Source: Clostridia bacterium (lineage in GTDB: Bacteria > Bacillota > Clostridia > Oscillospirales > CAG-272). Taken from it: DNA of 64,000 bases. Shown one piece after another: positions 1 through 64,000 of the stretch. The notes under the pieces are model-generated. The model was not told the DNA's origin. It searched no databases and was given only the letters and a program-made list of their open reading frames with translations. The position numbers and the translations under genes are program-made. The stretch is taken from assembly GCA_017621755.1 (NCBI GenBank), contig JAGASL010000021.1:1-64000 (forward strand), written 5' to 3'. Every line of letters starts with the position of its first letter. Within the stretch, counting starts at the first letter, position 1.

Positions 1-187
1 AGCTGAGTAGCCGCGTGCGGATGTGATAAACGCTGAAGGCATCTAAGCATGAAGCACACCTCAAGATTAGATATCCCATCTCTTTAAGAGAGTAAGGTCA
101 CTTGTAGACTACGAGTTTGTTAGGTCGCGTGTGTAAGCGCAGTAATGCGTTTAGCTAAGCGATACTAATTGACCGAGGGCTTGAACT
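1..187 (+). rRNA. 23S ribosomal RNA, 3' end (partial)
   Basis: The window opens inside the last part of a 23S rRNA. The stretch resembles the conserved 3' domain (GCTGAAGGCATCTAAGC and, near the end, CTAATTGACCGAGGGCTTGA). By comparison with the Bacillus 23S end the mature 3' end should lie near 185-189, but I cannot place it to the base. A 7-bp hairpin (GAACTAC 184-190 with GTAGTTC 196-202) follows and may be part of processing. The 5' part of the operon is outside the window. Confidence 0.93.
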
Positions 188-268
188 ACTTCTTCGTAGT
201 TCGCTTCATTTCGTTTCACAATCCCTTTATTCGGTTTTTTATGGACATTTGTATCCCACATACCCTAT

Positions 269-344
269 GCACCTCTAGCTCAGTTGGTAGAGCAACTGAC
301 TCTTAATCAGTGGGTCCGGGGTTCGAGTCCCCGGAGGTGCACCA
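269..344 (+). tRNA. tRNA-Lys(CTT)
   Basis: A complete 76-nt tRNA with encoded CCA. The acceptor arm GCACCTC pairs with GAGGTGC. The D-arm carries AGCTCAGTTGGTAGAGC. The anticodon stem-loop is ACTGA-CTCTTAA-TCAGT, giving anticodon CTT (codon AAG, lysine). The T-arm is CCGGG-GTTCGAGT-CCCGG. It lies about 80 nt after the 23S end, so it is probably cotranscribed with the rRNA operon. Confidence 0.96.
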
Positions 345-367
345 AGACATTCTCCCGGGGGGAATAG

Positions 368-410
368 AAAAGCAGTATTGGCTTTCGCCAATACTGCTTT
401 TGTTGTTTTA
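368..410 (+). terminator. Terminator of the rRNA/tRNA operon
   Basis: A perfect 12-bp stem (AGCAGTATTGGC at 371-382 with GCCAATACTGCT at 387-398), a TTTC loop and a T-rich tail. It follows the tRNA by about 25 nt and closes the rRNA-tRNA unit. Confidence 0.9.
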
Positions 411-437
411 TAGTAAACAAACAGCCTTGTATAAAGC

Positions 438-471
438 AATCCCGGCTTGCGTAGAAACGCAGACCGGGATT
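438..471 (-). terminator. Probable terminator of the GH29 gene
   Basis: An inverted repeat with AATCCCGG/CCGGGATT outer arms and an inner ACGCA/TGCGT pair lies 17 nt beyond the fucosidase stop codon on the minus strand. The following bases are only moderately T-rich, so termination may be partial. Confidence 0.55.
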
Positions 472-487
472 GTGATATATTTGGCGG

Positions 488-1714
488 TTATGCCAGCGTG
501 AATTTCGCTACGCGAACGACAAGGTTGCGGCCGTAGCCGAAGGGCTTGGGCGTCAGGGTAACAGTGTTGTCCTCGTCCTGCTGGAAATCAACGGCGGTGT
601 TATCATCCAGCCAGGTCATGGCGGCGATCTTCTTGCCGGGGCAGAAGTGAATGGTGTTATCGGTCGCGCCACCGGCCAACGCAACGTTGATGTCGCCGGC
701 CATAGAAAGGTGATCGCATACCAGATAGTAGGTGTCGCCATTCTGCAAAATGAAGCTGCCTTCGCTGTTGGTGGCGATGCTTGCCGGCATGGCGGGCAGG
801 ATTGCGCCGTTTACATCGACCCACTGACCAAGCACCTCAAGCGAGGCCTTTTCGATCGGGCGGAGCAGACCGTTGCCCATTGGGCCAACGTTAATGAGGA
901 AGTTGGAGCCGAATCGGCGGCAGGTGATGAGATCACGGATGATCTCGGCGGTAGATTTGAAGTTCAGATCCATTTCGGCATAGCCCCAATGGTCGCCAAA
1001 CACCTGGCACATTTCGCTGGCGATATACTTGGGCGAATCTGTCATGTTCAGCGGCTGCGGTCTGCCACGCTCAAAGGTTACGCTATCCAGCTCGATGTGG
1101 CCAAGCGCGCCACGATCGAGCATCCCGGTATTGTTGATGATCATGGCCTCTGGCTGGTGAGAGCGGATCATGCTGTACAGCGCATCCTCCTCCCAGTCCT
1201 CGTTCGGCTTGTTCCACTTGCCGTCAAACCAAATGCCACCAATCTCACCATAGTTGGTGCACAGCAGCTCTACGCTTTTGCGCAGGTATTGCAGGTAGGT
1301 AGGGAAGTCGGAATCGTAGTGCTCCTCGTGCCAGTCAAGCAGGGTGTGATAGAAGAAGGGAATGATCCCCTCTGCACGGCAGGCCTTTACAAACTCGGCA
1401 ACCAGATCGCGGCCGCAGACGTGCGGTGCATCATAATCGTTTAGCCCCTTGGTATCGTAAAGCGAGAAGCCATCGTGATGGCGGGTGGTCAGCGTAATGT
1501 AGCGCGCGCCGGCCTTCTTAGCGGTGGCGGCCAGCTCTTTTGCCCAGCAGGGATCGGGATTGAAGGACTTTACCGCCTTCATGTATTCTTCCCACGGGAT
1601 CTGGCAGCTGAGCTTCGACCATTCGCCGCGGCCGATGACGCTATAGGCGCCGAAGTGAACGAACACGCCCATGCCCAAGCGCTCGAAATTCTTAATTCTC
1701 TGTTCGATGATCAT
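488..1714 (-). CDS. Alpha-L-fucosidase, GH29 family, cytoplasmic
   Basis: A 408-residue GH29 retaining alpha-L-fucosidase that removes terminal fucose from glycans. The (beta/alpha)8 barrel starts at once, with MGVFVHFG near residue 15 and TTRHHDGF near 76-83. Asp164 in the GGIWFDG motif is the expected nucleophile. I chose the ATG at 1714 because an AAGGAG ribosome site precedes it; the frame stays open further upstream, but that extension has no such site. There is no signal peptide, so the enzyme probably acts on imported oligosaccharides. It has its own promoter and sits downstream of the terminator of the neighbouring dehydrogenase operon. The family is clear; the exact linkage preference is not readable from sequence. 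Confidence 0.93.
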   Translation of the reverse strand: MIIEQRIKNFERLGMGVFVHFGAYSVIGRGEWSKLSCQIPWEEYMKAVKSFNPDPCWAKELAATAKKAGARYITLTTRHHDGFSLYDTKGLNDYDAPHVCGRDLVAEFVKACRAEGIIPFFYHTLLDWHEEHYDSDFPTYLQYLRKSVELLCTNYGEIGGIWFDGKWNKPNEDWEEDALYSMIRSHQPEAMIINNTGMLDRGALGHIELDSVTFERGRPQPLNMTDSPKYIASEMCQVFGDHWGYAEMDLNFKSTAEIIRDLITCRRFGSNFLINVGPMGNGLLRPIEKASLEVLGQWVDVNGAILPAMPASIATNSEGSFILQNGDTYYLVCDHLSMAGDINVALAGGATDNTIHFCPGKKIAAMTWLDDNTAVDFQQDEDNTVTLTPKPFGYGRNLVVRVAKFTLA

Positions 1715-1766
1715 AGCAAACTCCTTTTTTTGCCGTGCCTGGCAGCACGGGCTGTTTTGTATCTTC

Positions 1767-1795
1767 ATTATAACAACAAAAGATAGAAAATGCAA
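1767..1795 (-). promoter_or_regulatory. Sigma-A type promoter of the GH29 gene
   Basis: On the minus strand TTGCAT (1790-1795) and TATAAT (1767-1772) are separated by 17 bp. They lie about 50 nt upstream of the fucosidase start codon. Confidence 0.75.
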
Positions 1796-1818
1796 CAAAA
1801 GCACGGCGAATATGCCTG

Positions 1819-1845
1819 ATTTTACCACAATTTGAGTGGCAAAAT
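1819..1845. promoter_or_regulatory. Inverted repeat upstream of the GH29 promoter (possible operator)
   Basis: The arms ATTTTACCAC (1819-1828) and GTGGCAAAAT (1836-1845) match at 9 of 10 positions around a 7-nt spacer. The repeat sits just upstream of the -35 box, where an activator or repressor could bind. No bound regulator is known. Confidence 0.45.
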
Positions 1846-1850
1846 ACAAC

Positions 1851-1881
1851 ATAAAAAGAGCCGGTGCTATGGCACCGGCTC
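1851..1881 (-). terminator. Terminator of the dehydrogenase-isomerase operon
   Basis: A perfect 10-bp stem, GAGCCGGTGC with GCACCGGCTC, a 4-nt loop and TTTTTAT on the minus strand. It begins just past the stop codon of the isomerase gene and isolates the fucosidase gene as a separate transcript. Confidence 0.9.
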
Positions 1882-1888
1882 GTGTGTG

Positions 1889-2722
1889 TTATTGGCCGAT
1901 AGAGCGTAGATACTCGCGACTCTGACGGACTGCCTCCAGCGAGGGCAGCTCGTAGGTCTGATCCTGCTCTACGATGATGTATTCCGTGCCGGCCTTTTCA
2001 GCAGCGGCAAGGATAGCAGGGAAGTCCTGCATGCCCTGGCCAACAGGGCGGAAGCGAAATTCGTTTTCTTCCTTCGAGGTGGCCTTGATGGGGTTACCTG
2101 CGGCGTCGATCAACGCGTAGGCCGGGCCGTTTGCCAGCTTTTTGCAGGTGAAATCCTTCAGGTGAAGAACCTCAACGTCGCCGGCGTACAGGTCAAGATA
2201 CTTACACGGATCCTCGCCTGCGTAGCGTACCCAGCAGGTATCGAACTCGGGCTTGAGAAGGTCGCGTGAGATCTCCTCCATCAGGTAGTCATGCTTGTAC
2301 TTGCCGTCTACCTTAACAAACTCAAAATCGTGGTTGTGGTAGAGCATCTGAATGCCGTTCTTCTTCAGCAGCTCGCCGCAGCGGATGAAGAGCGCCTTGG
2401 TATCCTCCCAAGCCTCAGAGCCTGCCAGCTTTTCAGCCGCATACCACGGAATGGCAGAGAATTTGGCCCCCAGCGTCTTAATGTACTCGGCAGCGCTCTG
2501 ACCGCCCTCCTCGTAGAAATCGAGGCCCTGGTGAACGGAAATGCAGATCAGGCCGTACTTATCCAGCAGCGCGCGGATCTCTTCAGCGCTCTTACCGAAA
2601 TAGCCAGCGAACTCTACGTAGTCATATCCCATTTCCTTGACGGCCTTCAGCGTGCCCTCCATGTCCTTTTCCATCTGGTCACGGACACTATACAGCTGAA
2701 GTCCGACCTTGAACTTTTTCAT
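1889..2722 (-). CDS. Sugar phosphate isomerase/epimerase-like TIM-barrel protein
   Basis: A 277-residue protein of the xylose-isomerase-like TIM-barrel family (AP_endonuc_2 fold; IolE/IolI and YcjR relatives). Visible family features are VGLQLYSVRDQ at the N-terminus, the metal-site stretch LYHNHDFEF, LKPEFDTCWVRYAG, and VLHLKDF. Such enzymes isomerise, epimerise or dehydrate keto-sugars and inosose-type compounds with a divalent metal. It starts 12 nt after the upstream dehydrogenase stop, so the two are cotranscribed and probably act in succession on one sugar. The actual substrate cannot be read from sequence. No signal peptide. Confidence 0.85.
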   Translation of the reverse strand: MKKFKVGLQLYSVRDQMEKDMEGTLKAVKEMGYDYVEFAGYFGKSAEEIRALLDKYGLICISVHQGLDFYEEGGQSAAEYIKTLGAKFSAIPWYAAEKLAGSEAWEDTKALFIRCGELLKKNGIQMLYHNHDFEFVKVDGKYKHDYLMEEISRDLLKPEFDTCWVRYAGEDPCKYLDLYAGDVEVLHLKDFTCKKLANGPAYALIDAAGNPIKATSKEENEFRFRPVGQGMQDFPAILAAAEKAGTEYIIVEQDQTYELPSLEAVRQSREYLRSIGQ

Positions 2723-2734
2723 TTTGTATCTACC

Positions 2735-3907
2735 TCAAATCTCGGGAATTTCGATCTCGATCTCGTGGCCGAGCTTGCTGGACTTCACAATACCGTCGAT
2801 GATGGCCTGATTGTACAGGATCTCGCGGGCGGGAACGGGGGCTACGCCGCCTTCCTTGATGGCATCCAAGAAGCCACGCAGCTTGTTGTAGAAGTTCTTG
2901 TCACCATCGCTCGGAAGCATGGGGATCTCAGTGCATACCGAGGAGCCTGCTACCTCGTGGTAGATCTTCAGCGGGCCACCGATGCTGCCGTTCCAGCATT
3001 CGGTAGAGGGAATGCGGAGAGAGCCCTTGGTACCCATGATGATGGTATCACCGGGGGTGTCCAGATGCATTGCCCAAGCAATACGGAAGTCAAGAATGAT
3101 GCCACCCTCCAGACGGATAAAGCCAGCGCCAAAATCATCAACGCCAAACAGGTCTGCATACTCAGCAGGCTTGCCCTGCGCGGTGAAGTAGTTCGGGTCC
3201 TTGCCGAAGAAGGCAGACTTGTAGCCGGTGACGGTCAGCGGCTTCGGATAGCCGATGGCGTTAAGAACCATATCCAGCGAATAGCAGCCGATATCGCCAA
3301 GCGCACCTACGCCAGCGGTGTTCTCTTCAATAAAGGTGGTGCCGAACGGGGTAGGAATACCCTTTCTTCTACCGCCACCGGTCTGGATGTAGTAGATCTG
3401 GCCAAGCTCGCCGGACTGAACGATCTTCTTCACCATCTTCATGTTCTCATCGCAACGAGGCTGGAAGCCGATGGAAAGGATCTTGCCACTCTTCTTCTCA
3501 GCGCGGCAGATCTCAACAGCCTCCTCAGTGGTTACGCACATGGGCTTTTCAAGCAGAACGTTAACGCCCTTTTCCAGCGCGTAGATGGTACATTCTGCAT
3601 GCGTGCAGTTATAGGTACAAACGCTAACGGCATCCAGCTCTTCATTATCCAGCATCTCCTTGTGGGAGGGATAGAAGTTGCAATCCTCGATGCCCCATTT
3701 CTTCATAAATTCTTCAGCCTTGCCGGGAACAAGATCAGCCGCTGCAACGATTTTGACATCGGGCATCTTCACATATTGAGACATATGTGCACCTGCGATC
3801 CAGCCGGTACCGATGATACCAACGCGAAGAACGCGCTTTGTATCGATCTCTTTTACTTCCTGGTTGGTTTTGAAGGCGTCCAGGCCCGCATCTCTCTTAT
3901 CTGCCAT
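2735..3907 (-). CDS. Gfo/Idh/MocA-family NAD(P)-dependent oxidoreductase
   Basis: A 390-residue sugar or polyol dehydrogenase. The Rossmann motif GIIGTGWIAG lies near residues 30-39. The family signature LLEKPMC carries the conserved Lys that lines the active site. The C-terminal alpha/beta domain contains GDIGCYSLD, with family-typical GD-G-H/Y spacing. A strong AGGAGG site precedes the ATG at 3907. The ~28 residues before the Rossmann strand are a polar extension. Gene order dehydrogenase-isomerase, divergent from an AraC regulator, is typical of small sugar-oxidation operons, but substrate and direction are unknown. Confidence 0.9.
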   Translation of the reverse strand: MADKRDAGLDAFKTNQEVKEIDTKRVLRVGIIGTGWIAGAHMSQYVKMPDVKIVAAADLVPGKAEEFMKKWGIEDCNFYPSHKEMLDNEELDAVSVCTYNCTHAECTIYALEKGVNVLLEKPMCVTTEEAVEICRAEKKSGKILSIGFQPRCDENMKMVKKIVQSGELGQIYYIQTGGGRRKGIPTPFGTTFIEENTAGVGALGDIGCYSLDMVLNAIGYPKPLTVTGYKSAFFGKDPNYFTAQGKPAEYADLFGVDDFGAGFIRLEGGIILDFRIAWAMHLDTPGDTIIMGTKGSLRIPSTECWNGSIGGPLKIYHEVAGSSVCTEIPMLPSDGDKNFYNKLRGFLDAIKEGGVAPVPAREILYNQAIIDGIVKSSKLGHEIEIEIPEI

Positions 3908-3965
3908 GATAACTTCCTCCTAAAATAAATTTTGGTTGATTTTTGAAGTTTGGCGTGCTATAATC

Positions 3966-3994
3966 ATTATAGAGGATATTTACATAAATTGCAA
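3966..3994 (-). promoter_or_regulatory. Promoter of the dehydrogenase-isomerase operon
   Basis: TTGCAA (3989-3994) and TATAAT (3966-3971) on the minus strand are 17 bp apart, in the 167-bp gap between this operon and the divergent AraC gene. An AraC activator site would be expected upstream, but I could not recognise one. Confidence 0.75.
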
Positions 3995-4074
3995 TCTCTA
4001 TTTTGAAAAAAACTTGTACGATTTTGACATTTTTTGCATGACCTGCCCACGAATAGGCAGAAAAGGTGTAGCAT

Positions 4075-4947
4075 ATGAGAAACGAGCTTGTTAGATCATC
4101 CCTTTCCACGCTCCCGGTCCATATCGGCTGCGGCGCCTCATCGTTTGAATGCCCGATGGATTGCCCCTTGCATTATCACGATGAAATTGAGCTGCTGGCC
4201 ATAATCAGCGGTGAGAAGCGTGTCTGGGTGGATGATAAGGAATATCTTCTTTCAAAGGGCGACGTTGCCTTTATCAATTCCCGCGTTCCGCACAGAACAG
4301 AGGATCTGCCGCCGAATATCTCTACGGTTTTGCTGCAATTTCGGCCGGATACCTTTCAGCCGGAGCCGGTAGAAAGCCGCGCCCTGCGCCATCTTGCTCG
4401 CTTTGTAGACAGCGCGGGCGATAATCCGATCCGTATTTTTCGTTGCCGCAACGGCGAAGAAGAGCTTTTTCGTTATATGATGCAGATCAAGGAGGAATAC
4501 GAAAGCAAAAAGGCCTCTTACGAAAGCTATCTGCAAGGCTGCATCTATCTGATTTTGGGCTTTTTGTATCGCCAGGGCATGCTTTGTGATGCCGAGCAGC
4601 GCTTTCACAACAATGCGGTAGAAAAGGTTATGCCGGCTCTAGTGTTTGTAGACGATCACTACGCCGAGGATGTTTCACTGAATTGCCTCAGCGAGCTGTG
4701 CGGGCTCAGCGAAGGGTATTTTTGCCGCCAATTTAAGGCGGCCACCGGCAGCACGCTGGTTGAGTACCTCAACTTCGTTCGCATCTATAATGCCGAAAAG
4801 CTGCTCACGCGTACCAATCGCCCTATTTTGGATATCTCTATGGAGGTCGGCTTTTCCAGCGTTTCTTATTTTAATCGTATGTTTCGTCGCTTCAAAAGCT
4901 GCTCGCCGAACAGCTATCGCCACGCGCAATACTTGCGCGAGAATTAA
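4075..4947 (+). CDS. AraC-family transcriptional regulator with cupin sensor domain
   Basis: A 290-residue regulator. The N-terminal part (residues ~20-110) is a cupin barrel with CPLHYHDEIEL and a GDVAFINSRVPHR turn, likely the effector-binding domain. The C-terminal ~100 residues hold two helix-turn-helix motifs, with the family signature ISMEVGFSSVSYFNRMFRRFKSC near the end. It is transcribed away from the dehydrogenase-isomerase operon and most likely activates it in response to the same sugar. That link is inferred from position. No membrane segment is present. Confidence 0.92.
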   Translation: MRNELVRSSLSTLPVHIGCGASSFECPMDCPLHYHDEIELLAIISGEKRVWVDDKEYLLSKGDVAFINSRVPHRTEDLPPNISTVLLQFRPDTFQPEPVESRALRHLARFVDSAGDNPIRIFRCRNGEEELFRYMMQIKEEYESKKASYESYLQGCIYLILGFLYRQGMLCDAEQRFHNNAVEKVMPALVFVDDHYAEDVSLNCLSELCGLSEGYFCRQFKAATGSTLVEYLNFVRIYNAEKLLTRTNRPILDISMEVGFSSVSYFNRMFRRFKSCSPNSYRHAQYLREN

Positions 4948-4960
4948 GCCTATGCATAAA

Positions 4961-4992
4961 AAATGGGATCTGATTTTTCAGATCCCGGTTTT
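4961..4992. terminator. Bidirectional terminator between the AraC gene and queT
   Basis: The stem GGGATCTGA (4965-4973) with TCAGATCCC (4978-4986) and a TTTT loop is flanked by A-runs on the left and T-runs on the right. It can therefore stop transcripts from both converging genes. Confidence 0.88.
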
Positions 4993-4993
4993 T

Positions 4994-5497
4994 TCATTCT
5001 CCAAACAAAGCGTGGCGATGCTTGTCTAGTAGGTGCAAAAGCAGCAGGCCAAGCAGCCCGCAGGAAAGCAGCTCGCCGATTCCTACCGTGGCCGCATAGC
5101 CCAGCAGTAGTGGTAATGTAACGGCATCAGCCGGTAGCGTGCTGTAGGCAATGACAAGCGGTATGATGATGGCGTTTGCCGCGATCGGCGGTAGCGGCGT
5201 AAGCCAGCTGTGCCTGCGCAGCGCATAGGTGCCAAGGGCGCCGATCAGCGTGGCAAGACTGCCAAATACGATATCCCAGATCACAGCTCCGGTTAACAGA
5301 TTGGAAAGTAAGCACCCGATAAACAGACCGGGAATAGCAGCCGGCGTGAAATAGGGAAGGATGCATAGCGCCTCTGAAAAGCGTAGCTGGATCGGCTGGC
5401 TGGATAGCCCCAGAACGGCAGCAAGCCAAGTGAATAGAACGTACAGCGCCGCCACCATGGCGGCAACGGTTAGGTTGCGAAGGTGTTTGCGATACAT
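4994..5497 (-). CDS. queT: QueT-family queuosine-precursor transporter (ECF S component)
   Basis: A 167-residue, almost wholly hydrophobic protein with about five membrane segments. Its signature resembles the QueT/COG4708 family: QPIQLRFSEALCILPYFTPAAIPGLFIGC, then a central TM pair and a GIGELLSCGLLG segment. QueT proteins are the substrate-binding S subunits of energy-coupling-factor importers for queuosine precursors such as preQ1. The ECF ATPase/EcfT module is not in this window and would be supplied from elsewhere. The candidate preQ1-I riboswitch in its leader supports the assignment independently. Confidence 0.88.
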   Translation of the reverse strand: MYRKHLRNLTVAAMVAALYVLFTWLAAVLGLSSQPIQLRFSEALCILPYFTPAAIPGLFIGCLLSNLLTGAVIWDIVFGSLATLIGALGTYALRRHSWLTPLPPIAANAIIIPLVIAYSTLPADAVTLPLLLGYAATVGIGELLSCGLLGLLLLHLLDKHRHALFGE

Positions 5498-5504
5498 GTT
5501 TTTT

Positions 5505-5549
5505 CTCCTTTAGTTTTGTTTTAGGTGAGGAAGGTCTCGAACTCACCGC
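5505..5549 (-). promoter_or_regulatory. Candidate preQ1-I riboswitch in the queT leader
   Basis: In the queT 5' UTR a six-base-pair stem GGTGAG/CTCACC (plus-strand 5542-5547 and 5524-5529) encloses a ~12-nt loop with CCTT. An A-rich tail (TAAAACAAAACTAAAGG) follows. The loop CCTT can pair with AAGG of the Shine-Dalgarno, giving an H-type pseudoknot that hides the ribosome site. That is the preQ1-I architecture, and the tail closely resembles the Thermoanaerobacter tengcongensis aptamer tail. Ligand is inferred from fold and the downstream queT. Confidence 0.75.
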
Positions 5550-5566
5550 GGCGAAAGCCAAAAGGT

Positions 5567-5595
5567 ATTATAGCAAAAAAAAGCCCAAAAGTCAA
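5567..5595 (-). promoter_or_regulatory. Promoter of queT
   Basis: TTGACT (5590-5595), a 17-bp spacer and TATAAT (5567-5572) on the minus strand. Predicted start near 5560 leaves a ~60-nt leader that contains the riboswitch candidate. Confidence 0.82.
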
Positions 5596-5596
5596 G

Positions 5597-5631
5597 AGAA
5601 AAGAAAAAGCCCTGTGACGTGTCACAGGGCT
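5597..5631 (-). terminator. Terminator of the DUF378 gene
   Basis: The 9-bp stem GCCCTGTGA/TCACAGGGC with a CGTG loop is followed on the minus strand by TTTTTCTTTTCT. It lies 10 nt after the stop codon of the DUF378 gene. Confidence 0.9.
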
Positions 5632-5640
5632 AAGCCGGCA

Positions 5641-5856
5641 TTATCGCTCGGCTACCACCGTATCTTCTTCCGGCCGGAACAAAAGAGAGATGCACCAAAT
5701 CCCTGCCAGGGCAACCAGTGTGTAGATGATTCTGGCAGCGATGGTGGCCGCTCCTCCGCAGATCCATGCAACAACGTCGAAAGAAAACAGGCCGATGCTA
5801 CCCCAGTTCAATGTGCCGATAATGGCAATTGCCAGGGCGATCTTGTCGATGATCAT
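5641..5856 (-). CDS. DUF378 family small membrane protein (YuzA-like)
   Basis: A 71-residue protein with two membrane segments. The GTLNWGSIGLFSFDVVAW segment and RIIYTLVALAGIW match the DUF378 pattern. Members are small inner-membrane proteins of unknown function. An AGAGGT site precedes the ATG at 5856. The gene lies downstream of sigK on the same strand, with a short GC hairpin in the 79-nt gap, and has its own terminator. Nothing in the sequence suggests an enzymatic role. Confidence 0.8.
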   Translation of the reverse strand: MIIDKIALAIAIIGTLNWGSIGLFSFDVVAWICGGAATIAARIIYTLVALAGIWCISLLFRPEEDTVVAER

Positions 5857-5935
5857 ATGGGATACCTCTTTCTTTTTTCAAAACGGAACGCTTCCGCTCG
5901 ATGTTTAGTATGGCACGCGGGCGGAAGATTATGCC

Positions 5936-6652
5936 TTACTTTTTCAAATATCCATCCGGGTAAAAATTTCTTGCTTCAAAATGCGCTTTCAGCTTAGAAA
6001 GTGCGCGTTTTTCAATACGGCTGACGTATGAGCGTGAAATGCCAAGCATCTTGGCAACCTCACGCTGTGCCTTGGGAGGCTTTCCGGTCAACCCATAGCG
6101 CAAAATCAATATTTGCTGCTCCCGCTCAGAAAGGGTATCCTTGATCAGGCGAAAGGCGTATTGGCTGTGCAGCTTCACATCCAGATCGTCCGCGATCGTG
6201 TCCTCACTGCTGATGATGTCAATATAGGTCAGCGGGTTGCCGTCACGGTCTATATCGATCGTTTCGTTGATCGAGACCTCGCACGCCAGCTTCTTTTGTG
6301 ATCGAAAAAACATTAAGATCTCGTTTTGAATACATTTTGCCGCATATGTGGCAAAGCGCGCGCCATTTTCCGAATCAAAGGAATCGATTGCCTTGATAAG
6401 CCCCAGACTGCCGATCGAGATCAGGTCATCCGGCGAGCGGTAGGAGGTGTAGTATTTTCTGACGATATGGGCTACTAAGCGCAAATTATGCTCGATCAGT
6501 TTTGTGCGCGCTGCGCGGTCCCCCTGCCGCATTTTAGCAAATAGCCCGCGCTCCTCTGCTGCTGGCAAGGGAGGGGGAAAGCTTTGGGTGCTGCCGATGC
6601 CCAAAAGCAGGCACAGAAAGCTCATAGCGATCGAAGAGAGATTTCCAAACAT
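5936..6652 (-). CDS. sigK: Sporulation sigma factor sigma-K
   Basis: A 238-residue sigma-70 family protein resembling Bacillus SigK along its length. Region 2 contains LIEHNLRLVAHIVRKYY and DLISIGSLGLIKAIDSF. Region 4 contains ISRSYVSRIEKRALSKL. The hydrophobic start MFGNLSSIAMSFLCLLLGIG corresponds to a pro-sequence that would be cleaved before activity in the mother cell. The ATG at 6652 is chosen because AAAGGAGTG lies 7 nt upstream; a longer frame has no such site. The gene is continuous, with no skin-type element interrupting it. It drives late mother-cell genes for coat and cortex formation. Confidence 0.92.
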   Translation of the reverse strand: MFGNLSSIAMSFLCLLLGIGSTQSFPPPLPAAEERGLFAKMRQGDRAARTKLIEHNLRLVAHIVRKYYTSYRSPDDLISIGSLGLIKAIDSFDSENGARFATYAAKCIQNEILMFFRSQKKLACEVSINETIDIDRDGNPLTYIDIISSEDTIADDLDVKLHSQYAFRLIKDTLSEREQQILILRYGLTGKPPKAQREVAKMLGISRSYVSRIEKRALSKLKAHFEARNFYPDGYLKK

Positions 6653-6670
6653 GGTATCACACTCCTTTGA

Positions 6671-6714
6671 AAAAGAAAAGATCCGCATTCATGCGTAATA
6701 CATGATATGCGGAT
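6671..6714 (-). terminator. Terminator of the OmpR-like regulator gene
   Basis: A long hairpin, ATCCGCAT plus TCATG pairing with CATGA plus ATGCGGAT (one bulged base, 7-nt loop), is followed on the minus strand by CTTTTCTTTTTC. It separates the regulator gene from sigK, whose ribosome site comes right after the T-run. sigK must therefore have its own promoter in or near this hairpin or depend on read-through. Confidence 0.75.
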
Positions 6715-6753
6715 ACGGCTTGTATTTTTGATGAAAATGTGCTTTTTGTTGTA

Positions 6754-7404
6754 TTAAAGAATGAAATAACCAATGTCCCTTTTGTAATGGATCTTGCGCA
6801 GGTCGGTGCCGCGCAAAATGGTTTTGTTCAACCGTGAAAATTGTGTATGTACGTTAGATAGCTGTGGTAGCCTGGCCGGATTAAAGCAGGCCTGGCGTAG
6901 ATCCTCAACGGCAGCGGCGCGTGGCGCGCGGAAGAGTAGATATCGCGTTAGCATGACCTGCTCGTGCGTAGCCGGTAGCCGTTCACCACAAATGCAGATG
7001 TAATGTGTACCGGCAATGGCACGAACGCAATCGTAGATCATATCGCGCACGTCGATGCCGGTGTTCCTTTTGTACAGATCATACATGAAGTTAGCAAAGT
7101 GCGCGGTGGTAACGTTATCATCAAATACGGCATCAGCCAGCTGTAGATACATATAGTAGTTTCCATGCGGTGGTCGATACATCATAGCCAAGGGCACGCG
7201 GAAGAAATATTGGCGAATTTCGTGACACACGGCAGGCAGATCCTCTATGTATTCCGGTCGCATAATTAAAACGGTGTGTACCGGCTTAAAGATCATGGTG
7301 GTAATAGCATCTGGACGGCATACAAGGCTGTGCAGTCCCATGCGAAAAAACATGCATCGATCCGCTAAAACGGCATCTGGCTCATTGTCGATCAATAGTA
7401 TCAT
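6754..7404 (-). CDS. OmpR-type response regulator-like protein with degenerate receiver
   Basis: A 216-residue protein. The C-terminal third looks like an OmpR winged helix, with SNVHTQFSRLNKTI as the likely recognition helix region and the final GYFIL turn. The N-terminal ~110 residues resemble a receiver fold (LLIDNEPD in place of the acidic pocket). However, the third-strand position near residue 48 that should hold the phosphorylated Asp reads VLIMRPEY, with no Asp. No sensor kinase is next to it. It is therefore probably a phosphorylation-independent regulator. A GAGGGG site precedes the ATG. Target genes are unknown; the neighbouring sigK is a candidate by position only. Confidence 0.65.
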   Translation of the reverse strand: MILLIDNEPDAVLADRCMFFRMGLHSLVCRPDAITTMIFKPVHTVLIMRPEYIEDLPAVCHEIRQYFFRVPLAMMYRPPHGNYYMYLQLADAVFDDNVTTAHFANFMYDLYKRNTGIDVRDMIYDCVRAIAGTHYICICGERLPATHEQVMLTRYLLFRAPRAAAVEDLRQACFNPARLPQLSNVHTQFSRLNKTILRGTDLRKIHYKRDIGYFIL

Positions 7405-7442
7405 GGCATCCCCTCGTTGGCAACTTAAATAATATTATCACT

Positions 7443-7471
7443 ATTATACCATGTTTATGGGCGTTTGAAAA
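7443..7471 (-). promoter_or_regulatory. Probable promoter of the OmpR-like regulator
   Basis: TATAAT (7443-7448) with a weak TTTTCA (7466-7471) 17 bp away on the minus strand. It is divergent from, and almost touching, the strong promoter of the SDR gene, so the two could influence each other. Confidence 0.5.
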
Positions 7472-7478
7472 GCCTTTC

Positions 7479-7507
7479 TTGACAAGCTTATCGTTTTTTG
7501 CTATAAT
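7479..7507 (+). promoter_or_regulatory. Consensus sigma-A promoter of the SDR gene
   Basis: TTGACA (7479-7484), a 17-bp spacer and TATAAT (7502-7507): a perfect consensus promoter about 35 nt upstream of the SDR start codon. Confidence 0.88.
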
Positions 7508-7542
7508 AATGAAAACGAGAAGAGAGAGGAAGGGGAAAGGAT

Positions 7543-8259
7543 ATGCAGACAGCCTTGATTACAGGCGGCTCTCGTGGTATTGGCGCAGAGCTGGTGCGCC
7601 GCTTTACGGCGGGTGGCTATATGGTGGCATTTGTTTATCACCGCTCACACGAGGCAGCCAAGCAGCTTGCCAAGGAATGCGGGGCCTTACCCATCTGTGC
7701 CGATCTGGCACGCAAGGAAGAGGTGGTTCGCGCCGTGCAGGAGGCAAAAGGGCAGCTTGGGCATATCGACGTGCTGATCAACAATGCGGCAATCGCCGGT
7801 TTTTCGCTGTTTACCGATATCAGCGATGCCGTATGGGAGCGTTTTCTTGCCGTTAATCTCAGCGCAGCCTTTTACGCCTCGCGGTCTGTTTTGCCAGATA
7901 TGATCGCGCGCAAGGCAGGCACCATTATCAATATTTCTTCTATGTGGGGGCAGGTAGGTGCCTCCTGTGAGGTGCACTATTCTACCACCAAGGCCGCCCT
8001 GATCGGTTTGACCAAGGCCCTGGCTAAAGAGGTAGGCCCCTCTGGCGTGCGGGTGAATTGCATCGCCCCGGGCGTGATCGAAACGGATATGATCGGTACC
8101 TTGACAGAAGAGGATCGCGCTGCGCTGTGTGAGGAAACGCCGCTTGGCCGCCTTGGTACGCCGGCCGAGGTTGCTGCTGCCGCCTTTTTCTTGGCAAGTC
8201 ATGAAGCAGGCTTTATCACCGGGCAGGTGCTTGGCGTGAACGGCGGCTTCGTTGTTTGA
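7543..8259 (+). CDS. Short-chain dehydrogenase/reductase (FabG-like)
   Basis: A 238-residue classical SDR. The NAD(P)-binding motif TGGSRGIG lies at residues 7-14 and NNAA near 80-83. The catalytic set is Ser133 (in INISSMWG), Tyr146 and Lys150 (YSTTK). The C-terminal NGGF motif is present. Length and motifs fit 3-oxoacyl-ACP reductase FabG, but the gene stands alone, not in a fatty-acid operon, so it may reduce a different ketone. A GGAAAGGA-type site precedes the ATG at 7543. It has its own strong promoter and is followed by the SRP RNA promoter. Confidence 0.85.
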   Translation: MQTALITGGSRGIGAELVRRFTAGGYMVAFVYHRSHEAAKQLAKECGALPICADLARKEEVVRAVQEAKGQLGHIDVLINNAAIAGFSLFTDISDAVWERFLAVNLSAAFYASRSVLPDMIARKAGTIINISSMWGQVGASCEVHYSTTKAALIGLTKALAKEVGPSGVRVNCIAPGVIETDMIGTLTEEDRAALCEETPLGRLGTPAEVAAAAFFLASHEAGFITGQVLGVNGGFVV

Positions 8260-8287
8260 AAAATATTAGGAAATTTACACTTTGGTC

Positions 8288-8316
8288 TTGAAAACGAGGT
8301 TGCTTTTTGGTATAAT
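8288..8316 (+). promoter_or_regulatory. Promoter of the SRP RNA
   Basis: TTGAAA (8288-8293), a 17-bp spacer and TATAAT (8311-8316). The predicted start falls at about 8323-8328, at the 5' strand of the RNA's closing helix. Confidence 0.85.
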
Positions 8317-8327
8317 AATATATAGTT

Positions 8328-8638
8328 TATTACCGAGTGCCGGATGAGGCCATACTAACCGGGGGAGTAGCGGGTCCTTGTACCTGAAATCCGCTGTAGC
8401 AGGGGCTAATTCCGTTTTTGAGGGCATCGGCCGGCTTGTCTGTGCCGTATGCAGCCGCGTTGAAGAATGGGTCTTACGCAATTTGATGCCGTGAACCATG
8501 TCAGGTGGGGAACCAAGCAGCATTAAGCGGAAGTTTGAATGTGCCGTAGGGGTGCCTGTTCCGAGCGGTTGGTACGGTCAACGGGGTTGTTCGTTTGTTC
8601 GATCTTACGGTGTATGGTCTTATCCGGCATCCGGTAAT
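8328..8638 (+). ncRNA. ffs: Signal recognition particle RNA (large Gram-positive type)
   Basis: A ~310-nt RNA with both Alu and S domains. The Alu-like 5' part resembles Bacillus scRNA (GGGGGAGTAGCGGG, ATCCGCTGTAGCAGGG). The S-domain helix-8 core is AACCATGTCAGGTGGGG followed by AACCAAGCAGCATTAAG, with the GGAA tetraloop at 8509-8512. The 5' and 3' ends pair (ATTACCG and TGCCGG with CCGGCA and CGGTAAT), which sets the limits to within a few bases. It is placed just before dnaX, as in Bacillus. The RNA scaffolds Ffh for cotranslational membrane targeting; the receptor gene ftsY is at 59764. Confidence 0.92.
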
Positions 8639-8648
8639 CTACCTTGTT

Positions 8649-8694
8649 AGCGGGTACGCACAGGGCATCGCCCGTTTTGCGATCCGCTTTTTTT
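8649..8694 (+). terminator. Terminator of the SRP RNA
   Basis: Nested pairing AGCGG/CCGCT, CGCA/TGCG and GGGC/GCCC forms an interrupted hairpin that ends in seven Ts (8688-8694). It lies between the RNA end and the dnaX ribosome site. Confidence 0.75.
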
Positions 8695-8717
8695 CAAAGA
8701 AGGGAGAGGGCATTTTC

Positions 8718-10319
8718 ATGTATCGCGCTTTATATCGGAAATGGCGCCCCCGCGATTTTGATGACGTTTGCGGGCAGGAGCAGGTAACAGATATTTTGAA
8801 ATATGAGGTTGCCAACAAAAAGACCTCGCACGCCTATCTGTTCTGCGGTTCGCGCGGTACGGGTAAGACCTCCTGCGCTAAGATCCTGGCCAAGGCCGTT
8901 AACTGCGAAGATCCGCAAAACGGTAACCCCTGCAATCGTTGTGCTGCGTGCATGGCGATCGATGCCGGCACAGCAACTGACGTTATTGAAATGGATGCCG
9001 CCAGCAACACCGGTGTTGACCACGTTCGCGATATTAAGGACGAGATCGTATTCCTCCCGGCAGAGCTATCCTACCGCGTTTATATTATAGACGAGGTGCA
9101 TATGATGTCGGGCAGCGCCTTCAACGCGCTGCTAAAAACGCTGGAGGAGCCGCCAGCGCACGTTGTATTCATTCTGGCCACAACCGAGCTGCAAAAGCTG
9201 CCCAGCACCATCGTGTCTCGTTGTCAGCGGTTTGATTTTCGTCGTTTAGCTTCCTCTGTGATCGTTGATCGGCTTGGTAAAATTGCAACCGAAGAGGGCA
9301 TCGCGTTAGAGGAAAACGGTGCGCGCCTATTGGCACGCATGGCGCTTGGTGGTATGCGTGATGCTATCAGCCTGTTTGAGCTTTGCGCCGGTATGAATCG
9401 CACGGTAGACGAGGCGCTGGTGACCGAGGTACTTGGTGCCGGCAACCGGGCCGTTGTTGAGCGTATCGTAGGTGCTATTGCTACACGCGATTACGCACTG
9501 CTTTATAAGACCGTAGCCGAGGAGGCTATGTCCTCGCGTGACCTTTTGTCGCTCTGCCGCGATTTATTAGACTGTTATCGTGATCTGCTGGTGGTCAAGG
9601 CCGCTAAGCACGCGCAAGAATATCTGGACCTTACAGACGTAGAGTTGGAAAGATTGCAAAAGCTGGCCGCCGATTTTCAGCCGGCCATGCTGCTGTATCA
9701 CAGCCGCCTGTTAGAGGAGGCGCTTGCCGATATGCAGCGTACCGACCTACCGCGACGAACGGTGCTGGAATTAACGCTTACCCGTATGTGTGAGCCTAAG
9801 CTTTCCACCACGCCAGAAAGCCTGCTTGCGCGTATTGAGAGCTTAGAGGAAAAGCTTTCTCGCCTGCAATACGGCGGTGCTATTGCTACCAACCAGTCTC
9901 GCCTCGTGGCAAGCGAAGAGGAAAACGAGAAAAAAAACGAGGCAGATACAAAAGCCGCTCCCGCGAAACAAGCAAAGGCAATACCGCAAGCTGCCGCAGC
10001 CCCCACATACCGCCAGATCGCAGGCTGGAGCGAGATCGTAGAAAAGGTATCGAAAACCAGACCAAGCCTGCACGGCTTTTTGGATACGGCAAAGGCATAC
10101 CGTTCTGCGGATGGCAAGACCTATTTGCTTCGCGTAAGTAGTGATTTTTGCGCCCGTATGCTAAAGCGCCCCGAGACAGAAGAGGCGCTGAAGCTGGCAA
10201 TTGCCGAAGAAGAGGAGCGTGATGTTTCTGCATGCACCCTGATCATCGAAGGGGCAGAAAACACGGCAGGGTATAACCTGATAGATGAGATTGCCGAGGC
10301 GCTCGGCTCAAATACGTAA
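8718..10319 (+). CDS. dnaX: DNA polymerase III subunit gamma/tau
   Basis: A 533-residue clamp-loader ATPase. It begins MYRALYRKWRPRDFDDVCGQ, the usual DnaX start. Walker A GSRGTGKTS lies at 44-52, zinc ligands Cys63, 72, 75 and 78 follow, then IIDEVHM (Walker B) and the SRC sensor region. The ATG at 8718 has GGGAGAGGG upstream; the open frame extending to 8595 overlaps the SRP RNA and is not used. The C-terminal ~120 residues are the tau-specific part. A run of eight As at 9930-9937 lies at codon ~405, between these parts. It heads the dnaX-ybaB-recR cluster seen in many bacteria. Confidence 0.96.
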   Translation: MYRALYRKWRPRDFDDVCGQEQVTDILKYEVANKKTSHAYLFCGSRGTGKTSCAKILAKAVNCEDPQNGNPCNRCAACMAIDAGTATDVIEMDAASNTGVDHVRDIKDEIVFLPAELSYRVYIIDEVHMMSGSAFNALLKTLEEPPAHVVFILATTELQKLPSTIVSRCQRFDFRRLASSVIVDRLGKIATEEGIALEENGARLLARMALGGMRDAISLFELCAGMNRTVDEALVTEVLGAGNRAVVERIVGAIATRDYALLYKTVAEEAMSSRDLLSLCRDLLDCYRDLLVVKAAKHAQEYLDLTDVELERLQKLAADFQPAMLLYHSRLLEEALADMQRTDLPRRTVLELTLTRMCEPKLSTTPESLLARIESLEEKLSRLQYGGAIATNQSRLVASEEENEKKNEADTKAAPAKQAKAIPQAAAAPTYRQIAGWSEIVEKVSKTRPSLHGFLDTAKAYRSADGKTYLLRVSSDFCARMLKRPETEEALKLAIAEEEERDVSACTLIIEGAENTAGYNLIDEIAEALGSNT

Positions 10320-10350
10320 TTAAAAACGGAACATAAAGGAGAGCAGATCA

Positions 10351-10701
10351 ATGAAAGTCAGAATTCCGCAGAGCGGCGGCCCCTCGAATATGGCGGGCAT
10401 GCTGAAGCAGGCGCAGAAGATGCAAGAGGATATGGCGGCCAAGCAGGCAGAGCTGGAGGAGGCAACCTACGAGGTTTCTGCCGGTGGCGGCATGGTTACT
10501 GTTCGCATCAGCGGCAAGAAGGAGATTCTTGCCTTAGACGTGAAGCCGGATATCGTAGACCCTGACGATATTGAAACGATGACGGATATCATTACGGCTG
10601 CCGTAAACGAGGCAATTCGCAAGGTAGAGGAGACCGCAAACGAAGAAATGGCAAAAATAACCGGGCAGATGGCTATTCCCGGTATGCCCACCATGTTCTG
10701 A
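10351..10701 (+). CDS. YbaB/EbfC family nucleoid-associated protein
   Basis: A 116-residue small DNA-binding protein. The N-terminal GMLKQAQKMQEDMAAKQAEL helix and the core SAGGGMVTVRISGKKEILALDVKP are family hallmarks. It forms dimers that bind duplex DNA. An AAGGAG site precedes the ATG. It sits between dnaX and recR, the conserved arrangement, and is translated as part of that operon. Its exact role in repair or nucleoid structure is not settled for the family. Confidence 0.94.
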   Translation: MKVRIPQSGGPSNMAGMLKQAQKMQEDMAAKQAELEEATYEVSAGGGMVTVRISGKKEILALDVKPDIVDPDDIETMTDIITAAVNEAIRKVEETANEEMAKITGQMAIPGMPTMF

Positions 10702-10702
10702 T

Positions 10703-11302
10703 ATGGCAGATTTTGTTGCGCCACTGCAGGAACTTGTTGATCAATTTCGACGCTTGCCAGGCATTGGCGGTAAAACAGCCGTTCGCCTTGCCTTCTCGGT
10801 GATGGAATTTACCGATGAAGAAGCGGCCGCCTTTGCCTCTGCTATTCTGCATGCTAAGCAGGATATTCATTTATGCTCGTCCTGCTGTAATATTTCTACC
10901 GAGAGCTTGTGCGATATCTGTGCAGATGACGGGCGAGACAGAAGCGTGATCTGCGTGGTCGAGGATGCAAAGGCCGTGCTGGCCATGGAGCGTGTACATG
11001 ATTACCGTGGCACCTATCACGTGCTTGGCGGCGTGCTTTCTCCTATGAATGGCATAGGGCCGGAGCGCTTGCACATTCGCGAGCTGCTCAGTCGCCTGTC
11101 TGATGACAGCGTGCAGGAGGTTATTGTGGCCACCAACCCTACCGTAGAGGGGGAGGCAACAGCCATGTATATTTCCCGCCTGCTAAAGCCCATGAATATT
11201 ACTGTCAGCCGCTTGGCTTACGGCATTCCCGTTGGTGGTGACCTGGAATATGCGGATGAGGTAACGCTTCATCGCGCATTGGAGGGCCGCCGCCCGATAT
11301 AA
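10703..11302 (+). CDS. recR: Recombination mediator RecR
   Basis: A 199-residue RecR. In order it has a helix-hairpin-helix (FRRLPGIGGKTAVRLA), a zinc finger with Cys58, 61, 70 and 73, a Toprim domain starting at VICVVEDAKAVLAME, and a C-terminal Walker-B-like LAYGIPVGGDLEYADE. The protein works with RecO (encoded at 32266) to load RecA at gaps. The ATG at 10703 follows the upstream stop by one base, indicating translational coupling. A terminator follows directly. Confidence 0.96.
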   Translation: MADFVAPLQELVDQFRRLPGIGGKTAVRLAFSVMEFTDEEAAAFASAILHAKQDIHLCSSCCNISTESLCDICADDGRDRSVICVVEDAKAVLAMERVHDYRGTYHVLGGVLSPMNGIGPERLHIRELLSRLSDDSVQEVIVATNPTVEGEATAMYISRLLKPMNITVSRLAYGIPVGGDLEYADEVTLHRALEGRRPI

Positions 11303-11308
11303 CAAAAA

Positions 11309-11338
11309 GAAAACGCCCTATACGGGCGTTTTCTTTTT
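11309..11338. terminator. Bidirectional terminator between recR and mgtE
   Basis: A perfect 10-bp stem GAAAACGCCC/GGGCGTTTTC (11309-11318, 11324-11333) with a 5-nt loop, A-rich on one side and T-rich on the other. It serves both converging genes. Confidence 0.92.
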
Positions 11339-12725
11339 ATGAAAGACCGGGAATGATCGAAACGGCAATGGCGAAGTAAACCACCAAGGAAAGTGCATCT
11401 ACGATCGTGGTGATGAACGGTGCCGCCATCACGGCTGGGTCAAAACCAAGCTTTTTAGCAAGAATGGGAAGAATGCAGCCGATCAGCTTGGCACAGATGA
11501 CGGTAACAGCCATGGTCAAGCAAACAACGATCGGCACCGTCAGCATCTCACCAGGCTCAAGCGAGTGCAGGAGCAAATAGTCGATCAGATAAATTTTCAA
11601 ATACGTGACCGCTGCAAGAGTAACGGCACAAAGCAGGGAAACACGCACTTCCTTCCAAATTACGCGCAGAATATCAGAAAAACGAATCTCTCCCATAGAA
11701 AGACCGCGAATAACAGTAACCGAGGATTGGCTACCCGAGTTACCGCCTGTGCCCATCAGCATAGGGATAAATGCTGTTAGCGCAACACAGGCGCTAAGCG
11801 AGGCCTCGAAGGTTGAAATGATCATGCCCGTAAAGGTGGCTGAAAGCGTTAATAGGATCAGCCAGGGAATACGTGATTTCCAAATAGAAAATGTGCTGGT
11901 ACGCAGATAGGGGGTCTCCGAGGGGGTCATAGCCGCCATCACGGTAAAGTCCTCTTCTGCCTCCTCTTTGATCACGTCGATAGCATCGTCAACCGTGATA
12001 ATGCCAACCATACGGTTTTCTGTGTCTACCACCGGCAGCGCCAGAAAGCCGTATTTGCCGAACATGTTACCAACCTCTTCCTTGTCGGTATGGGTGGAAA
12101 CGGAAATGACGTTCTGCTCCATAATATCCTCCACTTTCGTGTAAAGCGGGGAGATCATGAGTGCCTTGGCAGAAACAATGCCCATCAGCTTTCGGCCGGG
12201 GCTGGTTACGTAGCAGGTGTAGATCGTTTCACGGTCGATCGCTACGCGGCGAATATAGGATAGTGCATCCTCCACCGTCATATCCTGCTTCAGGTTTACG
12301 TACTCGGTGGTCATGATGCTGCCTGCGCAATCATCCGGGTATTTTAGCAGCTCGTTGATCGTTTTCCGTTCTGCGGGGGAAGAGTTTCTTAAAATACGGC
12401 TGACCACGTTGGCAGGCATCTCTTCGATCAGGTCAACGGTGTCGTCAAGATACAGTTCATCCAGAATCAGCTTCAGCTCATAATCGCTGAAGGCGCCGAT
12501 CAGCACCTTTTGAAAGGTCGGCTCCATATCAACGAAGACCTCTGCCGCTAACTCCTTGGGAAGCAGGCGATAGGCAACGGGGAAAAAAGCTTCACCCACC
12601 TCGCAAAAGGCCTCGGCAATATCTGCCGGGTTGTATTCGCGCAGCGTAGCGCGCAGCTTAGAAAAATTCTTTTCTTCTACCAGGGTTTTGACCTCTTCGG
12701 CCAAGGAAAATACAGTTTCTTCCAT
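11337..12725 (-). CDS. mgtE: Magnesium transporter MgtE
   Basis: A 462-residue Mg2+ channel/transporter. Residues 1-~130 form the acidic N domain (repeated ANVVSRILRN-type helices). Two CBS domains follow (~135-255), starting CAGSIMTTEYV and VEDIMEQNVISV. Five membrane helices occupy ~285-460, with the pore signature MGTGGNSGSQSS. The cytosolic domains close the pore when Mg2+ is high. An AAAGGAGG site precedes the ATG at 12725. It is transcribed from a promoter ~215 bp upstream through an unusual leader that contains a small ORF. Confidence 0.96.
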   Translation of the reverse strand: MEETVFSLAEEVKTLVEEKNFSKLRATLREYNPADIAEAFCEVGEAFFPVAYRLLPKELAAEVFVDMEPTFQKVLIGAFSDYELKLILDELYLDDTVDLIEEMPANVVSRILRNSSPAERKTINELLKYPDDCAGSIMTTEYVNLKQDMTVEDALSYIRRVAIDRETIYTCYVTSPGRKLMGIVSAKALMISPLYTKVEDIMEQNVISVSTHTDKEEVGNMFGKYGFLALPVVDTENRMVGIITVDDAIDVIKEEAEEDFTVMAAMTPSETPYLRTSTFSIWKSRIPWLILLTLSATFTGMIISTFEASLSACVALTAFIPMLMGTGGNSGSQSSVTVIRGLSMGEIRFSDILRVIWKEVRVSLLCAVTLAAVTYLKIYLIDYLLLHSLEPGEMLTVPIVVCLTMAVTVICAKLIGCILPILAKKLGFDPAVMAAPFITTIVDALSLVVYFAIAVSIIPGLS

Positions 12726-12933
12726 TGTTTTTACCTCCTTTAATCAACAAATGCATTGAAAAGGATGCAAAAACCGAACCGGACGATGCAAATTCAGATA
12801 GTAAAGCAACGGCAGGGCGAAGGCACAACCGCTTGCGATATAAAAGCAATCTTCTGCTGACATCGCGGAACAGGCATTGCATCGCCTATACTGTCATAAC
12901 TCATTCGCCCCACCTCTTTTCGTTTAACATTAA
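12726..12933 (-). promoter_or_regulatory. Long structured leader of mgtE (unassigned regulatory RNA candidate)
   Basis: About 205 nt lie between the predicted mgtE transcription start and its start codon. GGGCGAA (plus 12904-12910) can pair with TTCGCCC (plus 12815-12821), closing a domain that contains a TGACA/TGTCA stem and an AGGC/GCCT hairpin. I compared it by memory with the M-box (ykoK) consensus and did not find the conserved GGTGAGGC...CTAAAGCTCTACGA elements. It also contains a 36-codon ORF with its own ribosome site. It may be a leader-peptide or RNA-based Mg2+ sensor; that is inference. Confidence 0.5.
12794..12904 (-). CDS. Possible 36-residue leader peptide upstream of mgtE
   Basis: ATG at 12904 is preceded by AGAGGTGGGG at good spacing, and the frame runs 36 codons to TGA at 12794. 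The peptide (MSYDSIGDAM at the start, VVPSPCRCFTI at the end) has four Pro and three Cys and no family I recognise. Its start region lies in one arm of the leader's closing stem and its Pro-Ser-Pro codons lie in the other. Translation of those codons would therefore change the leader fold. This could be a regulatory leader peptide, or coincidence in a structured RNA. Confidence 0.4.
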   Translation of the reverse strand: MSYDSIGDAMPVPRCQQKIAFISQAVVPSPCRCFTI

Positions 12934-12939
12934 CAATTT

Positions 12940-12968
12940 ATTATACCACGTTCCCTGGTAATTGTAAA
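12940..12968 (-). promoter_or_regulatory. Promoter of mgtE
   Basis: TTTACA (12963-12968), a 17-bp spacer and TATAAT (12940-12945) on the minus strand. Expected start is near 12933. Confidence 0.8.
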
Positions 12969-13027
12969 GGGGGAGAAAAAAATTTACCTCTATTTTTTGT
13001 AGATAAGCCGTTTTTTAAGTTTACGCA

Positions 13028-13056
13028 TTGACTTTGTCCTATAATTGTGCTACAAT
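13028..13056 (+). promoter_or_regulatory. Promoter of the COG0523 operon, with an inverted repeat
   Basis: TTGACT (13028-13033), a 17-bp spacer and TACAAT (13051-13056). The arms CTATAAT (13039-13045) and ATTATAG (13062-13068) form an inverted repeat that brackets the -10 box, a plausible place for a metal-responsive repressor. It does not match the Bacillus Zur consensus as I remember it. Confidence 0.7.
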
Positions 13057-13105
13057 AATTTATTATAGAACAGCAATTTGCTGAAATAATAAGGAAGAAG
13101 AAAAC

Positions 13106-14320
13106 ATGACGAAAATTGATATTTTTTCCGGCTTTCTTGGCGCCGGTAAAACTACGCTGATCAAAAAGCTGCTTAAGGAGGCCTATGCCGGTGAAAAGGT
13201 CGTGCTGATCGAAAACGAGTTTGGCGAGATCGGCATTGACGGTGGATTCTTAAAGGAATCCGGCATTGAGATCACCGAAATGAATTCCGGCTGCATCTGC
13301 TGTAGCCTGGTTGGTGATTTCAGTCGCTCCCTAGGCGAGGTGCTGGAGCGCTTTCATCCTGATCGCATTTTGATCGAGCCCTCGGGCGTTGGTAAGCTGA
13401 GCGACGTAATTCGCGCCGTGCAGGACGTACACGCCGAGGATGCTGTGCTCAATGGCTTTACCACGGTAGTGGATGCCAAAAAGTGCAAGATGTATATGAA
13501 GAATTTCGGCGAATTCTTTGGCGATCAGATTGAGCATGCCGGCGCTATTATTCTCAGCCATACCGAGGGGCTGGCTGATGAAAAGGTAGCAGCCGCCGTT
13601 GCCCTGGTGCGTGAGCATAATGCCGAGGCCGCCGTGGTAACCACTCCGTGGGACATGCTAGATGGCAAGCAGATTCTTTCTGCCATCGAAAAGACGAATA
13701 CGCTGCAGGATGAGCTTTCTCGCCTTGAGGAGCACGCGCATCACCACCACGAGCATCACCATGACCATGATGTGGAGTGCTGCTGCCATGACCATGATCA
13801 CGGGCATCACCACGATCATGATGAGGAGTGCTGCTGTCACCACGAGCACGATCATGAGCATGATGAGGAGTGTTGCTGTCACGACCATCATGAGCATCAT
13901 CATGACCATGACGAGGAATGTGATTGCCACGAGCACGCGCATCACCACCACGATCACGAGCATGAACATCATCACGACCATGATCACGGCGAGGCATGCA
14001 CGTGTGGCTGCCACGATCACCACCATCATCACGCCGATGAGGTGTTTGATAGCCTTGGCCGAGAGACGACCCGTAAATACACCAAGGAAGAAATTGAAAA
14101 GGCGCTGCTTGCCTTTGCCAACGGAACGGAATACGGCATGGTTCTGCGTGCCAAGGGTATTCTGCCGGCGGCAGATGGGCAGTGGATCCATTTTGATTAC
14201 GTTCCCGGCGAGCCGGATATCCGTCTTGGTGGTGCCGATGTGATCGGCCGCTTCTGCGTTATTGGCTCTGGCCTTGATAAGGCTGCCATTCTGGCACTCT
14301 TCGGGCTTGAGGAGGCGTAA
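13106..14320 (+). CDS. COG0523 (CobW/YciC-type) GTPase with long His/Cys-rich metal-binding insert
   Basis: A 404-residue G3E GTPase of the metal-chaperone family. Walker A GFLGAGKTT lies at 9-17, the family CxCC metal motif (GCICCS) at 62-67, and a CobW C-terminal domain at ~320-404. Between them, residues ~210-309 form a repeat of His/Asp/Glu stretches punctuated by ECCCH, ECDCH and CTCGCH clusters, five units in all, with very high metal-binding capacity. Such proteins deliver or store Zn2+ or another transition metal. Gene order with a second GTPase suggests one metal-allocation unit. Which metal is bound is not readable from sequence. Confidence 0.9.
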   Translation: MTKIDIFSGFLGAGKTTLIKKLLKEAYAGEKVVLIENEFGEIGIDGGFLKESGIEITEMNSGCICCSLVGDFSRSLGEVLERFHPDRILIEPSGVGKLSDVIRAVQDVHAEDAVLNGFTTVVDAKKCKMYMKNFGEFFGDQIEHAGAIILSHTEGLADEKVAAAVALVREHNAEAAVVTTPWDMLDGKQILSAIEKTNTLQDELSRLEEHAHHHHEHHHDHDVECCCHDHDHGHHHDHDEECCCHHEHDHEHDEECCCHDHHEHHHDHDEECDCHEHAHHHHDHEHEHHHDHDHGEACTCGCHDHHHHHADEVFDSLGRETTRKYTKEEIEKALLAFANGTEYGMVLRAKGILPAADGQWIHFDYVPGEPDIRLGGADVIGRFCVIGSGLDKAAILALFGLEEA

Positions 14321-14322
14321 CG

Positions 14323-15270
14323 ATGGATGTAGCCGTATACCTGTTTACCGGCTTTTTAGAGGCGGGGAAAACAACGCTGATCTCTGAAACGCTGCAGGAT
14401 GAAAAGTTCAATTCCGGCGAAAAAACGCTGATCCTTGCTTGCGAGGAAGGGGTAGAGGAGTATGATCCCGCTTCGTTTCCTGGGGACGTTTCCTATGAAA
14501 GTATTGATACGCTTTCGCAGCTGAACCCTGATAAGCTTGCCGCCTTGCAGAGAAAGCATGCGGCAGAACGTATCATGATCGAATACAACGGCATGTGGAT
14601 GAATGACGATCTGTATCGTGCCATGCCGGAAAACTGGTATATTTATCAAGAGATCATGCTGGCGGATGCGGGGACCTTTGTGAATTACAATGCCAATATG
14701 CGCTCGCTTGTGGTGAATAAGCTGCAGAATTGCGAGATGGTCGTTTTTAACCGCTTTGATGAAAAAAAGACCGACCGCATGGATCTGCACAAGATCGTGC
14801 GCGGTATTTCTCGCCGTGTGAATATTGCTTATGAAACGCCCGAGCACAAGATCGAATATGACGAGATCGAGGATCCGCTGCCCTTTGATTTAGAGGCAGA
14901 CGTGGTAGAGATCGCAAACCGCGATTATGCCATCTGGTACCGCGATATGTCTGAGGAGATGGAAAAATACAAGGGCAAGGTGCTGCGCATGACTGGCATG
15001 GTAGCAAGAGATCCGGCGCTGCCGGCAAAATCCTTTGTGATCGGCCGTCACGTGATGACCTGCTGTATGGATGATATTGCTTATCGTGGTCTGGTCTGCA
15101 CGGGTGAGCAGAAATGCGAGCTGGAAAGCAAGGATTGGATCGTGTTGACCGCGCGGCTGGATATCGAATACCACAAGCTGTATAAATCTAAAGGGCCGGT
15201 TTTGAAGGTTATTTCTTTAGAAAGGACTGACCCGCTTCCGCCAGAAGAGCAGCTGGCCACCTTTTATTGA
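14323..15270 (+). CDS. CobW-like GTPase fused to a YcgQ/TIGR03943-like C-terminal domain
   Basis: A 315-residue protein starting 2 nt after the previous gene. The N-terminal ~170 residues are a G3E GTPase with Walker A GFLEAGKT (10-17) and an atypical NRFD in place of NKxD. The CxCC metal motif of its neighbour is absent; the region reads CEEGVEEYD. The C-terminal part (~215-310) contains FVIGRHVMTCC (238-248) and a GLVC turn. These resemble the soluble domain of YcgQ/TIGR03943 proteins, which in Firmicutes are often encoded beside a YcgR-type permease and CobW GTPases. The function is probably metal trafficking, but this is inferred. Confidence 0.75.
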   Translation: MDVAVYLFTGFLEAGKTTLISETLQDEKFNSGEKTLILACEEGVEEYDPASFPGDVSYESIDTLSQLNPDKLAALQRKHAAERIMIEYNGMWMNDDLYRAMPENWYIYQEIMLADAGTFVNYNANMRSLVVNKLQNCEMVVFNRFDEKKTDRMDLHKIVRGISRRVNIAYETPEHKIEYDEIEDPLPFDLEADVVEIANRDYAIWYRDMSEEMEKYKGKVLRMTGMVARDPALPAKSFVIGRHVMTCCMDDIAYRGLVCTGEQKCELESKDWIVLTARLDIEYHKLYKSKGPVLKVISLERTDPLPPEEQLATFY

Positions 15271-15286
15271 GAAAGGAAATGACGCT

Positions 15287-15811
15287 ATGACCGAGAATTA
15301 TTTTGAATATGCGGTGGATGAGAAGCCGAGTGGGAAAAATATGCTTCGCAGATGCCTTCTGATCACGTTTTATATCGTATTTTCGCTGGCGTTCTTTTTG
15401 TTTTTCTATTCGCTGCAGTTTCCACATTTGATCGCCATTTTGCCCCTGCTTTTGTTGATCATTGTGCTATTTACCTGGCAATACGTTGCTGTCACACACG
15501 AATATATCATTGCCGTTGGTGAAATTACGTTTGCGCGTATCTATTCCAACCGCCGCAGAAAAACCTTTTTACAGCTGCCGATCCGCGAGCTGCTGGCGGT
15601 GGTGCCAGATGATGGGCAAAAGCCGGCCGGGGTCGATCGTGTTTTAGATTTTCGTAGCGAGGCAAAAACACCCGATTCATATTATCTCACCTTCAAGGAT
15701 GATAAGGATAAGCTGTGCCTCGTTTATTTTGAAGCAACCAAAAAAGCCCTGAAGCTGATGCAGTTGTATAACCCCGGCGCCGTAAAGCTTGGAAAGGCCT
15801 TGCGATACTAA
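15287..15811 (+). CDS. Two-TM membrane protein of unknown function
   Basis: A 174-residue protein with two adjacent membrane helices (residues ~24-46 and ~48-66). A cytosolic beta-rich domain follows, containing YIIAVGEITFARIYSNRRRK and PDSYYLTFKDDKDK. The layout resembles small Clostridial membrane proteins with a PH-like tail (possibly DUF6106), but I am not sure of the family. It follows the second GTPase by 16 nt and precedes a terminator, so it belongs to the metal-GTPase operon by position. An AAAGGA site precedes the ATG. Confidence 0.7.
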   Translation: MTENYFEYAVDEKPSGKNMLRRCLLITFYIVFSLAFFLFFYSLQFPHLIAILPLLLLIIVLFTWQYVAVTHEYIIAVGEITFARIYSNRRRKTFLQLPIRELLAVVPDDGQKPAGVDRVLDFRSEAKTPDSYYLTFKDDKDKLCLVYFEATKKALKLMQLYNPGAVKLGKALRY

Positions 15812-15814
15812 TCA

Positions 15815-15850
15815 AAAAACGGCGCGCTGTTCGGCTGCGCCGTTTTCTTC
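15815..15850 (+). terminator. Terminator of the COG0523 operon
   Basis: A 10-bp stem AAAACGGCGC/GCGCCGTTTT (15816-15825, 15837-15846) followed by TTTTCTTC, directly after the membrane-protein stop codon. Confidence 0.88.
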
Positions 15851-15865
15851 AAATGAGGGTATGAT

Positions 15866-16447
15866 ATGAAAGAAAGATTGGCAGTACTCAAAAAAGAGGC
15901 AGAGGCAATGCCAGCGCGTAGCCGGCACGCTGTGGATGATGAGGGGCGCGCTATTCTACGTATGAACGTAAAGGATGACAGTGGCTTCTTGTCTTCGTTT
16001 TCAGTGGGGGAAAAGCCTGTTATCAGCGATGAGGTTGCCTCTTTTTTAGAAAATAGCACCGTTGCTCTACCACCCGCGCAGCCGCTTGCGCTGCATATAC
16101 AGAGTGATTGTATTGATGAAGGAGAGCGGGTCGAATACCGTAGTGCGATCAAGGAATATTATACCGGTCAATACGTGGCCAATGAAAACGAGAGCCGCCG
16201 CAATCGCCGCATCGTGTTGCTGCTCGCTCTTTGCGGTATATTGATCCTTTCTATGGCTATCTTTTTAGAGTATCAGGCAGAAAGCCTGATTTGGGCTGAG
16301 GTGATCGATATTGCCGCCTGGGTCTTCTTGTGGGAGGCGGTTGACATTGGTGCCTTTCGCAACCACGAGCTGCGTGCCAACCGCTTGCGGTATCTTTCTT
16401 TAATAGAAATGAAGATCGTTTATCATTCAACTGGCGAAAAGGGATAA
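15866..16447 (+). CDS. Conserved membrane protein of unknown function
   Basis: A 193-residue protein. The N-terminal ~110 residues are soluble and polar. They contain PLALHIQSDCIDEGERVEYRSAIKEYY, a segment I associate with an uncharacterised Clostridial family. Two hydrophobic helices follow (~118-137 and ~141-158, with EVIDIAAWVFLWEAVDI), then a basic tail. No catalytic motif is visible. It starts only 15 nt after the previous operon's terminator, so it probably relies on read-through or a promoter within the upstream gene. A GAGGG site precedes the ATG. No function is proposed. Confidence 0.7.
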   Translation: MKERLAVLKKEAEAMPARSRHAVDDEGRAILRMNVKDDSGFLSSFSVGEKPVISDEVASFLENSTVALPPAQPLALHIQSDCIDEGERVEYRSAIKEYYTGQYVANENESRRNRRIVLLLALCGILILSMAIFLEYQAESLIWAEVIDIAAWVFLWEAVDIGAFRNHELRANRLRYLSLIEMKIVYHSTGEKG

Positions 16448-16456
16448 GGACAATAT

Positions 16457-16489
16457 AAAAAGCACTCGGCATTTGCCGAGTGCTTTTTG
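16457..16489. terminator. Bidirectional terminator before the rubredoxin gene
   Basis: The stem AAAAGCACTCGGC/GCCGAGTGCTTTT with an ATTT loop ends the plus-strand gene at 16447 and the minus-strand rubredoxin operon. Confidence 0.9.
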
Positions 16490-16494
16490 TGTTC

Positions 16495-16653
16495 TTATTC
16501 TTCTGCGCTGAACATATCCTTGCCTACGCCACACAGCGGGCACTCAAAATCCTCAGGCAGATCCTCAAACTTCGTGCCGGGCTCGATACCAAGATCGGGT
16601 GCGCCAACCTCTTCATCATATTCCCAGCCACATGCATCGCATACGTATTTCAT
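16495..16653 (-). CDS. Rubredoxin
   Basis: A 52-residue iron protein. [12 protein letters not shown] and [13 protein letters not shown] give the two CxxCG knuckles (Cys5, Cys8, Cys38, Cys41) that bind one Fe in FeS4. Length and spacing are exactly those of small clostridial rubredoxins. It is the third gene of the flavodiiron-desulfoferrodoxin-rubredoxin operon and would pass electrons to those enzymes. A ribosome site (AAGGAG) lies just upstream of the ATG at 16653. Confidence 0.96.
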
Positions 16654-16682
16654 GTTTATTCTCCTTTATTAGTGAAATGGTT

Positions 16683-17063
16683 TTAGATCTCAGTTTTCCA
16701 AAGACCGTGCAGATTGCAGTAAGCATATGCAGCGATCGGCGTTTCGTTGCGCAGGGTAAAGGTAGCAACCGGCTCCTTGCCTACTGCCAGGCACTGGCGG
16801 TGGCCGCCGCGGTCTGTCTGCAGGTATACCCACGTAATGCTGTGCTCCTCCGTCATCGGATGCGCAACCGAGCCAATCGTTACGGTAACCGTGTCGCCGT
16901 CCACAGCCACAACGGGCGTATGCTTTTCAATGCTGGCATCTACCGTTCCGGGCTCGAGGTGCGTCATTTTTTGACCGCAGCACATCAGCGGAACGCCTGC
17001 ATCGTGGATCATGCCAACCAAATTGCCGCAATGCTCGCAAATATAAAAGCGTGTTTCTTTCAT
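16683..17063 (-). CDS. dfx: Desulfoferrodoxin (superoxide reductase)
   Basis: A 126-residue 2Fe-type superoxide reductase. The N-terminal desulforedoxin centre is CEHCG plus MCCG. The catalytic domain carries the centre-II ligands seen in EKHTP, HPMTEEHSITW and YCNLHGLW (His, His, His, Cys, His). It reduces superoxide to peroxide without making O2, suiting an anaerobe. It lies between the flavodiiron and rubredoxin genes, 17 nt after the former, so oxygen and superoxide are handled together with rubredoxin as electron donor. Confidence 0.96.
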   Translation of the reverse strand: MKETRFYICEHCGNLVGMIHDAGVPLMCCGQKMTHLEPGTVDASIEKHTPVVAVDGDTVTVTIGSVAHPMTEEHSITWVYLQTDRGGHRQCLAVGKEPVATFTLRNETPIAAYAYCNLHGLWKTEI

Positions 17064-17080
17064 GATTGTATCTCCTTTGT

Positions 17081-18871
17081 TTATTTTATTTCTTCAAAAT
17101 CAGAGGCGCCGTGCTTGCACAGGGGGCAAACAAAATCATCAGGCAGGGTATCGCCCTCGTATACGTAGCCACAAACGGTACATACGTATCCCTTCTTGCC
17201 TTCCGTTTTTGGCTTCGGCTTTACGTTTTCTAAATAATAGGTGTAGGTCATTGTTTCCTTTTCGGAAAGAACTCTTGCCTCGGTAACGGTGCAAATAAAC
17301 ATACCGTGCGTGTCCAGATCAACGTATTGCTCTACCGCCAGAGACATAAATGCGTTGATATAGCGGGGCAGGAACACCAGACCGTTATCTGAGCGCAGCG
17401 GCGTGCAGTTTTCAAACTTATCTACGTTGCGGCCGCTCTGGAACCCAAAACGCTCGAACACAGAAAAGGGTGCATCGGTAGACAGGCAGTTGATGTTCAT
17501 CTTGCCGGTCTGCTTGATCACATGGTGCGAGTAGTTTTCTTTGTTGATCGTTACAGCGATGCGGTTGGGGGTGTTCGTTACCTGGGTAACGGTATTGACA
17601 ATCAAGCCGTTGTCCTTTTTGCCATCGTGCGAGGTGACCACGTAAAGGCCGTAGCCAATATGGAACAGGGCTGTCATGTCGTTTTTGTTGGCGGTAGAAT
17701 CTTGCTTAGCCAGGTATTCCATACACAGCTCGTCTGCCAGGGCGTTCAGCTGCTTGCTGCTGCTTTCGTTAAGGGCAGAGAGAATGGTAACGGCCGTGTC
17801 GGCAAAGGTGAGCCCCTTGCTCTTTTCCAGCATGCCACGCATCACCTTTGTGGCCATAGGCGCCCAGCTGCCGTTTTCGATCAAGGCTACGGTGCGGTTG
17901 CTGAAATTGCGCTCGGTCAGGTGGTGAATAAAGTCACGCATGAAGGGAAAGATCTCAGCATTGTAGGTGGTTGTGGCCAGCACCAGCTTGCTATAGCGGA
18001 AGGCATCTGCCACCGCCAGCGCGATATCGCAGCGGGCCAGATCATGTACAACTACCTTAGGGCAGCCGTTTGCCTTCAGCTTTTCCGCCAGCTGCTGTAC
18101 AGCCTTTTTGGTATTACCGTAAATAGAAGTATAGGCAACTACAATGCCATCGCTTTCCGGCTCGTAGCCCGACCAGGTGTTATACAAATTGAGATAATAG
18201 CCAAGATTTTCCTTCAGCACAGGGCCGTGCAGCGGGCAAATGGTTTCGATCTCTAACGTGGCAGCCTTTTTCAGCAGCGCTTGTACCTGCGCGCCGTATT
18301 TGCCAACAATACCAATATAATAACGCCGCGCCTCGTCTGCCCAGGGCTCGTCAACGTCCAATGCACCGAATTTTCCAAATCCATCGGCAGAGAAGAGAAC
18401 CTTGTCTTTGGTATCGTAGGTTACAATAACCTCTGGCCAATGTACCATCGGTGCAGCAACAAAGGCCAGCGTACGCTCGCCAAGGGAAAGCGTGTCCCCC
18501 TCGCCAACTACAATGCGCCTGTCTGCAAAATCGGTGCCAAAAAAGTTCTGCATCATGCGGAAGGCTTTGTCTGAGGAGACGACCTTGGCAGAAGGATACG
18601 CCTTCATGAAATTGTAAATATTAGCGGAATGATCCGGCTCCATATGCTGCACGATCAGATAATCGGGCTGTCTCTTGCCAAGGGCGGAAGCAATATTGTC
18701 AAGCCATTCATGTGTAAAGCGAGCGTCAACTGTATCCATAATTGCAATCTTTTCGTCAATGATCGCATAGGAATTATAGGACATCCCGTTCGGAACGGAA
18801 TACTGCCCCTCAAACAGGTCAACCTCGTGATCGTTGACGCCGATATAACGAATGCTGTCTGAAATGATCAT
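17081..18871 (-). CDS. Multidomain flavodiiron protein (beta-lactamase, flavodoxin, flavin reductase and rubredoxin domains)
   Basis: A 596-residue O2/NO reductase. Residues 1-~235 are the metallo-beta-lactamase-like diiron domain with His76, Glu78, Asp80, His81 (HMEPDH), His144, Asp163 and His215. Residues ~242-395 are a flavodoxin domain (TSIYGNTKKA). Residues ~400-545 are a flavin-reductase-like split barrel (FHIGYGLYVVTS, NTPNRIAVTINK). Residues 561-596 are a rubredoxin with Cys564, 567, 582 and 585. The protein thus carries its own electron-entry modules. It leads the operon with desulfoferrodoxin and a free rubredoxin and has a good promoter. Confidence 0.95.
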   Translation of the reverse strand: MIISDSIRYIGVNDHEVDLFEGQYSVPNGMSYNSYAIIDEKIAIMDTVDARFTHEWLDNIASALGKRQPDYLIVQHMEPDHSANIYNFMKAYPSAKVVSSDKAFRMMQNFFGTDFADRRIVVGEGDTLSLGERTLAFVAAPMVHWPEVIVTYDTKDKVLFSADGFGKFGALDVDEPWADEARRYYIGIVGKYGAQVQALLKKAATLEIETICPLHGPVLKENLGYYLNLYNTWSGYEPESDGIVVAYTSIYGNTKKAVQQLAEKLKANGCPKVVVHDLARCDIALAVADAFRYSKLVLATTTYNAEIFPFMRDFIHHLTERNFSNRTVALIENGSWAPMATKVMRGMLEKSKGLTFADTAVTILSALNESSSKQLNALADELCMEYLAKQDSTANKNDMTALFHIGYGLYVVTSHDGKKDNGLIVNTVTQVTNTPNRIAVTINKENYSHHVIKQTGKMNINCLSTDAPFSVFERFGFQSGRNVDKFENCTPLRSDNGLVFLPRYINAFMSLAVEQYVDLDTHGMFICTVTEARVLSEKETMTYTYYLENVKPKPKTEGKKGYVCTVCGYVYEGDTLPDDFVCPLCKHGASDFEEIK

Positions 18872-18900
18872 GATAAACCTCCAATCGTTTTTCTTATTGG

Positions 18901-18929
18901 ATTATACCATAAAGTTTTTGTCATTTCAA
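18901..18929 (-). promoter_or_regulatory. Promoter of the oxygen-defence operon
   Basis: TTGAAA (18924-18929), a 17-bp spacer and TATAAT (18901-18906) on the minus strand, ~30 nt upstream of the flavodiiron start codon. I saw no PerR-like box overlapping it. Confidence 0.8.
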
Positions 18930-18947
18930 GATGTATTTATTCATTTG

Positions 18948-18998
18948 TAAAATAAAAGATAATTGGCTTTTCTGCAGTTGTGCGTGCAGAAAAGCCAA
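18948..18998 (-). terminator. Terminator of the S1-domain gene
   Basis: A perfect 14-bp stem TTGGCTTTTCTGCA/TGCAGAAAAGCCAA (18963-18976, 18985-18998) lies just past the stop codon, with ATTATCTTTTATTTT on the minus strand. Confidence 0.88.
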
Positions 18999-19002
18999 AT
19001 TT

Positions 19003-19935
19003 TTATGTAAAGTGCGTCTCAACCGTTTTGCTGCACCCCGGCGGGGAGTATTGCCATGCATCTATATGTCTTATCTTTTGTGGATCGATAAAATAGGACA
19101 AGGGCATGCGCGGTGCCGGCTCGTTTCGTGCATCGATCAGCACCAGCTTCATTTTCATGCGCTCGGGAAGAATGCTTTTTATATACACCGCTGCCTGTGC
19201 ACCAACCTCTATGCCACTCTTCCATTCTGCAAGGCCTGCCAGATTTGGGGTCAGCTCGATAAAAATACCATACGTTTCAATGCTGCGTACCACACCAGCT
19301 ACCGTCTGCCCAACCGAAAAACGAGAGGAGTTTTCAAGCCAGGTGCCAAGCAGCTCACGCATGGAAACGTATATACGGCCGACATTGTCGATCGTTTTAA
19401 TGACTACGTGAATGCGGTCTCCCGGTTGAAAGCGGTCGCGCGGGTGCGCAATGCGTGAAACCGAGATCGAATCGATTGATAACAACGAAATAATACCGCA
19501 GCCTATATCCACAAAAGCACCAAAGCTTTCTAAATGAGTAACGCGCGCGGGAATGATATCCCCAGGGGTGAGATTGCTTATGAAATGATGCCTGCACTCC
19601 ATTTGCGCTGCCTTTCGTGAAAGAACGGCACAGCGCTCGCCGTTTTTGCCACACCGAAAGCCAATGATCTTAAAGCAGGTTGGCTTGCCAACCCGTGTTA
19701 AAATGGCAATATCCTTTGTTTCTTCGCCGTTTTCATTATACTGCACCTCGCTGCGCGGCATAACCGCATGCGTACCGTATAGATCAAAGTGAAGTGTAAA
19801 ATCGCTGTCACACAAAAGCGAGGTGGATTCTAATATTCGCTGCCTCTCAAGCGCCTTCTCAAGGCCTGCCATCGTTGAGAGAAATTCATGGTTTTCCGTT
19901 CCGTTTATGAGGTATCCTTCCGGCTTGTATAGCAT
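19003..19935 (-). CDS. S1 RNA-binding domain protein
   Basis: A 310-residue protein with at least two S1 (OB-fold) RNA-binding domains. The first (~122-195) has PGDIIPARVTHLESFGAFVDIGCG and ends in RIYVSMRELLGTW. The second (~205-265) has VGQTVAGVVRSIETYGIFIEL. The N-terminal ~115 residues form a further beta-rich region of uncertain type. Clostridia often annotate such shorter proteins as ribosomal protein S1-like; it is not a full multi-domain S1 and its RNA target is unknown. A GAGGAAG site precedes the ATG. It is a single-gene transcript. Confidence 0.82.
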   Translation of the reverse strand: MLYKPEGYLINGTENHEFLSTMAGLEKALERQRILESTSLLCDSDFTLHFDLYGTHAVMPRSEVQYNENGEETKDIAILTRVGKPTCFKIIGFRCGKNGERCAVLSRKAAQMECRHHFISNLTPGDIIPARVTHLESFGAFVDIGCGIISLLSIDSISVSRIAHPRDRFQPGDRIHVVIKTIDNVGRIYVSMRELLGTWLENSSRFSVGQTVAGVVRSIETYGIFIELTPNLAGLAEWKSGIEVGAQAAVYIKSILPERMKMKLVLIDARNEPAPRMPLSYFIDPQKIRHIDAWQYSPPGCSKTVETHFT

Positions 19936-20037
19936 ATTTCTTCCTCGTTTTCCTGGGGTTTGTTTGTCACAGTATATGTGGCAGAACGGGGAAGTATGAA
20001 AAATTAAATATCAAGCAGGGAAAACACCGGCGTACCG

Positions 20038-20066
20038 TTGACATTTTACAAGGAATATGGTAAACT
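20038..20066 (+). promoter_or_regulatory. Promoter of the GH20-GH38-GH95 operon
   Basis: TTGACA (20038-20043), a 17-bp spacer and TAAACT (20061-20066). The leader of ~120 nt to the GH20 start holds no recognised element. Confidence 0.65.
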
Positions 20067-20190
20067 ATGCATAAATATCAATTACCGAAAAGTAAGCGAA
20101 AAATCTTCAAATTTCTGCAAAAGAAAGCAATCATATGCATCCGGATTTGTGATATGATGAGAAAAAACTTTCTTAAACGGAGGATTGATC

Positions 20191-21987
20191 ATGAAAAAAG
20201 AAATATTAGCCGCTCTGCTGCAAGAGCTATCCTGGGAGTTGCCAAAAAACGCCACGTTAAAGCAAGGCAGCGACGGCATTACCATCACGTGTGATGGAAA
20301 AGAGGCCACGCTGCTGTATCAAAGCCCTGTTGATCTGGCACGCGGCTTAGTACTGCTGAAGCAGCTGGGCACAAAAACCGTCTACACGCATCATGAGCGC
20401 TGTTCCTTTCAAACGCTTGGCGTGATGATTGATTGCTCGCGCAATGCCGTTCTCACAGTCGAAAATGCGAAGCACCTTCTTCGCCTGCTGGCCTTGATGG
20501 GGTATAACATGGTGCAGCTGTATACCGAGGATACCTATGAGATCGAGGGCGAGCCTTATTTCGGTTATCTGCGCGGCCGCTACACCGCAGCCGAGCTGCG
20601 CGAGCTGGATGACTACGCAGTTGAATTGGGCATAGAGCTGATGCCTTGCATGCAAACATTGGCGCATTTGAATGCAATTTTTCGCTGGGGCGCCTATTCT
20701 TCTACCGTGCAGGATTGCAATGATATCCTTCTGTGTGATGATGAAAAGACCTATGCGCTTATCGATCGTATGTTCGCCTCTCTTGCCAAAAGCCTTCGTT
20801 CCCGCCGTATCCATATCGGTATGGACGAGGCGCATATGGTCGGCCTTGGCCGCTATTTAGACCGCAACGGCTATCACGATCGCTTTGACATTCTGGCCAA
20901 GCATCTTGCCCGCGTTTGCGAGATCGCCAAGAATCACGGCTATCATCCCGTGATGTGGAGCGATATGTTCTTCCGCCTTGCCAACCACGGGGAATATTAT
21001 TTGGATAAAGGCACCTGCGAGATCCCGGAACGTGTATTTTCCAATCTGCCCGAAGATATTGGTTTGGTTTATTGGGATTACTATCATAGCAAGCAGGAAT
21101 CCTACGATGCCATGATCCTGTCTCACCAAAAATTCAACAGGGAGATTTGGTTTGCCGGAAGTGCGTGGCACACCTTGGGCTTTGCGCCGAACAACGAAAA
21201 AACGCTTTTGACAACCGCCCCCGCCATCGCCTCCTGCACACAGCACGGCGTACCGCACGTGATGACTACCATATGGGGTGATAATGGTAGCGAATGTTCA
21301 ATCTATGCGTTACTGCCTTCCTTGGTTTATACGGCATGCGCCTCTTATCATGGCGGCGGTGAAGTACAGGTGCCTGACTTTTTTGCGGCCTTAACACACA
21401 TGAAATACGCCGATTTTATGGCACTTGATCATCTGAATACGCTATACGGGACGATCAATGCGGCAACCAACCTGGTCTATAATGACCCTCTGCTGGGCGT
21501 TATGGATGTTAACGTGGCTCGTGCACAAGAAAATATCCAATCAGGCTTGGCACAGCTGCTACCCCGCTTAACGGCAGCCTCTAAAAACGAGCGCTACGGG
21601 TACGTGTTTGCCACCATGCGCTCACTGGTCTTGTTTTTACAGCTAAAGGCCGATTTTGGCATTCGCCTGCGCGCTGCTTATCAGCAGGGGGATAAAAAGG
21701 CGCTGACCGATTGCCTTGCCGAGTGTGATCGTCTTGTTCGGCGATTAGACCGGTTTTGGAGCGATTTTCGCGCACAGTGGATGCGAGAGAATAAGCCGCA
21801 CGGCTTTGACGTACAGGACCTTCGTTTGGGCGGCCTTCGCCAAAGAATTGTCGCCTGCCGCAAAATATTGCGCGATTATTTGAATGAAAAGACGGCTTCC
21901 ATTCCAGAATTGGAGGAGGAGCTTCTTCCGTTCACCGGGGCCAATCCGCGCGTTTGGTCAACGGTGGCCACCGTTAACGTTTTATAA
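20191..21987 (+). CDS. Beta-N-acetylhexosaminidase-like glycoside hydrolase, GH20 family
   Basis: A 598-residue enzyme. A small N-terminal alpha/beta domain (to ~70) leads into the TIM barrel at FQTLGVMIDCSRNAVLTVE. The catalytic Asp212-Glu213 pair sits in HIGMDEAHMVG, the GH20 signature for substrate-assisted release of terminal GlcNAc/GalNAc. The start is the ATG at 20191, 7 nt after a GGAGG site. There is no signal peptide, so it is cytoplasmic. It is first of three hydrolase genes that together match the terminal sugars of host N-glycans (HexNAc, Man, Fuc). Confidence 0.88.
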   Translation: MKKEILAALLQELSWELPKNATLKQGSDGITITCDGKEATLLYQSPVDLARGLVLLKQLGTKTVYTHHERCSFQTLGVMIDCSRNAVLTVENAKHLLRLLALMGYNMVQLYTEDTYEIEGEPYFGYLRGRYTAAELRELDDYAVELGIELMPCMQTLAHLNAIFRWGAYSSTVQDCNDILLCDDEKTYALIDRMFASLAKSLRSRRIHIGMDEAHMVGLGRYLDRNGYHDRFDILAKHLARVCEIAKNHGYHPVMWSDMFFRLANHGEYYLDKGTCEIPERVFSNLPEDIGLVYWDYYHSKQESYDAMILSHQKFNREIWFAGSAWHTLGFAPNNEKTLLTTAPAIASCTQHGVPHVMTTIWGDNGSECSIYALLPSLVYTACASYHGGGEVQVPDFFAALTHMKYADFMALDHLNTLYGTINAATNLVYNDPLLGVMDVNVARAQENIQSGLAQLLPRLTAASKNERYGYVFATMRSLVLFLQLKADFGIRLRAAYQQGDKKALTDCLAECDRLVRRLDRFWSDFRAQWMRENKPHGFDVQDLRLGGLRQRIVACRKILRDYLNEKTASIPELEEELLPFTGANPRVWSTVATVNVL

Positions 21988-22010
21988 TTTTATTACTAAA
22001 GGAGAAGGCT

Positions 22011-25000
22011 ATGCAATACAAGTTTACGTATGAAAAGGTAAGAACCATTCTCGGGGTCATTCAGGGGCAAATGATTCGCAAGCGCGCCGCTGTAGGCGAG
22101 GTCTTGATCTGCCCGTGCGGGTATAAGGAGAATAATGCTTTTCCGCCACTTTCCGCCTTTAAGCCGTATGATATGAATGGCACCTGGGGCACGGGAAACG
22201 ATAGCCATGCCTGGTTTTACGTGCACGTTACGCGTCCCGCGGAAATGAAGGGGGAGGAGCTACACCTCAGCATCGCCAGCGAGCATACCGACCGCGCCTG
22301 CCTGAACCCGCAGTTTCTTGCATACGTAGACGGCAAGATGCAGCAGGGGCTTGATACCAACCATACCGATCTTCTTTTAGAGGATAAGGATGAGTTTGAC
22401 GTGTATATCTATGCCTACACCGGCCAAAACATCCCCGAGGTTGAGCTGCACGTTTCCTTGTATACGCCCAATCCCCAGGTAGAAAAGCTGTATTACGATA
22501 TTCTTGTTCCGCTGCAGGTGCTTGAATTTTTAGATACCAATTCCTTGGCCTATGCGACCACCTTAGAGCATTTGAATCGGGCGGTAGACCTGCTTGATCT
22601 TCTGCGTGTACCCTCTGAGGCCTTTTATCAATCGGTTGCCGCGGCAGAGGCCTATATGCAGAAGGAGTTTTACGAAAAATATTGCCACAAGCAGGATGCC
22701 ACCACCATCTGCATCGGCCACACGCATATTGATTGCGCCTGGCTTTGGACGTTAGCACAGACTAAAGAAAAGGTACAGCGTTCCTTCTCTACAGTGATCG
22801 AGTTGATGAAGCGGTACCCGGAGTATAAGTTTATGTCCTCGCAGGCGCTTCTTTATAAGGACGTAAAGGAAGAGGCTCCTGAGCTTTATGAGGAAATCAA
22901 AAGAATGGTAGCTGCTGGCCGCTGGGAGGTAGAGGGGGCCATGTGGGTAGAAGCCGATTGCAATCTGACCAGCGGCGAAAGCCTGGTGCGTCAGGTGCTG
23001 TACGGCAAACGCTTCTTCAAGGAAGAATTTGGGGTTGATAGCCATATCCTTTGGCTTCCCGATGTGTTCGGCTACTCGGCAGCCCTGCCGCAGATCCTGC
23101 GCAAGAGCGGTGTCGATTGGTTTGTAACCTCTAAGATCAGCTGGAACGAATGTAACCAAATGCCGTACGATACCTTCCGCTGGAAGGGAATAGACGGCAC
23201 CGAGATCAATTCCTTCTTCCTGACACCGCAAATGCAGCACCGCGGACGCGGGCCAGAGCGGTATACCACCTACGTGGGAACAACAGATGCCAAGATGATC
23301 GCTGGCACCTATCACCGGTATCAGCAAAAGGATCTTAACAACGAGGCTATACTGACCTATGGTTACGGCGATGGCGGCGGCGGCCCTACCAAAGAGCATA
23401 TTGAAATGCTGCGCCGTTCTGCCTACGGCATCCCCGGCTGTCCAAACGGCAAGAGCGAGTTTGCCAGCAGCATGCTTTCCCGCTTAAAAAGAAAGCTGGA
23501 AGGGAATAACCGTGTGCCCACCTGGCATGGCGAGCTGTATCTTGAGCTGCATCGCGGTACCTTGACCGGCATCGGCAAAAACAAGCGCAACAACCGCAAA
23601 AGTGAGCAGCTTTATCAAAGCGCCGAATGGCTTTCCTCGATGGCCAAGCTGCTCACCGGCCTGCCGTATCCCAAGGCCAAGCTGCATGCCGGGTGGGAGG
23701 ATATTCTGACCAACCAGTTCCACGATATCATTCCCGGCTCCTCGATCCGTGAGGTGTATGAGGATTGCGACAGAATGTATGCCAACATTCAAGCGATCGG
23801 CAATGAAGCAAAAGGCAACGCCGCCTCCGCAATCTTGAAAAAAATCAAGGCAGATGGCAAAATCGTTGTATTCAATCCTCATTCCTTTACAAACGAAGGC
23901 ATCGTTTCTGTAGATGGCCGCTCCTACTTTGTGCGCGATATTCCCGCAAAGGGCTATCGTGTGGTAGATCTCAAGGAGGCTGATGGCAACCGTATCACCG
24001 TGACAGACCGCGTGGTAGAGACGCCCTTCTTCACCGTTGTATTTAACGAGGCCTATGAGATCTCGCGGCTTTATGATAAGAAAAACAAGCGCGAGGTGCT
24101 TGCAAGCGGTGAGGTTGGCAACCGTCTGATGATCTATCAGGACTACCCCTATAACTGGGATGGCTGGGAAATGAGTGCCTACCACGAGGACAAGGGCTAC
24201 CCGCTGACCGCGTACACCTCGGCAGAAACGGTAGACGATGGCGCCCGTGTTGGCATTCGCCTGGTGCGCCCTCACCTTTCCAGCACGGTTACGCAAACGA
24301 TCTGGTTCTACCAGGATATTGATCGTATTGATTTTGAGACTCATTTGGATTGGCACGAGCAGCACCAGTTCTTAAAAACGGTGTTCCCGGTGGATGTCAA
24401 TACCGATCGTGCTACCTACGAGGTGCAATTCGGAACGGTAGAGCGCCCGACCCATAGCAACACCTCGTGGGATGCTATGAAATTTGAGGTCTGCGGTCAT
24501 AAGTATGCCGACCTGTCTGACAACGGCTACGGTGTCAGCCTGATCAACGATTGCAAGTATGGTCACAACATTCATAACGGCGTCATGAAGCTTACGCTTT
24601 TGAAATGCGCCACCTATCCCAACCCCGTAGCTGACCAGGGCGAGCATGATTTCACCTATGCAATCTATCCGCACGCAGGTAACTTGGTAACGGCTGATAC
24701 CGTGCGCTACGCGTATAACCTCAATCTGCCTATGACGGCATACAAGGGCGAAGCGGGTGATGGTAGTCTGCCTGGAAATTACTCTATGATTTCTTGCGAT
24801 CGCAGCAACGTGATCGTGGAAACCGTGAAGGAAAGTGAAGACGGAGAGGATCTGATCGTTCGCTTGTATGACGCGAAAAATATGCGTTCGGTCTGTCATC
24901 TCGCCTTCGGCTTCCCGGTTGCTGCGGCTTCTCTTTGTAACCTTATGGAGGAAGAGGAGCAGGGGCTGCCTGTAACGGATAATACCGTTGAGTTGGTTGT

Positions 25001-25043
25001 AAAGCCCTTTGAAATTGTAACGCTGCGCATAAAGAAAGGATAA
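22011..25043 (+). CDS. Alpha-mannosidase, GH38 family
   Basis: A 1010-residue zinc-dependent retaining alpha-mannosidase. An N-terminal ~230-residue region precedes the catalytic domain. GHTHIDCAWLW at 236-246 gives zinc ligands His237 and Asp239-equivalent His/Asp241. LPDVFGYSAALPQIL at 349-363 contains the nucleophile Asp351. The C-terminal half is the family's beta-sandwich set. AAAGGAGAAGG precedes the ATG. No signal peptide. It trims alpha-mannose from imported or released N-glycan fragments in the cytosol. The GH95 gene begins only 4 nt after its stop codon. Confidence 0.95.
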   Translation: MQYKFTYEKVRTILGVIQGQMIRKRAAVGEVLICPCGYKENNAFPPLSAFKPYDMNGTWGTGNDSHAWFYVHVTRPAEMKGEELHLSIASEHTDRACLNPQFLAYVDGKMQQGLDTNHTDLLLEDKDEFDVYIYAYTGQNIPEVELHVSLYTPNPQVEKLYYDILVPLQVLEFLDTNSLAYATTLEHLNRAVDLLDLLRVPSEAFYQSVAAAEAYMQKEFYEKYCHKQDATTICIGHTHIDCAWLWTLAQTKEKVQRSFSTVIELMKRYPEYKFMSSQALLYKDVKEEAPELYEEIKRMVAAGRWEVEGAMWVEADCNLTSGESLVRQVLYGKRFFKEEFGVDSHILWLPDVFGYSAALPQILRKSGVDWFVTSKISWNECNQMPYDTFRWKGIDGTEINSFFLTPQMQHRGRGPERYTTYVGTTDAKMIAGTYHRYQQKDLNNEAILTYGYGDGGGGPTKEHIEMLRRSAYGIPGCPNGKSEFASSMLSRLKRKLEGNNRVPTWHGELYLELHRGTLTGIGKNKRNNRKSEQLYQSAEWLSSMAKLLTGLPYPKAKLHAGWEDILTNQFHDIIPGSSIREVYEDCDRMYANIQAIGNEAKGNAASAILKKIKADGKIVVFNPHSFTNEGIVSVDGRSYFVRDIPAKGYRVVDLKEADGNRITVTDRVVETPFFTVVFNEAYEISRLYDKKNKREVLASGEVGNRLMIYQDYPYNWDGWEMSAYHEDKGYPLTAYTSAETVDDGARVGIRLVRPHLSSTVTQTIWFYQDIDRIDFETHLDWHEQHQFLKTVFPVDVNTDRATYEVQFGTVERPTHSNTSWDAMKFEVCGHKYADLSDNGYGVSLINDCKYGHNIHNGVMKLTLLKCATYPNPVADQGEHDFTYAIYPHAGNLVTADTVRYAYNLNLPMTAYKGEAGDGSLPGNYSMISCDRSNVIVETVKESEDGEDLIVRLYDAKNMRSVCHLAFGFPVAAASLCNLMEEEEQGLPVTDNTVELVVKPFEIVTLRIKKG

Positions 25044-25047
25044 AGGC

Positions 25048-27291
25048 ATGGAAAGATCACTATGGTATCGCCGCCCCGCAGCGGCGTGGGAAGAAGCGCT
25101 GCCGCTTGGTAACGGCGCGCTTGGTATGATGGTCTTCGGCGGCATAGAGACTGAACGGCTTCAGTTATCTGAAGAGACGATGTGGTCCGGCTATCCGCAT
25201 GATAATGATAACCCTGAATGCTTAGAGCATTTAGAGGAAATGAGAAATCTTATCTTCTCCGGCAAGATCAAAGAGGCTGAGGCGCTTTGTGTAAAATACC
25301 TGGTATGTAAAAAGGGAAGTGACGACCACCGCGGTCCTCAAGCACCCTACGGCACGTACCAAACGGCAGGGGACGTTACCATCCAAGTAATCGGCAAGCC
25401 GCTTACGGATAGCCGGCATTACCGCCGTGAATTGGATATTTTTGACGGTGTAGCTACCGTGCGCTTTGGCAATTGCCGCCGCCGCCACTTTATTTCTGAA
25501 AAATACGGCGTAACGGCAACTGAGATCGCGTACACCGAGTCGGAGCAGTTAAAGATTCGCTTTGAGCGCGCAAGTGACGAGGTTGTGTACGAAGCAGGCG
25601 GTTGTCTTGTTTCGCGTGGTGCCTTCTGGGGTGAAGGAGCCTCCTCGTATTGTACGATCGTTGCTGTCTCCTCGCCTGATGGCGCCGCCTCAGCTGCTGC
25701 CGATTCAGAAGCTGCCGGTATATTTACCCCCAAAGGAAAGACGTTCTATATCTATACGGTTACGGCGACCTCGTATAAAACCGATAAGGATCCCGAGCAG
25801 GATTGCCGCGAGCGCATTGCACGTGCAAAGGAAGTAGGCTTTGACCGCATGCTGGAGGAGCATATCGCCGCGCACCGCGAGGTGATGGAGCGTGCCGTTC
25901 TCGACCTTGGCGGTGATGACCGTTCCGACGTTCCCACCGACGAGCGCTTGGAAGCGATTGCCAGAGGCGAAACGGATATTTCCTTTGCGGCACTGTATTT
26001 CCATTACGGCAAATATTTGCTGATGTCATCCTCTTGCGGCAAGCTGCCTTCTAATCTTCAGGGCATATGGGTAAAGGACTTTACACCACCCTGGAGTGCG
26101 GATTTCCATATCAATATCAATCTGCAAATGATGTATTGGCACGCCGAGGTCGCCGGTCTTACCGAATATATGGAGCCCTACTTCCACTATATCGAGGACC
26201 TGGCCGAGCACGGTAAAAAGACAGCCCGTATTCAATACGGCTGTGATGGCTGGGTGGCACACACCATTGCCAATGCCTGGGGCTTTACGGCACCGGGCAA
26301 CCACCCCTCCTGGGGCGCCTTTGCTTGTGCCGGCGCTTGGTGCTGCCGCGATATATATGAGCATTATTTGTACACCGGCGACAAGGAATTCCTTGCTAAG
26401 TATTATCCGCTTATTCGTGATAGTGCCACATTCTTTCTTGATTTCCTGGTTGCCGACCCGAGCACCGGTTATCTAGTAACAGCCCCCTCCAACTCGCCGG
26501 AAAATCATTATATTGATCCTGCAAGCGGCGAGATTTTGTCCATGTGCGCCGGCCCAACTATGGATAACTCTATCATTGCCGAGCTGTTTGATAATACCAT
26601 TGCCTGTGCCGATATCCTTTCACTGGACGCTGAGCTGGCAGAGAAGTGCCGTGTCGCACGTGCCAAGCTGCCCCCTATTCGCATCGGCAAGTATGGGCAG
26701 ATCATGGAATGGCAAGAGGATTATGTTGAACCGGAGCCGGGGCATCGGCACATGTCTCATCTTTACGGCTTGCATCCGGCAGCATTGATTACGAAAGAAG
26801 CGACGCCCGACCTGTTTGAGGCGGCGCGTGTTTCGCTGCAGCGCAGGCTGGAAAATGGCGGCGGCCACACCGGCTGGAGCTGCGCATGGATCGTTTCCTT
26901 CTTTGCGCGGCTGCTTTCGGGCGATCAGGCGTATGAAATGCTATGCCGTTTGTTTGCAAAGGGAACCTATCGCAATCTCTTTGACCACCATCCTACCGTG
27001 TTCTTCCAAATTGATGGTAACTATGGCGGCGCCGCTGGTATTGCAGAGATGCTGATCCAAAGCCATGAAAAGGTTATTTCTATCCTGCCGGCGCTCCCGG
27101 CCGCTTGGAAGAGCGGTTCCTTCCGCGGCTTCCGCGCCCGCGGTGGCTTCGTGTTCGATGCCGCTTGGCAGAACGGGGCGATTACTTCACTTTCCGTATG
27201 CTCCACGCTTGGGAATATGCTTTCCGTTCGCTTTGGCGAAACGCTGATCGAGCTGGATACAGTGGCAGGTCAAACCTATCAATTGCTCTGA
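25048..27291 (+). CDS. GH95-family alpha-L-fucosidase
   Basis: A 747-residue GH95 protein, commonly an inverting alpha-1,2-fucosidase. The start LWYRRPAAAWEEALPLGNGALGAM-like region and WSADFHININLQMMYW near 349-364 are family signatures; the NIN Asn pair is at 356 and 358. GHTGWSCAW and PGHRHMSHLYGLHP carry further active-site residues. No signal peptide is present, so it is cytoplasmic like its two upstream neighbours. It closes the operon before a strong terminator. Some GH95 members act on galactose instead of fucose, so the sugar is not certain. Confidence 0.92.
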   Translation: MERSLWYRRPAAAWEEALPLGNGALGMMVFGGIETERLQLSEETMWSGYPHDNDNPECLEHLEEMRNLIFSGKIKEAEALCVKYLVCKKGSDDHRGPQAPYGTYQTAGDVTIQVIGKPLTDSRHYRRELDIFDGVATVRFGNCRRRHFISEKYGVTATEIAYTESEQLKIRFERASDEVVYEAGGCLVSRGAFWGEGASSYCTIVAVSSPDGAASAAADSEAAGIFTPKGKTFYIYTVTATSYKTDKDPEQDCRERIARAKEVGFDRMLEEHIAAHREVMERAVLDLGGDDRSDVPTDERLEAIARGETDISFAALYFHYGKYLLMSSSCGKLPSNLQGIWVKDFTPPWSADFHININLQMMYWHAEVAGLTEYMEPYFHYIEDLAEHGKKTARIQYGCDGWVAHTIANAWGFTAPGNHPSWGAFACAGAWCCRDIYEHYLYTGDKEFLAKYYPLIRDSATFFLDFLVADPSTGYLVTAPSNSPENHYIDPASGEILSMCAGPTMDNSIIAELFDNTIACADILSLDAELAEKCRVARAKLPPIRIGKYGQIMEWQEDYVEPEPGHRHMSHLYGLHPAALITKEATPDLFEAARVSLQRRLENGGGHTGWSCAWIVSFFARLLSGDQAYEMLCRLFAKGTYRNLFDHHPTVFFQIDGNYGGAAGIAEMLIQSHEKVISILPALPAAWKSGSFRGFRARGGFVFDAAWQNGAITSLSVCSTLGNMLSVRFGETLIELDTVAGQTYQLL

Positions 27292-27301
27292 TCCTATATT
27301 C

Positions 27302-27331
27302 AAGAAACCCGGCAAAATACCGGGTTTCTTT
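27302..27331. terminator. Bidirectional terminator after the glycosidase operon
   Basis: An 11-bp stem AAGAAACCCGG/CCGGGTTTCTT with a 7-nt loop. It ends the hydrolase operon on the plus strand and the ylbJ gene on the minus strand. Confidence 0.9.
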
Positions 27332-28295
27332 ATGTTATAACCAGGCAGATCGCCAAAACAAGACAAGCAATGGTTGCTTGCAGCAGCTTGCCAACGGTGT
27401 GTCGGTGTAAAGAGAGACCTGCTTCCTTTGCAAACAAAGCAGCCTGCATGTGCACAGAAAGACCACCAAAGCATACCGCGTTTGTCAACGCCAGCATTGC
27501 CGCCACTGGCGTGCTGCCGTATAGCCTTGCAGCCAAGGCAGAAGCGCCACCAACCTCTACAAAAGAGCATAAAAACGAAAGCAGAACAGGATTCTTGAAT
27601 AAAATTGGCAAAATCGACATCGGTACAGAAAACGCTACGATCATGCCGCAAACCGACAGCATGGAAAGCGTGCTTGCTTTGATGATGGCTGTTAAACCGG
27701 TATCCGTTACCACCTTTAATGCCGTGAGTGGCGCATGGCTTTTTTCTGTATTCGGGAACAACTTACGCAGAAGAACGCCGCTTAACAAAGCGCATGCAAT
27801 TTGCAGAGCATAGAGTCGCAGACCAATTTTCTCATTATGAAAAAGACCGTCGCCAATACCGGCAATCAGAAACGCAGGCCCCGTGTTGTTGGAAAAGGCT
27901 ATCGTTTGCTCTGCCTCCGCTTTCGTTAACCGACCGCGGCGATACAAATCTACTGCGCAACGAACGCCAAGCGGAAAGCCGCACAAGGCTCCCATGACAA
28001 ACGGCAGCACGCCAATTAAAGAAACGCCAAATATTTTCCGGCAGACGGCATCAACCTTGTGTTCCTTCTGCACTTTTGTGCGCTTGCTTGTTAATAGACG
28101 GGCAAGCCATTCGGATAGTATCATGAATGGAAACAAGGAGGGGATGATCACGTGCGCGCATAAAAGAAGAGCATCTTGAACTCCTTGTGTGATTCTTTGG
28201 GAAAAGTATAGAAGAACAGGGAAAGCCAAGAGTAATAATAAGCAATAAAGAAACGAGCGGTGTACGTGTCGTTGCCTTGCGTTCGTATGCGTCAT
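27330..28295 (-). CDS. ylbJ: Sporulation integral membrane protein YlbJ (SpoVV-like)
   Basis: A 321-residue polytopic protein with about eight hydrophobic segments. It resembles the nucleoside-recognition (Gate) family. Motifs such as HVIIPSLFPFMILSEW, GALCGFPLGVR and FSNNTGPAF match YlbJ. In Bacillus YlbJ/SpoVV acts in the outer forespore membrane to move dipicolinic acid toward the forespore. The gene diverges from yqfC-yqfD, also sporulation genes, across a 57-bp gap that holds a perfect inverted repeat. The ribosome site is weak, so the start could lie a few codons away. Confidence 0.85.
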   Translation of the reverse strand: MTHTNARQRHVHRSFLYCLLLLLAFPVLLYFSQRITQGVQDALLLCAHVIIPSLFPFMILSEWLARLLTSKRTKVQKEHKVDAVCRKIFGVSLIGVLPFVMGALCGFPLGVRCAVDLYRRGRLTKAEAEQTIAFSNNTGPAFLIAGIGDGLFHNEKIGLRLYALQIACALLSGVLLRKLFPNTEKSHAPLTALKVVTDTGLTAIIKASTLSMLSVCGMIVAFSVPMSILPILFKNPVLLSFLCSFVEVGGASALAARLYGSTPVAAMLALTNAVCFGGLSVHMQAALFAKEAGLSLHRHTVGKLLQATIACLVLAICLVIT

Positions 28296-28310
28296 TTTCT
28301 GTCACCAACC

Positions 28311-28337
28311 TTCATATAGTGTATGGAACTATATGAA
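28311..28337. promoter_or_regulatory. Perfect inverted repeat between ylbJ and yqfC
   Basis: TTCATATAG (28311-28319) and CTATATGAA (28329-28337) are exact inverted copies around 9 nt. It occupies the middle of the divergent gap, where both promoters must lie. On the minus strand CATACACT overlaps it and resembles a sigma-E -10 box (CATACAnT), but no matching -35 is at the usual spacing. It may be a regulator site such as that of SpoIIID; this is not established. Confidence 0.45.
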
Positions 28338-28352
28338 AGAGAGGTGCTTTTT

Positions 28353-28640
28353 ATGAAGCTTCGTAAAAAACGCGCTCAATGGCTTGGCAATCGCAGCGGC
28401 ATGCCGATTGGTGAGAGCGAGCGAATTGAAATTACCAAAAAAGGCGGTATTCGATCTATCGTTGCCGAGGGGGTGCTGCATATTTTGCTGTACGGTACCG
28501 AAGAGATGATTTTTTCGATCGTAGGAGGGCGTCTTGAGATTCGCGGCCGCGAGCTTTCCTGCACGAGCTACGCAAGCGGCGCTGTTTGTATTACCGGGGA
28601 AATACTTTCTCTTTCCTTTTGCAATGGCGGTGCGGCATGA
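28353..28640 (+). CDS. yqfC: Sporulation protein YqfC
   Basis: A 95-residue protein of the YabP/YqfC family. RIEITKKGGIRSIVAEGVLHILLYGTEEMIF and the closing VCITGEILSLSF strand match the family beta-rich pattern. The ATG at 28353 has AGAGGTG at good spacing; an earlier ATG at 28323 has no ribosome site. Its stop overlaps the yqfD start (ATGA), so the pair is translationally coupled. In Bacillus yqfC is expressed in the mother cell; its molecular role is unknown. Confidence 0.85.
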   Translation: MKLRKKRAQWLGNRSGMPIGESERIEITKKGGIRSIVAEGVLHILLYGTEEMIFSIVGGRLEIRGRELSCTSYASGAVCITGEILSLSFCNGGAA

Positions 28641-29812
28641 AAGATGCTTGGCTGAAGCGTATCATGCGCGTTCGCATTCTTCTTCCCGCTTGCTATTATG
28701 AGGCGGTGTGGAACGCCTTGCGTGATAAACGCGCTTTTTGCAAAATACGCCACGTAGCGGATGGCAGCATATCGCTTAACCTCTCCCTTTCTCTATGGCA
28801 GACCTTGCAGCGTGAACAACGCGCCTTTATCACTGAAGCCGTCGTTACAGAGATCGGCCCGTTTCCTGTGCTGCTTCGCCACCGCCGTCGCGTCGGCCTG
28901 CTGCTTGGGGCGTTATTTGCCGTTGGGCTTTTTTGGCTTTCCACCAACCGTTTGTGGGATATTCGCATCACCGGCAATGAATTTCTCTCAGACAAGCAAA
29001 TAACCGAGGAGCTGCAGCAAGCAGGATTGACGATCGGTCGGTCGCTTTCCACCATAGAGGCTCGCGCTATTGCAGAAGACGTACTGCTGCGTTCTGAAAA
29101 GTTATCCTACATCAGCATCCATATGCGCGGCAACGTTGCGTACGTACAGGTCATAGAGCGAAAAGCAGGGGAAAACGCCGAGCAACTGCCTGATCCATGC
29201 AATTTGACTGCCACTGACGATGCCGTCATCGAGTCGCTGGCCGTGAAGCGCGGAACGGTTATGGTAAAGCCGGGTCAGGTGGTAAAAAAAGGCCAGCTGT
29301 TGGTAAGCGGCATTGAAGAGGGGAGCGAGGGGAGCCGGTTTTTCGCCGCACAAGGTGAGGTTTATGGTCGTGTGAAGCGAGAATTTTCTGTAACGATACC
29401 GCTTCACGAGCCGCCAATCAATGGCATGACGCAAGCGCCTGTAGAATTTTCGTTAATTTTGTGGGGAAAAAGGATAAATATTTACGCGAATACTGGAAAT
29501 TTACCCCCAACTTATGATACAATATATGAAAGAGAATGGATATATCTCGGCAAAGATACGCCGTTGCCGTTTGGCTATGCACGAACGGTGGCGGCCTGGC
29601 CAAGGCAGGACGAGGGCTTGCTTAGTAGTGAGTCTATCGTTACCTTAGCATATCGCAGAATGCAGCAGCAGCTAACGCAGGCACTTTCAGATGGTGAGCT
29701 GCTGAACAAAAAAACGTACGGTGAATTTACAGAGGAAGCGTATATACTGCGTTGCGAGGCCGAATGCCTGATTAACATTGCACAAAGAAAAGAATTTGAA
29801 GCCGCGCAGTAG
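28637..29812 (+). CDS. yqfD: Sporulation membrane protein YqfD
   Basis: A 391-residue protein. Residues ~1-85 are a soluble alpha/beta region. A single membrane helix near 86-105 (VGLLLGALFAVGLFWLS) follows. The rest is extracytoplasmic, with WDIRITGNEFLSDKQI resembling a POTRA-like fold, and later the VVKKGQLLVSG strand common to YqfD. I start it at the ATG overlapping the yqfC stop. It is a mother-cell sporulation protein of unknown mechanism and leads into phoH, the usual Clostridial order. Confidence 0.88.
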   Translation: MKDAWLKRIMRVRILLPACYYEAVWNALRDKRAFCKIRHVADGSISLNLSLSLWQTLQREQRAFITEAVVTEIGPFPVLLRHRRRVGLLLGALFAVGLFWLSTNRLWDIRITGNEFLSDKQITEELQQAGLTIGRSLSTIEARAIAEDVLLRSEKLSYISIHMRGNVAYVQVIERKAGENAEQLPDPCNLTATDDAVIESLAVKRGTVMVKPGQVVKKGQLLVSGIEEGSEGSRFFAAQGEVYGRVKREFSVTIPLHEPPINGMTQAPVEFSLILWGKRINIYANTGNLPPTYDTIYEREWIYLGKDTPLPFGYARTVAAWPRQDEGLLSSESIVTLAYRRMQQQLTQALSDGELLNKKTYGEFTEEAYILRCEAECLINIAQRKEFEAAQ

Positions 29813-29832
29813 CGGAGGAAGGGTATCAATAT

Positions 29833-30864
29833 ATGGCACAGCAGCTGGTGCTGATGGATTCAGAGCAATTAACGGCCATTGTGTTTGGCACGTGTGATGA
29901 GAACGTAAAACGGATCGAGGAGCGGTTTGCCGTTCGTATTGCGAATCGCCACCCGGATAACAGCACGGGGGATGCCTTGCTGATCGAGGGCGAAAGCAAG
30001 GAGCAGGTCGCCCGCGCCGCACGCGTTTTGAATTACTTAAAGCGCATGGCCGATGCCGGCGGTGCCTTGAGCGACCAAAGTGTCGATTACGTGATCGCGA
30101 TGGTGGCAGACGGCGCGGAGGACGAGCTGGATTCCTTAGAGGATGATGTGATCTGCATCACCACGCGCGGGAAACCGATCAAGCCGCGCACGGTGGGGCA
30201 AAAGAAATATGTTGAGGCGATCAAAAAGAATACCGTTATCCTAGGTGTGGGTCCCGCCGGAACGGGCAAGACCTTTCTTGCCGTTGCCATGGCGGTGGAT
30301 GCCTTGCGTGCCAAGCAGATCAGCCGTATCGTATTAACGCGCCCTGCCGTAGAGGCGGGTGAGAAGCTGGGCTTTTTGCCGGGTGACCTGCAAAACAAAA
30401 TCGACCCATATCTGCGCCCACTTAACGATGCGCTATTTGAGATGCTGGGGGCAGAGAATTATGCACGCCAGCTTGAGAAAAACGCTATCGAGATCGCGCC
30501 GCTTGCCTATATGCGCGGCCGCACGCTGGATGATTCCTTTATCATTTTAGACGAGGCGCAGAATACGACCCCCGAGCAAATGAAGATGTTTTTAACGCGC
30601 CTTGGCAACAATTCCAAGGCTGTTGTTACCGGCGATCCCTCACAAACCGACCTGCCGTTTGGTAAGAAAAGCGGTCTGGGCGTTGCGGTTAAGATCTTGA
30701 AGGGGATCGATGGCATTGCTATTCACAATTTCACCGAGCGAGATGTGGTGCGCCACCGCCTGGTGCAAAAGATCATCTTGGCATACGATAAATACGAGCG
30801 CGAGACTGCCGAAGCGCGCATGTCGTTCCGTGCGCGCAAGACTGAACGAGGAGATAAGGCATGA
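29833..30864 (+). CDS. PhoH-like ATPase
   Basis: A 343-residue PhoH-family P-loop protein. A ~115-residue N-terminal region (KH-like in the family) precedes the ATPase. Walker A GVGPAGTGKTFLA and Walker B IILDEAQN are clear, as is VVTGDPSQTDLP. PhoH ATPases are thought to act on RNA, and the gene's fixed position before ybeY (rRNA processing) suggests a ribosome-related task. It follows yqfD by 20 nt and overlaps ybeY by 4 nt. GGAGGAAGGG precedes the ATG. Confidence 0.93.
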   Translation: MAQQLVLMDSEQLTAIVFGTCDENVKRIEERFAVRIANRHPDNSTGDALLIEGESKEQVARAARVLNYLKRMADAGGALSDQSVDYVIAMVADGAEDELDSLEDDVICITTRGKPIKPRTVGQKKYVEAIKKNTVILGVGPAGTGKTFLAVAMAVDALRAKQISRIVLTRPAVEAGEKLGFLPGDLQNKIDPYLRPLNDALFEMLGAENYARQLEKNAIEIAPLAYMRGRTLDDSFIILDEAQNTTPEQMKMFLTRLGNNSKAVVTGDPSQTDLPFGKKSGLGVAVKILKGIDGIAIHNFTERDVVRHRLVQKIILAYDKYERETAEARMSFRARKTERGDKA

Positions 30865-31388
30865 AGATAAAAAATGACAGAAAAAACCAAGCAGATGCGC
30901 CCTGCGAGCTATATTTTGGTAAAGAGCCTGAAGAACTTTCCGTATTACCCAAAGCGGAAGAGATGATCCAAGCAGCAATCCAAGAGACGCTGAATTATGA
31001 AGATTTTTTTGCACCTGCGGAAATTTCCGTCACCTTCTGCGATGGGCCGTATATTCGTAAGCTGAATGCCGAATATAGAGACAAGGATAGCGAAACCGAC
31101 GTTCTTTCCTTTCCGATCTTTGATCAGGACGAAGAGGACCCTGTAGAAGGCGAGATTATACCGCTTGGCGATATTGTATTAAACGTGGATCGCGCGGCGC
31201 AGCAGGCTGCTGAGTTAGGGCATTCCACGCTGCGAGAGATGGCATTCCTTGCAATCCATTCCACGCTTCATTTGCTCGGTTATGATCATGAACGCTCACC
31301 TGAGGATGACGAGGATATGTGCCGCCGCCAGCGCGACATTATTGCAAAAATTGAGGACAAGCTGCAGAACGTAGGAGAGACTTTATGA
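30861..31388 (+). CDS. ybeY: Endoribonuclease YbeY (16S rRNA maturation)
   Basis: A 175-residue zinc ribonuclease. The catalytic motif HSTLHLLGYDH supplies the three metal-binding His residues. YRDKDSETDVLSFP and PLGDIVLNVDRA are conserved upstream. YbeY matures the 16S 3' end and takes part in ribosome quality control, often with Era, whose gene follows with a 4-nt overlap. The N-terminal ~45 residues are a slightly long, polar lead. Start ATG overlaps the phoH stop. Confidence 0.95.
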   Translation: MKIKNDRKNQADAPCELYFGKEPEELSVLPKAEEMIQAAIQETLNYEDFFAPAEISVTFCDGPYIRKLNAEYRDKDSETDVLSFPIFDQDEEDPVEGEIIPLGDIVLNVDRAAQQAAELGHSTLREMAFLAIHSTLHLLGYDHERSPEDDEDMCRRQRDIIAKIEDKLQNVGETL

Positions 31389-32269
31389 AGAGAACTGGAT
31401 TTATTGCCATCGTTGGTCGGCCGAACGTAGGAAAATCTACGCTACTGAATGCCATTCTTGGCGAAAAGGTGGCCATCGTTTCTAAAAAACCGCAAACCAC
31501 GCGCAATCGCATTACCGGTATTCATACGGTAGGGGACGATCAGTATGTATTTTTGGATACCCCCGGCATGCATCAGCCACGTACACGTTTAGGTGATTAC
31601 ATGGTAAAAACAACCGAAAGCGCTATCGGCGAGGTAGATGCGGTGATATTGGTTGTTGAAGCACGGGATGCTGTGGGAGATATAGAAGCAAAGCTGATCA
31701 AGCAGATCAGCGCCATGCATCTGCCGGCTATTTTGGTGATCAATAAGACAGATGCAACAAATGCCGAGCACATCGCCAAGACCATTGCTGCCTATGCTGA
31801 GGCATTTGATTTTGATGCCGTGATCCCCGTTTCTGCCAAGCATGGCAAGGGCGTTGATATCGTTCTTTCAGAATGTGAGCGTTATTTGGATGAAAGCCCC
31901 TGGTTCTTCCCGCCGGATCAGGTAACCGACCAGACTGAGCGCCAAATTGTAGCCGAGGTCATTCGTGAGAAGCTGCTGCGCACGCTGGACGAGGAAATTC
32001 CGCACGGTGTTGCCGTGGTCATTGAGGAATTTAAGGAAGAAAAGGATATTTTGCGCATTCGCGCAGAGATCTTCTGCGAAAAGCAATCTCACAAGGGCAT
32101 TATCGTTGGCCGTGGCGGTGCCGCCTTAAAGACGGTGGGCACCTATGCGCGAGAGGATCTTGAAAAGTTCTTCGGCATCAAGGTATTCCTTGATCTTTGG
32201 GTCAAGGTAAAGGCCAACTGGCGCGATACGCTCTCTAAGCTAAATGACTTTGGGTACCGCGAAGAGTGA
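31385..32269 (+). CDS. era: GTPase Era
   Basis: A 294-residue ribosome-assembly GTPase. The GTPase domain has GRPNVGKSTLLN (G1), RITGI (G2), DTPGMH (G3) and NKTD (G4). The C-terminal KH domain includes GIIVGRGGAALKTVG and the closing WVKVKANWRD. Era binds the 16S 3' end during 30S maturation. The gene is coupled to ybeY upstream and to recO downstream by 4-nt overlaps. Confidence 0.97.
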   Translation: MKRTGFIAIVGRPNVGKSTLLNAILGEKVAIVSKKPQTTRNRITGIHTVGDDQYVFLDTPGMHQPRTRLGDYMVKTTESAIGEVDAVILVVEARDAVGDIEAKLIKQISAMHLPAILVINKTDATNAEHIAKTIAAYAEAFDFDAVIPVSAKHGKGVDIVLSECERYLDESPWFFPPDQVTDQTERQIVAEVIREKLLRTLDEEIPHGVAVVIEEFKEEKDILRIRAEIFCEKQSHKGIIVGRGGAALKTVGTYAREDLEKFFGIKVFLDLWVKVKANWRDTLSKLNDFGYREE

Positions 32270-33051
32270 GCGCGCTGGTTGAGGTAAAGGGGCTTGTTAT
32301 TCGCACGGTCGATCTTTCTGAAAATGACAAGCTGCTAACGCTTTTTACAGAAGAATACGGCAAAATCACCGCCGTTGCTAACGGCAGCCGTGCCTTAAAA
32401 AGCCGCTATCTGGCGGCGGCACAGCTGTTTTGCTACAGCAGCTACGTGCTATATCAGCGCGGGGAACGGTACTGGGTGCGTGAGGTCTCGTTGATCGAGA
32501 GCTTTTTTGACCTGCGCGCAGAGCTTTCGCGTATGTCGCTTGCGGCGTATATATGTGACGTGGCAGATGGCGTAGTTGAAGAAAACGCCCCCGAGAAGGA
32601 TTTTTTACGCTTAGTCCTGAATTCCTTATATGCCATCGCTAACGGCAAGTTTGCGCAAGCGCAGATCAAAGCGGTGTTCGAGATGCGCGCCGCGGCAGTT
32701 CTTGGCTTTTGCCCAATGTTAGACGGCTGTCACACGTGTGGAAAAACGGACGGGGAACTATATCTTGACGTTATGAACGGCGTTCTTTCTTGCCCGGAAT
32801 GCCGCAGCCTGGCATCTATGCAGCCGATCACAGAGGAAGAAAGCCGCACGGCCAGCATTATCTGCCGTCTTACACCGGGGGCACTTGCCGCTATGCAATA
32901 CGCCGTTTCTTGCCCAATAGAGCGTTTGTTTTCTTTTCGTCTACACGCAGATGACGAACTGCTATTTTACCAATCTGCCGAGAAATATTTGCTAAATCAA
33001 TTAGAAAGAGGATTCAAATCCTTAGATTTCTATAAAGAAATCACGTCATAG
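32266..33051 (+). CDS. recO: DNA repair protein RecO
   Basis: A 261-residue recombination mediator. The N-terminal OB fold begins with VKGLVIRTVDLSENDKLLTLFTEEYGKI. A helical region follows, then a zinc module with two CxxC pairs (HTCGK and SCPECR, residues ~160-190). It starts at GTG 32266, overlapping the era stop as GTGA. It works with RecR (encoded at 10703) in RecA loading. The neighbouring mutS2 gene starts 8 nt later. Confidence 0.94.
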   Translation: MSALVEVKGLVIRTVDLSENDKLLTLFTEEYGKITAVANGSRALKSRYLAAAQLFCYSSYVLYQRGERYWVREVSLIESFFDLRAELSRMSLAAYICDVADGVVEENAPEKDFLRLVLNSLYAIANGKFAQAQIKAVFEMRAAAVLGFCPMLDGCHTCGKTDGELYLDVMNGVLSCPECRSLASMQPITEEESRTASIICRLTPGALAAMQYAVSCPIERLFSFRLHADDELLFYQSAEKYLLNQLERGFKSLDFYKEITS

Positions 33052-33059
33052 GAGAAGCT

Positions 33060-35477
33060 ATGCTGTTTACGCAAAAAGCGCTATCGGCGCTGGAATATGA
33101 TAAGATCATTGCCATGCTTGCAGAGCGTGCCCTGACAGAAGGGGCACGTGCGCGTGCGTTGTCGCTTTTGCCAAGCGCCGATTTTGAAACGGTTGTTTTA
33201 CGACAAAAAAAGACGGCAGATGCCAAGCGCATGCTGGCAAGAAAGGGGTACCCGCCTTTTTCTGGCGTGGTGGACGTTACCGGCGCGGTAGAGCGTGCCG
33301 AAAAAGGCGCCACGCTCTCTACGCGCGAGCTTTTACAGATCGCCGCGGTGTTGACCACCGCTCGCAGCCTGGCTGATTATCACAGTGATAAGGGTGCAGA
33401 AGATGACAACTCGCTCTCTGAGCTGTTTGGCCGGTTAGTTGCCAATCGCACGTTGGAAACACGCATTTTGCGCGCCATCCCCACGGATGATTTCATCGCC
33501 GACGAGGCAAGCCCGGAGCTGGCCGATATTCGCCGCAAGATCCGCGCGGCAGGGAACCGTGTAAAGGATACCCTGCAAAAATATATCAGCGGCGCCTATG
33601 CCAAGTATCTGCAAGAAAACATCGTTACCACGCGTGACGGGCGCTATGTAGTCCCCGTAAAGGCGGAATATCGCAACGAGATCAAGGGCTTGATCCATGA
33701 TACCTCCTCCTCCGGCGCCACGGTCTTTGTAGAACCGATGGGCGTGGTAGAGGCAAATAACGAGCTGCGCCTGCTGGAGAATAAGGAGCAAAAGGAGATC
33801 GACCGCATCTTAGCCGAGCTTTCTGCGCAATGCGCCGATTATTCTGTTACGATCGTATGCGATTATCAGAACATCACCGAGCTGGCCTTTGCCTTCACCT
33901 GTGCCTCGCTTGCTGAGCACATGCGCGCCGAACGCCCCGCGCTGACCGAAGAGCATATTGTCTCGCTCAAGCGTGCGCGCCATCCGCTGCTTGATAGGGA
34001 AAAGGTCGTACCGATCGACGTTTGCTTGGGTGGCGACTATCAAACGATTGTCATTACCGGCCCCAATACCGGCGGTAAGACGGTATCCTTAAAAACGCTT
34101 GGCCTGTTTGCTTTGATGGTGCAGGCCGGCTTGCAGATCCCCGCCGCTGAAACCTCTAAAATGGGGGTCTTTTCCGAGATCCTGGTGGATATCGGCGATG
34201 AGCAGAGCATCGAGCAGTCGCTTTCTACGTTCTCGGCTCATATGGTCAACATCGTTTCTATTTTAGAAGAAGTAAGCGATCGTTCCTTGGTGCTGTTTGA
34301 CGAGCTTGGTGCCGGCACCGACCCGGTAGAAGGCGCCGCATTAGCAAACGCCATCTTGGAAACGACCAAGCAAGCAGGGGCGTTGACTGCTGCCACTACG
34401 CACTATGCCGAGCTGAAGGCCTATGCGTTAGAGACCGAGGGGGTGCAGAACGCTTCCTGCGAATTTGATGTAGAGACGCTGCGGCCTACCTATCGGCTGA
34501 TCGTCGGCACTCCCGGCAAATCGAACGCCTTTGCTATTTCCGCCAAGCTGGGGCTGGACTCCTCTATTATCGAAGCGGCTAGCCGTTTGGTCTCCGGCAG
34601 TAGCAAGCGCTTTGAAAATGTAATAGAAAAATTAGAGCAGAGCCGCATCGAGATGGAAAAGAGCCGTCAAGAGGCCGCCCGTCTGCGTGCGGAATATGCT
34701 GTATTCAAGGAAAACGCCGAGCGCAAGCTACAGGAAAAACTAGATGCTTCCGAAAAGGAAATAGAAAAGCAAAAGGATAAAGCAAGGCAGATCTTAGAGA
34801 GCGCTCGCGCCACCAGCGATTTTGTACTAAAGCAGCTGGATGAGGTTAAGAAAAAGCAAGAAAGCCGCAGCTTTGCGCGAGATCTGGCTGATGCGCGCCG
34901 TTCTATGCGTGCCCGCATGCAAGAAACCTCAGATGAGATCTACGCAGCAGACGAGGATGCTTTTTCGGATCCGGATTATCAGCTGCCGCGCCCACTGCGC
35001 GTTGGCGACCGTGTCTTTTTAATGGGCTTTGGCCAAGAAGGTATTGTTCAAGAATTACCCGATAAGGCTGGAAACGTCAGCGTGCGCGCCGGTATTCTTT
35101 CCGCCAAGCTTCCCATTGCGCGACTACGCTTAATCGAAGAGGGGCATCCCCCTGTTGGCGCTAAGAAACAAGAGAAAAAACAGGTCTCCTCGCAGCGCGG
35201 CAAGCAAAAGCGTGAGATCACCCCTATACGAGAATTTAAGCAGGAGATCGACGTTCGCGGCATGATTGGCGATGATGCCTGGGAGGCAGTAGACAAATAT
35301 TTGGATGAAGCCGTTCTTGCCGGTATTCAATCACTTCGCATCATTCACGGCAAAGGAACCGGCGCCCTTCGAACGGCCCTGCAGAATGATCTGCACCACG
35401 ATCCGCGTGTACGCTCGTATCGAAACGGCGCCTACGGCGAAGGGGATCTTGGTGTTACCGTTGTCGAGCTGAAATAA
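33060..35477 (+). CDS. mutS2: Endonuclease MutS2
   Basis: An 805-residue MutS2. The clamp/lever region leads to the ATPase core with Walker A GPNTGGKTVSLKT and LVLFDELGAGTDPVEGAAL. A coiled-coil insert (~520-610) rich in Glu, Lys and Arg follows. The C-terminal Smr nuclease domain begins at EIDVRGMIGDDAWE and contains IIHGKGTGALR. MutS2 suppresses recombination and can act in ribosome-collision rescue. Last gene of the yqfC-mutS2 run, with a terminator 14 nt past the stop. Confidence 0.96.
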   Translation: MLFTQKALSALEYDKIIAMLAERALTEGARARALSLLPSADFETVVLRQKKTADAKRMLARKGYPPFSGVVDVTGAVERAEKGATLSTRELLQIAAVLTTARSLADYHSDKGAEDDNSLSELFGRLVANRTLETRILRAIPTDDFIADEASPELADIRRKIRAAGNRVKDTLQKYISGAYAKYLQENIVTTRDGRYVVPVKAEYRNEIKGLIHDTSSSGATVFVEPMGVVEANNELRLLENKEQKEIDRILAELSAQCADYSVTIVCDYQNITELAFAFTCASLAEHMRAERPALTEEHIVSLKRARHPLLDREKVVPIDVCLGGDYQTIVITGPNTGGKTVSLKTLGLFALMVQAGLQIPAAETSKMGVFSEILVDIGDEQSIEQSLSTFSAHMVNIVSILEEVSDRSLVLFDELGAGTDPVEGAALANAILETTKQAGALTAATTHYAELKAYALETEGVQNASCEFDVETLRPTYRLIVGTPGKSNAFAISAKLGLDSSIIEAASRLVSGSSKRFENVIEKLEQSRIEMEKSRQEAARLRAEYAVFKENAERKLQEKLDASEKEIEKQKDKARQILESARATSDFVLKQLDEVKKKQESRSFARDLADARRSMRARMQETSDEIYAADEDAFSDPDYQLPRPLRVGDRVFLMGFGQEGIVQELPDKAGNVSVRAGILSAKLPIARLRLIEEGHPPVGAKKQEKKQVSSQRGKQKREITPIREFKQEIDVRGMIGDDAWEAVDKYLDEAVLAGIQSLRIIHGKGTGALRTALQNDLHHDPRVRSYRNGAYGEGDLGVTVVELK

Positions 35478-35490
35478 CATTTTTCACAAC

Positions 35491-35517
35491 AAAAAAGCGC
35501 CGCATGGCGCTTTTTTG
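35491..35517 (+). terminator. Terminator of mutS2
   Basis: AAAAAAGCGCC/GGCGCTTTTTT with a tight 4-nt loop, 14 nt after the stop codon. Confidence 0.9.
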
Positions 35518-35527
35518 CTATTACCAC

Positions 35528-35557
35528 GTAACCCTTTCTTTTCCAATTTTGTGTATT
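35528..35557 (+). promoter_or_regulatory. Possible ECF-type promoter for the sigma factor operon
   Basis: GTAACCC (35528-35534) could be an AAC-type -35 box, with GTGTATT (35551-35557) about 16-17 bp downstream. Self-driven promoters are usual for ECF sigma genes, but no other copy in the window supports this one. Confidence 0.35.
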
Positions 35558-35593
35558 AGGGTGAAGGGCCTTTCAACTACAGGAGGTGACGTG

Positions 35594-36151
35594 ATGGATG
35601 ACGTAAAAATCGTAGAGCTATATTGGGCGCGCTCAGAATCTGCGATCAAGGAAACTGAAATAAAATACGGCAAATATTGTCATGCCATAGCGTTTTCTAT
35701 TCTGCATTCAAAGCCGGATGCAGAGGAATGCGTGAACGATGCTTACCTGAAAGCGTGGGAAAGCATCCCGCCGCACAGGCCGTCACGCCTGGCCACCTTT
35801 TTAGGAAAGCTGACCAGAAATATTTCTATCAATCGCTACGTGTACGAGCATGCGCAAAAGCGCCATGCCGCCACGGAGATGATCTTTGATGAAATGGCAG
35901 AATGTATCCCCGATCCCGCCACCGAAGCACCGCTGTCTGACGAGATCGCCTTGAAATCTGCCATCAACGGTTTTTTAAGCACCTTAACACCGAAAACACG
36001 CAAGATCTTTGTGCAGCGCTATTGGTATATGCGCACGGTCAGGGAGATCGCATTTGATCTGCACCTAACGGAAAGCGCCGTAAAGGTCAGCCTGCATCGC
36101 ACAAGAAACGAAATGAAGCTGTATTTGAAGAAGGAGGGAATTGTGATATGA
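35594..36151 (+). CDS. ECF-type RNA polymerase sigma factor
   Basis: A 185-residue sigma-70 family protein with only regions 2 and 4. Region 2 contains DAEECVNDAYLKAWESIPP and LTRNISINRY. Region 4 contains LTPKTRKIFVQRYWYMRTVREIAFDLHL and ESAVKVSLHRTRNEM. An AGGAGGTG site sets the ATG at 35594; GTG three bases earlier is possible but too close. The downstream gene overlaps by 4 nt and encodes a one-TM protein with an outside propeller, so it is the likely anti-sigma partner. Signal sensed is unknown. Confidence 0.9.
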   Translation: MDDVKIVELYWARSESAIKETEIKYGKYCHAIAFSILHSKPDAEECVNDAYLKAWESIPPHRPSRLATFLGKLTRNISINRYVYEHAQKRHAATEMIFDEMAECIPDPATEAPLSDEIALKSAINGFLSTLTPKTRKIFVQRYWYMRTVREIAFDLHLTESAVKVSLHRTRNEMKLYLKKEGIVI

Positions 36152-38025
36152 AAAAAAGAAAAATGGTTGAATCCATGAACCTGATCGATGATGCCTATAT
36201 AGAAGAAGCTGCCCCCGGGAATGGGGAAAGAAGGTGGCGTGCCGTGCGGCGCTATATCGCCCTGGCCGCATGCCTTTGCTTGATGGTTACTTCTGCCGCG
36301 CTGTGGCTGTTTTTGCCCTATGATAAATCCGCGCCGGACGTTTCGCGGTATGCGGATAGCGAATACTATCCGTTAATTCAAGAACTGAATGCCGTTACCT
36401 ATTTACCCCCCACGGCAGACAACAATTTTGATGCGTATTTTTCCGGCATACTGGACGATATGTTTTCAGGTGAGGGGTCAGATGCACCAACTGGTGGCGA
36501 CATGTCGCCCGCAGCTCCTCCTGCGAGCTACGAGGAGGTGACAGACAATCAAGTGCCCGGCGTGATCGAGGCAGATCTGCTCAAGCGTAGTGACAGCCAT
36601 CTTTTTTACCTCAGCGGCAGCTGGCTAAGGGCCTATTCTATCAAGGGCGAGGATTCCCGACAGGTTGGCAGCTTTTCAGTCGAAGACAAGCGTGAAATGA
36701 AATATAGCTATACAAGCGATTGGGAAATGTATCTTTCGGCAGATTGCCAAACCGTATTGATCGTGGCACCGTATACGGCAACGGACAATCGCGCGAAAAC
36801 CGCAGTGATCGCGCTGGATGTTTCTGACCCTGCGCACATTCGAGAAAGCCGCCGCATTACGATCGATGGTAGCTACCATTCCTCTCGCTTGGTGAATGGC
36901 GAGCTTTTGGTATTCAGCGAGTTTTGGGTGGCCAACAATCCGAATTTTTCTGACGAACGCTCGTTCGTGCCACAGATCGATACTGGCAGCGGCGAGCAGA
37001 GCATACCGATTGATGGCATTGTGTATCCAGAAAGACTGGAATCCTCGCGGTATATGGTTGCTTGTAAGATAGCAGAGAAGGAGCTTACCTTGCTTGACAG
37101 CATGGCGTTTCTTTCCTATTCCGACGTGCTTTACGTATCAGCCGAGCACGTCTATGCCACGCGCGCCTATACCGAAACCATCGAGAAAAATGGTCTTTTC
37201 TATACGCAGGAAATGACAGAGATCGCCTGTGTTTCCTACGGCGAAGAGAAATTCGAGCGGCTGGGAACGGTCTCTGTTGCGGGCAAGGTGCTCAATCAAT
37301 ACAGCATGGATGCCTATAACGGTATTTTGCGTGTGGTGACGACTACCGATCTATTTGTATTTGCGCGTGATCCCGATGTGGGATCACCGGTCATCGAGCG
37401 CAAGCAAAGCGCCGATCTATACTGCATCGATCTGGCCACCTGGCAGACTGTAGCAGCGGTTACCGGTTTTGCCCCGGATGGTGAATCGGTACAATCGGTT
37501 CGCTTTGATCGGGATGCCGCCTACGTTTGTACCGCCATCATACAGTCCAGACCAATCGACCCGGTTTTCTTCTTTGATCTGCGTGATCTTGATCACATCA
37601 CCTATAAGGATACCGGCACCATCGAGGGCTATTCACATGCACTCGTCAACTTTGCCGATGGCTTTTTGCTCGGCATCGGCGTTGGTGATTTTTGGAGCAC
37701 CTTTAAGATTGAGGTGTATGAGGAAAGTGATACGGGCGTTGCCTCCCTCTGTGAATATGTGGTAGGAAACGCAGATTTTTCTACGGACTATAAGGCCTAT
37801 TATATCGACCGTGCCAATCAGCTGATCGGCTTTGGTGTTACCACCAACGATTATGAGGCTGGTGAGGGAAGTCGCTATATCCTGCTCCACTTTGATGGAT
37901 ATGAGCTGCATGAGCTGGTAGATATACCACTCTCCGGCCCGAATGACAATAAGCGCGGCGTATATATAGATGGCTATTTGTATGCGCTGGCATTAAATGA
38001 TTTTCAAGTTGTCTTTGTTGGTTAA
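36148..38025 (+). CDS. Membrane-anchored beta-propeller protein, probable anti-sigma partner
   Basis: A 625-residue protein. Residues 1-36 are cytoplasmic and basic, 37-57 a membrane helix, 58-140 an acidic, Pro-rich linker. The rest is a repeated beta-strand domain of the secreted Beta_propel type (strands such as HLFYLSGSWLRAYSIKG, YLYALALNDFQVVFVG at the end). No classical zinc anti-sigma motif (HxxxCxxC) is seen in the short cytosolic part. The ATGA overlap with the sigma gene and topology suggest it holds the sigma factor and senses something outside. The role is inferred from context. Confidence 0.72.
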   Translation: MKKRKMVESMNLIDDAYIEEAAPGNGERRWRAVRRYIALAACLCLMVTSAALWLFLPYDKSAPDVSRYADSEYYPLIQELNAVTYLPPTADNNFDAYFSGILDDMFSGEGSDAPTGGDMSPAAPPASYEEVTDNQVPGVIEADLLKRSDSHLFYLSGSWLRAYSIKGEDSRQVGSFSVEDKREMKYSYTSDWEMYLSADCQTVLIVAPYTATDNRAKTAVIALDVSDPAHIRESRRITIDGSYHSSRLVNGELLVFSEFWVANNPNFSDERSFVPQIDTGSGEQSIPIDGIVYPERLESSRYMVACKIAEKELTLLDSMAFLSYSDVLYVSAEHVYATRAYTETIEKNGLFYTQEMTEIACVSYGEEKFERLGTVSVAGKVLNQYSMDAYNGILRVVTTTDLFVFARDPDVGSPVIERKQSADLYCIDLATWQTVAAVTGFAPDGESVQSVRFDRDAAYVCTAIIQSRPIDPVFFFDLRDLDHITYKDTGTIEGYSHALVNFADGFLLGIGVGDFWSTFKIEVYEESDTGVASLCEYVVGNADFSTDYKAYYIDRANQLIGFGVTTNDYEAGEGSRYILLHFDGYELHELVDIPLSGPNDNKRGVYIDGYLYALALNDFQVVFVG

Positions 38026-38029
38026 TAAA

Positions 38030-38076
38030 AACAAGGTGCATCCGCCGTTCTGGAAGATGCACCTTGTTTTATTTTT
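38030..38076. terminator. Bidirectional terminator between the sigma operon and the lon-to-GNAT cluster
   Basis: A 12-bp stem ACAAGGTGCATC/GATGCACCTTGT with a 13-nt loop and T-runs on both outer sides. Confidence 0.88.
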
Positions 38077-38452
38077 CACCACAGCCGCCAAACATATGCG
38101 TCATGTCGGCCCACAGCTTGCCTTCGTCATTGCGGCGAAAGCCGATTGCTGTGATAATTCTTGCATCAGCCGCATCCTCGGCGCAATAGGCCTGGTGAAT
38201 GCCGCACAGATCAATAAAATTCAGCATGGCACGCCCCATCAAAAACAGGGCTTCAAAATCATCAAGATCCTTGATCAGGGAAATGCTTTTGATGTAGCCG
38301 GCGCCCTCCAGCATGGTAAACTGGGCTACGCCGATAAATTTGCCATTGTCCTTTGCAGAATAGGCCATACACTCTGCATCGTATGCCACGCCGCATTGTG
38401 CGCAGTAGGCCTGTTGCTCTTCTTTGCTTTGTATGGGTTTGATTTCCAGCAT
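38069..38452 (-). CDS. GNAT-like acetyltransferase domain protein
   Basis: A 127-residue protein. Residues MLEIKPIQSKEEQQAYC, then GKFIGVAQFTMLEGAGYIKSISLIKDL, look like the beta-strands and CoA-binding turn of a short GNAT fold, but the acetyl-CoA motif is weak. The ATG at 38452 is one base after the rluB stop and has AAAGGAC upstream; a longer frame would overlap rluB. It ends the minus-strand cluster that starts at lon. Substrate unknown. Confidence 0.6.
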   Translation of the reverse strand: MLEIKPIQSKEEQQAYCAQCGVAYDAECMAYSAKDNGKFIGVAQFTMLEGAGYIKSISLIKDLDDFEALFLMGRAMLNFIDLCGIHQAYCAEDAADARIITAIGFRRNDEGKLWADMTHMFGGCGEK

Positions 38453-38453
38453 G

Positions 38454-39179
38454 TCAGTCCTTTGTGCTCCTATACAGATATTCAACCTCTTCCGGCTCTA
38501 AATGTCTCCATTTTCCTACGGAAAGGCCGTTTAATTTCAACTGGCCGATCGCCACGCGAGAAAGGCGGCGAATGGTAATGCCGGCTGCATCACACATCTT
38601 TCTGATCTGGCGATTTCGCCCCTCATAGAGAGACATATGCAGCACTGTATCCTCTTCCTCCGGCGAAACCTTGACGTCTACCGGCTGGATCTCATATCCG
38701 TCAATCACCATGGGGGAGGAAAGCTTCGTGATCTGCTCCTCGGTCGGATGGCCGTCTACCTTTACACGGTAGATCTTGGGAATGCTGTGCTTGGGATGTG
38801 TCAGGCGATTGGTAAGCTTGCCATCATCGGTTAACAGCAACAGCCCTTCCGATACGCGGTCTAACCGGCCAATGGGGTATACGCGGGCGTTTAGCCCCTC
38901 CAGCAGATCGGTCACACAGCGGCGGCCCTGCGGGTCGCTCATAGAGGTGATATAGCCACGCGGCTTGTTCAACATAATATAAGTGTATTGCTTGTGGTGC
39001 TGCGCTTGCACGCGCTTTCCTTGATACGTAACCGTATCGCGCGATGGATCAACCTTGTCGCCCACCTTGGCCGTTACGCCGTTCACAGCAATATCACCGG
39101 CTGCCAGCGCCGCTTCGCAAGCGCGGCGAGACATGATACCATTGTCTGAAAAAAACTTTTGAAGTCTGATCTTTTCCAT
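38454..39179 (-). CDS. rluB: Pseudouridine synthase, RsuA/RluB family
   Basis: A 241-residue rRNA pseudouridine synthase. An S4 RNA-binding domain comes first (RLQKFFSDNGIMSRRACEAAL). The catalytic core follows with YIMLNKPRGYITS and the signature GRLDRVSEGLLLLTDDG containing the catalytic Asp. C-terminal YEGRNRQIRKM is also typical. Clostridial relatives modify 23S rRNA. Gene position after the dacF-type gene and gerW is a common Clostridial order. RluB versus RluE/F identity is by similarity in layout only. Confidence 0.9.
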   Translation of the reverse strand: MEKIRLQKFFSDNGIMSRRACEAALAAGDIAVNGVTAKVGDKVDPSRDTVTYQGKRVQAQHHKQYTYIMLNKPRGYITSMSDPQGRRCVTDLLEGLNARVYPIGRLDRVSEGLLLLTDDGKLTNRLTHPKHSIPKIYRVKVDGHPTEEQITKLSSPMVIDGYEIQPVDVKVSPEEEDTVLHMSLYEGRNRQIRKMCDAAGITIRRLSRVAIGQLKLNGLSVGKWRHLEPEEVEYLYRSTKD

Positions 39180-39181
39180 GT

Positions 39182-40309
39182 TTACCTATTCCAAATGCTT
39201 TTAATTTTATCCCAAAGGTTTTCGTGTACGGGTACTTTTTCAACGGCATGCTCGGCAAGCAGGGGGAGCGTTGCTATCGTTTCTCCATCCTTTGTATAGC
39301 GAACAACACCTAAAACGTCACCGCGCCGTATCGGTGCGGCAGCAAAACGGTTCATTTCCAGCTGGGCTTTGATTTCTTTGTCATCCTTTTCTACCACAAC
39401 AGTAGGCGATGACCGTGCAGAAACCGAGACGGTTGGCAGAGCTCCACCAATAACGGGAAGGGAAAATGTGGTTCCTTGGCAATCGTTCAAAATGCGCCCC
39501 TCGTAGCGAGAAAAGCCGTAATCCAGCATGGCGGTATGATCGCGCCAGTCGTCCGGCGCATCCAGCGTAACGGCAATAAGCAGCATGCCGTCTCGCTCTG
39601 CCGCACTGACAAGGCAACGCCCGCTGATCTTGGTAAAGCCGGTCTTAACACCTACGCAGTCATCATAGCTGCGCAGCAGCTTGTTGTGGTTAGAAAGGGA
39701 ACGCGGCTTGCTACCGTCTGCGGCGCAAATGATCTTGTTCTTGGTTGAAACGATGCGGTAGAACGCTTCGTTTTCCATGGCGGCTGCCGTGATCCTGGCT
39801 AAATCATATGCCGTTGTATAGTGCTGTGGGTCAGCCAAGCCGTGCGGATTAGTAAAATGCGTGTCACGCAGGCCTAAGGTCTGTGCGCGGGTGTTCATCA
39901 GCGAGGCAAACTCGTCAATGCTACCGGCCACGTGAATGGCAATGGCAGCTGCCGCATCGTTGGCGCTTTCAAGAAGCAGGGCGTAGAGCAGATTTTCCAT
40001 CGTCTGCACCTCACCTGCCTGCAAATAAATTGAGGATCCTTCAATTCCGGCAGCCTCGGGGGAGACGGTGACTGCTTCCTCAGGCCTGCTATTTTCCAGC
40101 GCAACAAGCGCGGTCATGATCTTAGTGGTGCTGGCCATCGGATGACGGCGGTTTGCGTTTTTATCATATATCAGATGGTCTAAGGCCGGCAGATAAACGC
40201 AAGCGCACTCTCCAGAAACAGATGGATATTCCGCGGCAGATACAGAAAACGCCGGCAACAGCATAAACAGCCCTAAAGCAAAAGCTAAAAAACGTATTAA
40301 GCGTGGCAA
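39182..40309 (-). CDS. D-alanyl-D-alanine carboxypeptidase (DacF/PBP5-like), secreted
   Basis: A 375-residue S11-family carboxypeptidase that trims the terminal D-Ala of peptidoglycan stem peptides. A signal peptide (RLIRFLAFALGLFMLLPAF, cleavage after SVSA) precedes the enzyme. Catalytic motifs are STTK (Ser60, Lys63), SAN in ESANDAA, and KTG in GVKTGFT. The C-terminal beta domain is the usual PBP5 tail. I place the start at TTG 40309, which has AGAGGAAGAG at good spacing; GTG at 40327 is in frame but has none. Neighbours gerW and the sporulation setting suggest a role in cortex or forespore wall, as with dacF. Confidence 0.9.
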   Translation of the reverse strand: MPRLIRFLAFALGLFMLLPAFSVSAAEYPSVSGECACVYLPALDHLIYDKNANRRHPMASTTKIMTALVALENSRPEEAVTVSPEAAGIEGSSIYLQAGEVQTMENLLYALLLESANDAAAAIAIHVAGSIDEFASLMNTRAQTLGLRDTHFTNPHGLADPQHYTTAYDLARITAAAMENEAFYRIVSTKNKIICAADGSKPRSLSNHNKLLRSYDDCVGVKTGFTKISGRCLVSAAERDGMLLIAVTLDAPDDWRDHTAMLDYGFSRYEGRILNDCQGTTFSLPVIGGALPTVSVSARSSPTVVVEKDDKEIKAQLEMNRFAAAPIRRGDVLGVVRYTKDGETIATLPLLAEHAVEKVPVHENLWDKIKSIWNR

Positions 40310-40395
40310 GGGTACTCTTCCTCTCACTTTTTTTGCATTATTGTACGCGAAAGAAAGGATTTGTACACCTAAAAAATACAGGTAATGATGGTAGC

Positions 40396-40878
40396 TTATT
40401 CTGCAGAAGGCTCCTTGCTGACCTCTTCAATGATCTCCTCAGCAGGGGCCTCGGCTTCCTTTTTCTTCTTTTTATCAGAGCTGAATACGCGTTTGATGCG
40501 CTCTAAAAGGTCAGGGGAACGCTCGATAAACGCAGTAACCTTATCTACGGTATCAACCGCACCGGCAGAATTGGCTGGGCCGGTGATCGGCAGCAGCTGA
40601 ATATTGCCATCCGGCGCAATGATCAAAAAGGCAACAGGGGCAACGGTAATACCCGTTCCGCCACCACCGCCAAAGTTTTGCTTGCTATGCTCGGCGGCCT
40701 TTTTACCATTATAATCAATGCCGCCGGAGGCAAAGCCCATAGAAATTTTAGAAACGGGAATGACCGTTGTGCCGCCTGGGGTAGTGATCGGATTGCCGAT
40801 CACCGTTTCACCGTCGGCCAGTGCCTTAATCTTTTCAAGAGACGTGCCAATAATGTCGTTGAGTTTGCTTTCTGCCAT
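40396..40878 (-). CDS. ytfJ: GerW family sporulation protein (YtfJ)
   Basis: A 160-residue protein. GDTVIGNPI-like start, then GTTVIPVSKISMGFASGGIDY and a glycine-rich NFGGGGGTGITVAPVAFLII match YtfJ/GerW. A highly charged C-terminal tail rich in Lys and Glu follows. In Bacillus GerW is needed for L-alanine germination response. It lies next to DUF2953, scpA and scpB, as in many spore formers. No signal peptide. Confidence 0.9.
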   Translation of the reverse strand: MAESKLNDIIGTSLEKIKALADGETVIGNPITTPGGTTVIPVSKISMGFASGGIDYNGKKAAEHSKQNFGGGGGTGITVAPVAFLIIAPDGNIQLLPITGPANSAGAVDTVDKVTAFIERSPDLLERIKRVFSSDKKKKKEAEAPAEEIIEEVSKEPSAE

Positions 40879-40890
40879 GGTTTTTCCTCC

Positions 40891-41538
40891 TTATTTTGAA
40901 AGGGAATTTTGCCTGCGCATACTGCCAAGCAGATAATGATAAAAGAAGCGAATGCCTATATCAATGATTTCATATACGCGTAACGAGAAGAGAAGCTTGC
41001 ATGAGACCTTGCTTTTTTCAGCTAAAAAATCCGGCTCGACCCGCACGTCTGCGTGGTAGCTGTGGTGCAGGTTGGTGTGGTTGCTTAAAATTTCCATCAC
41101 GTATGCCACCGCTTGGCTTACAATGCCGGTTGCAATCGCGGTCTGTGCGGCATCCCCCGTGGCTACGGTAACGTGCAGCCGCGCCACGTCAATGCGGAAA
41201 TGATGTAGAATGCGTTTATATAGCCGTGAAAACAAATACTGATATAATCGCATGCTCTCCTTGAGCGGCCGCTTCTTTTTTGCGCTTGCCTTTACTTGCG
41301 GCTTCGGCTTGCGTTGGGATTCTTTTTTTCGTTGTGCAAGAAGCCGCTTGCGATAGCGGCGGTAGGTGTAGCGGCGAAGAGAAACGCGTTTCTTGCGTGG
41401 ATACAGGGTAAAGCGAAAAAACAAGATCTGAAGCTTGGCAGATACCTCTTCCGTATACGATAGCACAATGCGGATGCGTAGCAGGGCAAGTGCGATCAGC
41501 ACGCACAAAACCGCCGCGGCGATATACCAGCCTGTCAT
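40891..41538 (-). CDS. DUF2953 domain membrane protein
   Basis: A 215-residue protein with one N-terminal membrane helix (residues ~4-22). A basic, Arg/Lys-rich stretch (~50-95) and a C-terminal domain follow. The pattern VVLSYTEE-type beta-strand, FRIDVARLHVTVATGDAAQTAIATG and HADVRVEPDF is typical of DUF2953. The family is linked by gene order to ytfJ/gerW and sporulation, but its biochemical role is unknown. It starts 37 nt after the scpB stop. Confidence 0.85.
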   Translation of the reverse strand: MTGWYIAAAVLCVLIALALLRIRIVLSYTEEVSAKLQILFFRFTLYPRKKRVSLRRYTYRRYRKRLLAQRKKESQRKPKPQVKASAKKKRPLKESMRLYQYLFSRLYKRILHHFRIDVARLHVTVATGDAAQTAIATGIVSQAVAYVMEILSNHTNLHHSYHADVRVEPDFLAEKSKVSCKLLFSLRVYEIIDIGIRFFYHYLLGSMRRQNSLSK

Positions 41539-41575
41539 AGCATCCCCCTCCGTTCTGCCGTGGTTTATCTACCCG

Positions 41576-42391
41576 TTATTCTGTCACTTCCGGCGTTTCA
41601 CCAATGGCGGCCGCCGTTGGATCGGGCTGACGTTCTTCATCGTCCGCATCATCCATAGCGGCGCTGGTATCAATCGTTAACTGATTTTCATCGGTATCGA
41701 TCTCCATTTGCATCTGCTTGCCAAGCTTGGCGAGCAGCTCTGCTGCCTCATCTGAGGAAACACCCGGTAGATCGGCAATCGAAGAAAGGCCGAAGCAACG
41801 CAAAAAGTCCGGCGTTGTACCGTATAGCATCGGCCTGCCGGGGGCATCTAAGCGCCCCTTGGATTCGATCAAGCCACGCTCAAGCAGCGAACCGACAGCA
41901 TAGCTGGAATCGACCCCACGCACCGTATCTACGTAAGAGCGGGTAACCGGCTGATTGTAGGCAATGATAGCCAGTGTTTCGATCGAGAAATTAGAAAGAT
42001 TGCCGTTATGCCGTATGCCAAGCGCCTCGCGGATAAAGGGAAGATATTGCTGCTTGGTGCAAAGCTGGCAGCAATCGTCAAAGGTAAGCATCATGACACC
42101 GCGCGGCAGATCCGATTCGTTATACCGGCAGGCGTAGGAATACACGATCTGCTTGGTTTTGGCAAGGGGCAGATCAAGCACGCGTGCCAGCACCGTGTAT
42201 GGCACGGCATGTCCGGCCGCAAATACGATGGCCTCGATCGCCTCGCCGGTCTCGGCGGGGAAGTCAATGATCTGCATCGGCTCAAGCGGCCTTTTGTTTT
42301 TCATGCCCTTTGGGCCTTTTTTTACGATTTCTTCGGTCGCCTCGGTCTCCTTTGCGACCTCTTCCTGATTATTGATCGTCTGTTCTGTCAT
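41576..42391 (-). CDS. scpB: Segregation and condensation protein ScpB
   Basis: A 271-residue kleisin partner. Acidic N-terminal extension (~40 residues), then two winged helices: EAIEAIVFAAGHAVPYTVLARVLDL and FSIETLAIIAYNQPVTRSYVDTVRGVDSS, both ScpB hallmarks. The C-terminal ~50 residues are acidic and low-complexity. The ATG at 42391 is used; the frame could begin at TTG nine bases earlier. It overlaps scpA by 23 nt and binds ScpA and SMC (smc at 56163). Confidence 0.94.
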   Translation of the reverse strand: MTEQTINNQEEVAKETEATEEIVKKGPKGMKNKRPLEPMQIIDFPAETGEAIEAIVFAAGHAVPYTVLARVLDLPLAKTKQIVYSYACRYNESDLPRGVMMLTFDDCCQLCTKQQYLPFIREALGIRHNGNLSNFSIETLAIIAYNQPVTRSYVDTVRGVDSSYAVGSLLERGLIESKGRLDAPGRPMLYGTTPDFLRCFGLSSIADLPGVSSDEAAELLAKLGKQMQMEIDTDENQLTIDTSAAMDDADDEERQPDPTAAAIGETPEVTE

Positions 42392-43181
42392 CTTGGTCAA
42401 ATTCGCTTTCCATCGTTTCTTTGGTGGGATCGTAATCCGGGTTCATGCGGAACCGCAATAAAAGGCCGTTGCGAACGTCATCCTCGATCGCGTTTTCGGC
42501 GTCCTCATCATCGCAGATCAGCACGCGCTTGATCTTGATCAGCTCTAAAAGCCCCATAAACATCGCAAGCAGCTGAGGCCTTTCCGCGGCATCCTTCAGC
42601 AAGAAGAAGAGCGTAGCATCCTCGCGATCGCTCAGGCGCGCAACTAAGCCCTCCACCTCGTCCTCTACCGAATACACCTTGCCCTTTACCAACGGCGCAA
42701 AGGTCTGCTCTGGCTGCTGCTCGGTCTGCCGCAGGCGAAGGAGCAGAGCATTCATAGCGCGAGAAAGCAGCATCGGGTTCAGCCCCAGCGGCACGCCACG
42801 ATCGGGCGGTATCTCATCTACGTCCTTCGCCATACGGCCGGAATATTCGGCATACAGCGGGCGTAGCTCCTCGGCTGCCTCCTTTGCCTTTTGGTAGATC
42901 AACAGGGCATCCACCAGCTCAGCTCTCGGGTCGGGGTCATTTTCCTCGTCACGCGGCAGCAGCATGCGGCTTTTGATCAGCATCAGCTCGCTGGCCATCA
43001 CAATAAATTCGCTGGCAACGTCCAGATCCATTTTCTGGTTTGCCTCAATATACTCCATATATTGGTCGCATATCTTCGCGATCGGAATATCGGTAATGCT
43101 TACCTTGTTTTTGGCAATCAGCGTAAGCAGAAGGTCAAGCGGCCCCTCGTATTGATCGAGCCGATAGGTCAGTTCTTCCAT
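42369..43181 (-). CDS. scpA: Segregation and condensation protein ScpA (kleisin)
   Basis: A 270-residue kleisin. Typical N-terminal YRLDQYEGPLDLLLTLIAKNKVSI and EFIVMASELMLIKSRMLLP. The C-terminal winged helix that closes the SMC head spans ~175-255. It forms the SMC-ScpA-ScpB ring that condenses and segregates chromosomes. The acidic C-terminus overlaps scpB, showing coupling. An AAGAACT-type weak site is upstream of the ATG at 43181. Confidence 0.95.
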   Translation of the reverse strand: MEELTYRLDQYEGPLDLLLTLIAKNKVSITDIPIAKICDQYMEYIEANQKMDLDVASEFIVMASELMLIKSRMLLPRDEENDPDPRAELVDALLIYQKAKEAAEELRPLYAEYSGRMAKDVDEIPPDRGVPLGLNPMLLSRAMNALLLRLRQTEQQPEQTFAPLVKGKVYSVEDEVEGLVARLSDREDATLFFLLKDAAERPQLLAMFMGLLELIKIKRVLICDDEDAENAIEDDVRNGLLLRFRMNPDYDPTKETMESEFDQDDRTDDQ

Positions 43182-43196
43182 AGTTCCTCACAAAAT

Positions 43197-43859
43197 TCAG
43201 GGAATAAGCAACGAGATCAGCCACAGCATACCGCCGGAAATGGCATTCACAATCACACTAAGCAAGCCGGAAAAGGCGCCAAGCCCCAAGGCGACCAGCA
43301 AAATGATCATAATGATCCGCTCGTATTTCATAACGCGAAAATACAGCTTGGGGGGCAAAAAGATGTAAAAGATGCGCGACCCATCCAGCGGGGGAAGTGG
43401 GATCATGTTAAATACGCAAAGGCTCAGATTGAGATAATGAAAGGTAGCAAAAAAGCTTGCTAAAATCAGCACGAAGCGCAAAAGAAACTCTGTGCCCGCT
43501 ATGGGCAGCAAAAGCAGTGTTAGCCGATATAGCAGGGCGCCAAGGAAGGCCAGCAGTAAATTGGCAAGCGGCCCTGCCGCAGCGGTAAGCGCCATGCCCT
43601 TGCGCGGGTTTTTGAAATAGCGCGGATTAATGGGAACAGGCTTGGCATAGCCAAATCCGCATACGATCATTAAGACGGCACCAATGGGGTCAAGATGCTT
43701 GAGTGGGTTAAGTGACAGCCTGCCAAGAGACCGTGCGGTAGGATCTCCCAGCCGATACGCAACGTAGCCGTGGCAATATTCATGCACGGTCAGCGCGATC
43801 AGGGCCGCCGGGATGCAAAGCAGCATCTCTACAATATTCATATTATTGCCGAATAACAT
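43197..43859 (-). CDS. Site-2 protease family (M50) membrane metalloprotease
   Basis: A 220-residue integral membrane protease with about five or six membrane helices. HEYCH (His26-Glu27-His30) is the zinc motif in the first helix. NMIPLPPLDG near residue 155 supplies the Asp ligand in the second conserved motif. Size and layout fit the YwhC-like S2P subgroup without a PDZ domain. Substrate unknown; its place beside scpA-scpB is common and probably not functional. It starts 18 nt after engB. Confidence 0.9.
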   Translation of the reverse strand: MLFGNNMNIVEMLLCIPAALIALTVHEYCHGYVAYRLGDPTARSLGRLSLNPLKHLDPIGAVLMIVCGFGYAKPVPINPRYFKNPRKGMALTAAAGPLANLLLAFLGALLYRLTLLLLPIAGTEFLLRFVLILASFFATFHYLNLSLCVFNMIPLPPLDGSRIFYIFLPPKLYFRVMKYERIIMIILLVALGLGAFSGLLSVIVNAISGGMLWLISLLIP

Positions 43860-43877
43860 AATTCACAATCTCGATTC

Positions 43878-44480
43878 TTAATGTATGCGTGAAAAAATCT
43901 CGTTCCAGACCTTATCTCTTCCGACGCCGGTGACAGAGGAATACGGGATCACGGTAATGCCGGTGCCGCGAAAAACGGTATTTTCCCATTCCTCTAACGT
44001 CTTTTTTAGCGCCGTAGGGCTCAGCTTGTCGCATTTTGTGGCCGTTACAAAAAACGGAACACGCGCGTCGATCAGATAATTGATCATCATAATATCATCA
44101 TCTGTAGGGCCTACGCGCACGTCGATCAGCTGATTGACAGCCCGCAGGCGATCAATGTTGGGATTTTTGACAAAATACCCGTCGGTCAACGCCGACCAAA
44201 GCTTTTTTTCCTCCGGCGAGCGGCGTGCAAAGCCGTACCCGGGAAGATCGACCAGATAAAGCTGATTATCTACGTCATAAAAATTAACGGTAATAGTCTT
44301 GCCGGGCGTCGAGCTGACGCGCGCCAGCGACTTTCGCGAAAGCAGCGAATTGATCAGCGAGCTTTTGCCGACGTTAGAGCGGCCAGAAAACGCGATCTGC
44401 GGCCGCGCATCGGAAGGGAACTGGCGCGGGTTGCCCGCGGTTATTTTCAGTGATGCGTTGTTAATATTGATTTTACCCAT
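43878..44480 (-). CDS. engB: Ribosome-assembly GTPase EngB (YsxC)
   Basis: A 200-residue GTPase. G1 GRSNVGKSSLINSLL, G2 VSSTPGKT, G3 DLPGYGFA and G4 TKCD follow the EngB pattern. It takes part in 50S assembly and is often placed directly after lon, as here (12-nt gap). An intact small GTPase with no extra domain. Confidence 0.95.
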   Translation of the reverse strand: MGKININNASLKITAGNPRQFPSDARPQIAFSGRSNVGKSSLINSLLSRKSLARVSSTPGKTITVNFYDVDNQLYLVDLPGYGFARRSPEEKKLWSALTDGYFVKNPNIDRLRAVNQLIDVRVGPTDDDIMMINYLIDARVPFFVTATKCDKLSPTALKKTLEEWENTVFRGTGITVIPYSSVTGVGRDKVWNEIFSRIH

Positions 44481-44492
44481 CGTATCTGTATG

Positions 44493-46940
44493 TCAAACGG
44501 TGGCGGCGCCTACCGGCTTACCGGCCGTCGGATTCCCCAGCAGCGGCTGCGGAACGACACTTTCCTTTGTTACTTCTTTTTTCGTGATCATGGGCTTTTC
44601 GCCGTACCCGATCAAGGCAGCAGCGAGCACCTCCTGCACGTTCTCGCAGAAGATGAAGGTCAGCCCCTCACGCGCCTGTGGATCGATCTCATCCATATCC
44701 TGCGCGTTTTCCTTGGGAATCAGTACGGTTTTCACACCGGCAGAATAGGCAGCCAGCGTTTTCTCCTTCAAGCCGCCAATGGCCATCACCCGACCACGCA
44801 GCGTTACCTCGCCCGTCATGGCAATATCGCGCCGCACCGGCAGGCCGGAAAGCGCACTGGCGATCGCGCAGGTCATCGTTACGCCGGCAGAGGGGCCATC
44901 CTTCGGCACCGCTCCCTCCGGTACGTGAATATGAAGGTCATTATTTTTGTAAAATTGCGGATCAATATTCAGTCGGGAGGCAATAGACCGCACGTAGCTG
45001 TACGCGATATGCGCCGATTCCTTCATCACGTCGCCAAGCGAGCCTGTCAGCTCCAGCTTCCCGGTGCCCTCCATAACGGAGGCCTCGATCTGCAGCAGGT
45101 CGCCCCCCGCAGCGGTATAGGCCAGACCGTTTACCACGCCAACGTAGTCACGCGTGCTGATCTTCTCAGGGCGCACCTTGTGCTTGCCAAGGTACGAAAT
45201 AATATTATCCGCCTTAAAGGTCACCTTGGTAGCCTTGCCCTCGGCGATCTCGCGCGCAGCCTTGCGGCAAAGATCGGCAATGCGCCGCTCTAAGTTGCGC
45301 ACGCCGGCCTCGCGGGTGTAAAAATCGATTACCTCATAAATAGCTTCCTCGGTAAACTTGACCTGTCGCTTGGTAAGCCCGTGGCGCTTTAGCTGCTTGT
45401 CGATCAGGTGGTGCATGGCGATATCATGCTTTTCACGGCGGGAATAGGTAGAAAGCTCAATGATCTCCATACGGTCGATCAGCGGCAGGGGAATGCCCTC
45501 ATAGCTGTTGGCCGTGGCAATGAACATACAATCCGAAAGATCTATCGGAATTTCTACAAAATGATCACGGAAATACTTATTCTGCTCCGGGTCTAACACC
45601 TCTAACAGCGCAGAGGAGGGGTCACCGTTGAGCGAGGAGGAGATCTTGTCGATCTCATCTAAAACGATCAGCGGATTTCTCACCTTTGCCTGTGTCAGCG
45701 CTTCGATAATCCGCCCGGGCATTGAGGCTACGTAGGTCTTTCTGTGACCGCGAATGTCAGATTCATCCTTAATACCGCCAAGCGAAACGCGAACGTATTT
45801 TCTTTTCAGTGCCCGCGCAACAGAGGCCGCGATCGAGGTCTTACCAACACCGGGAGGGCCGACCAGACAAATGATCTGGTTGCGCAGATCAGGCGAAAGC
45901 TGCTTCACGGCAATGTATTCCAGAATGCGCTCCTTTACCTTGTCTAAGCCATCGTGGTCAGCATTCAGGATCTTAGCGGCGGCGGCAACGTCAGGCCGCT
46001 CTTGCGATGTTTTTGTCCAAGGAATGTCTAAGCAAACGTCCAGGTAATTGCGAATTACAGTCCCCTCGGCAGAGCCATATGGTGTCTTGGCCATGCGGGA
46101 GACCTCTTTGTTCAGTTTTTCAGCAACCTCCTTGGGGAGTTTAGCCTTTTCGATCTTGCTATAATATTCCTCACACTCATCGTCGCCGCCCTCGCCCAGC
46201 TCCTGTTGAATGGCGCGCACCTGCTCACGCAGGAAAAATTCCTTTTGGTTGGCATCGATCTTGCTCTTCACACGGCGGTGGATCTCGTATTCACAGCGCA
46301 GAATATCCAACTCCTCCGCCATCAGAACAAGCAGCTTTTCCATGCGCGACAGGGGATTGCGAATGTCTAACACCATCTGCTTGTTATGATCGCTAAGCAA
46401 AACGCCAGAGGCAATGAAATCTGCCAGGCGTGAAAGATCGTGAATGCCGCGCGCGGCATAACGCATCTCATCGGAAAGGGAAGGGTGTACCTCGGCAATC
46501 GCATCCAGCAATGCCAGCGCCTCTCGGTACAGGGCGGTGGTCTTTACGGTAGCTACCGGCTCAACGATCGCGTCTTCACAAGCGGCGGCTGCAACAAAGC
46601 AGCCCTCGCTTGCCTTGTTAAGCGAAAGAACCTTGGCGCGGCAAAGCCCCTCGAACACCGCGCGAAAGCCGCCCTCCGGCAACGGGCCGGCCTGCTTGAT
46701 CACGCATACCGTGCCGGTACGGTAAAAATCATTTTCAGAGGGGTCTTCGACAGAAGAGTCCTTCTGTGTTAAAAGCAGGATTCTGCCGTCCGCCTTTGAA
46801 GCAAGGCTAAGCGCCTTTAGTGACAGCGGGCGAATAATATCCAGGCTGATGGTAACGGTAGGGAACGCCACCGTTCCACGCACGGAAAGCACCGGCAGAT
46901 TGATGATTTCATTGTTTTCTTGTACAAGGATTTCGGACAT
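44493..46940 (-). CDS. lon: ATP-dependent protease Lon
   Basis: An 815-residue Lon. The N-terminal substrate domain starts [17 protein letters not shown]. The AAA+ module carries [14 protein letters not shown] (Walker A) and LIVLDEIDK (Walker B). The protease domain has the catalytic Ser in [11 protein letters not shown] and Lys in [10 protein letters not shown]. The ATG at 46940 is used, with TGAGGT upstream; a GTG 18 nt earlier is in frame. It degrades misfolded and regulatory proteins. No CIRCE or CtsR box was seen near its promoter. Confidence 0.96.
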
Positions 46941-47002
46941 ATGTATATAAAACCTCACGTGGATCTTTGATTTTTCAAGAGAGCATAAGCCCCTTAAATA
47001 GC

Positions 47003-47031
47003 ATTATACCATACAATCTATGAAATTTCTA
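47003..47031 (-). promoter_or_regulatory. Probable promoter of lon
   Basis: TATAAT (47003-47008) with a TGG just before it (extended -10) and a weak TAGAAA (47026-47031) at 17 bp, on the minus strand. Confidence 0.5.
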
Positions 47032-47103
47032 TAACAAAGCCGAAAAAAGTTTTCGACTTTTTATTTTTATTTTCACAAGGAAAAAGTTTTTTGCAAAAAA
47101 CAC

Positions 47104-47132
47104 TTGACAAATCACGCACGGCATGCTATAAT
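47104..47132 (+). promoter_or_regulatory. Consensus promoter of infC-rpmI-rplT
   Basis: TTGACA (47104-47109), a 17-bp spacer and TATAAT (47127-47132): full consensus. The expected start is near 47139, leaving a ~150-nt leader. Confidence 0.9.
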
Positions 47133-47138
47133 TGAGCG

Positions 47139-47291
47139 GAATGAGGGCATAGAGCTCTCCACAACAAAGCAGAATTTCCGTTCTCACCCTGGCACAAAGG
47201 TGTCCCGGGTTAATAAAAGCAACAGGCGCGGCCTGTGTTTTTGCGTGCGGATTTTCTGTACGCATTTTTTGTTTTTCGGAGGTGTACTACC
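47139..47291 (+). promoter_or_regulatory. L20-type attenuation leader of the infC operon
   Basis: The leader contains CACCCTGG...AGGTGTCCCGGGTTAA, then a hairpin ACAGGC/GCCTGT (47222-47236), and a terminator hairpin with a T-run. This organisation matches the L20-binding leader known in low-GC Gram-positives, in which ribosomal protein L20 (rplT, third gene) promotes early termination when in excess. Assignment rests on layout and partial sequence, not on a model search. Confidence 0.65.
47241..47271 (+). terminator. Attenuator hairpin in the infC leader
   Basis: TGCGTGC/GTACGCA (7 bp with one G-T pair), a 9-nt loop and TTTTTTG, ending just before the infC ribosome site. Confidence 0.75.
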
Positions 47292-47807
47292 ATTAGCACA
47301 AAAGATTTGCCGATCAATGATGATATCAAGTGCAAGGAAGTTCGTTTGGTTGGTGCAGACAGCGAGCAGCTGGGCATCATGGAGCTGAACCAGGCAAAGG
47401 AGTATGCGTATAGCCGTGATCTTGATCTAGTTCTGATCGCGCCTACCGCAACGCCGCCCGTATGCCGTGCGATGGATTACGGCAAATACTGCTTTGAGCG
47501 TGATAAGAAAGAAAAAGAAGCACGCAAGAAGCAGCAGATCGTGAAGGTGAAGGAGGTGCAGCTTTCCTGCCGCATCGACGTTCACGATTTTGAAACGCGT
47601 GTTAACCAGGCGCGTAAGTTCCTCACCGGTGGTGATAAGGTGCGTGCGATCGTTCGCTTCAAGGGGCGTGAGATGGCGCATATGAACCTCGGGCAGGACA
47701 TTTTAATGCGCTTCAAGGATGCATGCGAGGGTGTAGGTAGCACCGAAAAAGCCCCGATAGTGGAAGGCAGATTCATGTCGATCATTATCAACCCTGTAAA
47801 ACAGTAA
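47292..47807 (+). CDS. infC: Translation initiation factor IF-3 (AUU start)
   Basis: A 171-residue IF-3. Residues STKDLPINDDIKCKEVRLVGADSEQLGIM are the usual N-terminal domain. The C-terminal domain has VKEVQLSCRIDVHDFETRVNQARKFL and VRFKGREMAHMNLGQDIL. I start it at ATT (47292), 7 nt after GGAGGTG; the rare AUU start is conserved for infC because IF-3 rejects it and so limits its own synthesis. No ATG lies at a suitable position. Cotranscribed with rpmI and rplT. Confidence 0.95.
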   Translation: MSTKDLPINDDIKCKEVRLVGADSEQLGIMELNQAKEYAYSRDLDLVLIAPTATPPVCRAMDYGKYCFERDKKEKEARKKQQIVKVKEVQLSCRIDVHDFETRVNQARKFLTGGDKVRAIVRFKGREMAHMNLGQDILMRFKDACEGVGSTEKAPIVEGRFMSIIINPVKQ

Positions 47808-47848
47808 ACATTTTGGCATTGCCAGTACAATAAAAAGGAGAAGAAACC

Positions 47849-48043
47849 ATGGGAAAAATTAAGACACATAAAGCCTCTGCCAAGAGATTTGATGTTACCG
47901 GCGGCGGTAAAGTAAAGATGAATCACTCTCATCACCGTCACAACCTCGGCATCAAGACCGCAAAGCGCAAGAGAAGCCTTCGCAAGGGCGTTACCCTGAG
48001 CGAGTGCTTTGCACCGACCATCAGAACCCTTATTCAGAAGTAA
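47849..48043 (+). CDS. rpmI: 50S ribosomal protein L35
   Basis: A 64-residue, very basic protein starting MGKIKTHKASAKRFDVTGGG, with the Lys/Arg-rich core HHRHNLGIKTAKRKRSLRKG of L35. AAAGGAGAAG precedes the ATG. Second gene of the infC-rpmI-rplT operon. Confidence 0.98.
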   Translation: MGKIKTHKASAKRFDVTGGGKVKMNHSHHRHNLGIKTAKRKRSLRKGVTLSECFAPTIRTLIQK

Positions 48044-48085
48044 TAAGCGGCTGCAACAAGTAAAGATTTTGGAGGATTATAGAAA

Positions 48086-48439
48086 ATGGCAAGAGTAAAA
48101 GGCGCCATGATGACGCGTAAGAGAAGAAATAGTGTACTGAAGGCAGCTAAGGGTTACTGGGGTGCAAAGAGCAAGCACTTCAAGATGGCCAAGCAGGCTG
48201 TTATGAAGAGCGGCAACTATGCTTTCGCTGGTCGCCGTATGAAGAAGCGCGATTTCCGCGCTCTGTGGATCACCCGTATTTCCGCTCAGGCAAAGGTTTG
48301 CGGCATGAACTATTCTACCCTGATGCATGGTCTTAAGAAGGCCGGTATCAATCTCAACCGCAAGATGCTTTCTGAGATCGCTATTTCGGATAAAGAGGCA
48401 TTTGCTGCACTTGCTGAAAAGGCAAAGGCTGCTCTCTAA
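48086..48439 (+). CDS. rplT: 50S ribosomal protein L20
   Basis: A 117-residue basic protein, [20 protein letters not shown] onward, with [26 protein letters not shown] and the C-terminal globular [14 protein letters not shown]. Length and sequence are those of L20, an assembly protein that also represses its own operon through the leader. GGAGG precedes the ATG. Confidence 0.98.
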
Positions 48440-48447
48440 GAATGATT

Positions 48448-48490
48448 CCGGCTTGCTACTGGCCTTTGGCCTTGCAAGCCGGTTTTTCTT
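48448..48490 (+). terminator. Terminator of infC-rpmI-rplT
   Basis: CCGGCTTGC/GCAAGCCGG with an additional inner pairing of GGCC bases and a TTTTTCTT tail, 10 nt after the rplT stop. Confidence 0.88.
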
Positions 48491-48519
48491 ATTGAAAAAG
48501 AAAGTGGGGAATTTGACAC

Positions 48520-49353
48520 GTGAAAATTGTCAATCCTGTTATCACCAGTAGAAAAAACAGTCTTATCATAGAGACCGCTGCGTTGCACGAAAAGAAGTAC
48601 CGCTACGAGCAGGGGCTGTTTTTAATTGAGGGCGAAAAGCTGGTAAAGGAAGCGGCAGAGCATCGCCTGCCCATTGTGCGCGTATTCCTTTCCGAGGGGC
48701 GGGCAGCAGAAATTCTGCCACGCTTACAGGAGCGCATGGGAGAGGGTGCATATGCCGAGACATCCGTTTATACCCTCTCTGACGACTGTTTTTCAAAAAT
48801 TTCTTCCGAAAAAGCGCCACAAGGTGTGATCGCTGTGCTAAAACATCTTGACATTTTCGAAAGAAAGACTATAATATATGATGAAGATATTTGTTCGCTC
48901 GGCACCGGGCGCGTGGTCATGCTGTATGCCATGCAGGATCCCGGCAATCTTGGCGCGGTGATCCGCTCTGCGGTTGCGTTTGGTGTCGATTGCATTCTTC
49001 TCAGCGCCGATTGCGCAGACCTCTACAATTCCAAAACGATCCGCGCTGCCATGGGCAGCCTGTTCCGCGTTCGCATTTGGGTGGTTGAGGATGTAGCCGG
49101 CGCCATTTCCGCGTTGCAGCGAAACGGCCGTCGCGTTTGGGCTGCCGAGCTGCGCGACGGTGCGTTAGCCCTCTCAGAGGCGCCGCTGCAGGCAAGCGAT
49201 TGTATCATTATCGGCAACGAGGGGCATGGCATTCCGCCTGCCGTTTCCTCGCTGTGCACCGGCAGCGTATATCTGCCGATCTCTCAGCGTGCAGAGTCGC
49301 TAAATGCGGCTGTTGCTGCGGCTATCTTTTTGTGGGAGCAAAGTCAATTATAA
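48520..49353 (+). CDS. TrmH/SpoU-family RNA 2'-O-methyltransferase
   Basis: A 277-residue SPOUT methylase. The N-terminal substrate-binding part (FLIEGEKLVKEAAEH) precedes the knotted domain with QDPGNLGAVIRSA, IIGNEGHGIP and LPISQRAESLNAAVAAAI (motifs 1-3). It methylates a ribose in rRNA or tRNA; the target site is not known. Starts at GTG 48520 with a GTGGGGA-type site. It follows the rplT terminator and may have its own promoter within 48490-48515, which I could not identify. Confidence 0.9.
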   Translation: MKIVNPVITSRKNSLIIETAALHEKKYRYEQGLFLIEGEKLVKEAAEHRLPIVRVFLSEGRAAEILPRLQERMGEGAYAETSVYTLSDDCFSKISSEKAPQGVIAVLKHLDIFERKTIIYDEDICSLGTGRVVMLYAMQDPGNLGAVIRSAVAFGVDCILLSADCADLYNSKTIRAAMGSLFRVRIWVVEDVAGAISALQRNGRRVWAAELRDGALALSEAPLQASDCIIIGNEGHGIPPAVSSLCTGSVYLPISQRAESLNAAVAAAIFLWEQSQL

Positions 49354-49368
49354 AAAACGGAGGCTGCG

Positions 49369-50652
49369 ATGGGCGAAAACCTGTATTGGATATGGCTGAG
49401 CCAATGCTGTCTTTATAACAGCGGCACGGTAGATAAACTGATCCGCCTATATCATTCCCCACGCGCCATTTACGAAGCAAAGCATAGCGAGCTGGAGGCG
49501 GCGCTTGGCGAAAAGAGTGCCGACCTTATGCGCATGGAAGCCAAAGATCTTTCCGAGGCGCATCGCATCATGGATTTTTGTATGCTGACTGACGTTGGCA
49601 TTCTTACCTACAGTGATCCTGCCTATCCCGCACGGCTGCGCTTGTTGCCCGATGCGCCGCCGGTTTTGTATTACAAGGGCAAACTGCCGCCGTTTGACGG
49701 GCGTTTGCTTGTCTCGGTGGTTGGCACAAGGCTGATGAGCGAATATGGCAAGCGTATGGGCTTCGAGATCGCATACGACTTGGCAAGAGCCGGCGCGATC
49801 ATAGTTACCGGCATGGCACTGGGAAACGATGGTGTTGCCGCGGCCGCAGCGTTGGCCGCCGGAGGCAAAACGATTGCCGTACTTGGTAGCGGTATTGATA
49901 TCATCTACCCGCGTGAGCATCAGTATCTGATGCACGCCATTGCGCAAAAGGGGCTGGTCATAACAGAGTTTGCGCCCGGCACGCCGCCTGAGGCAAGAAA
50001 CTTCCCCAGGAGAAACCGCATTATCAGTGGATTATCCCAGGGCGTTTTGGTGGTAGAGGGCAACGAGCATAGCGGCGCCTTGATCACCGCTCGCCTAGCC
50101 GAGCAGCAGGGAAGAGACGTATATGCCCTGCCGGGCAACGCCGACGAAGAAAACAGCCAAGGCACCACGCTGCTGCTAAAAAACGGTGCGCACCCCGTTA
50201 CGTGTGCTGACGATATCATCAAGCGATATGAATCATTATACGGCAACCGGCTGAATATCTTTAATCTACTGAAGCCGGCAAGCGCCAACGTTGACCGTGT
50301 CTTGGCCTCCTACCGCATTTCTGCCAGGGCCAGCCGATACGGCAGCCGCCAAGCTGCGTCTATTCCCAAGCAAGACAAGGCAACGCCCACACCGAAGAAA
50401 GCTGAAAATTCTTCTCCCGCTGTCGAAAAGGTGCCGCCTGCCAAGCCCTCTCCCATCAATGAAGAGAAGCTTAGCAAGCTGGACGAGGGCTTTGTGGCCG
50501 TTTATCGCGCCATGCCAGCGGGGCGTGCCGTTTCCATTGATGAAATATGTGCCACCGGTATTCCGGCGGGGCAGGTTATGACAGCGCTGACGATGTTAGA
50601 GCTGAACAAGCTTGTCTCCTCCTTGCCGGGTGGCCGATATATACGCGTATAA
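49369..50652 (+). CDS. dprA: DNA processing protein DprA
   Basis: A 427-residue DprA/Smf. A helical N-terminal region precedes the Rossmann-like core with VVGTRLMSEYGKRMG, VTGMALGNDGVAAAAALAAGGKTIAVLGSG and SGALITARLAEQQGRDVYALPG. A winged helix ends the protein (GFVAVYRAMPAGRAVSIDEIC). It loads RecA on incoming single-stranded DNA. The usual SR of the VGSR motif is TR here. A Pro/Lys-rich linker (~305-345) separates core and winged helix. Position before topA is the common Firmicutes order. Confidence 0.93.
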   Translation: MGENLYWIWLSQCCLYNSGTVDKLIRLYHSPRAIYEAKHSELEAALGEKSADLMRMEAKDLSEAHRIMDFCMLTDVGILTYSDPAYPARLRLLPDAPPVLYYKGKLPPFDGRLLVSVVGTRLMSEYGKRMGFEIAYDLARAGAIIVTGMALGNDGVAAAAALAAGGKTIAVLGSGIDIIYPREHQYLMHAIAQKGLVITEFAPGTPPEARNFPRRNRIISGLSQGVLVVEGNEHSGALITARLAEQQGRDVYALPGNADEENSQGTTLLLKNGAHPVTCADDIIKRYESLYGNRLNIFNLLKPASANVDRVLASYRISARASRYGSRQAASIPKQDKATPTPKKAENSSPAVEKVPPAKPSPINEEKLSKLDEGFVAVYRAMPAGRAVSIDEICATGIPAGQVMTALTMLELNKLVSSLPGGRYIRV

Positions 50653-50682
50653 CAGGAAAAACAGAAAGGAATTCATAGAAAG

Positions 50683-52944
50683 ATGGCAAACTTAGTAATC
50701 GTAGAGTCCCCCTCAAAGGCCGCAACGATCAAAGGCTATTTGGGGTCAAACTATAAAGTCATTGCCTCTAAGGGCCACGTGCGCGATCTCCCTAAAAGCA
50801 CGCTGGGCGTGGATTTAGAAAATGATTTTGCGCCGCACTATATCAACATTCGCGGCCGTGGCGATGTGATCACCCAGCTGAAGAAGGAGGCAAAGGCGGC
50901 CAACAAGGTCTTTTTGGCAACCGACCCTGACCGCGAGGGTGAGGCCATCTCCTGGCACCTGGCAACCGTACTCGGTATCCCGTTTGATAAGGCTTGCCGT
51001 GTCACCTTTAACGAGATCACTAAGGGCGCGGTGAAGGATGCCATTAAGCACCCGCGTGTGATCGATGAGGATCTTGTCAATTCCCAGCAGGCGCGCCGTA
51101 TTCTGGACCGTATTGTTGGCTACAAGCTTAGTCCGTTTCTTTGGAAGAACGTGAAAAGCGGCCTTTCCGCCGGGCGTGTACAATCGGTTGCCACGCGCAT
51201 CATCGTCGAGCGGGATGAAGAGATCCGCGCCTTTGTGCCCAAGGAATATTGGACGGTGGATGCTCTTCTGCAGACCGCCTCTGGTGAGGAATTCACCGCC
51301 CGCTACGTGGGCAAGCGCAAGCTGGAATCCGAGGCAGATGCAGCCGCCCTGCTTGCCGACCTGCAGAAAAACGGCTTTACAGTCGTGAATATGAAATCTG
51401 CCGAAAAGAAAAAGCAGCCGGCCCCTCCCTTTACCACCTCTACCATGCAGCAGGAGGCCTCGCGCAAGCTCGGCTTCCAATCCCAGCGCATTATGAAGGT
51501 AGCGCAGGAGTTGTACGAGGGTATTAACCTTGGCTCTGAATTTGGTGGCGTACAGGGCCTTATTACCTACATGCGTACCGATTCGCTTCGCATCTCCAAC
51601 GTAGCGCAGGAGGCCGCTCTTGACCTGATCCGCACCCGGTATGGCGAGGAATACATGCCACCCAGCCCTCGCGTTTATCGCGCAAAATCCAACGCGCAGG
51701 ATGCGCACGAGGCGATTCGCCCCTCTAACGTTGCCATTGAGCCCAAGCAGATCAAAAAGCTGCTGACAAGCGATCAGTATAAGCTTTATAAGCTGATCTG
51801 GGATCGTTTTGTTGCCAGCCAAATGGCTGCTGCCGTTCTTAATACCACTACCATCGAGATCGAAAACGGCAAAGAGGCCTTCCGTGCCAGCGGCTATACC
51901 GTAAAATTCCAGGGATATATGTCGGTATACGGCAACGATGACCACCAGGATGAGGATGGCAGCTACGGCCGCCTGCCGATGACTGAGGTTGGTGAAAAGC
52001 TGACAACGATGGAGGTAACCCCCTCCCAGCATTTCACCGAGCCGCCTGCCCATTATAACGAGGCAACGCTGATCAAATTCTTAGAGGAGAATGGCATCGG
52101 CCGCCCCAGCACCTATACCCCTATCATCACCACCATCATTGCCAGAAGCTATGTAAAGCGCAGCGGCAAGGCACTGGTCTCCACCCCGCTTGGCGAGGTA
52201 ACGACCCGCTTGATGAAGGAAAACTTCCCGGATATCGTAAACTACGAGTTCACCGCCTCAATGGAGGATAAGCTGGACTCGATCGAAAACAAGACCAACA
52301 CCATGAACGCCGTTCTGGGTGATTTCTACGATGGCTTTAAGGTATCCCTTGAAAAGGCCATGAGCCAAACGACCAAGGAGACCGTTGAGATCCCGCCTGA
52401 GGAATCCAACGTGGAATGTGAGCTTTGCGGCAGAAAGATGGTTTATAAGAACGGGCGCTTTGGCCGTTTCTTGGCTTGCCCCCGTTACCCAGAATGCAAA
52501 AACACCAAGGCTATCGACCGCAACGGCAACCCCGTCACAAAGAACGAGGAAAAGAACGAGATCGCCGATTTTAAGTGCGAGTTGTGTGGCGGCGATATGA
52601 TCCTGCGCACCGGCCGGTACGGCAGCTTTTACGCATGCGCCAATTACCCCACCTGTAAGAATACCAAGCAAAAGGTGATCGAGATCGGCGTTCCGTGCCC
52701 GCAATGCGGCGCCAAGATCGTTGCCAAGCGTGGTAAGGGTCGTACCAGCTTCTACAGCTGTGAGCGATACCCGGAGTGTGATTTCTCCTCTTGGGATATG
52801 CCCACTAACGAGCAATGCCCGCAGTGCGGCAAGCAGCTCTTCCTTCGCAAGAGCCGCAACACGGTTCTGTGCCACGACAAGCAGTGCGGCTACAAGCGCG
52901 AGGAGCCTGCCGTGACCAAGCAGGAAGAGGAGACCGAGGAGTGA
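50683..52944 (+). CDS. topA: DNA topoisomerase I
   Basis: A 753-residue type IA topoisomerase. The Toprim domain has VESPSKAATIKGYL and ATDPDREGEAISWH (Asp81, Asp83, Glu87). The catalytic Tyr is Tyr296 in ITYMRTDS. Four C-terminal zinc ribbons (from ~570) are seen as CELCGRKM, CELCGGDM, CPQCGAKI and CPQCGKQL pairs. It relaxes negative supercoils. The stop codon overlaps the trmFO start (TGATG). Confidence 0.97.
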   Translation: MANLVIVESPSKAATIKGYLGSNYKVIASKGHVRDLPKSTLGVDLENDFAPHYINIRGRGDVITQLKKEAKAANKVFLATDPDREGEAISWHLATVLGIPFDKACRVTFNEITKGAVKDAIKHPRVIDEDLVNSQQARRILDRIVGYKLSPFLWKNVKSGLSAGRVQSVATRIIVERDEEIRAFVPKEYWTVDALLQTASGEEFTARYVGKRKLESEADAAALLADLQKNGFTVVNMKSAEKKKQPAPPFTTSTMQQEASRKLGFQSQRIMKVAQELYEGINLGSEFGGVQGLITYMRTDSLRISNVAQEAALDLIRTRYGEEYMPPSPRVYRAKSNAQDAHEAIRPSNVAIEPKQIKKLLTSDQYKLYKLIWDRFVASQMAAAVLNTTTIEIENGKEAFRASGYTVKFQGYMSVYGNDDHQDEDGSYGRLPMTEVGEKLTTMEVTPSQHFTEPPAHYNEATLIKFLEENGIGRPSTYTPIITTIIARSYVKRSGKALVSTPLGEVTTRLMKENFPDIVNYEFTASMEDKLDSIENKTNTMNAVLGDFYDGFKVSLEKAMSQTTKETVEIPPEESNVECELCGRKMVYKNGRFGRFLACPRYPECKNTKAIDRNGNPVTKNEEKNEIADFKCELCGGDMILRTGRYGSFYACANYPTCKNTKQKVIEIGVPCPQCGAKIVAKRGKGRTSFYSCERYPECDFSSWDMPTNEQCPQCGKQLFLRKSRNTVLCHDKQCGYKREEPAVTKQEEETEE

Positions 52945-54287
52945 TGGCAGAAGCAAGCACGCCTCGCATTCGCATCGTTGGCGCAGGTCTTGCCGGCTGC
53001 GAGGCTGCCTGGCAGGCAGCACGCTTGGGGGTAGCGGTTGATCTGTATGAAATGAAGCCGCACAAATACACCCCCGCCCACCATCACCCGGGCTTTGCTG
53101 AGCTGGTGTGCTCCAATTCCTTACGCTCGAACGACCCGTCAAACGCCGTTGGCCTCTTAAAGGCAGAGTTGCAAACGCTTGGCTCCTTGATCATGGAGGC
53201 AGCCTATGCTACACAGGTGCCTGCCGGATCAGCTCTGGCGGTAGACCGCGAGAAATTTTCCGCCTATATTACTGAAAAGATCAAAAGCGAGCTGCTGATC
53301 ACCGTTTACGAGGAAGAGGTAACCACCATCGACGATAGTGTGATCACCGTGATCGCCAGCGGCCCCTTGACAAGCGAGGCGCTGGCCAATGAGATCATCG
53401 GCTTGCTGGGCACAGAGAGTCAGCTGTATTTTTACGATGCGGCCGCTCCGATCGTAGATGCTGCCAGCATTGATATGAATATTGCCTATTTCGCCTCTCG
53501 CTACGGCAAGGGCGACCCACAGGATTACCTGAATTGCCCCATGACACGCGAGGAATACGATGCGTTTTATGAGGCGCTGGTCAGCGCTGAGGTCGCGCAA
53601 CTCAAGGCCTTTGATCAGCAGGCACAGGAGGGTGACCCCAAGGTGTTTGAAGGATGCATGCCAGTTGAGGTAATGGCACGCCGTGGCTACGATACGCTGC
53701 GCTATGGCCCCATGAAGCCGGTCGGTCTTCCTTTGCCGGGCAGCGAAAAAGAGGCCTATGCCGTTGTGCAGCTTCGCCGCGAGAATCGAGAGGGAAGTAT
53801 GTACAACCTGGTCGGCTTTCAAACGCACTTGACCTTTTGTGAGCAAAAGCGTGTTTTTCGCATGATCCCCGGGCTTGCCAATGCAGAATTTTTCCGTTTT
53901 GGCGTTATGCACCGCAATACCTATCTGCGTTCCCCTGGCATTCTGACACCACAATATGCTATGAAAGCAAAGCCGAGCCTGTTTTTCGCTGGGCAAATGA
54001 CTGGGGTCGAGGGGTACGTAGAATCCACCTCCTCTGGCCTTGTTGCCGGCATCAATGCCGCACGCCTCGCAAGGGGAGAGCAACCGTTAGATTTCCCAGC
54101 CACCACGGAAATAGGTGCGCTGGCGCACTACGTCAGTGAATCAACAGCCACGAGTTTTCAACCAATGAATGCCAATTTCGGTGTGATCACACCGCTTGAA
54201 AAGCGCGTAAAGGGCGGCAAGGCTGCCAGAAACCAGGCCTACGCAGAGCGATCTGCCGAGGTGCTGCGCCTCTTGCTCGCCAAGTAA
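52944..54287 (+). CDS. trmFO: tRNA m5U54 methyltransferase TrmFO
   Basis: A 447-residue FAD- and folate-dependent tRNA methylase. FAD-binding IVGAGLAGCEAAWQAARLG near residue 10, SNSLRSNDPSNAVGLLKAEL and LIQVGFQTHLTF-type segments, and LFFAGQMTGVEGYVESTSSGLVAGINAA at the C-terminus are family marks. It makes T54 in the tRNA T-loop. The ATG at 52944 overlaps the topA stop; a longer frame would run inside topA and is not used. Confidence 0.96.
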   Translation: MAEASTPRIRIVGAGLAGCEAAWQAARLGVAVDLYEMKPHKYTPAHHHPGFAELVCSNSLRSNDPSNAVGLLKAELQTLGSLIMEAAYATQVPAGSALAVDREKFSAYITEKIKSELLITVYEEEVTTIDDSVITVIASGPLTSEALANEIIGLLGTESQLYFYDAAAPIVDAASIDMNIAYFASRYGKGDPQDYLNCPMTREEYDAFYEALVSAEVAQLKAFDQQAQEGDPKVFEGCMPVEVMARRGYDTLRYGPMKPVGLPLPGSEKEAYAVVQLRRENREGSMYNLVGFQTHLTFCEQKRVFRMIPGLANAEFFRFGVMHRNTYLRSPGILTPQYAMKAKPSLFFAGQMTGVEGYVESTSSGLVAGINAARLARGEQPLDFPATTEIGALAHYVSESTATSFQPMNANFGVITPLEKRVKGGKAARNQAYAERSAEVLRLLLAK

Positions 54288-54335
54288 TATTCACTTTGTC
54301 TGTGGCATCCTTGCTTGATGCCGGAAAGGTGTTTT

Positions 54336-55382
54336 GTGAGAATTATAATCGATGTAATGAGTGGCGATCGTGCGCCGCTCGAGCTATTAAAGGGCGCCGT
54401 AACGGCGGCCGAGGAATATCGCGTTCCCATCACCGTGGTCGGCGACCGCGAAGTGATTGAACGAGTAGCCAAGGAAAATACGCTTTCCTTAGAAAACGTA
54501 GAGATCGCGCACGCAGACGACGTGATCAGCATGGAGGATAAGCCGCTTTCTATTATTCGAGAAAAGAGCAATTCCTCTATGGGTGTCGGGCTTCGCATGC
54601 TTCAAAACGGCGAGGGTGATGCCTTTCTCAGCGCTGGCAACACCGGTGCACTGCTGGCAGGCTCTACGCTGCTTGTACGCAGGATCAGGGGCATTCGGCG
54701 GGCGGCTATTGCTACCTTTTTGCCGTTTCCTACCCCCGTGCTGCTGATGGATGCCGGGGCCAATCTGGTCGTCACATCGGATGATCTTGAGCAATTTGCT
54801 TACATGGGCTCCTTCTATATGAAAAAGCTGCACGGCATTGAGAAGCCGCGTGTTGGCCTTTTGAATAACGGGGCAGAGGCAACCAAGGGACTGCCGCTGC
54901 AGATAGAGACCTATGAGCAGCTTTCCGCCAATCCCGATATCAACTTCATTGGCAATGTTGAAGCAAAAGATATCCCCTTCAATACTTGCGATGTCCTGTT
55001 AACGGATGGCTTTACCGGCAATATCGTTTTGAAGTATACCGAGGGGATGGGTAAATTTATGCTCTCGACCCTCAAGCAGTTGTTTACCAAAAATGCCATT
55101 ACTAAGGCCTCTGCCTTTGCTATGAAGGGGCAGCTTTCCGCCCTGAAGAAGCAGTTTGATGCCTCTGAATACGGCGGTGCCCCCTTGCTTGGCATTTCTC
55201 GCCCCGTTATTAAGGCGCACGGCAGCTCTGATGCCAAGGCTATCAAAAATGCCGTATTGCAAACAATCGCCTTTTTAAGCACAGGCATGAATCACGAGAT
55301 CGCGCGCATGGCTGCCGAGCTTGACCTAAAAAACCGTGAAAAGAAAAAGGTAGAGGAAAGCGAAAGCAGCGCGACCGAATAA
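54336..55382 (+). CDS. plsX: Phosphate acyltransferase PlsX
   Basis: A 348-residue PlsX, which converts acyl-ACP to acyl-phosphate for phospholipid synthesis. The start IIIDVMSGDRAPLELLKGAV corresponds to the family's DAMGGDxAP motif with substitutions. GNTGALLAGSTLLV and VLLTDGFTGNIVLKYTEGM are typical. I use GTG 54336, 4 nt after GGAAAGGTG; upstream TTG/ATG codons lack a site. The usual partner acpP is not in the gap before rnc. Confidence 0.92.
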   Translation: MRIIIDVMSGDRAPLELLKGAVTAAEEYRVPITVVGDREVIERVAKENTLSLENVEIAHADDVISMEDKPLSIIREKSNSSMGVGLRMLQNGEGDAFLSAGNTGALLAGSTLLVRRIRGIRRAAIATFLPFPTPVLLMDAGANLVVTSDDLEQFAYMGSFYMKKLHGIEKPRVGLLNNGAEATKGLPLQIETYEQLSANPDINFIGNVEAKDIPFNTCDVLLTDGFTGNIVLKYTEGMGKFMLSTLKQLFTKNAITKASAFAMKGQLSALKKQFDASEYGGAPLLGISRPVIKAHGSSDAKAIKNAVLQTIAFLSTGMNHEIARMAAELDLKNREKKKVEESESSATE

Positions 55383-55407
55383 AGATCAAAAAAGGAGGGA
55401 AATACGC

Positions 55408-56115
55408 ATGGAAGGCAGCAGCCTTTTGCCGCTGCAAAGGGCATTGGGATACACCTTCGCAGATGAAGGGCTCCTTTTGACAGCACTGACACACACCTCC
55501 TTTTCTAACGAAAACAAAAGCACATCAAAAAGCAACGAACGAATTGAATTTTTGGGTGATGCCGTTTTAGGGCTCACCATCAGTCATATTTTGTTTCATC
55601 GCTATCCCACCGCATCCGAGGGGGTTTTGTCCCTCTACCGGCAATACCTGGTGTGTGAGGCCACGCTGGCGCGTGTTGCACAGAGGTTATCGCTTGGCTC
55701 CTACTTACGCTTGGGGCGCGGAGAAGAGCGGCAGGGTGGGCGAGAGAAACGGTCGATCCTTGCCGATGCGACCGAGGCGCTGTTTGCCGCCATCTTTTTA
55801 GACGCGGGCGAGGAGGCCGGCGGCATTCTTGCCGATATCATGACAAAGCTGTTTCATGACGAGCTGCTTGCTTGTGAGCGCCTGCGCAGCGGAGATTATA
55901 AATCCAGGCTGCAGCAGCTGGTAGAGCAGGATGGTAATGAGCGACTTAATTATCGCGTTGCCTCTGTACAAGGGCCGGTGCACGACCCGATTTTTCACGT
56001 AGAGGCGCTACTAAACACCAACGTGATAGGCAAGGGTGTTGGCCGCTCTAAGCAAGAGGCCGAGCAACTTGCCGCGCGCGAGGCGCTTCTTCTGTTTGGC
56101 GCTAAAAATTTATAA
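55408..56115 (+). CDS. rnc: Ribonuclease III
   Basis: A 235-residue double-strand RNA endonuclease. The catalytic signature ERIEFLGDAVLGLTIS carries the conserved acidic residues; DATEALFAAIFLDAG holds a second pair. The C-terminal dsRNA-binding domain starts YKSRLQQLVEQDG and ends with SKQEAEQLAAREAL. It processes rRNA precursors and mRNA. AAAGGAGGG precedes the ATG at 55408. Confidence 0.96.
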   Translation: MEGSSLLPLQRALGYTFADEGLLLTALTHTSFSNENKSTSKSNERIEFLGDAVLGLTISHILFHRYPTASEGVLSLYRQYLVCEATLARVAQRLSLGSYLRLGRGEERQGGREKRSILADATEALFAAIFLDAGEEAGGILADIMTKLFHDELLACERLRSGDYKSRLQQLVEQDGNERLNYRVASVQGPVHDPIFHVEALLNTNVIGKGVGRSKQEAEQLAAREALLLFGAKNL

Positions 56116-56162
56116 TCTGCCTCGTTTTATTTCACCAATTACTGTGTTGAAGGAGAAGATCC

Positions 56163-59100
56163 GTGTACCTAAAGTCATTAGAATTACATGGTTTCAAATC
56201 GTTCCCAAACCGTACGGTTTTGAATTTTGAAAGAGGAACTACCGTTGTCGTTGGCCCGAATGGCAGCGGCAAATCCAACATTTCCGATGCAATGCGTTGG
56301 GTTCTTGGCGAGCTTTCCAGCCGCAGCATTCGCGGCACGAAAATGGAGGACGTTATTTTTGGCGGTACCAATGATCGCCGCCCCATGGGCTTCGCCGAGG
56401 TATCCGTTTGCTTCGATAATACCGATAAGAATCATGCTTTGAATCTCCCTTATGATGAGGTGGTCGTTACCCGCCGCTATTACCGTGCCGGAGAGAGCGA
56501 GTATTTTATCAACCGCAAGCCCTGCCGTCTGCGAGATATCTACGAGCTGTTTATGAACACCGGCGTCGGCCGCGAGGGCTATTCTATTATTGGCCAGGGG
56601 CGCATTGCCGAGATCCTTTCCAAAAAGAGTGAGGATCGCAGAAATTTCTTTGAAGAGGCGGCTGGTATCTCTAAGTTCCGCTTCAAAAAGCAAGAGGCCG
56701 AGAAAAAGCTGGCAGATACTGAAAACAACATGGTGCGCGTGCGCGACATTCTTAGCGAGCTGGAGGGGCGTGTAGAGCCCCTGCGCCGTGATTCAGAAAA
56801 GGCACGCCGTTATCTTGAATTATACGAAAGAAAAAAAGAGGCAGACGTTTCCCTTTGGTTATACGATACGCAAAAGCTGCGCACTGACATCACTGCTTGC
56901 CGTGATGCCTGCTCTCTTTCTGAAAACGAGCTGGCGCTGATCACCGAGTCGCTTGCTTCGTTAGAGGCGCAAAACGACCGCCTGGACGAGGAGCAAAGAA
57001 GCAACCGCCTGCTCTCTGAGCAGCTTTTGACCCAGATTCGCGACCATACAAAGAATATCAACCGCTTAGACAACGAATATCAGCTTCTTCAAAACGAAGC
57101 CAAGCACCGCGATGAACTGATCATCGATTGTAACCAGCGCATTCACAGCACCAATCAAGCCTTGGTCTCCTTAGCCGAGGAATGCCGTGCAGGCGAAGCA
57201 AAGATTGCCGGGCTGCGTGAGCAGGAGGGTAACCTGACCGATGAGCATCTTGGGCTGCTTGCCGAGCAGCAGGCAAAAATGCAAGAGGCGCAGGTGCTGG
57301 AGGGCAAGCTTTCTGCCGAGTTAGAGTCCTCTAAGGAGATTGAGGCCTCCGCAGTCGATCTGCGCGTGCGCATGGACGTTTTGAAAAATACGCGTGCCAG
57401 CGGAAACGATAAATGCGAAAGCCTGCTTGCCGAGATTGGCCGCTACGAGGCTGATGGCAAAAAGCTGCGCGAGGAGGCCGCCCGGTGCGAAAAGAATGCC
57501 GAGGGCTTTAAGAATAAAATTGCCGAGCTGGATCAAACCATCGCCAACGGCGCAACCGATACCGATGCGACCAATGCAGCACGCGCTGAAAAAATGAACG
57601 AGCTTTCTGCCGTTTCAGTGCAAAGAAGCTCTTTCTTGCAGCGTGTAGAAACGCTGCAGCGCATGGAAGAGCATTTTGAGGGCTATAACAATAGCGTTCG
57701 CTTTGTTATGCAGCGCGAAAAGCAGGGCGGCATTGCCGGCGCCGGTAAGATATACGGCCCGCTTTCTCAGCTCATTTCTACAGAAAAGGACTATATTATT
57801 GCGGTTGAAACTGCCCTTGGCTCCAGCATTCAGAATATCGTGGTAGATAACGAGACCACCGCCAAGGCGGCTATGCGCTGCTTGAAGGAAAATCGCGCAG
57901 GCCGCGCAACCTTTTACCCGATCAGCGCCATCCGCTCTGCCGGCGAGACAGATGAGATCCGCCGTGCCGCCACCTTTGCGGGGTACGTGAACCGTGCGGA
58001 CAAGCTCGTTACCTTTGAAAAGACCTTTACTGATATCGTTGAATGGCTTTTGGCGCGTACCGTTGTATTTGATGATATCGACCACGCTACCGAGGCAGCC
58101 AAGTCGCTGCGCTACCGCGTGAAGATTGTCACGCTGGATGGCCAGGTCATCAATGCCGGCGGTTCCTTTACCGGCGGCTCTGTGAAGCATGATAGCGGCA
58201 TTATGAGCCGTGCAGCCGAAATTGAAAGCCTGAAAAAGGAAGCCGAAGGGCTGGGCAAGCAGATCACCGCCGCCGAGAAGGCCATTGCCGATTTTGACAA
58301 GCAGTTAGAGAGCATTCATAACGCCGTGCGCGAGGCAGAGCAGCAGAAGGAGCTACTGCTTACCATGTCGCGCGCCCAGTTTGCCGCCTTGGATAGTGCC
58401 AATGCAAAGCTAGAGGCGAACGAAAATCTCAAAGCGAAGCTGCAGGCGGATTATGATGCGATCGTAGCAGCCGAGCTGGAAAGTGGAGAAGAGCTGCAGG
58501 CACTACAGGCCGAGCTTTCGGAATGTGAAAAGAAGATCAGCGCCATCGCCGATCGCCGCAACGAGCTGGAGATCGAGCGCAATGCCATTTTGGATGAAAA
58601 GGATTCTTTGGCCGGCCGCGCCTCTGACGTGCAGATCCGCCTGGCCGAGGTGCGGGGCGAGATGTTAGCCGCCTCTAACGCGATTGATACCGCCAAAACC
58701 CGTATCGAAGAGCTGAAGAGCAGCAAGGACGAGCAGCAGGAGCGCGTTGTAGAGCATGAGACCTGGCTGATGGACCATAAGACCGAGCTGGAGGCTAACC
58801 GCCGCGAGCGCGAAAAGCTGGATACGCTTCTTTCCGAAATTGACAGCAGCCGTCAATCGGTAGAAGCTGATAACGATGATTTTGCCAAGCGCCTTACCGA
58901 GCTGAAGCTACAGATCCGCAACAAGCATAATCAAAAGGATCTGTGCGCAGAGACGGATAACCGCAACAAGCGCAAGCTGGAGCGTCTGACCGAGGAATAT
59001 GACCGCCTAAGCTCGAGGCTCTACGATGATTACGAGCTGACCGCTGAGGAGGCCAGGCGCCTAGATTACCCGCCCGTTACGGCTGAAAACCACAGCCAGT

Positions 59101-59777
59101 ATGCCGCCACACAGACAGAATGCCGCCAAAAGATCAAAGCGCTTGGCTCTGTCAACGTAGCGGCGATCGAGGAATATGACCAGGTCAAGGAGCGGTATGA
59201 AACACTCTCTGAGCAGGTTGGCGACCTCAATCATTCGTACGAGGAGCTGACCGGCGTGATCAGCAAGATCGAAACCGAAATGAAGGCCAGCTTTGTCACC
59301 GCCTTTACTGAGATCAACCGCAATTTCGGCATTGTATTCCGCGAGCTGTTTGGCGGCGGCCAGGCAGAGCTGTTCTTGACCGACCCCGAGGACGTTTTGA
59401 ACTGCGGTATTGAAATCAAGGCGGCCCCTCCTGGTAAGATCATTAAAAGCCTGGCTCTGCTTTCTGGCGGCGAGCAAGCCTTTGTCGCCTGTGCGCTCTT
59501 CTTCGCCATTCTGAAGGTAAATCCCACCCCGTTCTGCCTCTTGGATGAGATCGAGGCGGCGCTGGACGAGGTAAACGTTTATCGCCTGGGCGAATACATC
59601 AAGAAGTTCTGCGGTGAAACGCAGTTTATTCTGATCACGCACCGCCGCGGTACCATGCAGATCGCCGACCGGCTATACGGCGTTACGATGCCGGAGCGCG
59701 GTATTTCCAGGGTCATTGCACTGGATATGAATGAAATGGAAAGCAGAAGTAAGGAGTTTACAGATGGGCTTCTTTGA
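56163..59777 (+). CDS. smc: Chromosome segregation protein SMC
   Basis: A 1204-residue SMC ATPase. The N-terminal head has Walker A GPNGSGKSNISDAMRWVLGE. Two long coiled coils (~165-500 and ~680-1030) flank a hinge near 520-660 (IYGPLSQLIST, NAGGSFTGGSV). The C-terminal head has signature LLSGGEQAFVA and Walker B FCLLDEIEAALDE. With ScpA and ScpB (encoded at 42369 and 41576) it forms the condensin ring. Starts at GTG 56163 with AAGGAGAAG upstream; ftsY overlaps its end by 14 nt. Confidence 0.97.
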   Translation: MYLKSLELHGFKSFPNRTVLNFERGTTVVVGPNGSGKSNISDAMRWVLGELSSRSIRGTKMEDVIFGGTNDRRPMGFAEVSVCFDNTDKNHALNLPYDEVVVTRRYYRAGESEYFINRKPCRLRDIYELFMNTGVGREGYSIIGQGRIAEILSKKSEDRRNFFEEAAGISKFRFKKQEAEKKLADTENNMVRVRDILSELEGRVEPLRRDSEKARRYLELYERKKEADVSLWLYDTQKLRTDITACRDACSLSENELALITESLASLEAQNDRLDEEQRSNRLLSEQLLTQIRDHTKNINRLDNEYQLLQNEAKHRDELIIDCNQRIHSTNQALVSLAEECRAGEAKIAGLREQEGNLTDEHLGLLAEQQAKMQEAQVLEGKLSAELESSKEIEASAVDLRVRMDVLKNTRASGNDKCESLLAEIGRYEADGKKLREEAARCEKNAEGFKNKIAELDQTIANGATDTDATNAARAEKMNELSAVSVQRSSFLQRVETLQRMEEHFEGYNNSVRFVMQREKQGGIAGAGKIYGPLSQLISTEKDYIIAVETALGSSIQNIVVDNETTAKAAMRCLKENRAGRATFYPISAIRSAGETDEIRRAATFAGYVNRADKLVTFEKTFTDIVEWLLARTVVFDDIDHATEAAKSLRYRVKIVTLDGQVINAGGSFTGGSVKHDSGIMSRAAEIESLKKEAEGLGKQITAAEKAIADFDKQLESIHNAVREAEQQKELLLTMSRAQFAALDSANAKLEANENLKAKLQADYDAIVAAELESGEELQALQAELSECEKKISAIADRRNELEIERNAILDEKDSLAGRASDVQIRLAEVRGEMLAASNAIDTAKTRIEELKSSKDEQQERVVEHETWLMDHKTELEANRREREKLDTLLSEIDSSRQSVEADNDDFAKRLTELKLQIRNKHNQKDLCAETDNRNKRKLERLTEEYDRLSSRLYDDYELTAEEARRLDYPPVTAENHSQYAATQTECRQKIKALGSVNVAAIEEYDQVKERYETLSEQVGDLNHSYEELTGVISKIETEMKASFVTAFTEINRNFGIVFRELFGGGQAELFLTDPEDVLNCGIEIKAAPPGKIIKSLALLSGGEQAFVACALFFAILKVNPTPFCLLDEIEAALDEVNVYRLGEYIKKFCGETQFILITHRRGTMQIADRLYGVTMPERGISRVIALDMNEMESRSKEFTDGLL

Positions 59778-60669
59778 GAAGTTAAAAAGTGGATTACAGA
59801 AAACCAAAAACGCCCTGTTCGGCAAAATCGACAACCTGCTGAAGAGCTTTGTTCGTATTGACGAGGACTTTTTGGATGAATTAGAGGAGCTGCTGATCAC
59901 CGCCGATGTAGGGGTAGAGACCAGCGAGGAAATTTTAGACACGCTGCGTGAAAGGATCCGCGAGGGGCGCATCAAGGAGCCGGATGACGTGCGCCAGTCC
60001 CTGCGCGAGATCGTGCGCGAGCTGATTGGCGAGCACGAGCCGCTTGATCTCTCCACCTCACCCTCCGTTATTTTGGTGATCGGTGTCAACGGCGTTGGCA
60101 AAACCACCTCGATCGGCAAGATCTCCGCCGCCCTGAAGCAGGAAAAAAAGAAGGTTGTGGTTGCCGCGGCCGATACCTTCCGCGCCGCAGCCACCGAGCA
60201 GCTTGCCATCTGGTGTGAGCGCAGCGGCGTTGACCTGATCAAGCAAGGGCAGGGGGCTGACCCGGCTTCGGTGGTATATGATGCCATTCAGGCCGTAAAG
60301 AGCCGCCACGCCGACGTATTGCTGATCGATACCGCCGGCCGCCTGCACAACAAAAAGAACCTAATGGACGAGCTTGCCAAAATCAACCGTGTCATCGGGC
60401 GCGAGCTGCCGGATAGCGCACGCGAGACCCTGCTGGTCTTAGATGCCACCACCGGTCAAAACGCCGTTAGTCAGGCAAAGGAATTTAAGAATGCCGCTGA
60501 TATCACCGGCTTGATCTTAACAAAGCTGGATGGCACCGCCAAGGGGGGCATCGTACTCTCGATCCGGCGCGAGCTTGGCATTCCTGTAAAATTTATCGGA
60601 GTTGGAGAGCAGATCGACGATATGCGCCCGTTTGAAGCCGGTGCGTTTGTCGATGCCTTGTTTGAATAA
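59764..60669 (+). CDS. ftsY: Signal recognition particle receptor FtsY
   Basis: A 301-residue SRP GTPase. A short N domain (FFEKLKSGLQKTKNALFGKI) is followed by the G domain with GVNGVGKTTSIGKI, DTFRAAATEQL, DTAGRL, and TKLDGTAKGG. It docks ribosome-SRP complexes at the membrane; the SRP RNA is at 8328. The ATG at 59764 has AAGGAG upstream and overlaps smc, a common coupling. Confidence 0.97.
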   Translation: MGFFEKLKSGLQKTKNALFGKIDNLLKSFVRIDEDFLDELEELLITADVGVETSEEILDTLRERIREGRIKEPDDVRQSLREIVRELIGEHEPLDLSTSPSVILVIGVNGVGKTTSIGKISAALKQEKKKVVVAAADTFRAAATEQLAIWCERSGVDLIKQGQGADPASVVYDAIQAVKSRHADVLLIDTAGRLHNKKNLMDELAKINRVIGRELPDSARETLLVLDATTGQNAVSQAKEFKNAADITGLILTKLDGTAKGGIVLSIRRELGIPVKFIGVGEQIDDMRPFEAGAFVDALFE

Positions 60670-60670
60670 T

Positions 60671-61564
60671 ATGAAAATTGTATTAGCTTCCCGAAACAAA
60701 AAGAAGATCAACGAGGTGCTGACCCTGCTCAAGGAGCACGGCATGGCAGATATCTCCGTTCTTTCGCTGGACGATATCGGTATGACCGATGAAATAGAAG
60801 AGGACGGCACCACCTTCGCAGAAAACGCCATCATCAAAGCCTCTGTTCCCGCCTCGCTTGGCTACATCGGCATTGCGGATGATTCCGGCCTGGCCGTGGA
60901 TGCACTGGGCGGTGCGCCGGGTGTATATTCCGCGCGCTACGCGGGCGAGCCGTGCGATGATGAAAAAAACAACCAAAAGCTGCTTAGCGAGTTGGCAAAC
61001 ACCCCAGACGAGGAGCGCACCGCCCAATATGTTTGCGCTATGGCCTGCGTATTCCCGGATGGGCGCCAATTCACCGTAGAAGGCAGCTGCAAGGGACGCA
61101 TCCTGCGCGAATACCACGGCGATGGTGGCTTTGGCTATGATCCGCTCTTTTATTACCCGGGCTATCAAAAAACTTTTGCCGAGATTACGCCGGAAATGAA
61201 AAACCGCGTGAGCCACCGCGGCAAGGCGATCAATGATTTCTGTAAAAAGCTCTCTGAGATGCTGGTATTCCCGCCATCACTCTCCAGCAAGAATCGTGCC
61301 TATCTGCGCTCTCTTGCCACCAGCATGCAGCCCATCTTTCAAATCGGAAAGGGCGGCATCACCGGCGAGATCTGCAAGCAGCTTTCCAACGCCTTAGAGG
61401 CACGCGAGCTAATTAAGATCACGGTGCTGGAAACCTGCTACGTTTCCGCGAAGGAAGCAGCCGAAATGATCGCCGACGTGATCGGTGCAAATGTAGTTGC
61501 CGTTACCGGCCGTAAGATCGTGCTTTACCGTGAATCTACCGAGAACAAAAAGATCTTTTTATGA
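60671..61564 (+). CDS. RdgB/HAM1 nucleotide pyrophosphatase fused to YhbY RNA-binding domain
   Basis: A 297-residue fusion. Residues 1-~197 are an RdgB (ITP/XTP) pyrophosphatase: VLASRNKKKINEV, TFAENAIIKA, GIADDSGLAVDAL, GGFGYDPLF and VSHRGKA. Residues ~203-297 are a complete YhbY (CRM) RNA-binding domain: LSSKNRAYLRSLA, FQIGKGGI and ALEARELIKI. Many Clostridia carry the two as adjacent genes; here no stop separates them. An in-frame ATG at 61259 lacks a ribosome site. The first part removes non-canonical purine NTPs; the second associates with pre-50S ribosomes. Confidence 0.9.
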   Translation: MKIVLASRNKKKINEVLTLLKEHGMADISVLSLDDIGMTDEIEEDGTTFAENAIIKASVPASLGYIGIADDSGLAVDALGGAPGVYSARYAGEPCDDEKNNQKLLSELANTPDEERTAQYVCAMACVFPDGRQFTVEGSCKGRILREYHGDGGFGYDPLFYYPGYQKTFAEITPEMKNRVSHRGKAINDFCKKLSEMLVFPPSLSSKNRAYLRSLATSMQPIFQIGKGGITGEICKQLSNALEARELIKITVLETCYVSAKEAAEMIADVIGANVVAVTGRKIVLYRESTENKKIFL

Positions 61565-62175
61565 TGAAAAAAGAGCGTATCGGCATCTATGGTGGCACCT
61601 TTTCACCGCCACATGTAGGCCACCACTGTGCCTTATCTGCCTTTTTGCAACAAGAGCGACTTGACCACGTGTACGTTATCCCCACGCTGCAGCCGCCGCA
61701 CAAGCCGCTGCAAGGCGATGCCTCGCCGCAGCAGCGGCTGGCTATGTGCCGCTTAGCCTTTGCCGATCTACCGATTACGGTAAGCGATATAGAGATCAAG
61801 CGCGGCGGGAAGAGCTATACGGTGCTAACGCTTGAGGAGCTAAAAAGGGAGGATAATACCCTGGTTCTTCTGTGCGGCAGCGATATGTTTTTATCGATCG
61901 ACCGCTGGTACCGGCCGGAACGTATTTTTGCTTTAGCAGAGATCGTTTACGTGCAGCGCGAGGGTGGCGAGCATGCAGAGCAGGTAGCGCAAGCGCTTGC
62001 CGCGCAGGCCATGCGTCTGCAGCAGCAATACGGCGCCGTGACACGGCCGCTTGCATGCCGTGCGATTGAAATATCTTCTACCATGCTGCGGCAAGAGCTG
62101 GCGCAGGGGAATGAAACGTCCTTTCTTTCTCCGTCTGTTAAGGAGTATATCGACCAATGTCAACTATACACATAA
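61561..62175 (+). CDS. nadD: Nicotinate-nucleotide adenylyltransferase
   Basis: A 204-residue nucleotidyltransferase of NAD synthesis. The ATP-binding GIYGGTFSPPHVGHH near residue 8 and ISSTMLRQELAQG near the end are the (H/T)xGH and ISST(x)R motifs. It joins ATP and nicotinate mononucleotide. A 4-nt overlap (ATGA) links it to the upstream fusion gene, and yqeK overlaps its 3' end by 19 nt. Confidence 0.96.
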   Translation: MMKKERIGIYGGTFSPPHVGHHCALSAFLQQERLDHVYVIPTLQPPHKPLQGDASPQQRLAMCRLAFADLPITVSDIEIKRGGKSYTVLTLEELKREDNTLVLLCGSDMFLSIDRWYRPERIFALAEIVYVQREGGEHAEQVAQALAAQAMRLQQQYGAVTRPLACRAIEISSTMLRQELAQGNETSFLSPSVKEYIDQCQLYT

Positions 62176-62822
62176 CCGAGGATGCATTGACCTTGCTGCG
62201 CAAGGCGGTAGAAAAACGCATTACAGGCAAGCGTTTTTTACACACGCTGGGTGTTGAAAAAGAGATTGCCCGGCTGGGGAAAATCTATCTGCCGCAAAAT
62301 ATCCATGCGTTGCGAGCCGCTGCGCTGCTGCACGATATCACAAAAGAATGCACGCTTGAAGAGCAGCTGCAGCTTTGCCGCCGCTTTGCAATAAAGCCAA
62401 GCAGGGCAGACCGTCTCTCCCCAAAGATCTTTCACGCATGGACAGCGGCTTGCCTTATCAAGGAAGAATTTCCCGCATTCGCCTCAGCCGAGATCACAGA
62501 AGCGGTAGGGCAGCATACCACTGGCATGCGCGGCATGTCGCTATTTTCCAAGCTGCTCTATTTGGCCGATTATATCGAAGAAACGCGCACGTTCCCCGAT
62601 TGTGTGGCGCTGCGCGAAGCGTTTTGGAGGCCGATGGCAGACCTGCCGCCAAAAGAGCGGCTGCCGCATCTGGATCGCATTTTGCTCAAGTCGTTTGATC
62701 TAACGATCAATTCCTTGCTTGCCGAGGGCAGCGTTATCGCCCCGGCAACCATCGATACACGTAACTGGCTCATTGAAGAATTTAACACGCATAACGGCAT
62801 AAGGGAATCACAGACTAACTAA
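62157..62822 (+). CDS. yqeK: YqeK-family HD-domain hydrolase
   Basis: A 221-residue HD-superfamily protein; YqeK proteins cleave Ap4A symmetrically. Metal and catalytic residues are seen in RFLHTLGVEKEIARL, AALLHDITKE, FHAWTAA, GQHTTG and LYLADYIEETR. The usual order nadD-yqeK-(LCP)-rsfS is kept. The start overlaps nadD with AAGGAG 13 nt upstream, a somewhat long spacing. An 11-bp hairpin spans its stop codon. Confidence 0.93.
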   Translation: MSTIHITEDALTLLRKAVEKRITGKRFLHTLGVEKEIARLGKIYLPQNIHALRAAALLHDITKECTLEEQLQLCRRFAIKPSRADRLSPKIFHAWTAACLIKEEFPAFASAEITEAVGQHTTGMRGMSLFSKLLYLADYIEETRTFPDCVALREAFWRPMADLPPKERLPHLDRILLKSFDLTINSLLAEGSVIAPATIDTRNWLIEEFNTHNGIRESQTN

Positions 62823-62835
62823 AATTAGTAGTCTG
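62811..62835 (+). other. Hairpin at the yqeK stop codon
   Basis: CAGACTA plus CTAA pairs with TTAG plus TAGTCTG (one bulged A, AA loop), just before the GAGG ribosome site of the next gene. It is followed by TTCTTTC, a poor terminator tail. It may be a processing or attenuation hairpin. Confidence 0.5.
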
Positions 62836-62845
62836 AGGTTCTTTC

Positions 62846-63868
62846 ATGAAAATCAAGATCGCATTATTTCTTGCGCTTGCCATTATTGCCGGGCTGGTTC
62901 TATACGGCGGCACGCCGATCGTCATGCAGCCCGCGGCAGAAGAAGTTCTCCCTTTGCAAAAAAGCATTCTGGTTCTTGGTATCGATCATGCTGCCAGCAA
63001 TAGCGACGTGGTCATGCTGGCGCACTTTTCGCAGGCAGAAAAGCAGTTGGTTTGTATGCAGCTGCCGCGAGATATGTATATCGAGGGCGAGCGTGAGCCT
63101 AAGCTCAATCACATATTCGCCTCATGCCGCGCCAAAGGCATGACCGAGGCTGATTCACTTTCCTATACAGCCAAACGCCTCTCCGATGCCTTTTCCATTC
63201 CCATAGACGGTGCTATATGCATCGATCTTGCTGCCTTTTCCCGCATGGTAGATGCTGTTGGCGGCATTCCCATCACCGTACCCATGGATATGACCTACCA
63301 TGACCCGGCACAGGGGCTTTCCATCCTACTAAAGCAGGGCAAGACCGTGCTGGATGGCAACATGGCCCAGCAGTTCGTGCGTTACCGCAGCGGCTATCTG
63401 GAGGGCGACATTGGCAGGCTGGATGCGCAAAAGCTGTTTCTTGCCGCCGCCTTTCAGCATCTGTCAAAGGGCATCTCACTCTCGCAAGCCGTTTCACTTT
63501 CCATTCGGTTTTTAGATGACGTTACGCTTGTCGGTAGCAAAAGCAGCTACTTTTCCTTAGTCACCGCGCTGCTGCAGCAAAGAGAAGCGCTTCGCGTCTC
63601 CTTTCTCTCTATCCCTGGCGAGGCTTTGCAAGAGCACGAGGGGGGTGGTACGTGGTATTACGTGATCAATCGCCCCGCTACCTGTGCCGCCTTAAACAAA
63701 TTTTTTACCCCCTACGCAACCATGCACGAGGGCACGTTTGATGCCGCCGGCCTGTTTTGCAAAAACGACGAACGGTTTTTGAATATCCACCTTTCGACCG
63801 ATATACCGTACCAGGTATACGGCCCAGAGGATATTTCCCATATAAAAATTACAAAGAAGGATAATTAA
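62846..63868 (+). CDS. LytR-CpsA-Psr (LCP) family protein
   Basis: A 340-residue membrane-anchored protein. An N-terminal helix (residues ~4-20) anchors it; the outside LCP domain has SILVLGIDHAASNSDVVMLAHF, MQLPRDMYIEGE and AVGGIPITVPMDM. The conserved Arg/Asp set that binds polyprenyl pyrophosphate is in LPRD and FVRYRSGYLEGDIGRLDAQK. LCP enzymes attach teichoic acids or other polymers to peptidoglycan. Its place between yqeK and rsfS is common in Clostridia. GAGG lies 8 nt before the ATG. Confidence 0.92.
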   Translation: MKIKIALFLALAIIAGLVLYGGTPIVMQPAAEEVLPLQKSILVLGIDHAASNSDVVMLAHFSQAEKQLVCMQLPRDMYIEGEREPKLNHIFASCRAKGMTEADSLSYTAKRLSDAFSIPIDGAICIDLAAFSRMVDAVGGIPITVPMDMTYHDPAQGLSILLKQGKTVLDGNMAQQFVRYRSGYLEGDIGRLDAQKLFLAAAFQHLSKGISLSQAVSLSIRFLDDVTLVGSKSSYFSLVTALLQQREALRVSFLSIPGEALQEHEGGGTWYYVINRPATCAALNKFFTPYATMHEGTFDAAGLFCKNDERFLNIHLSTDIPYQVYGPEDISHIKITKKDN

Positions 63869-63873
63869 GCATC

Positions 63874-64000
63874 ATGGACACTACAGAAAACAACATGGTT
63901 CATCGTGATCTGAGCGGTGCCACCTCGCGCGAGATCGCCGAAGAGGCCGCCTCGGCTCTTTTTCGGAAAAAGGGAATTAACATTCGCCTGTTCCACGTAG
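63874..64000 (+). CDS. rsfS: Ribosomal silencing factor RsfS, N-terminal part (cut by window end)
   Basis: The first 42 codons only. REIAEEAASALFRKKGINIRLFHV matches the opening helix and strand of RsfS/YbeB, and the gene lies in its usual place after nadD-yqeK-LCP. RsfS binds L14 and blocks subunit joining in starvation. The start ATG at 63874 has AAGGAT ~13 nt upstream. The short length lowers certainty. Confidence 0.72.
   Translation, partial: MDTTENNMVHRDLSGATSREIAEEAASALFRKKGINIRLFHV

Follow-up and report, generated by a model that had tools for sequence, protein, structure and literature searches.

A conserved gene pair encoding a COG0523 GTPase with a His/Cys loop and a CxCC-less, DUF1980-bearing partner as a candidate zinc-allocation unit

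Results

Two adjacent GTPase genes lie in a putative operon

The window, the whole 64,000-nt stretch of Clostridia bacterium DNA that was analyzed, contains two GTPase genes, here called A and B, together with the following features:

13028..13056, forward strand: sigma-70-type promoter-like site, TTGACT-17-TACAAT, with an extended -10 (consensus scan, 10/12 matches)
13106..14320, forward strand: GTPase A, a COG0523 protein (Pfam, YjiA alignment, motifs in 68 relatives)
13733..14032, forward strand: His/Cys/acid loop of A, residues 210-309 (composition, tandem repeat, loops of relatives)
14323..14907, forward strand: GTPase domain of B, residues 1-195 (Pfam cobW, 31.1 bits; AlphaFold2 model)
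14890..15228, forward strand: DUF1980_C of B, five-stranded OB-like barrel, GRHVMTCCMDD (PF21537, DSSP strands 220-302)
15287..15811, forward strand: 174-aa putative membrane protein, 16 nt after B (weak DUF6106 match, below cut-off)
15866..16447, forward strand: 193-aa ORF, last gene before the terminator, not core (Pfam search, no match)
16452..16493, forward strand: strong terminator-like hairpin, end of the putative operon (19-pair stem, T tail)

The promoter-like site lies 50 nt upstream of A and is not by itself evidence of function. No Zur box was found near position 13106 in a search for the B. subtilis type with up to three mismatches allowed, no recurrent metalloregulator box was seen by eye upstream of the 68 relatives of A, and a riboswitch was sought near the pair and not found. 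The 174-aa ORF is probably co-transcribed with the pair; homologues in this position are confined to the two closest relatives, L035 and L036, and the ORF is not part of the core. Elsewhere in the window, a 596-aa fusion of flavodiiron protein (ODP beta-lactamase and flavodoxin), flavin reductase and rubredoxin-like domains (17081-18871, reverse strand) adjoins a desulfoferrodoxin gene (16683-17063), forming an oxygen-defence cluster.

The source genome, that of a gut-type bacterium, is a 2.38-Mb draft that is 96% complete, in which A and B are the only COG0523-type proteins. Two further cobW matches were considered and set aside: the protein at 59731-60669 of the window reads as FtsY, and the match on contig C62 is weak and partial. 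The genome has a single DUF1980_C in all, together with two FUR proteins and a ZIP-type transporter. ZnuA is absent from it, and no metal-uptake gene stands beside the pair in the window.

A has an intact CxCC and a loop rich in His and Cys

A is a 404-aa protein with an ATG start. In a Pfam profile search it matched PF02492 (cobW) with 132 bits, against a cut-off of 20.7, and CobW_C with 21.5 bits, just short of the cut-off of 22, which its relatives at L149 and L143 pass. The Walker A motif, GCICC (residues 62-66) and IEPSG are all intact. GCICC, the CxCC after Switch I, is kept in 68/68 aligned relatives, and the best solved relative in the alignment is YjiA. Judged as a sequence motif only, the G4 signature for guanine, [NT]KxD, is missing from A, which has LSHT; S(H/R)T without the Asp is seen across its relatives, and YjiA has TKTD. 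On its domain and its CxCC we place A in COG0523, without treating the G4 motif as strictly defining.

Between the GTPase domain and the C-terminal part of A is a 100-aa loop composed of 47 His, 31 Asp/Glu and 14 Cys residues, with five Cys clusters (CCC, CCC, CCC, CDC and CTCGC), and it is encoded by imperfect tandem copies of a unit of ~42-51 nt. This composition bears out the sequence-only reading, which had described five His/Asp/Glu units, each broken by a Cys cluster. The same reading had called Cys clusters in every repeat unusual, a claim that fails within the relatives of A, where CC or CxC clusters are present in 73 of 79 measurable loops. At least three clusters occur in 32 of these loops, and a His follows 175 of the 180 clusters. 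Loop length among the relatives runs from about 26 to 136 residues, some values below ~26 coming from loops cut by contig ends. Long His runs were not seen in the few unlinked COG0523 proteins examined. Given its composition, storage of metal by the loop of A is plausible.

A loop of this kind could also serve a metal buffer or detoxifier, absorbing excess metal while the GTPases merely tune its release. The 47 His and 14 Cys residues are in keeping with such a role, as is the range of loop lengths, which fits a store where capacity and not sequence counts, and the plain promoter-like site upstream of A, with no metalloregulator box found, points the same way. We nevertheless regard a buffer as improbable, given that the CxCC and GTPase motifs are invariant in the relatives of A, that a second conserved protein would be superfluous, and that the relatives adjoin uptake genes and not efflux genes.

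B lacks the CxCC and ends in a DUF1980 domain

B (14323-15270, 315 aa) is as it was first described from the DNA: a second GTPase on the same strand that begins 2 nt past the stop codon of A, has no CxCC and contains FVIGRHVMTCC in its C-terminal end. The CxCC is absent from all aligned relatives of B as well. The motifs of B are a Walker A GFLEAGKT, CEEG and IEYNGMW; its relatives keep GFLxxGKT, E41, G43, IExNG (where COG0523 proteins have IExSG) and the CC pair. The apparent G4 of B is FNR, without Asp, and since this Asp is missing from both A and B, guanine/GTP specificity is uncertain for both.

The C-terminal end of B, for which a profile comparison with TIGR03943 and DUF1980 had been suggested, matches DUF1980_C (PF21537) with 84.5 bits (E 7e-24), above the cut-off, and TIGR03943 with 75.1 bits, below its cut-off of 88.8. 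The N-terminal membrane domain of DUF1980 (PF09323) has no match in B. A GRHVMTCCMDD-type motif is common to B and YcgQ proteins, and the CC pair is found in most YcgQ proteins examined and in every B examined, even in divergent ones without the neighbouring Arg or Asp. The sequence-only reading had also assigned this domain to partner docking. Docking to YcgR, the permease with which a DUF1980 domain usually goes, finds no support here, as no YcgR-type permease (PF03773) is encoded in the 96%-complete draft of the source genome; the domain may dock to partners other than this permease.

AlphaFold2 run on B as a single sequence gave a pLDDT of 30 and that model was discarded, while a 79-row alignment gave a pLDDT of 94. 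The closest structures to residues 1-183 of the latter model are HypB (Z 14.5), YjiA (Z 13.3) and UreG (Z 13.0). Residues 220-302 are modeled as five strands, for which the partial Foldseek matches are OB folds. The matched folds belong to nucleic-acid proteins (RPA14, CST, the MCM N-domain and AsnRS), which, together with the FNR at the apparent G4, would suit a DUF1980_C whose ligand is a macromolecule (a nucleic acid, a protein or a membrane partner) in place of metal, B being a pseudo-GTPase scaffold. OB folds are generic, however, and the recurrence of the CC pair in every B and most YcgQ proteins examined suggests a metal or redox role, so that we give macromolecule binding only a small chance of being right.

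A and B are near-obligate neighbors

A survey of gene neighborhoods showed that the same pair recurs widely. In a scan of named genomes, the best 80 loci encoding B-like fusions, which are the closest relatives of B, all have a His-rich COG0523 gene (A) directly upstream of B (80/80, some loci being cut by contig ends). As this choice of loci favors B itself, we turned to a less biased set as well, comprising 147 genomes from the order of the source genome. DUF1980_C was matched in 46 of these genomes, and ~315-aa GTPase fusions were present in 35 of the 46; A adjoins B in 35/35, with two pairs split by contig ends. The fusion also turned up in a phylum-wide sample, where its carriers were three members of the order, four genomes from the wider class and one genome that is more distant. 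The sole exception to the pairing is an orphan second B (L157, 5662-6597) in a genome that has a complete A-B pair elsewhere.

No conserved third gene stands beside the pair: the top neighbors reach 11/80 loci and derive from the shared synteny of one lineage, and a class II aldolase-like gene upstream (read by eye) is found at only 6/80. The pair itself is therefore the unit. Conservation at 80/80 loci and in 35/35 fusion genomes excludes chance pairing, and judging from these gene orders A and B form a real conserved unit of near-obligate neighbors. Within the order, carriage of the pair did not correlate with ZnuA (23/35 carriers vs 76/112 others, p = 0.84).

We also noted dnaX, with ybaB and partly recR, no more than a few kb from the pair, or from its permease-fused relatives, in the window, at L149, at L201 and in Vescimonas fastidiosa, in differing arrangements (regions: window 8595-11302; L149 7388-10014; L201 11702-12484; L213 297-2472). 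As dnaX is found at only 2/80 loci, this proximity is perhaps due to chance.

Relatives of B are fused to a permease in zinc operons of other Bacillota

For other Bacillota, ~12 kb surrounding DUF1980_C or permease matches was read. Five genomes from five families (L149, L151, L160, L201 and L202) encode a YcgR-type permease (PF03773) fused to a cobW domain that has no CxCC. All five fusions adjoin YcgQ (DUF1980) and a Fur-family gene, four (L149, L160, L201 and L202) are near genes for ZnuA and/or an ABC-3 permease, and an A gene adjoins four, the exception being L160. At L143 and L144, B stands as a separate gene alongside the permease and YcgQ, and its C-terminal end is hydrophobic. By a hand count in which some loci belong to the same family, a COG0523, Fur or Znu gene is near 12/22 loci with YcgQ and the permease.

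The Switch II signature of B, IExNG, is present in four of the five permease-fused Bs as well as in solo Bs. A tree built from the GTPase domains separates A-type from B-type sequences at one branch (support 98/95), with the permease-fused Bs as long branches. Profile comparison scored the B of the window at 187 against the permease-fused Bs and at 110 against A; the permease-fused Bs scored 174 against A, close to 187, and the link between them and the B of the window thus rests on motif, tree and context together. At the level of sequence, the B of the window groups with the CxCC-less GTPase that is fused to the YcgR permease in other Bacillota.

Two side observations concern the same domains. 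Short DUF1980_C proteins at L193 (G058:C79, ~8432-8710) and L194 (G100:C28, ~6953-7252), from two other families of the order, are encoded <~2 kb from genes for ZnuA and an ABC-3 permease, which again connects DUF1980_C with zinc. At L152 (G253, 2188-4821), YcgQ is accompanied by a permease-like protein of 600 aa, longer than usual.

The metal served by the pair could instead be nickel or cobalt. In that case A would be an insertase whose metal store resembles that of HypB or SlyD, and B would serve as its adaptor to the client. The closest folds to the model of B include HypB and UreG along with YjiA. The terminal loop cluster CTCGC recalls CxxCGC, the nickel site of E. coli HypB, and the Fur-linked module at L151 is beside genes whose starts, read by eye, resemble those of Ni/Co-uptake genes. 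This assignment appears unlikely, as ZnuA or ABC-3 genes accompany four of the five B-permease fusions, and hydrogenase, urease and cobalamin genes were not seen among the recurrent neighbors.

Discussion

We favor, with moderate confidence, the reading that the A-B locus encodes a two-protein zinc-allocation unit, a soluble, permease-less form of a zinc module. The sequence-only reading had proposed a metal-allocation unit, and such a role is supported by the presence of A and B relatives within Fur/ZnuABC zinc operons. We infer zinc, and not nickel or cobalt, from the context of the relatives only.

In the zinc-allocation unit, A would be a COG0523 metallochaperone carrying metal (zinc) at the CxCC in its GTPase switch region, and its His/Cys loop would buffer metal beside the CxCC. 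B is a paralogous G3E NTPase that has lost the CxCC and has an OB-type DUF1980_C domain with a conserved CC pair. The two proteins would most likely form a nucleotide-dependent heterodimer, within which B may be a regulator or a receiver, either accepting metal through DUF1980_C or guiding A to its client. In the lineage of the window, the module may have left the membrane by losing the permease, with DUF1980_C attached straight to B in the resulting soluble form.

A more specific scheme, which we offer tentatively and with more doubt than conviction, is an obligate hetero-GTPase relay. Metal would pass from the loop and CxCC of A to the DUF1980_C CC pair of B upon nucleotide-dependent pairing, and the same relay would drive YcgR/YcgQ (ScfAB) elsewhere in Bacillota. 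If this were true, the orphan YcgR/YcgQ (ScfAB) proteins would be zinc handlers. The domain fusions name a partner, B, for a COG0523 protein and yield the prediction that A pairs with B and that the DUF1980 CC pair is a metal site. This is testable, since carriers of the gene pair include named gut species, for example Vescimonas fastidiosa (strain MM35).

Comparison with known systems

The maturation GTPases HypB and UreG share the G3E fold with B. They combine a His-rich metal store with dimerization on nucleotide. Unlike A and B, they are single-gene homodimers for nickel and have no CxCC-less DUF1980 partner. Ffh-FtsY, a SIMIBI heterodimer, is a precedent for related GTPases that work together in twos and matches the GTPase domain of B structurally, although for A-B it can serve as an analogy of mechanism only.

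Like the COG0523 proteins YjiA, YciC/ZagA and CobW, A combines a G3E GTPase domain with GCICC, IExSG and a His-rich stretch, and its C-terminal part weakly resembles CobW_C. It differs from them in that a CxCC-less B nearly always comes next, in the repeated Cys clusters of its loop and in its G4, S(H/R)T without Asp. The CxCC, which B is without, is held by all the COG0523 members treated in PMC2770081, and Zur-linked COG0523 genes near zur/znuABC were already known (PMC2770081).

B resembles YcgQ (TIGR03943/DUF1980) of the YcgQ/YcgR system in ending in a DUF1980_C with RxxMxCC, and in other Bacillota a CxCC-less GTPase is fused to, or stands beside, the permease/YcgQ pair. In contrast to YcgQ, B has no membrane domain, and the source genome has no YcgR. 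YcgR/YcgQ correspond to ScfA/ScfB of group A Streptococcus, which are needed for fitness in mouse soft tissue and whose function is not known (PMC5584981). In the literature on DUF1980, TIGR03943, COG3689 and PF03773, of which our coverage included few subscription papers, the A-B pair, the B-DUF1980 fusion and the B-permease fusion are not described. What is new is the trail of domain fusions that ties the CxCC-less B to the YcgR permease/YcgQ and to Fur/ZnuABC operons. COG0523 proteins are widespread, yet their known partners and clients are few, and the fusions join two open questions, the partners of COG0523 proteins and the function of YcgR/YcgQ, to each other and to zinc.
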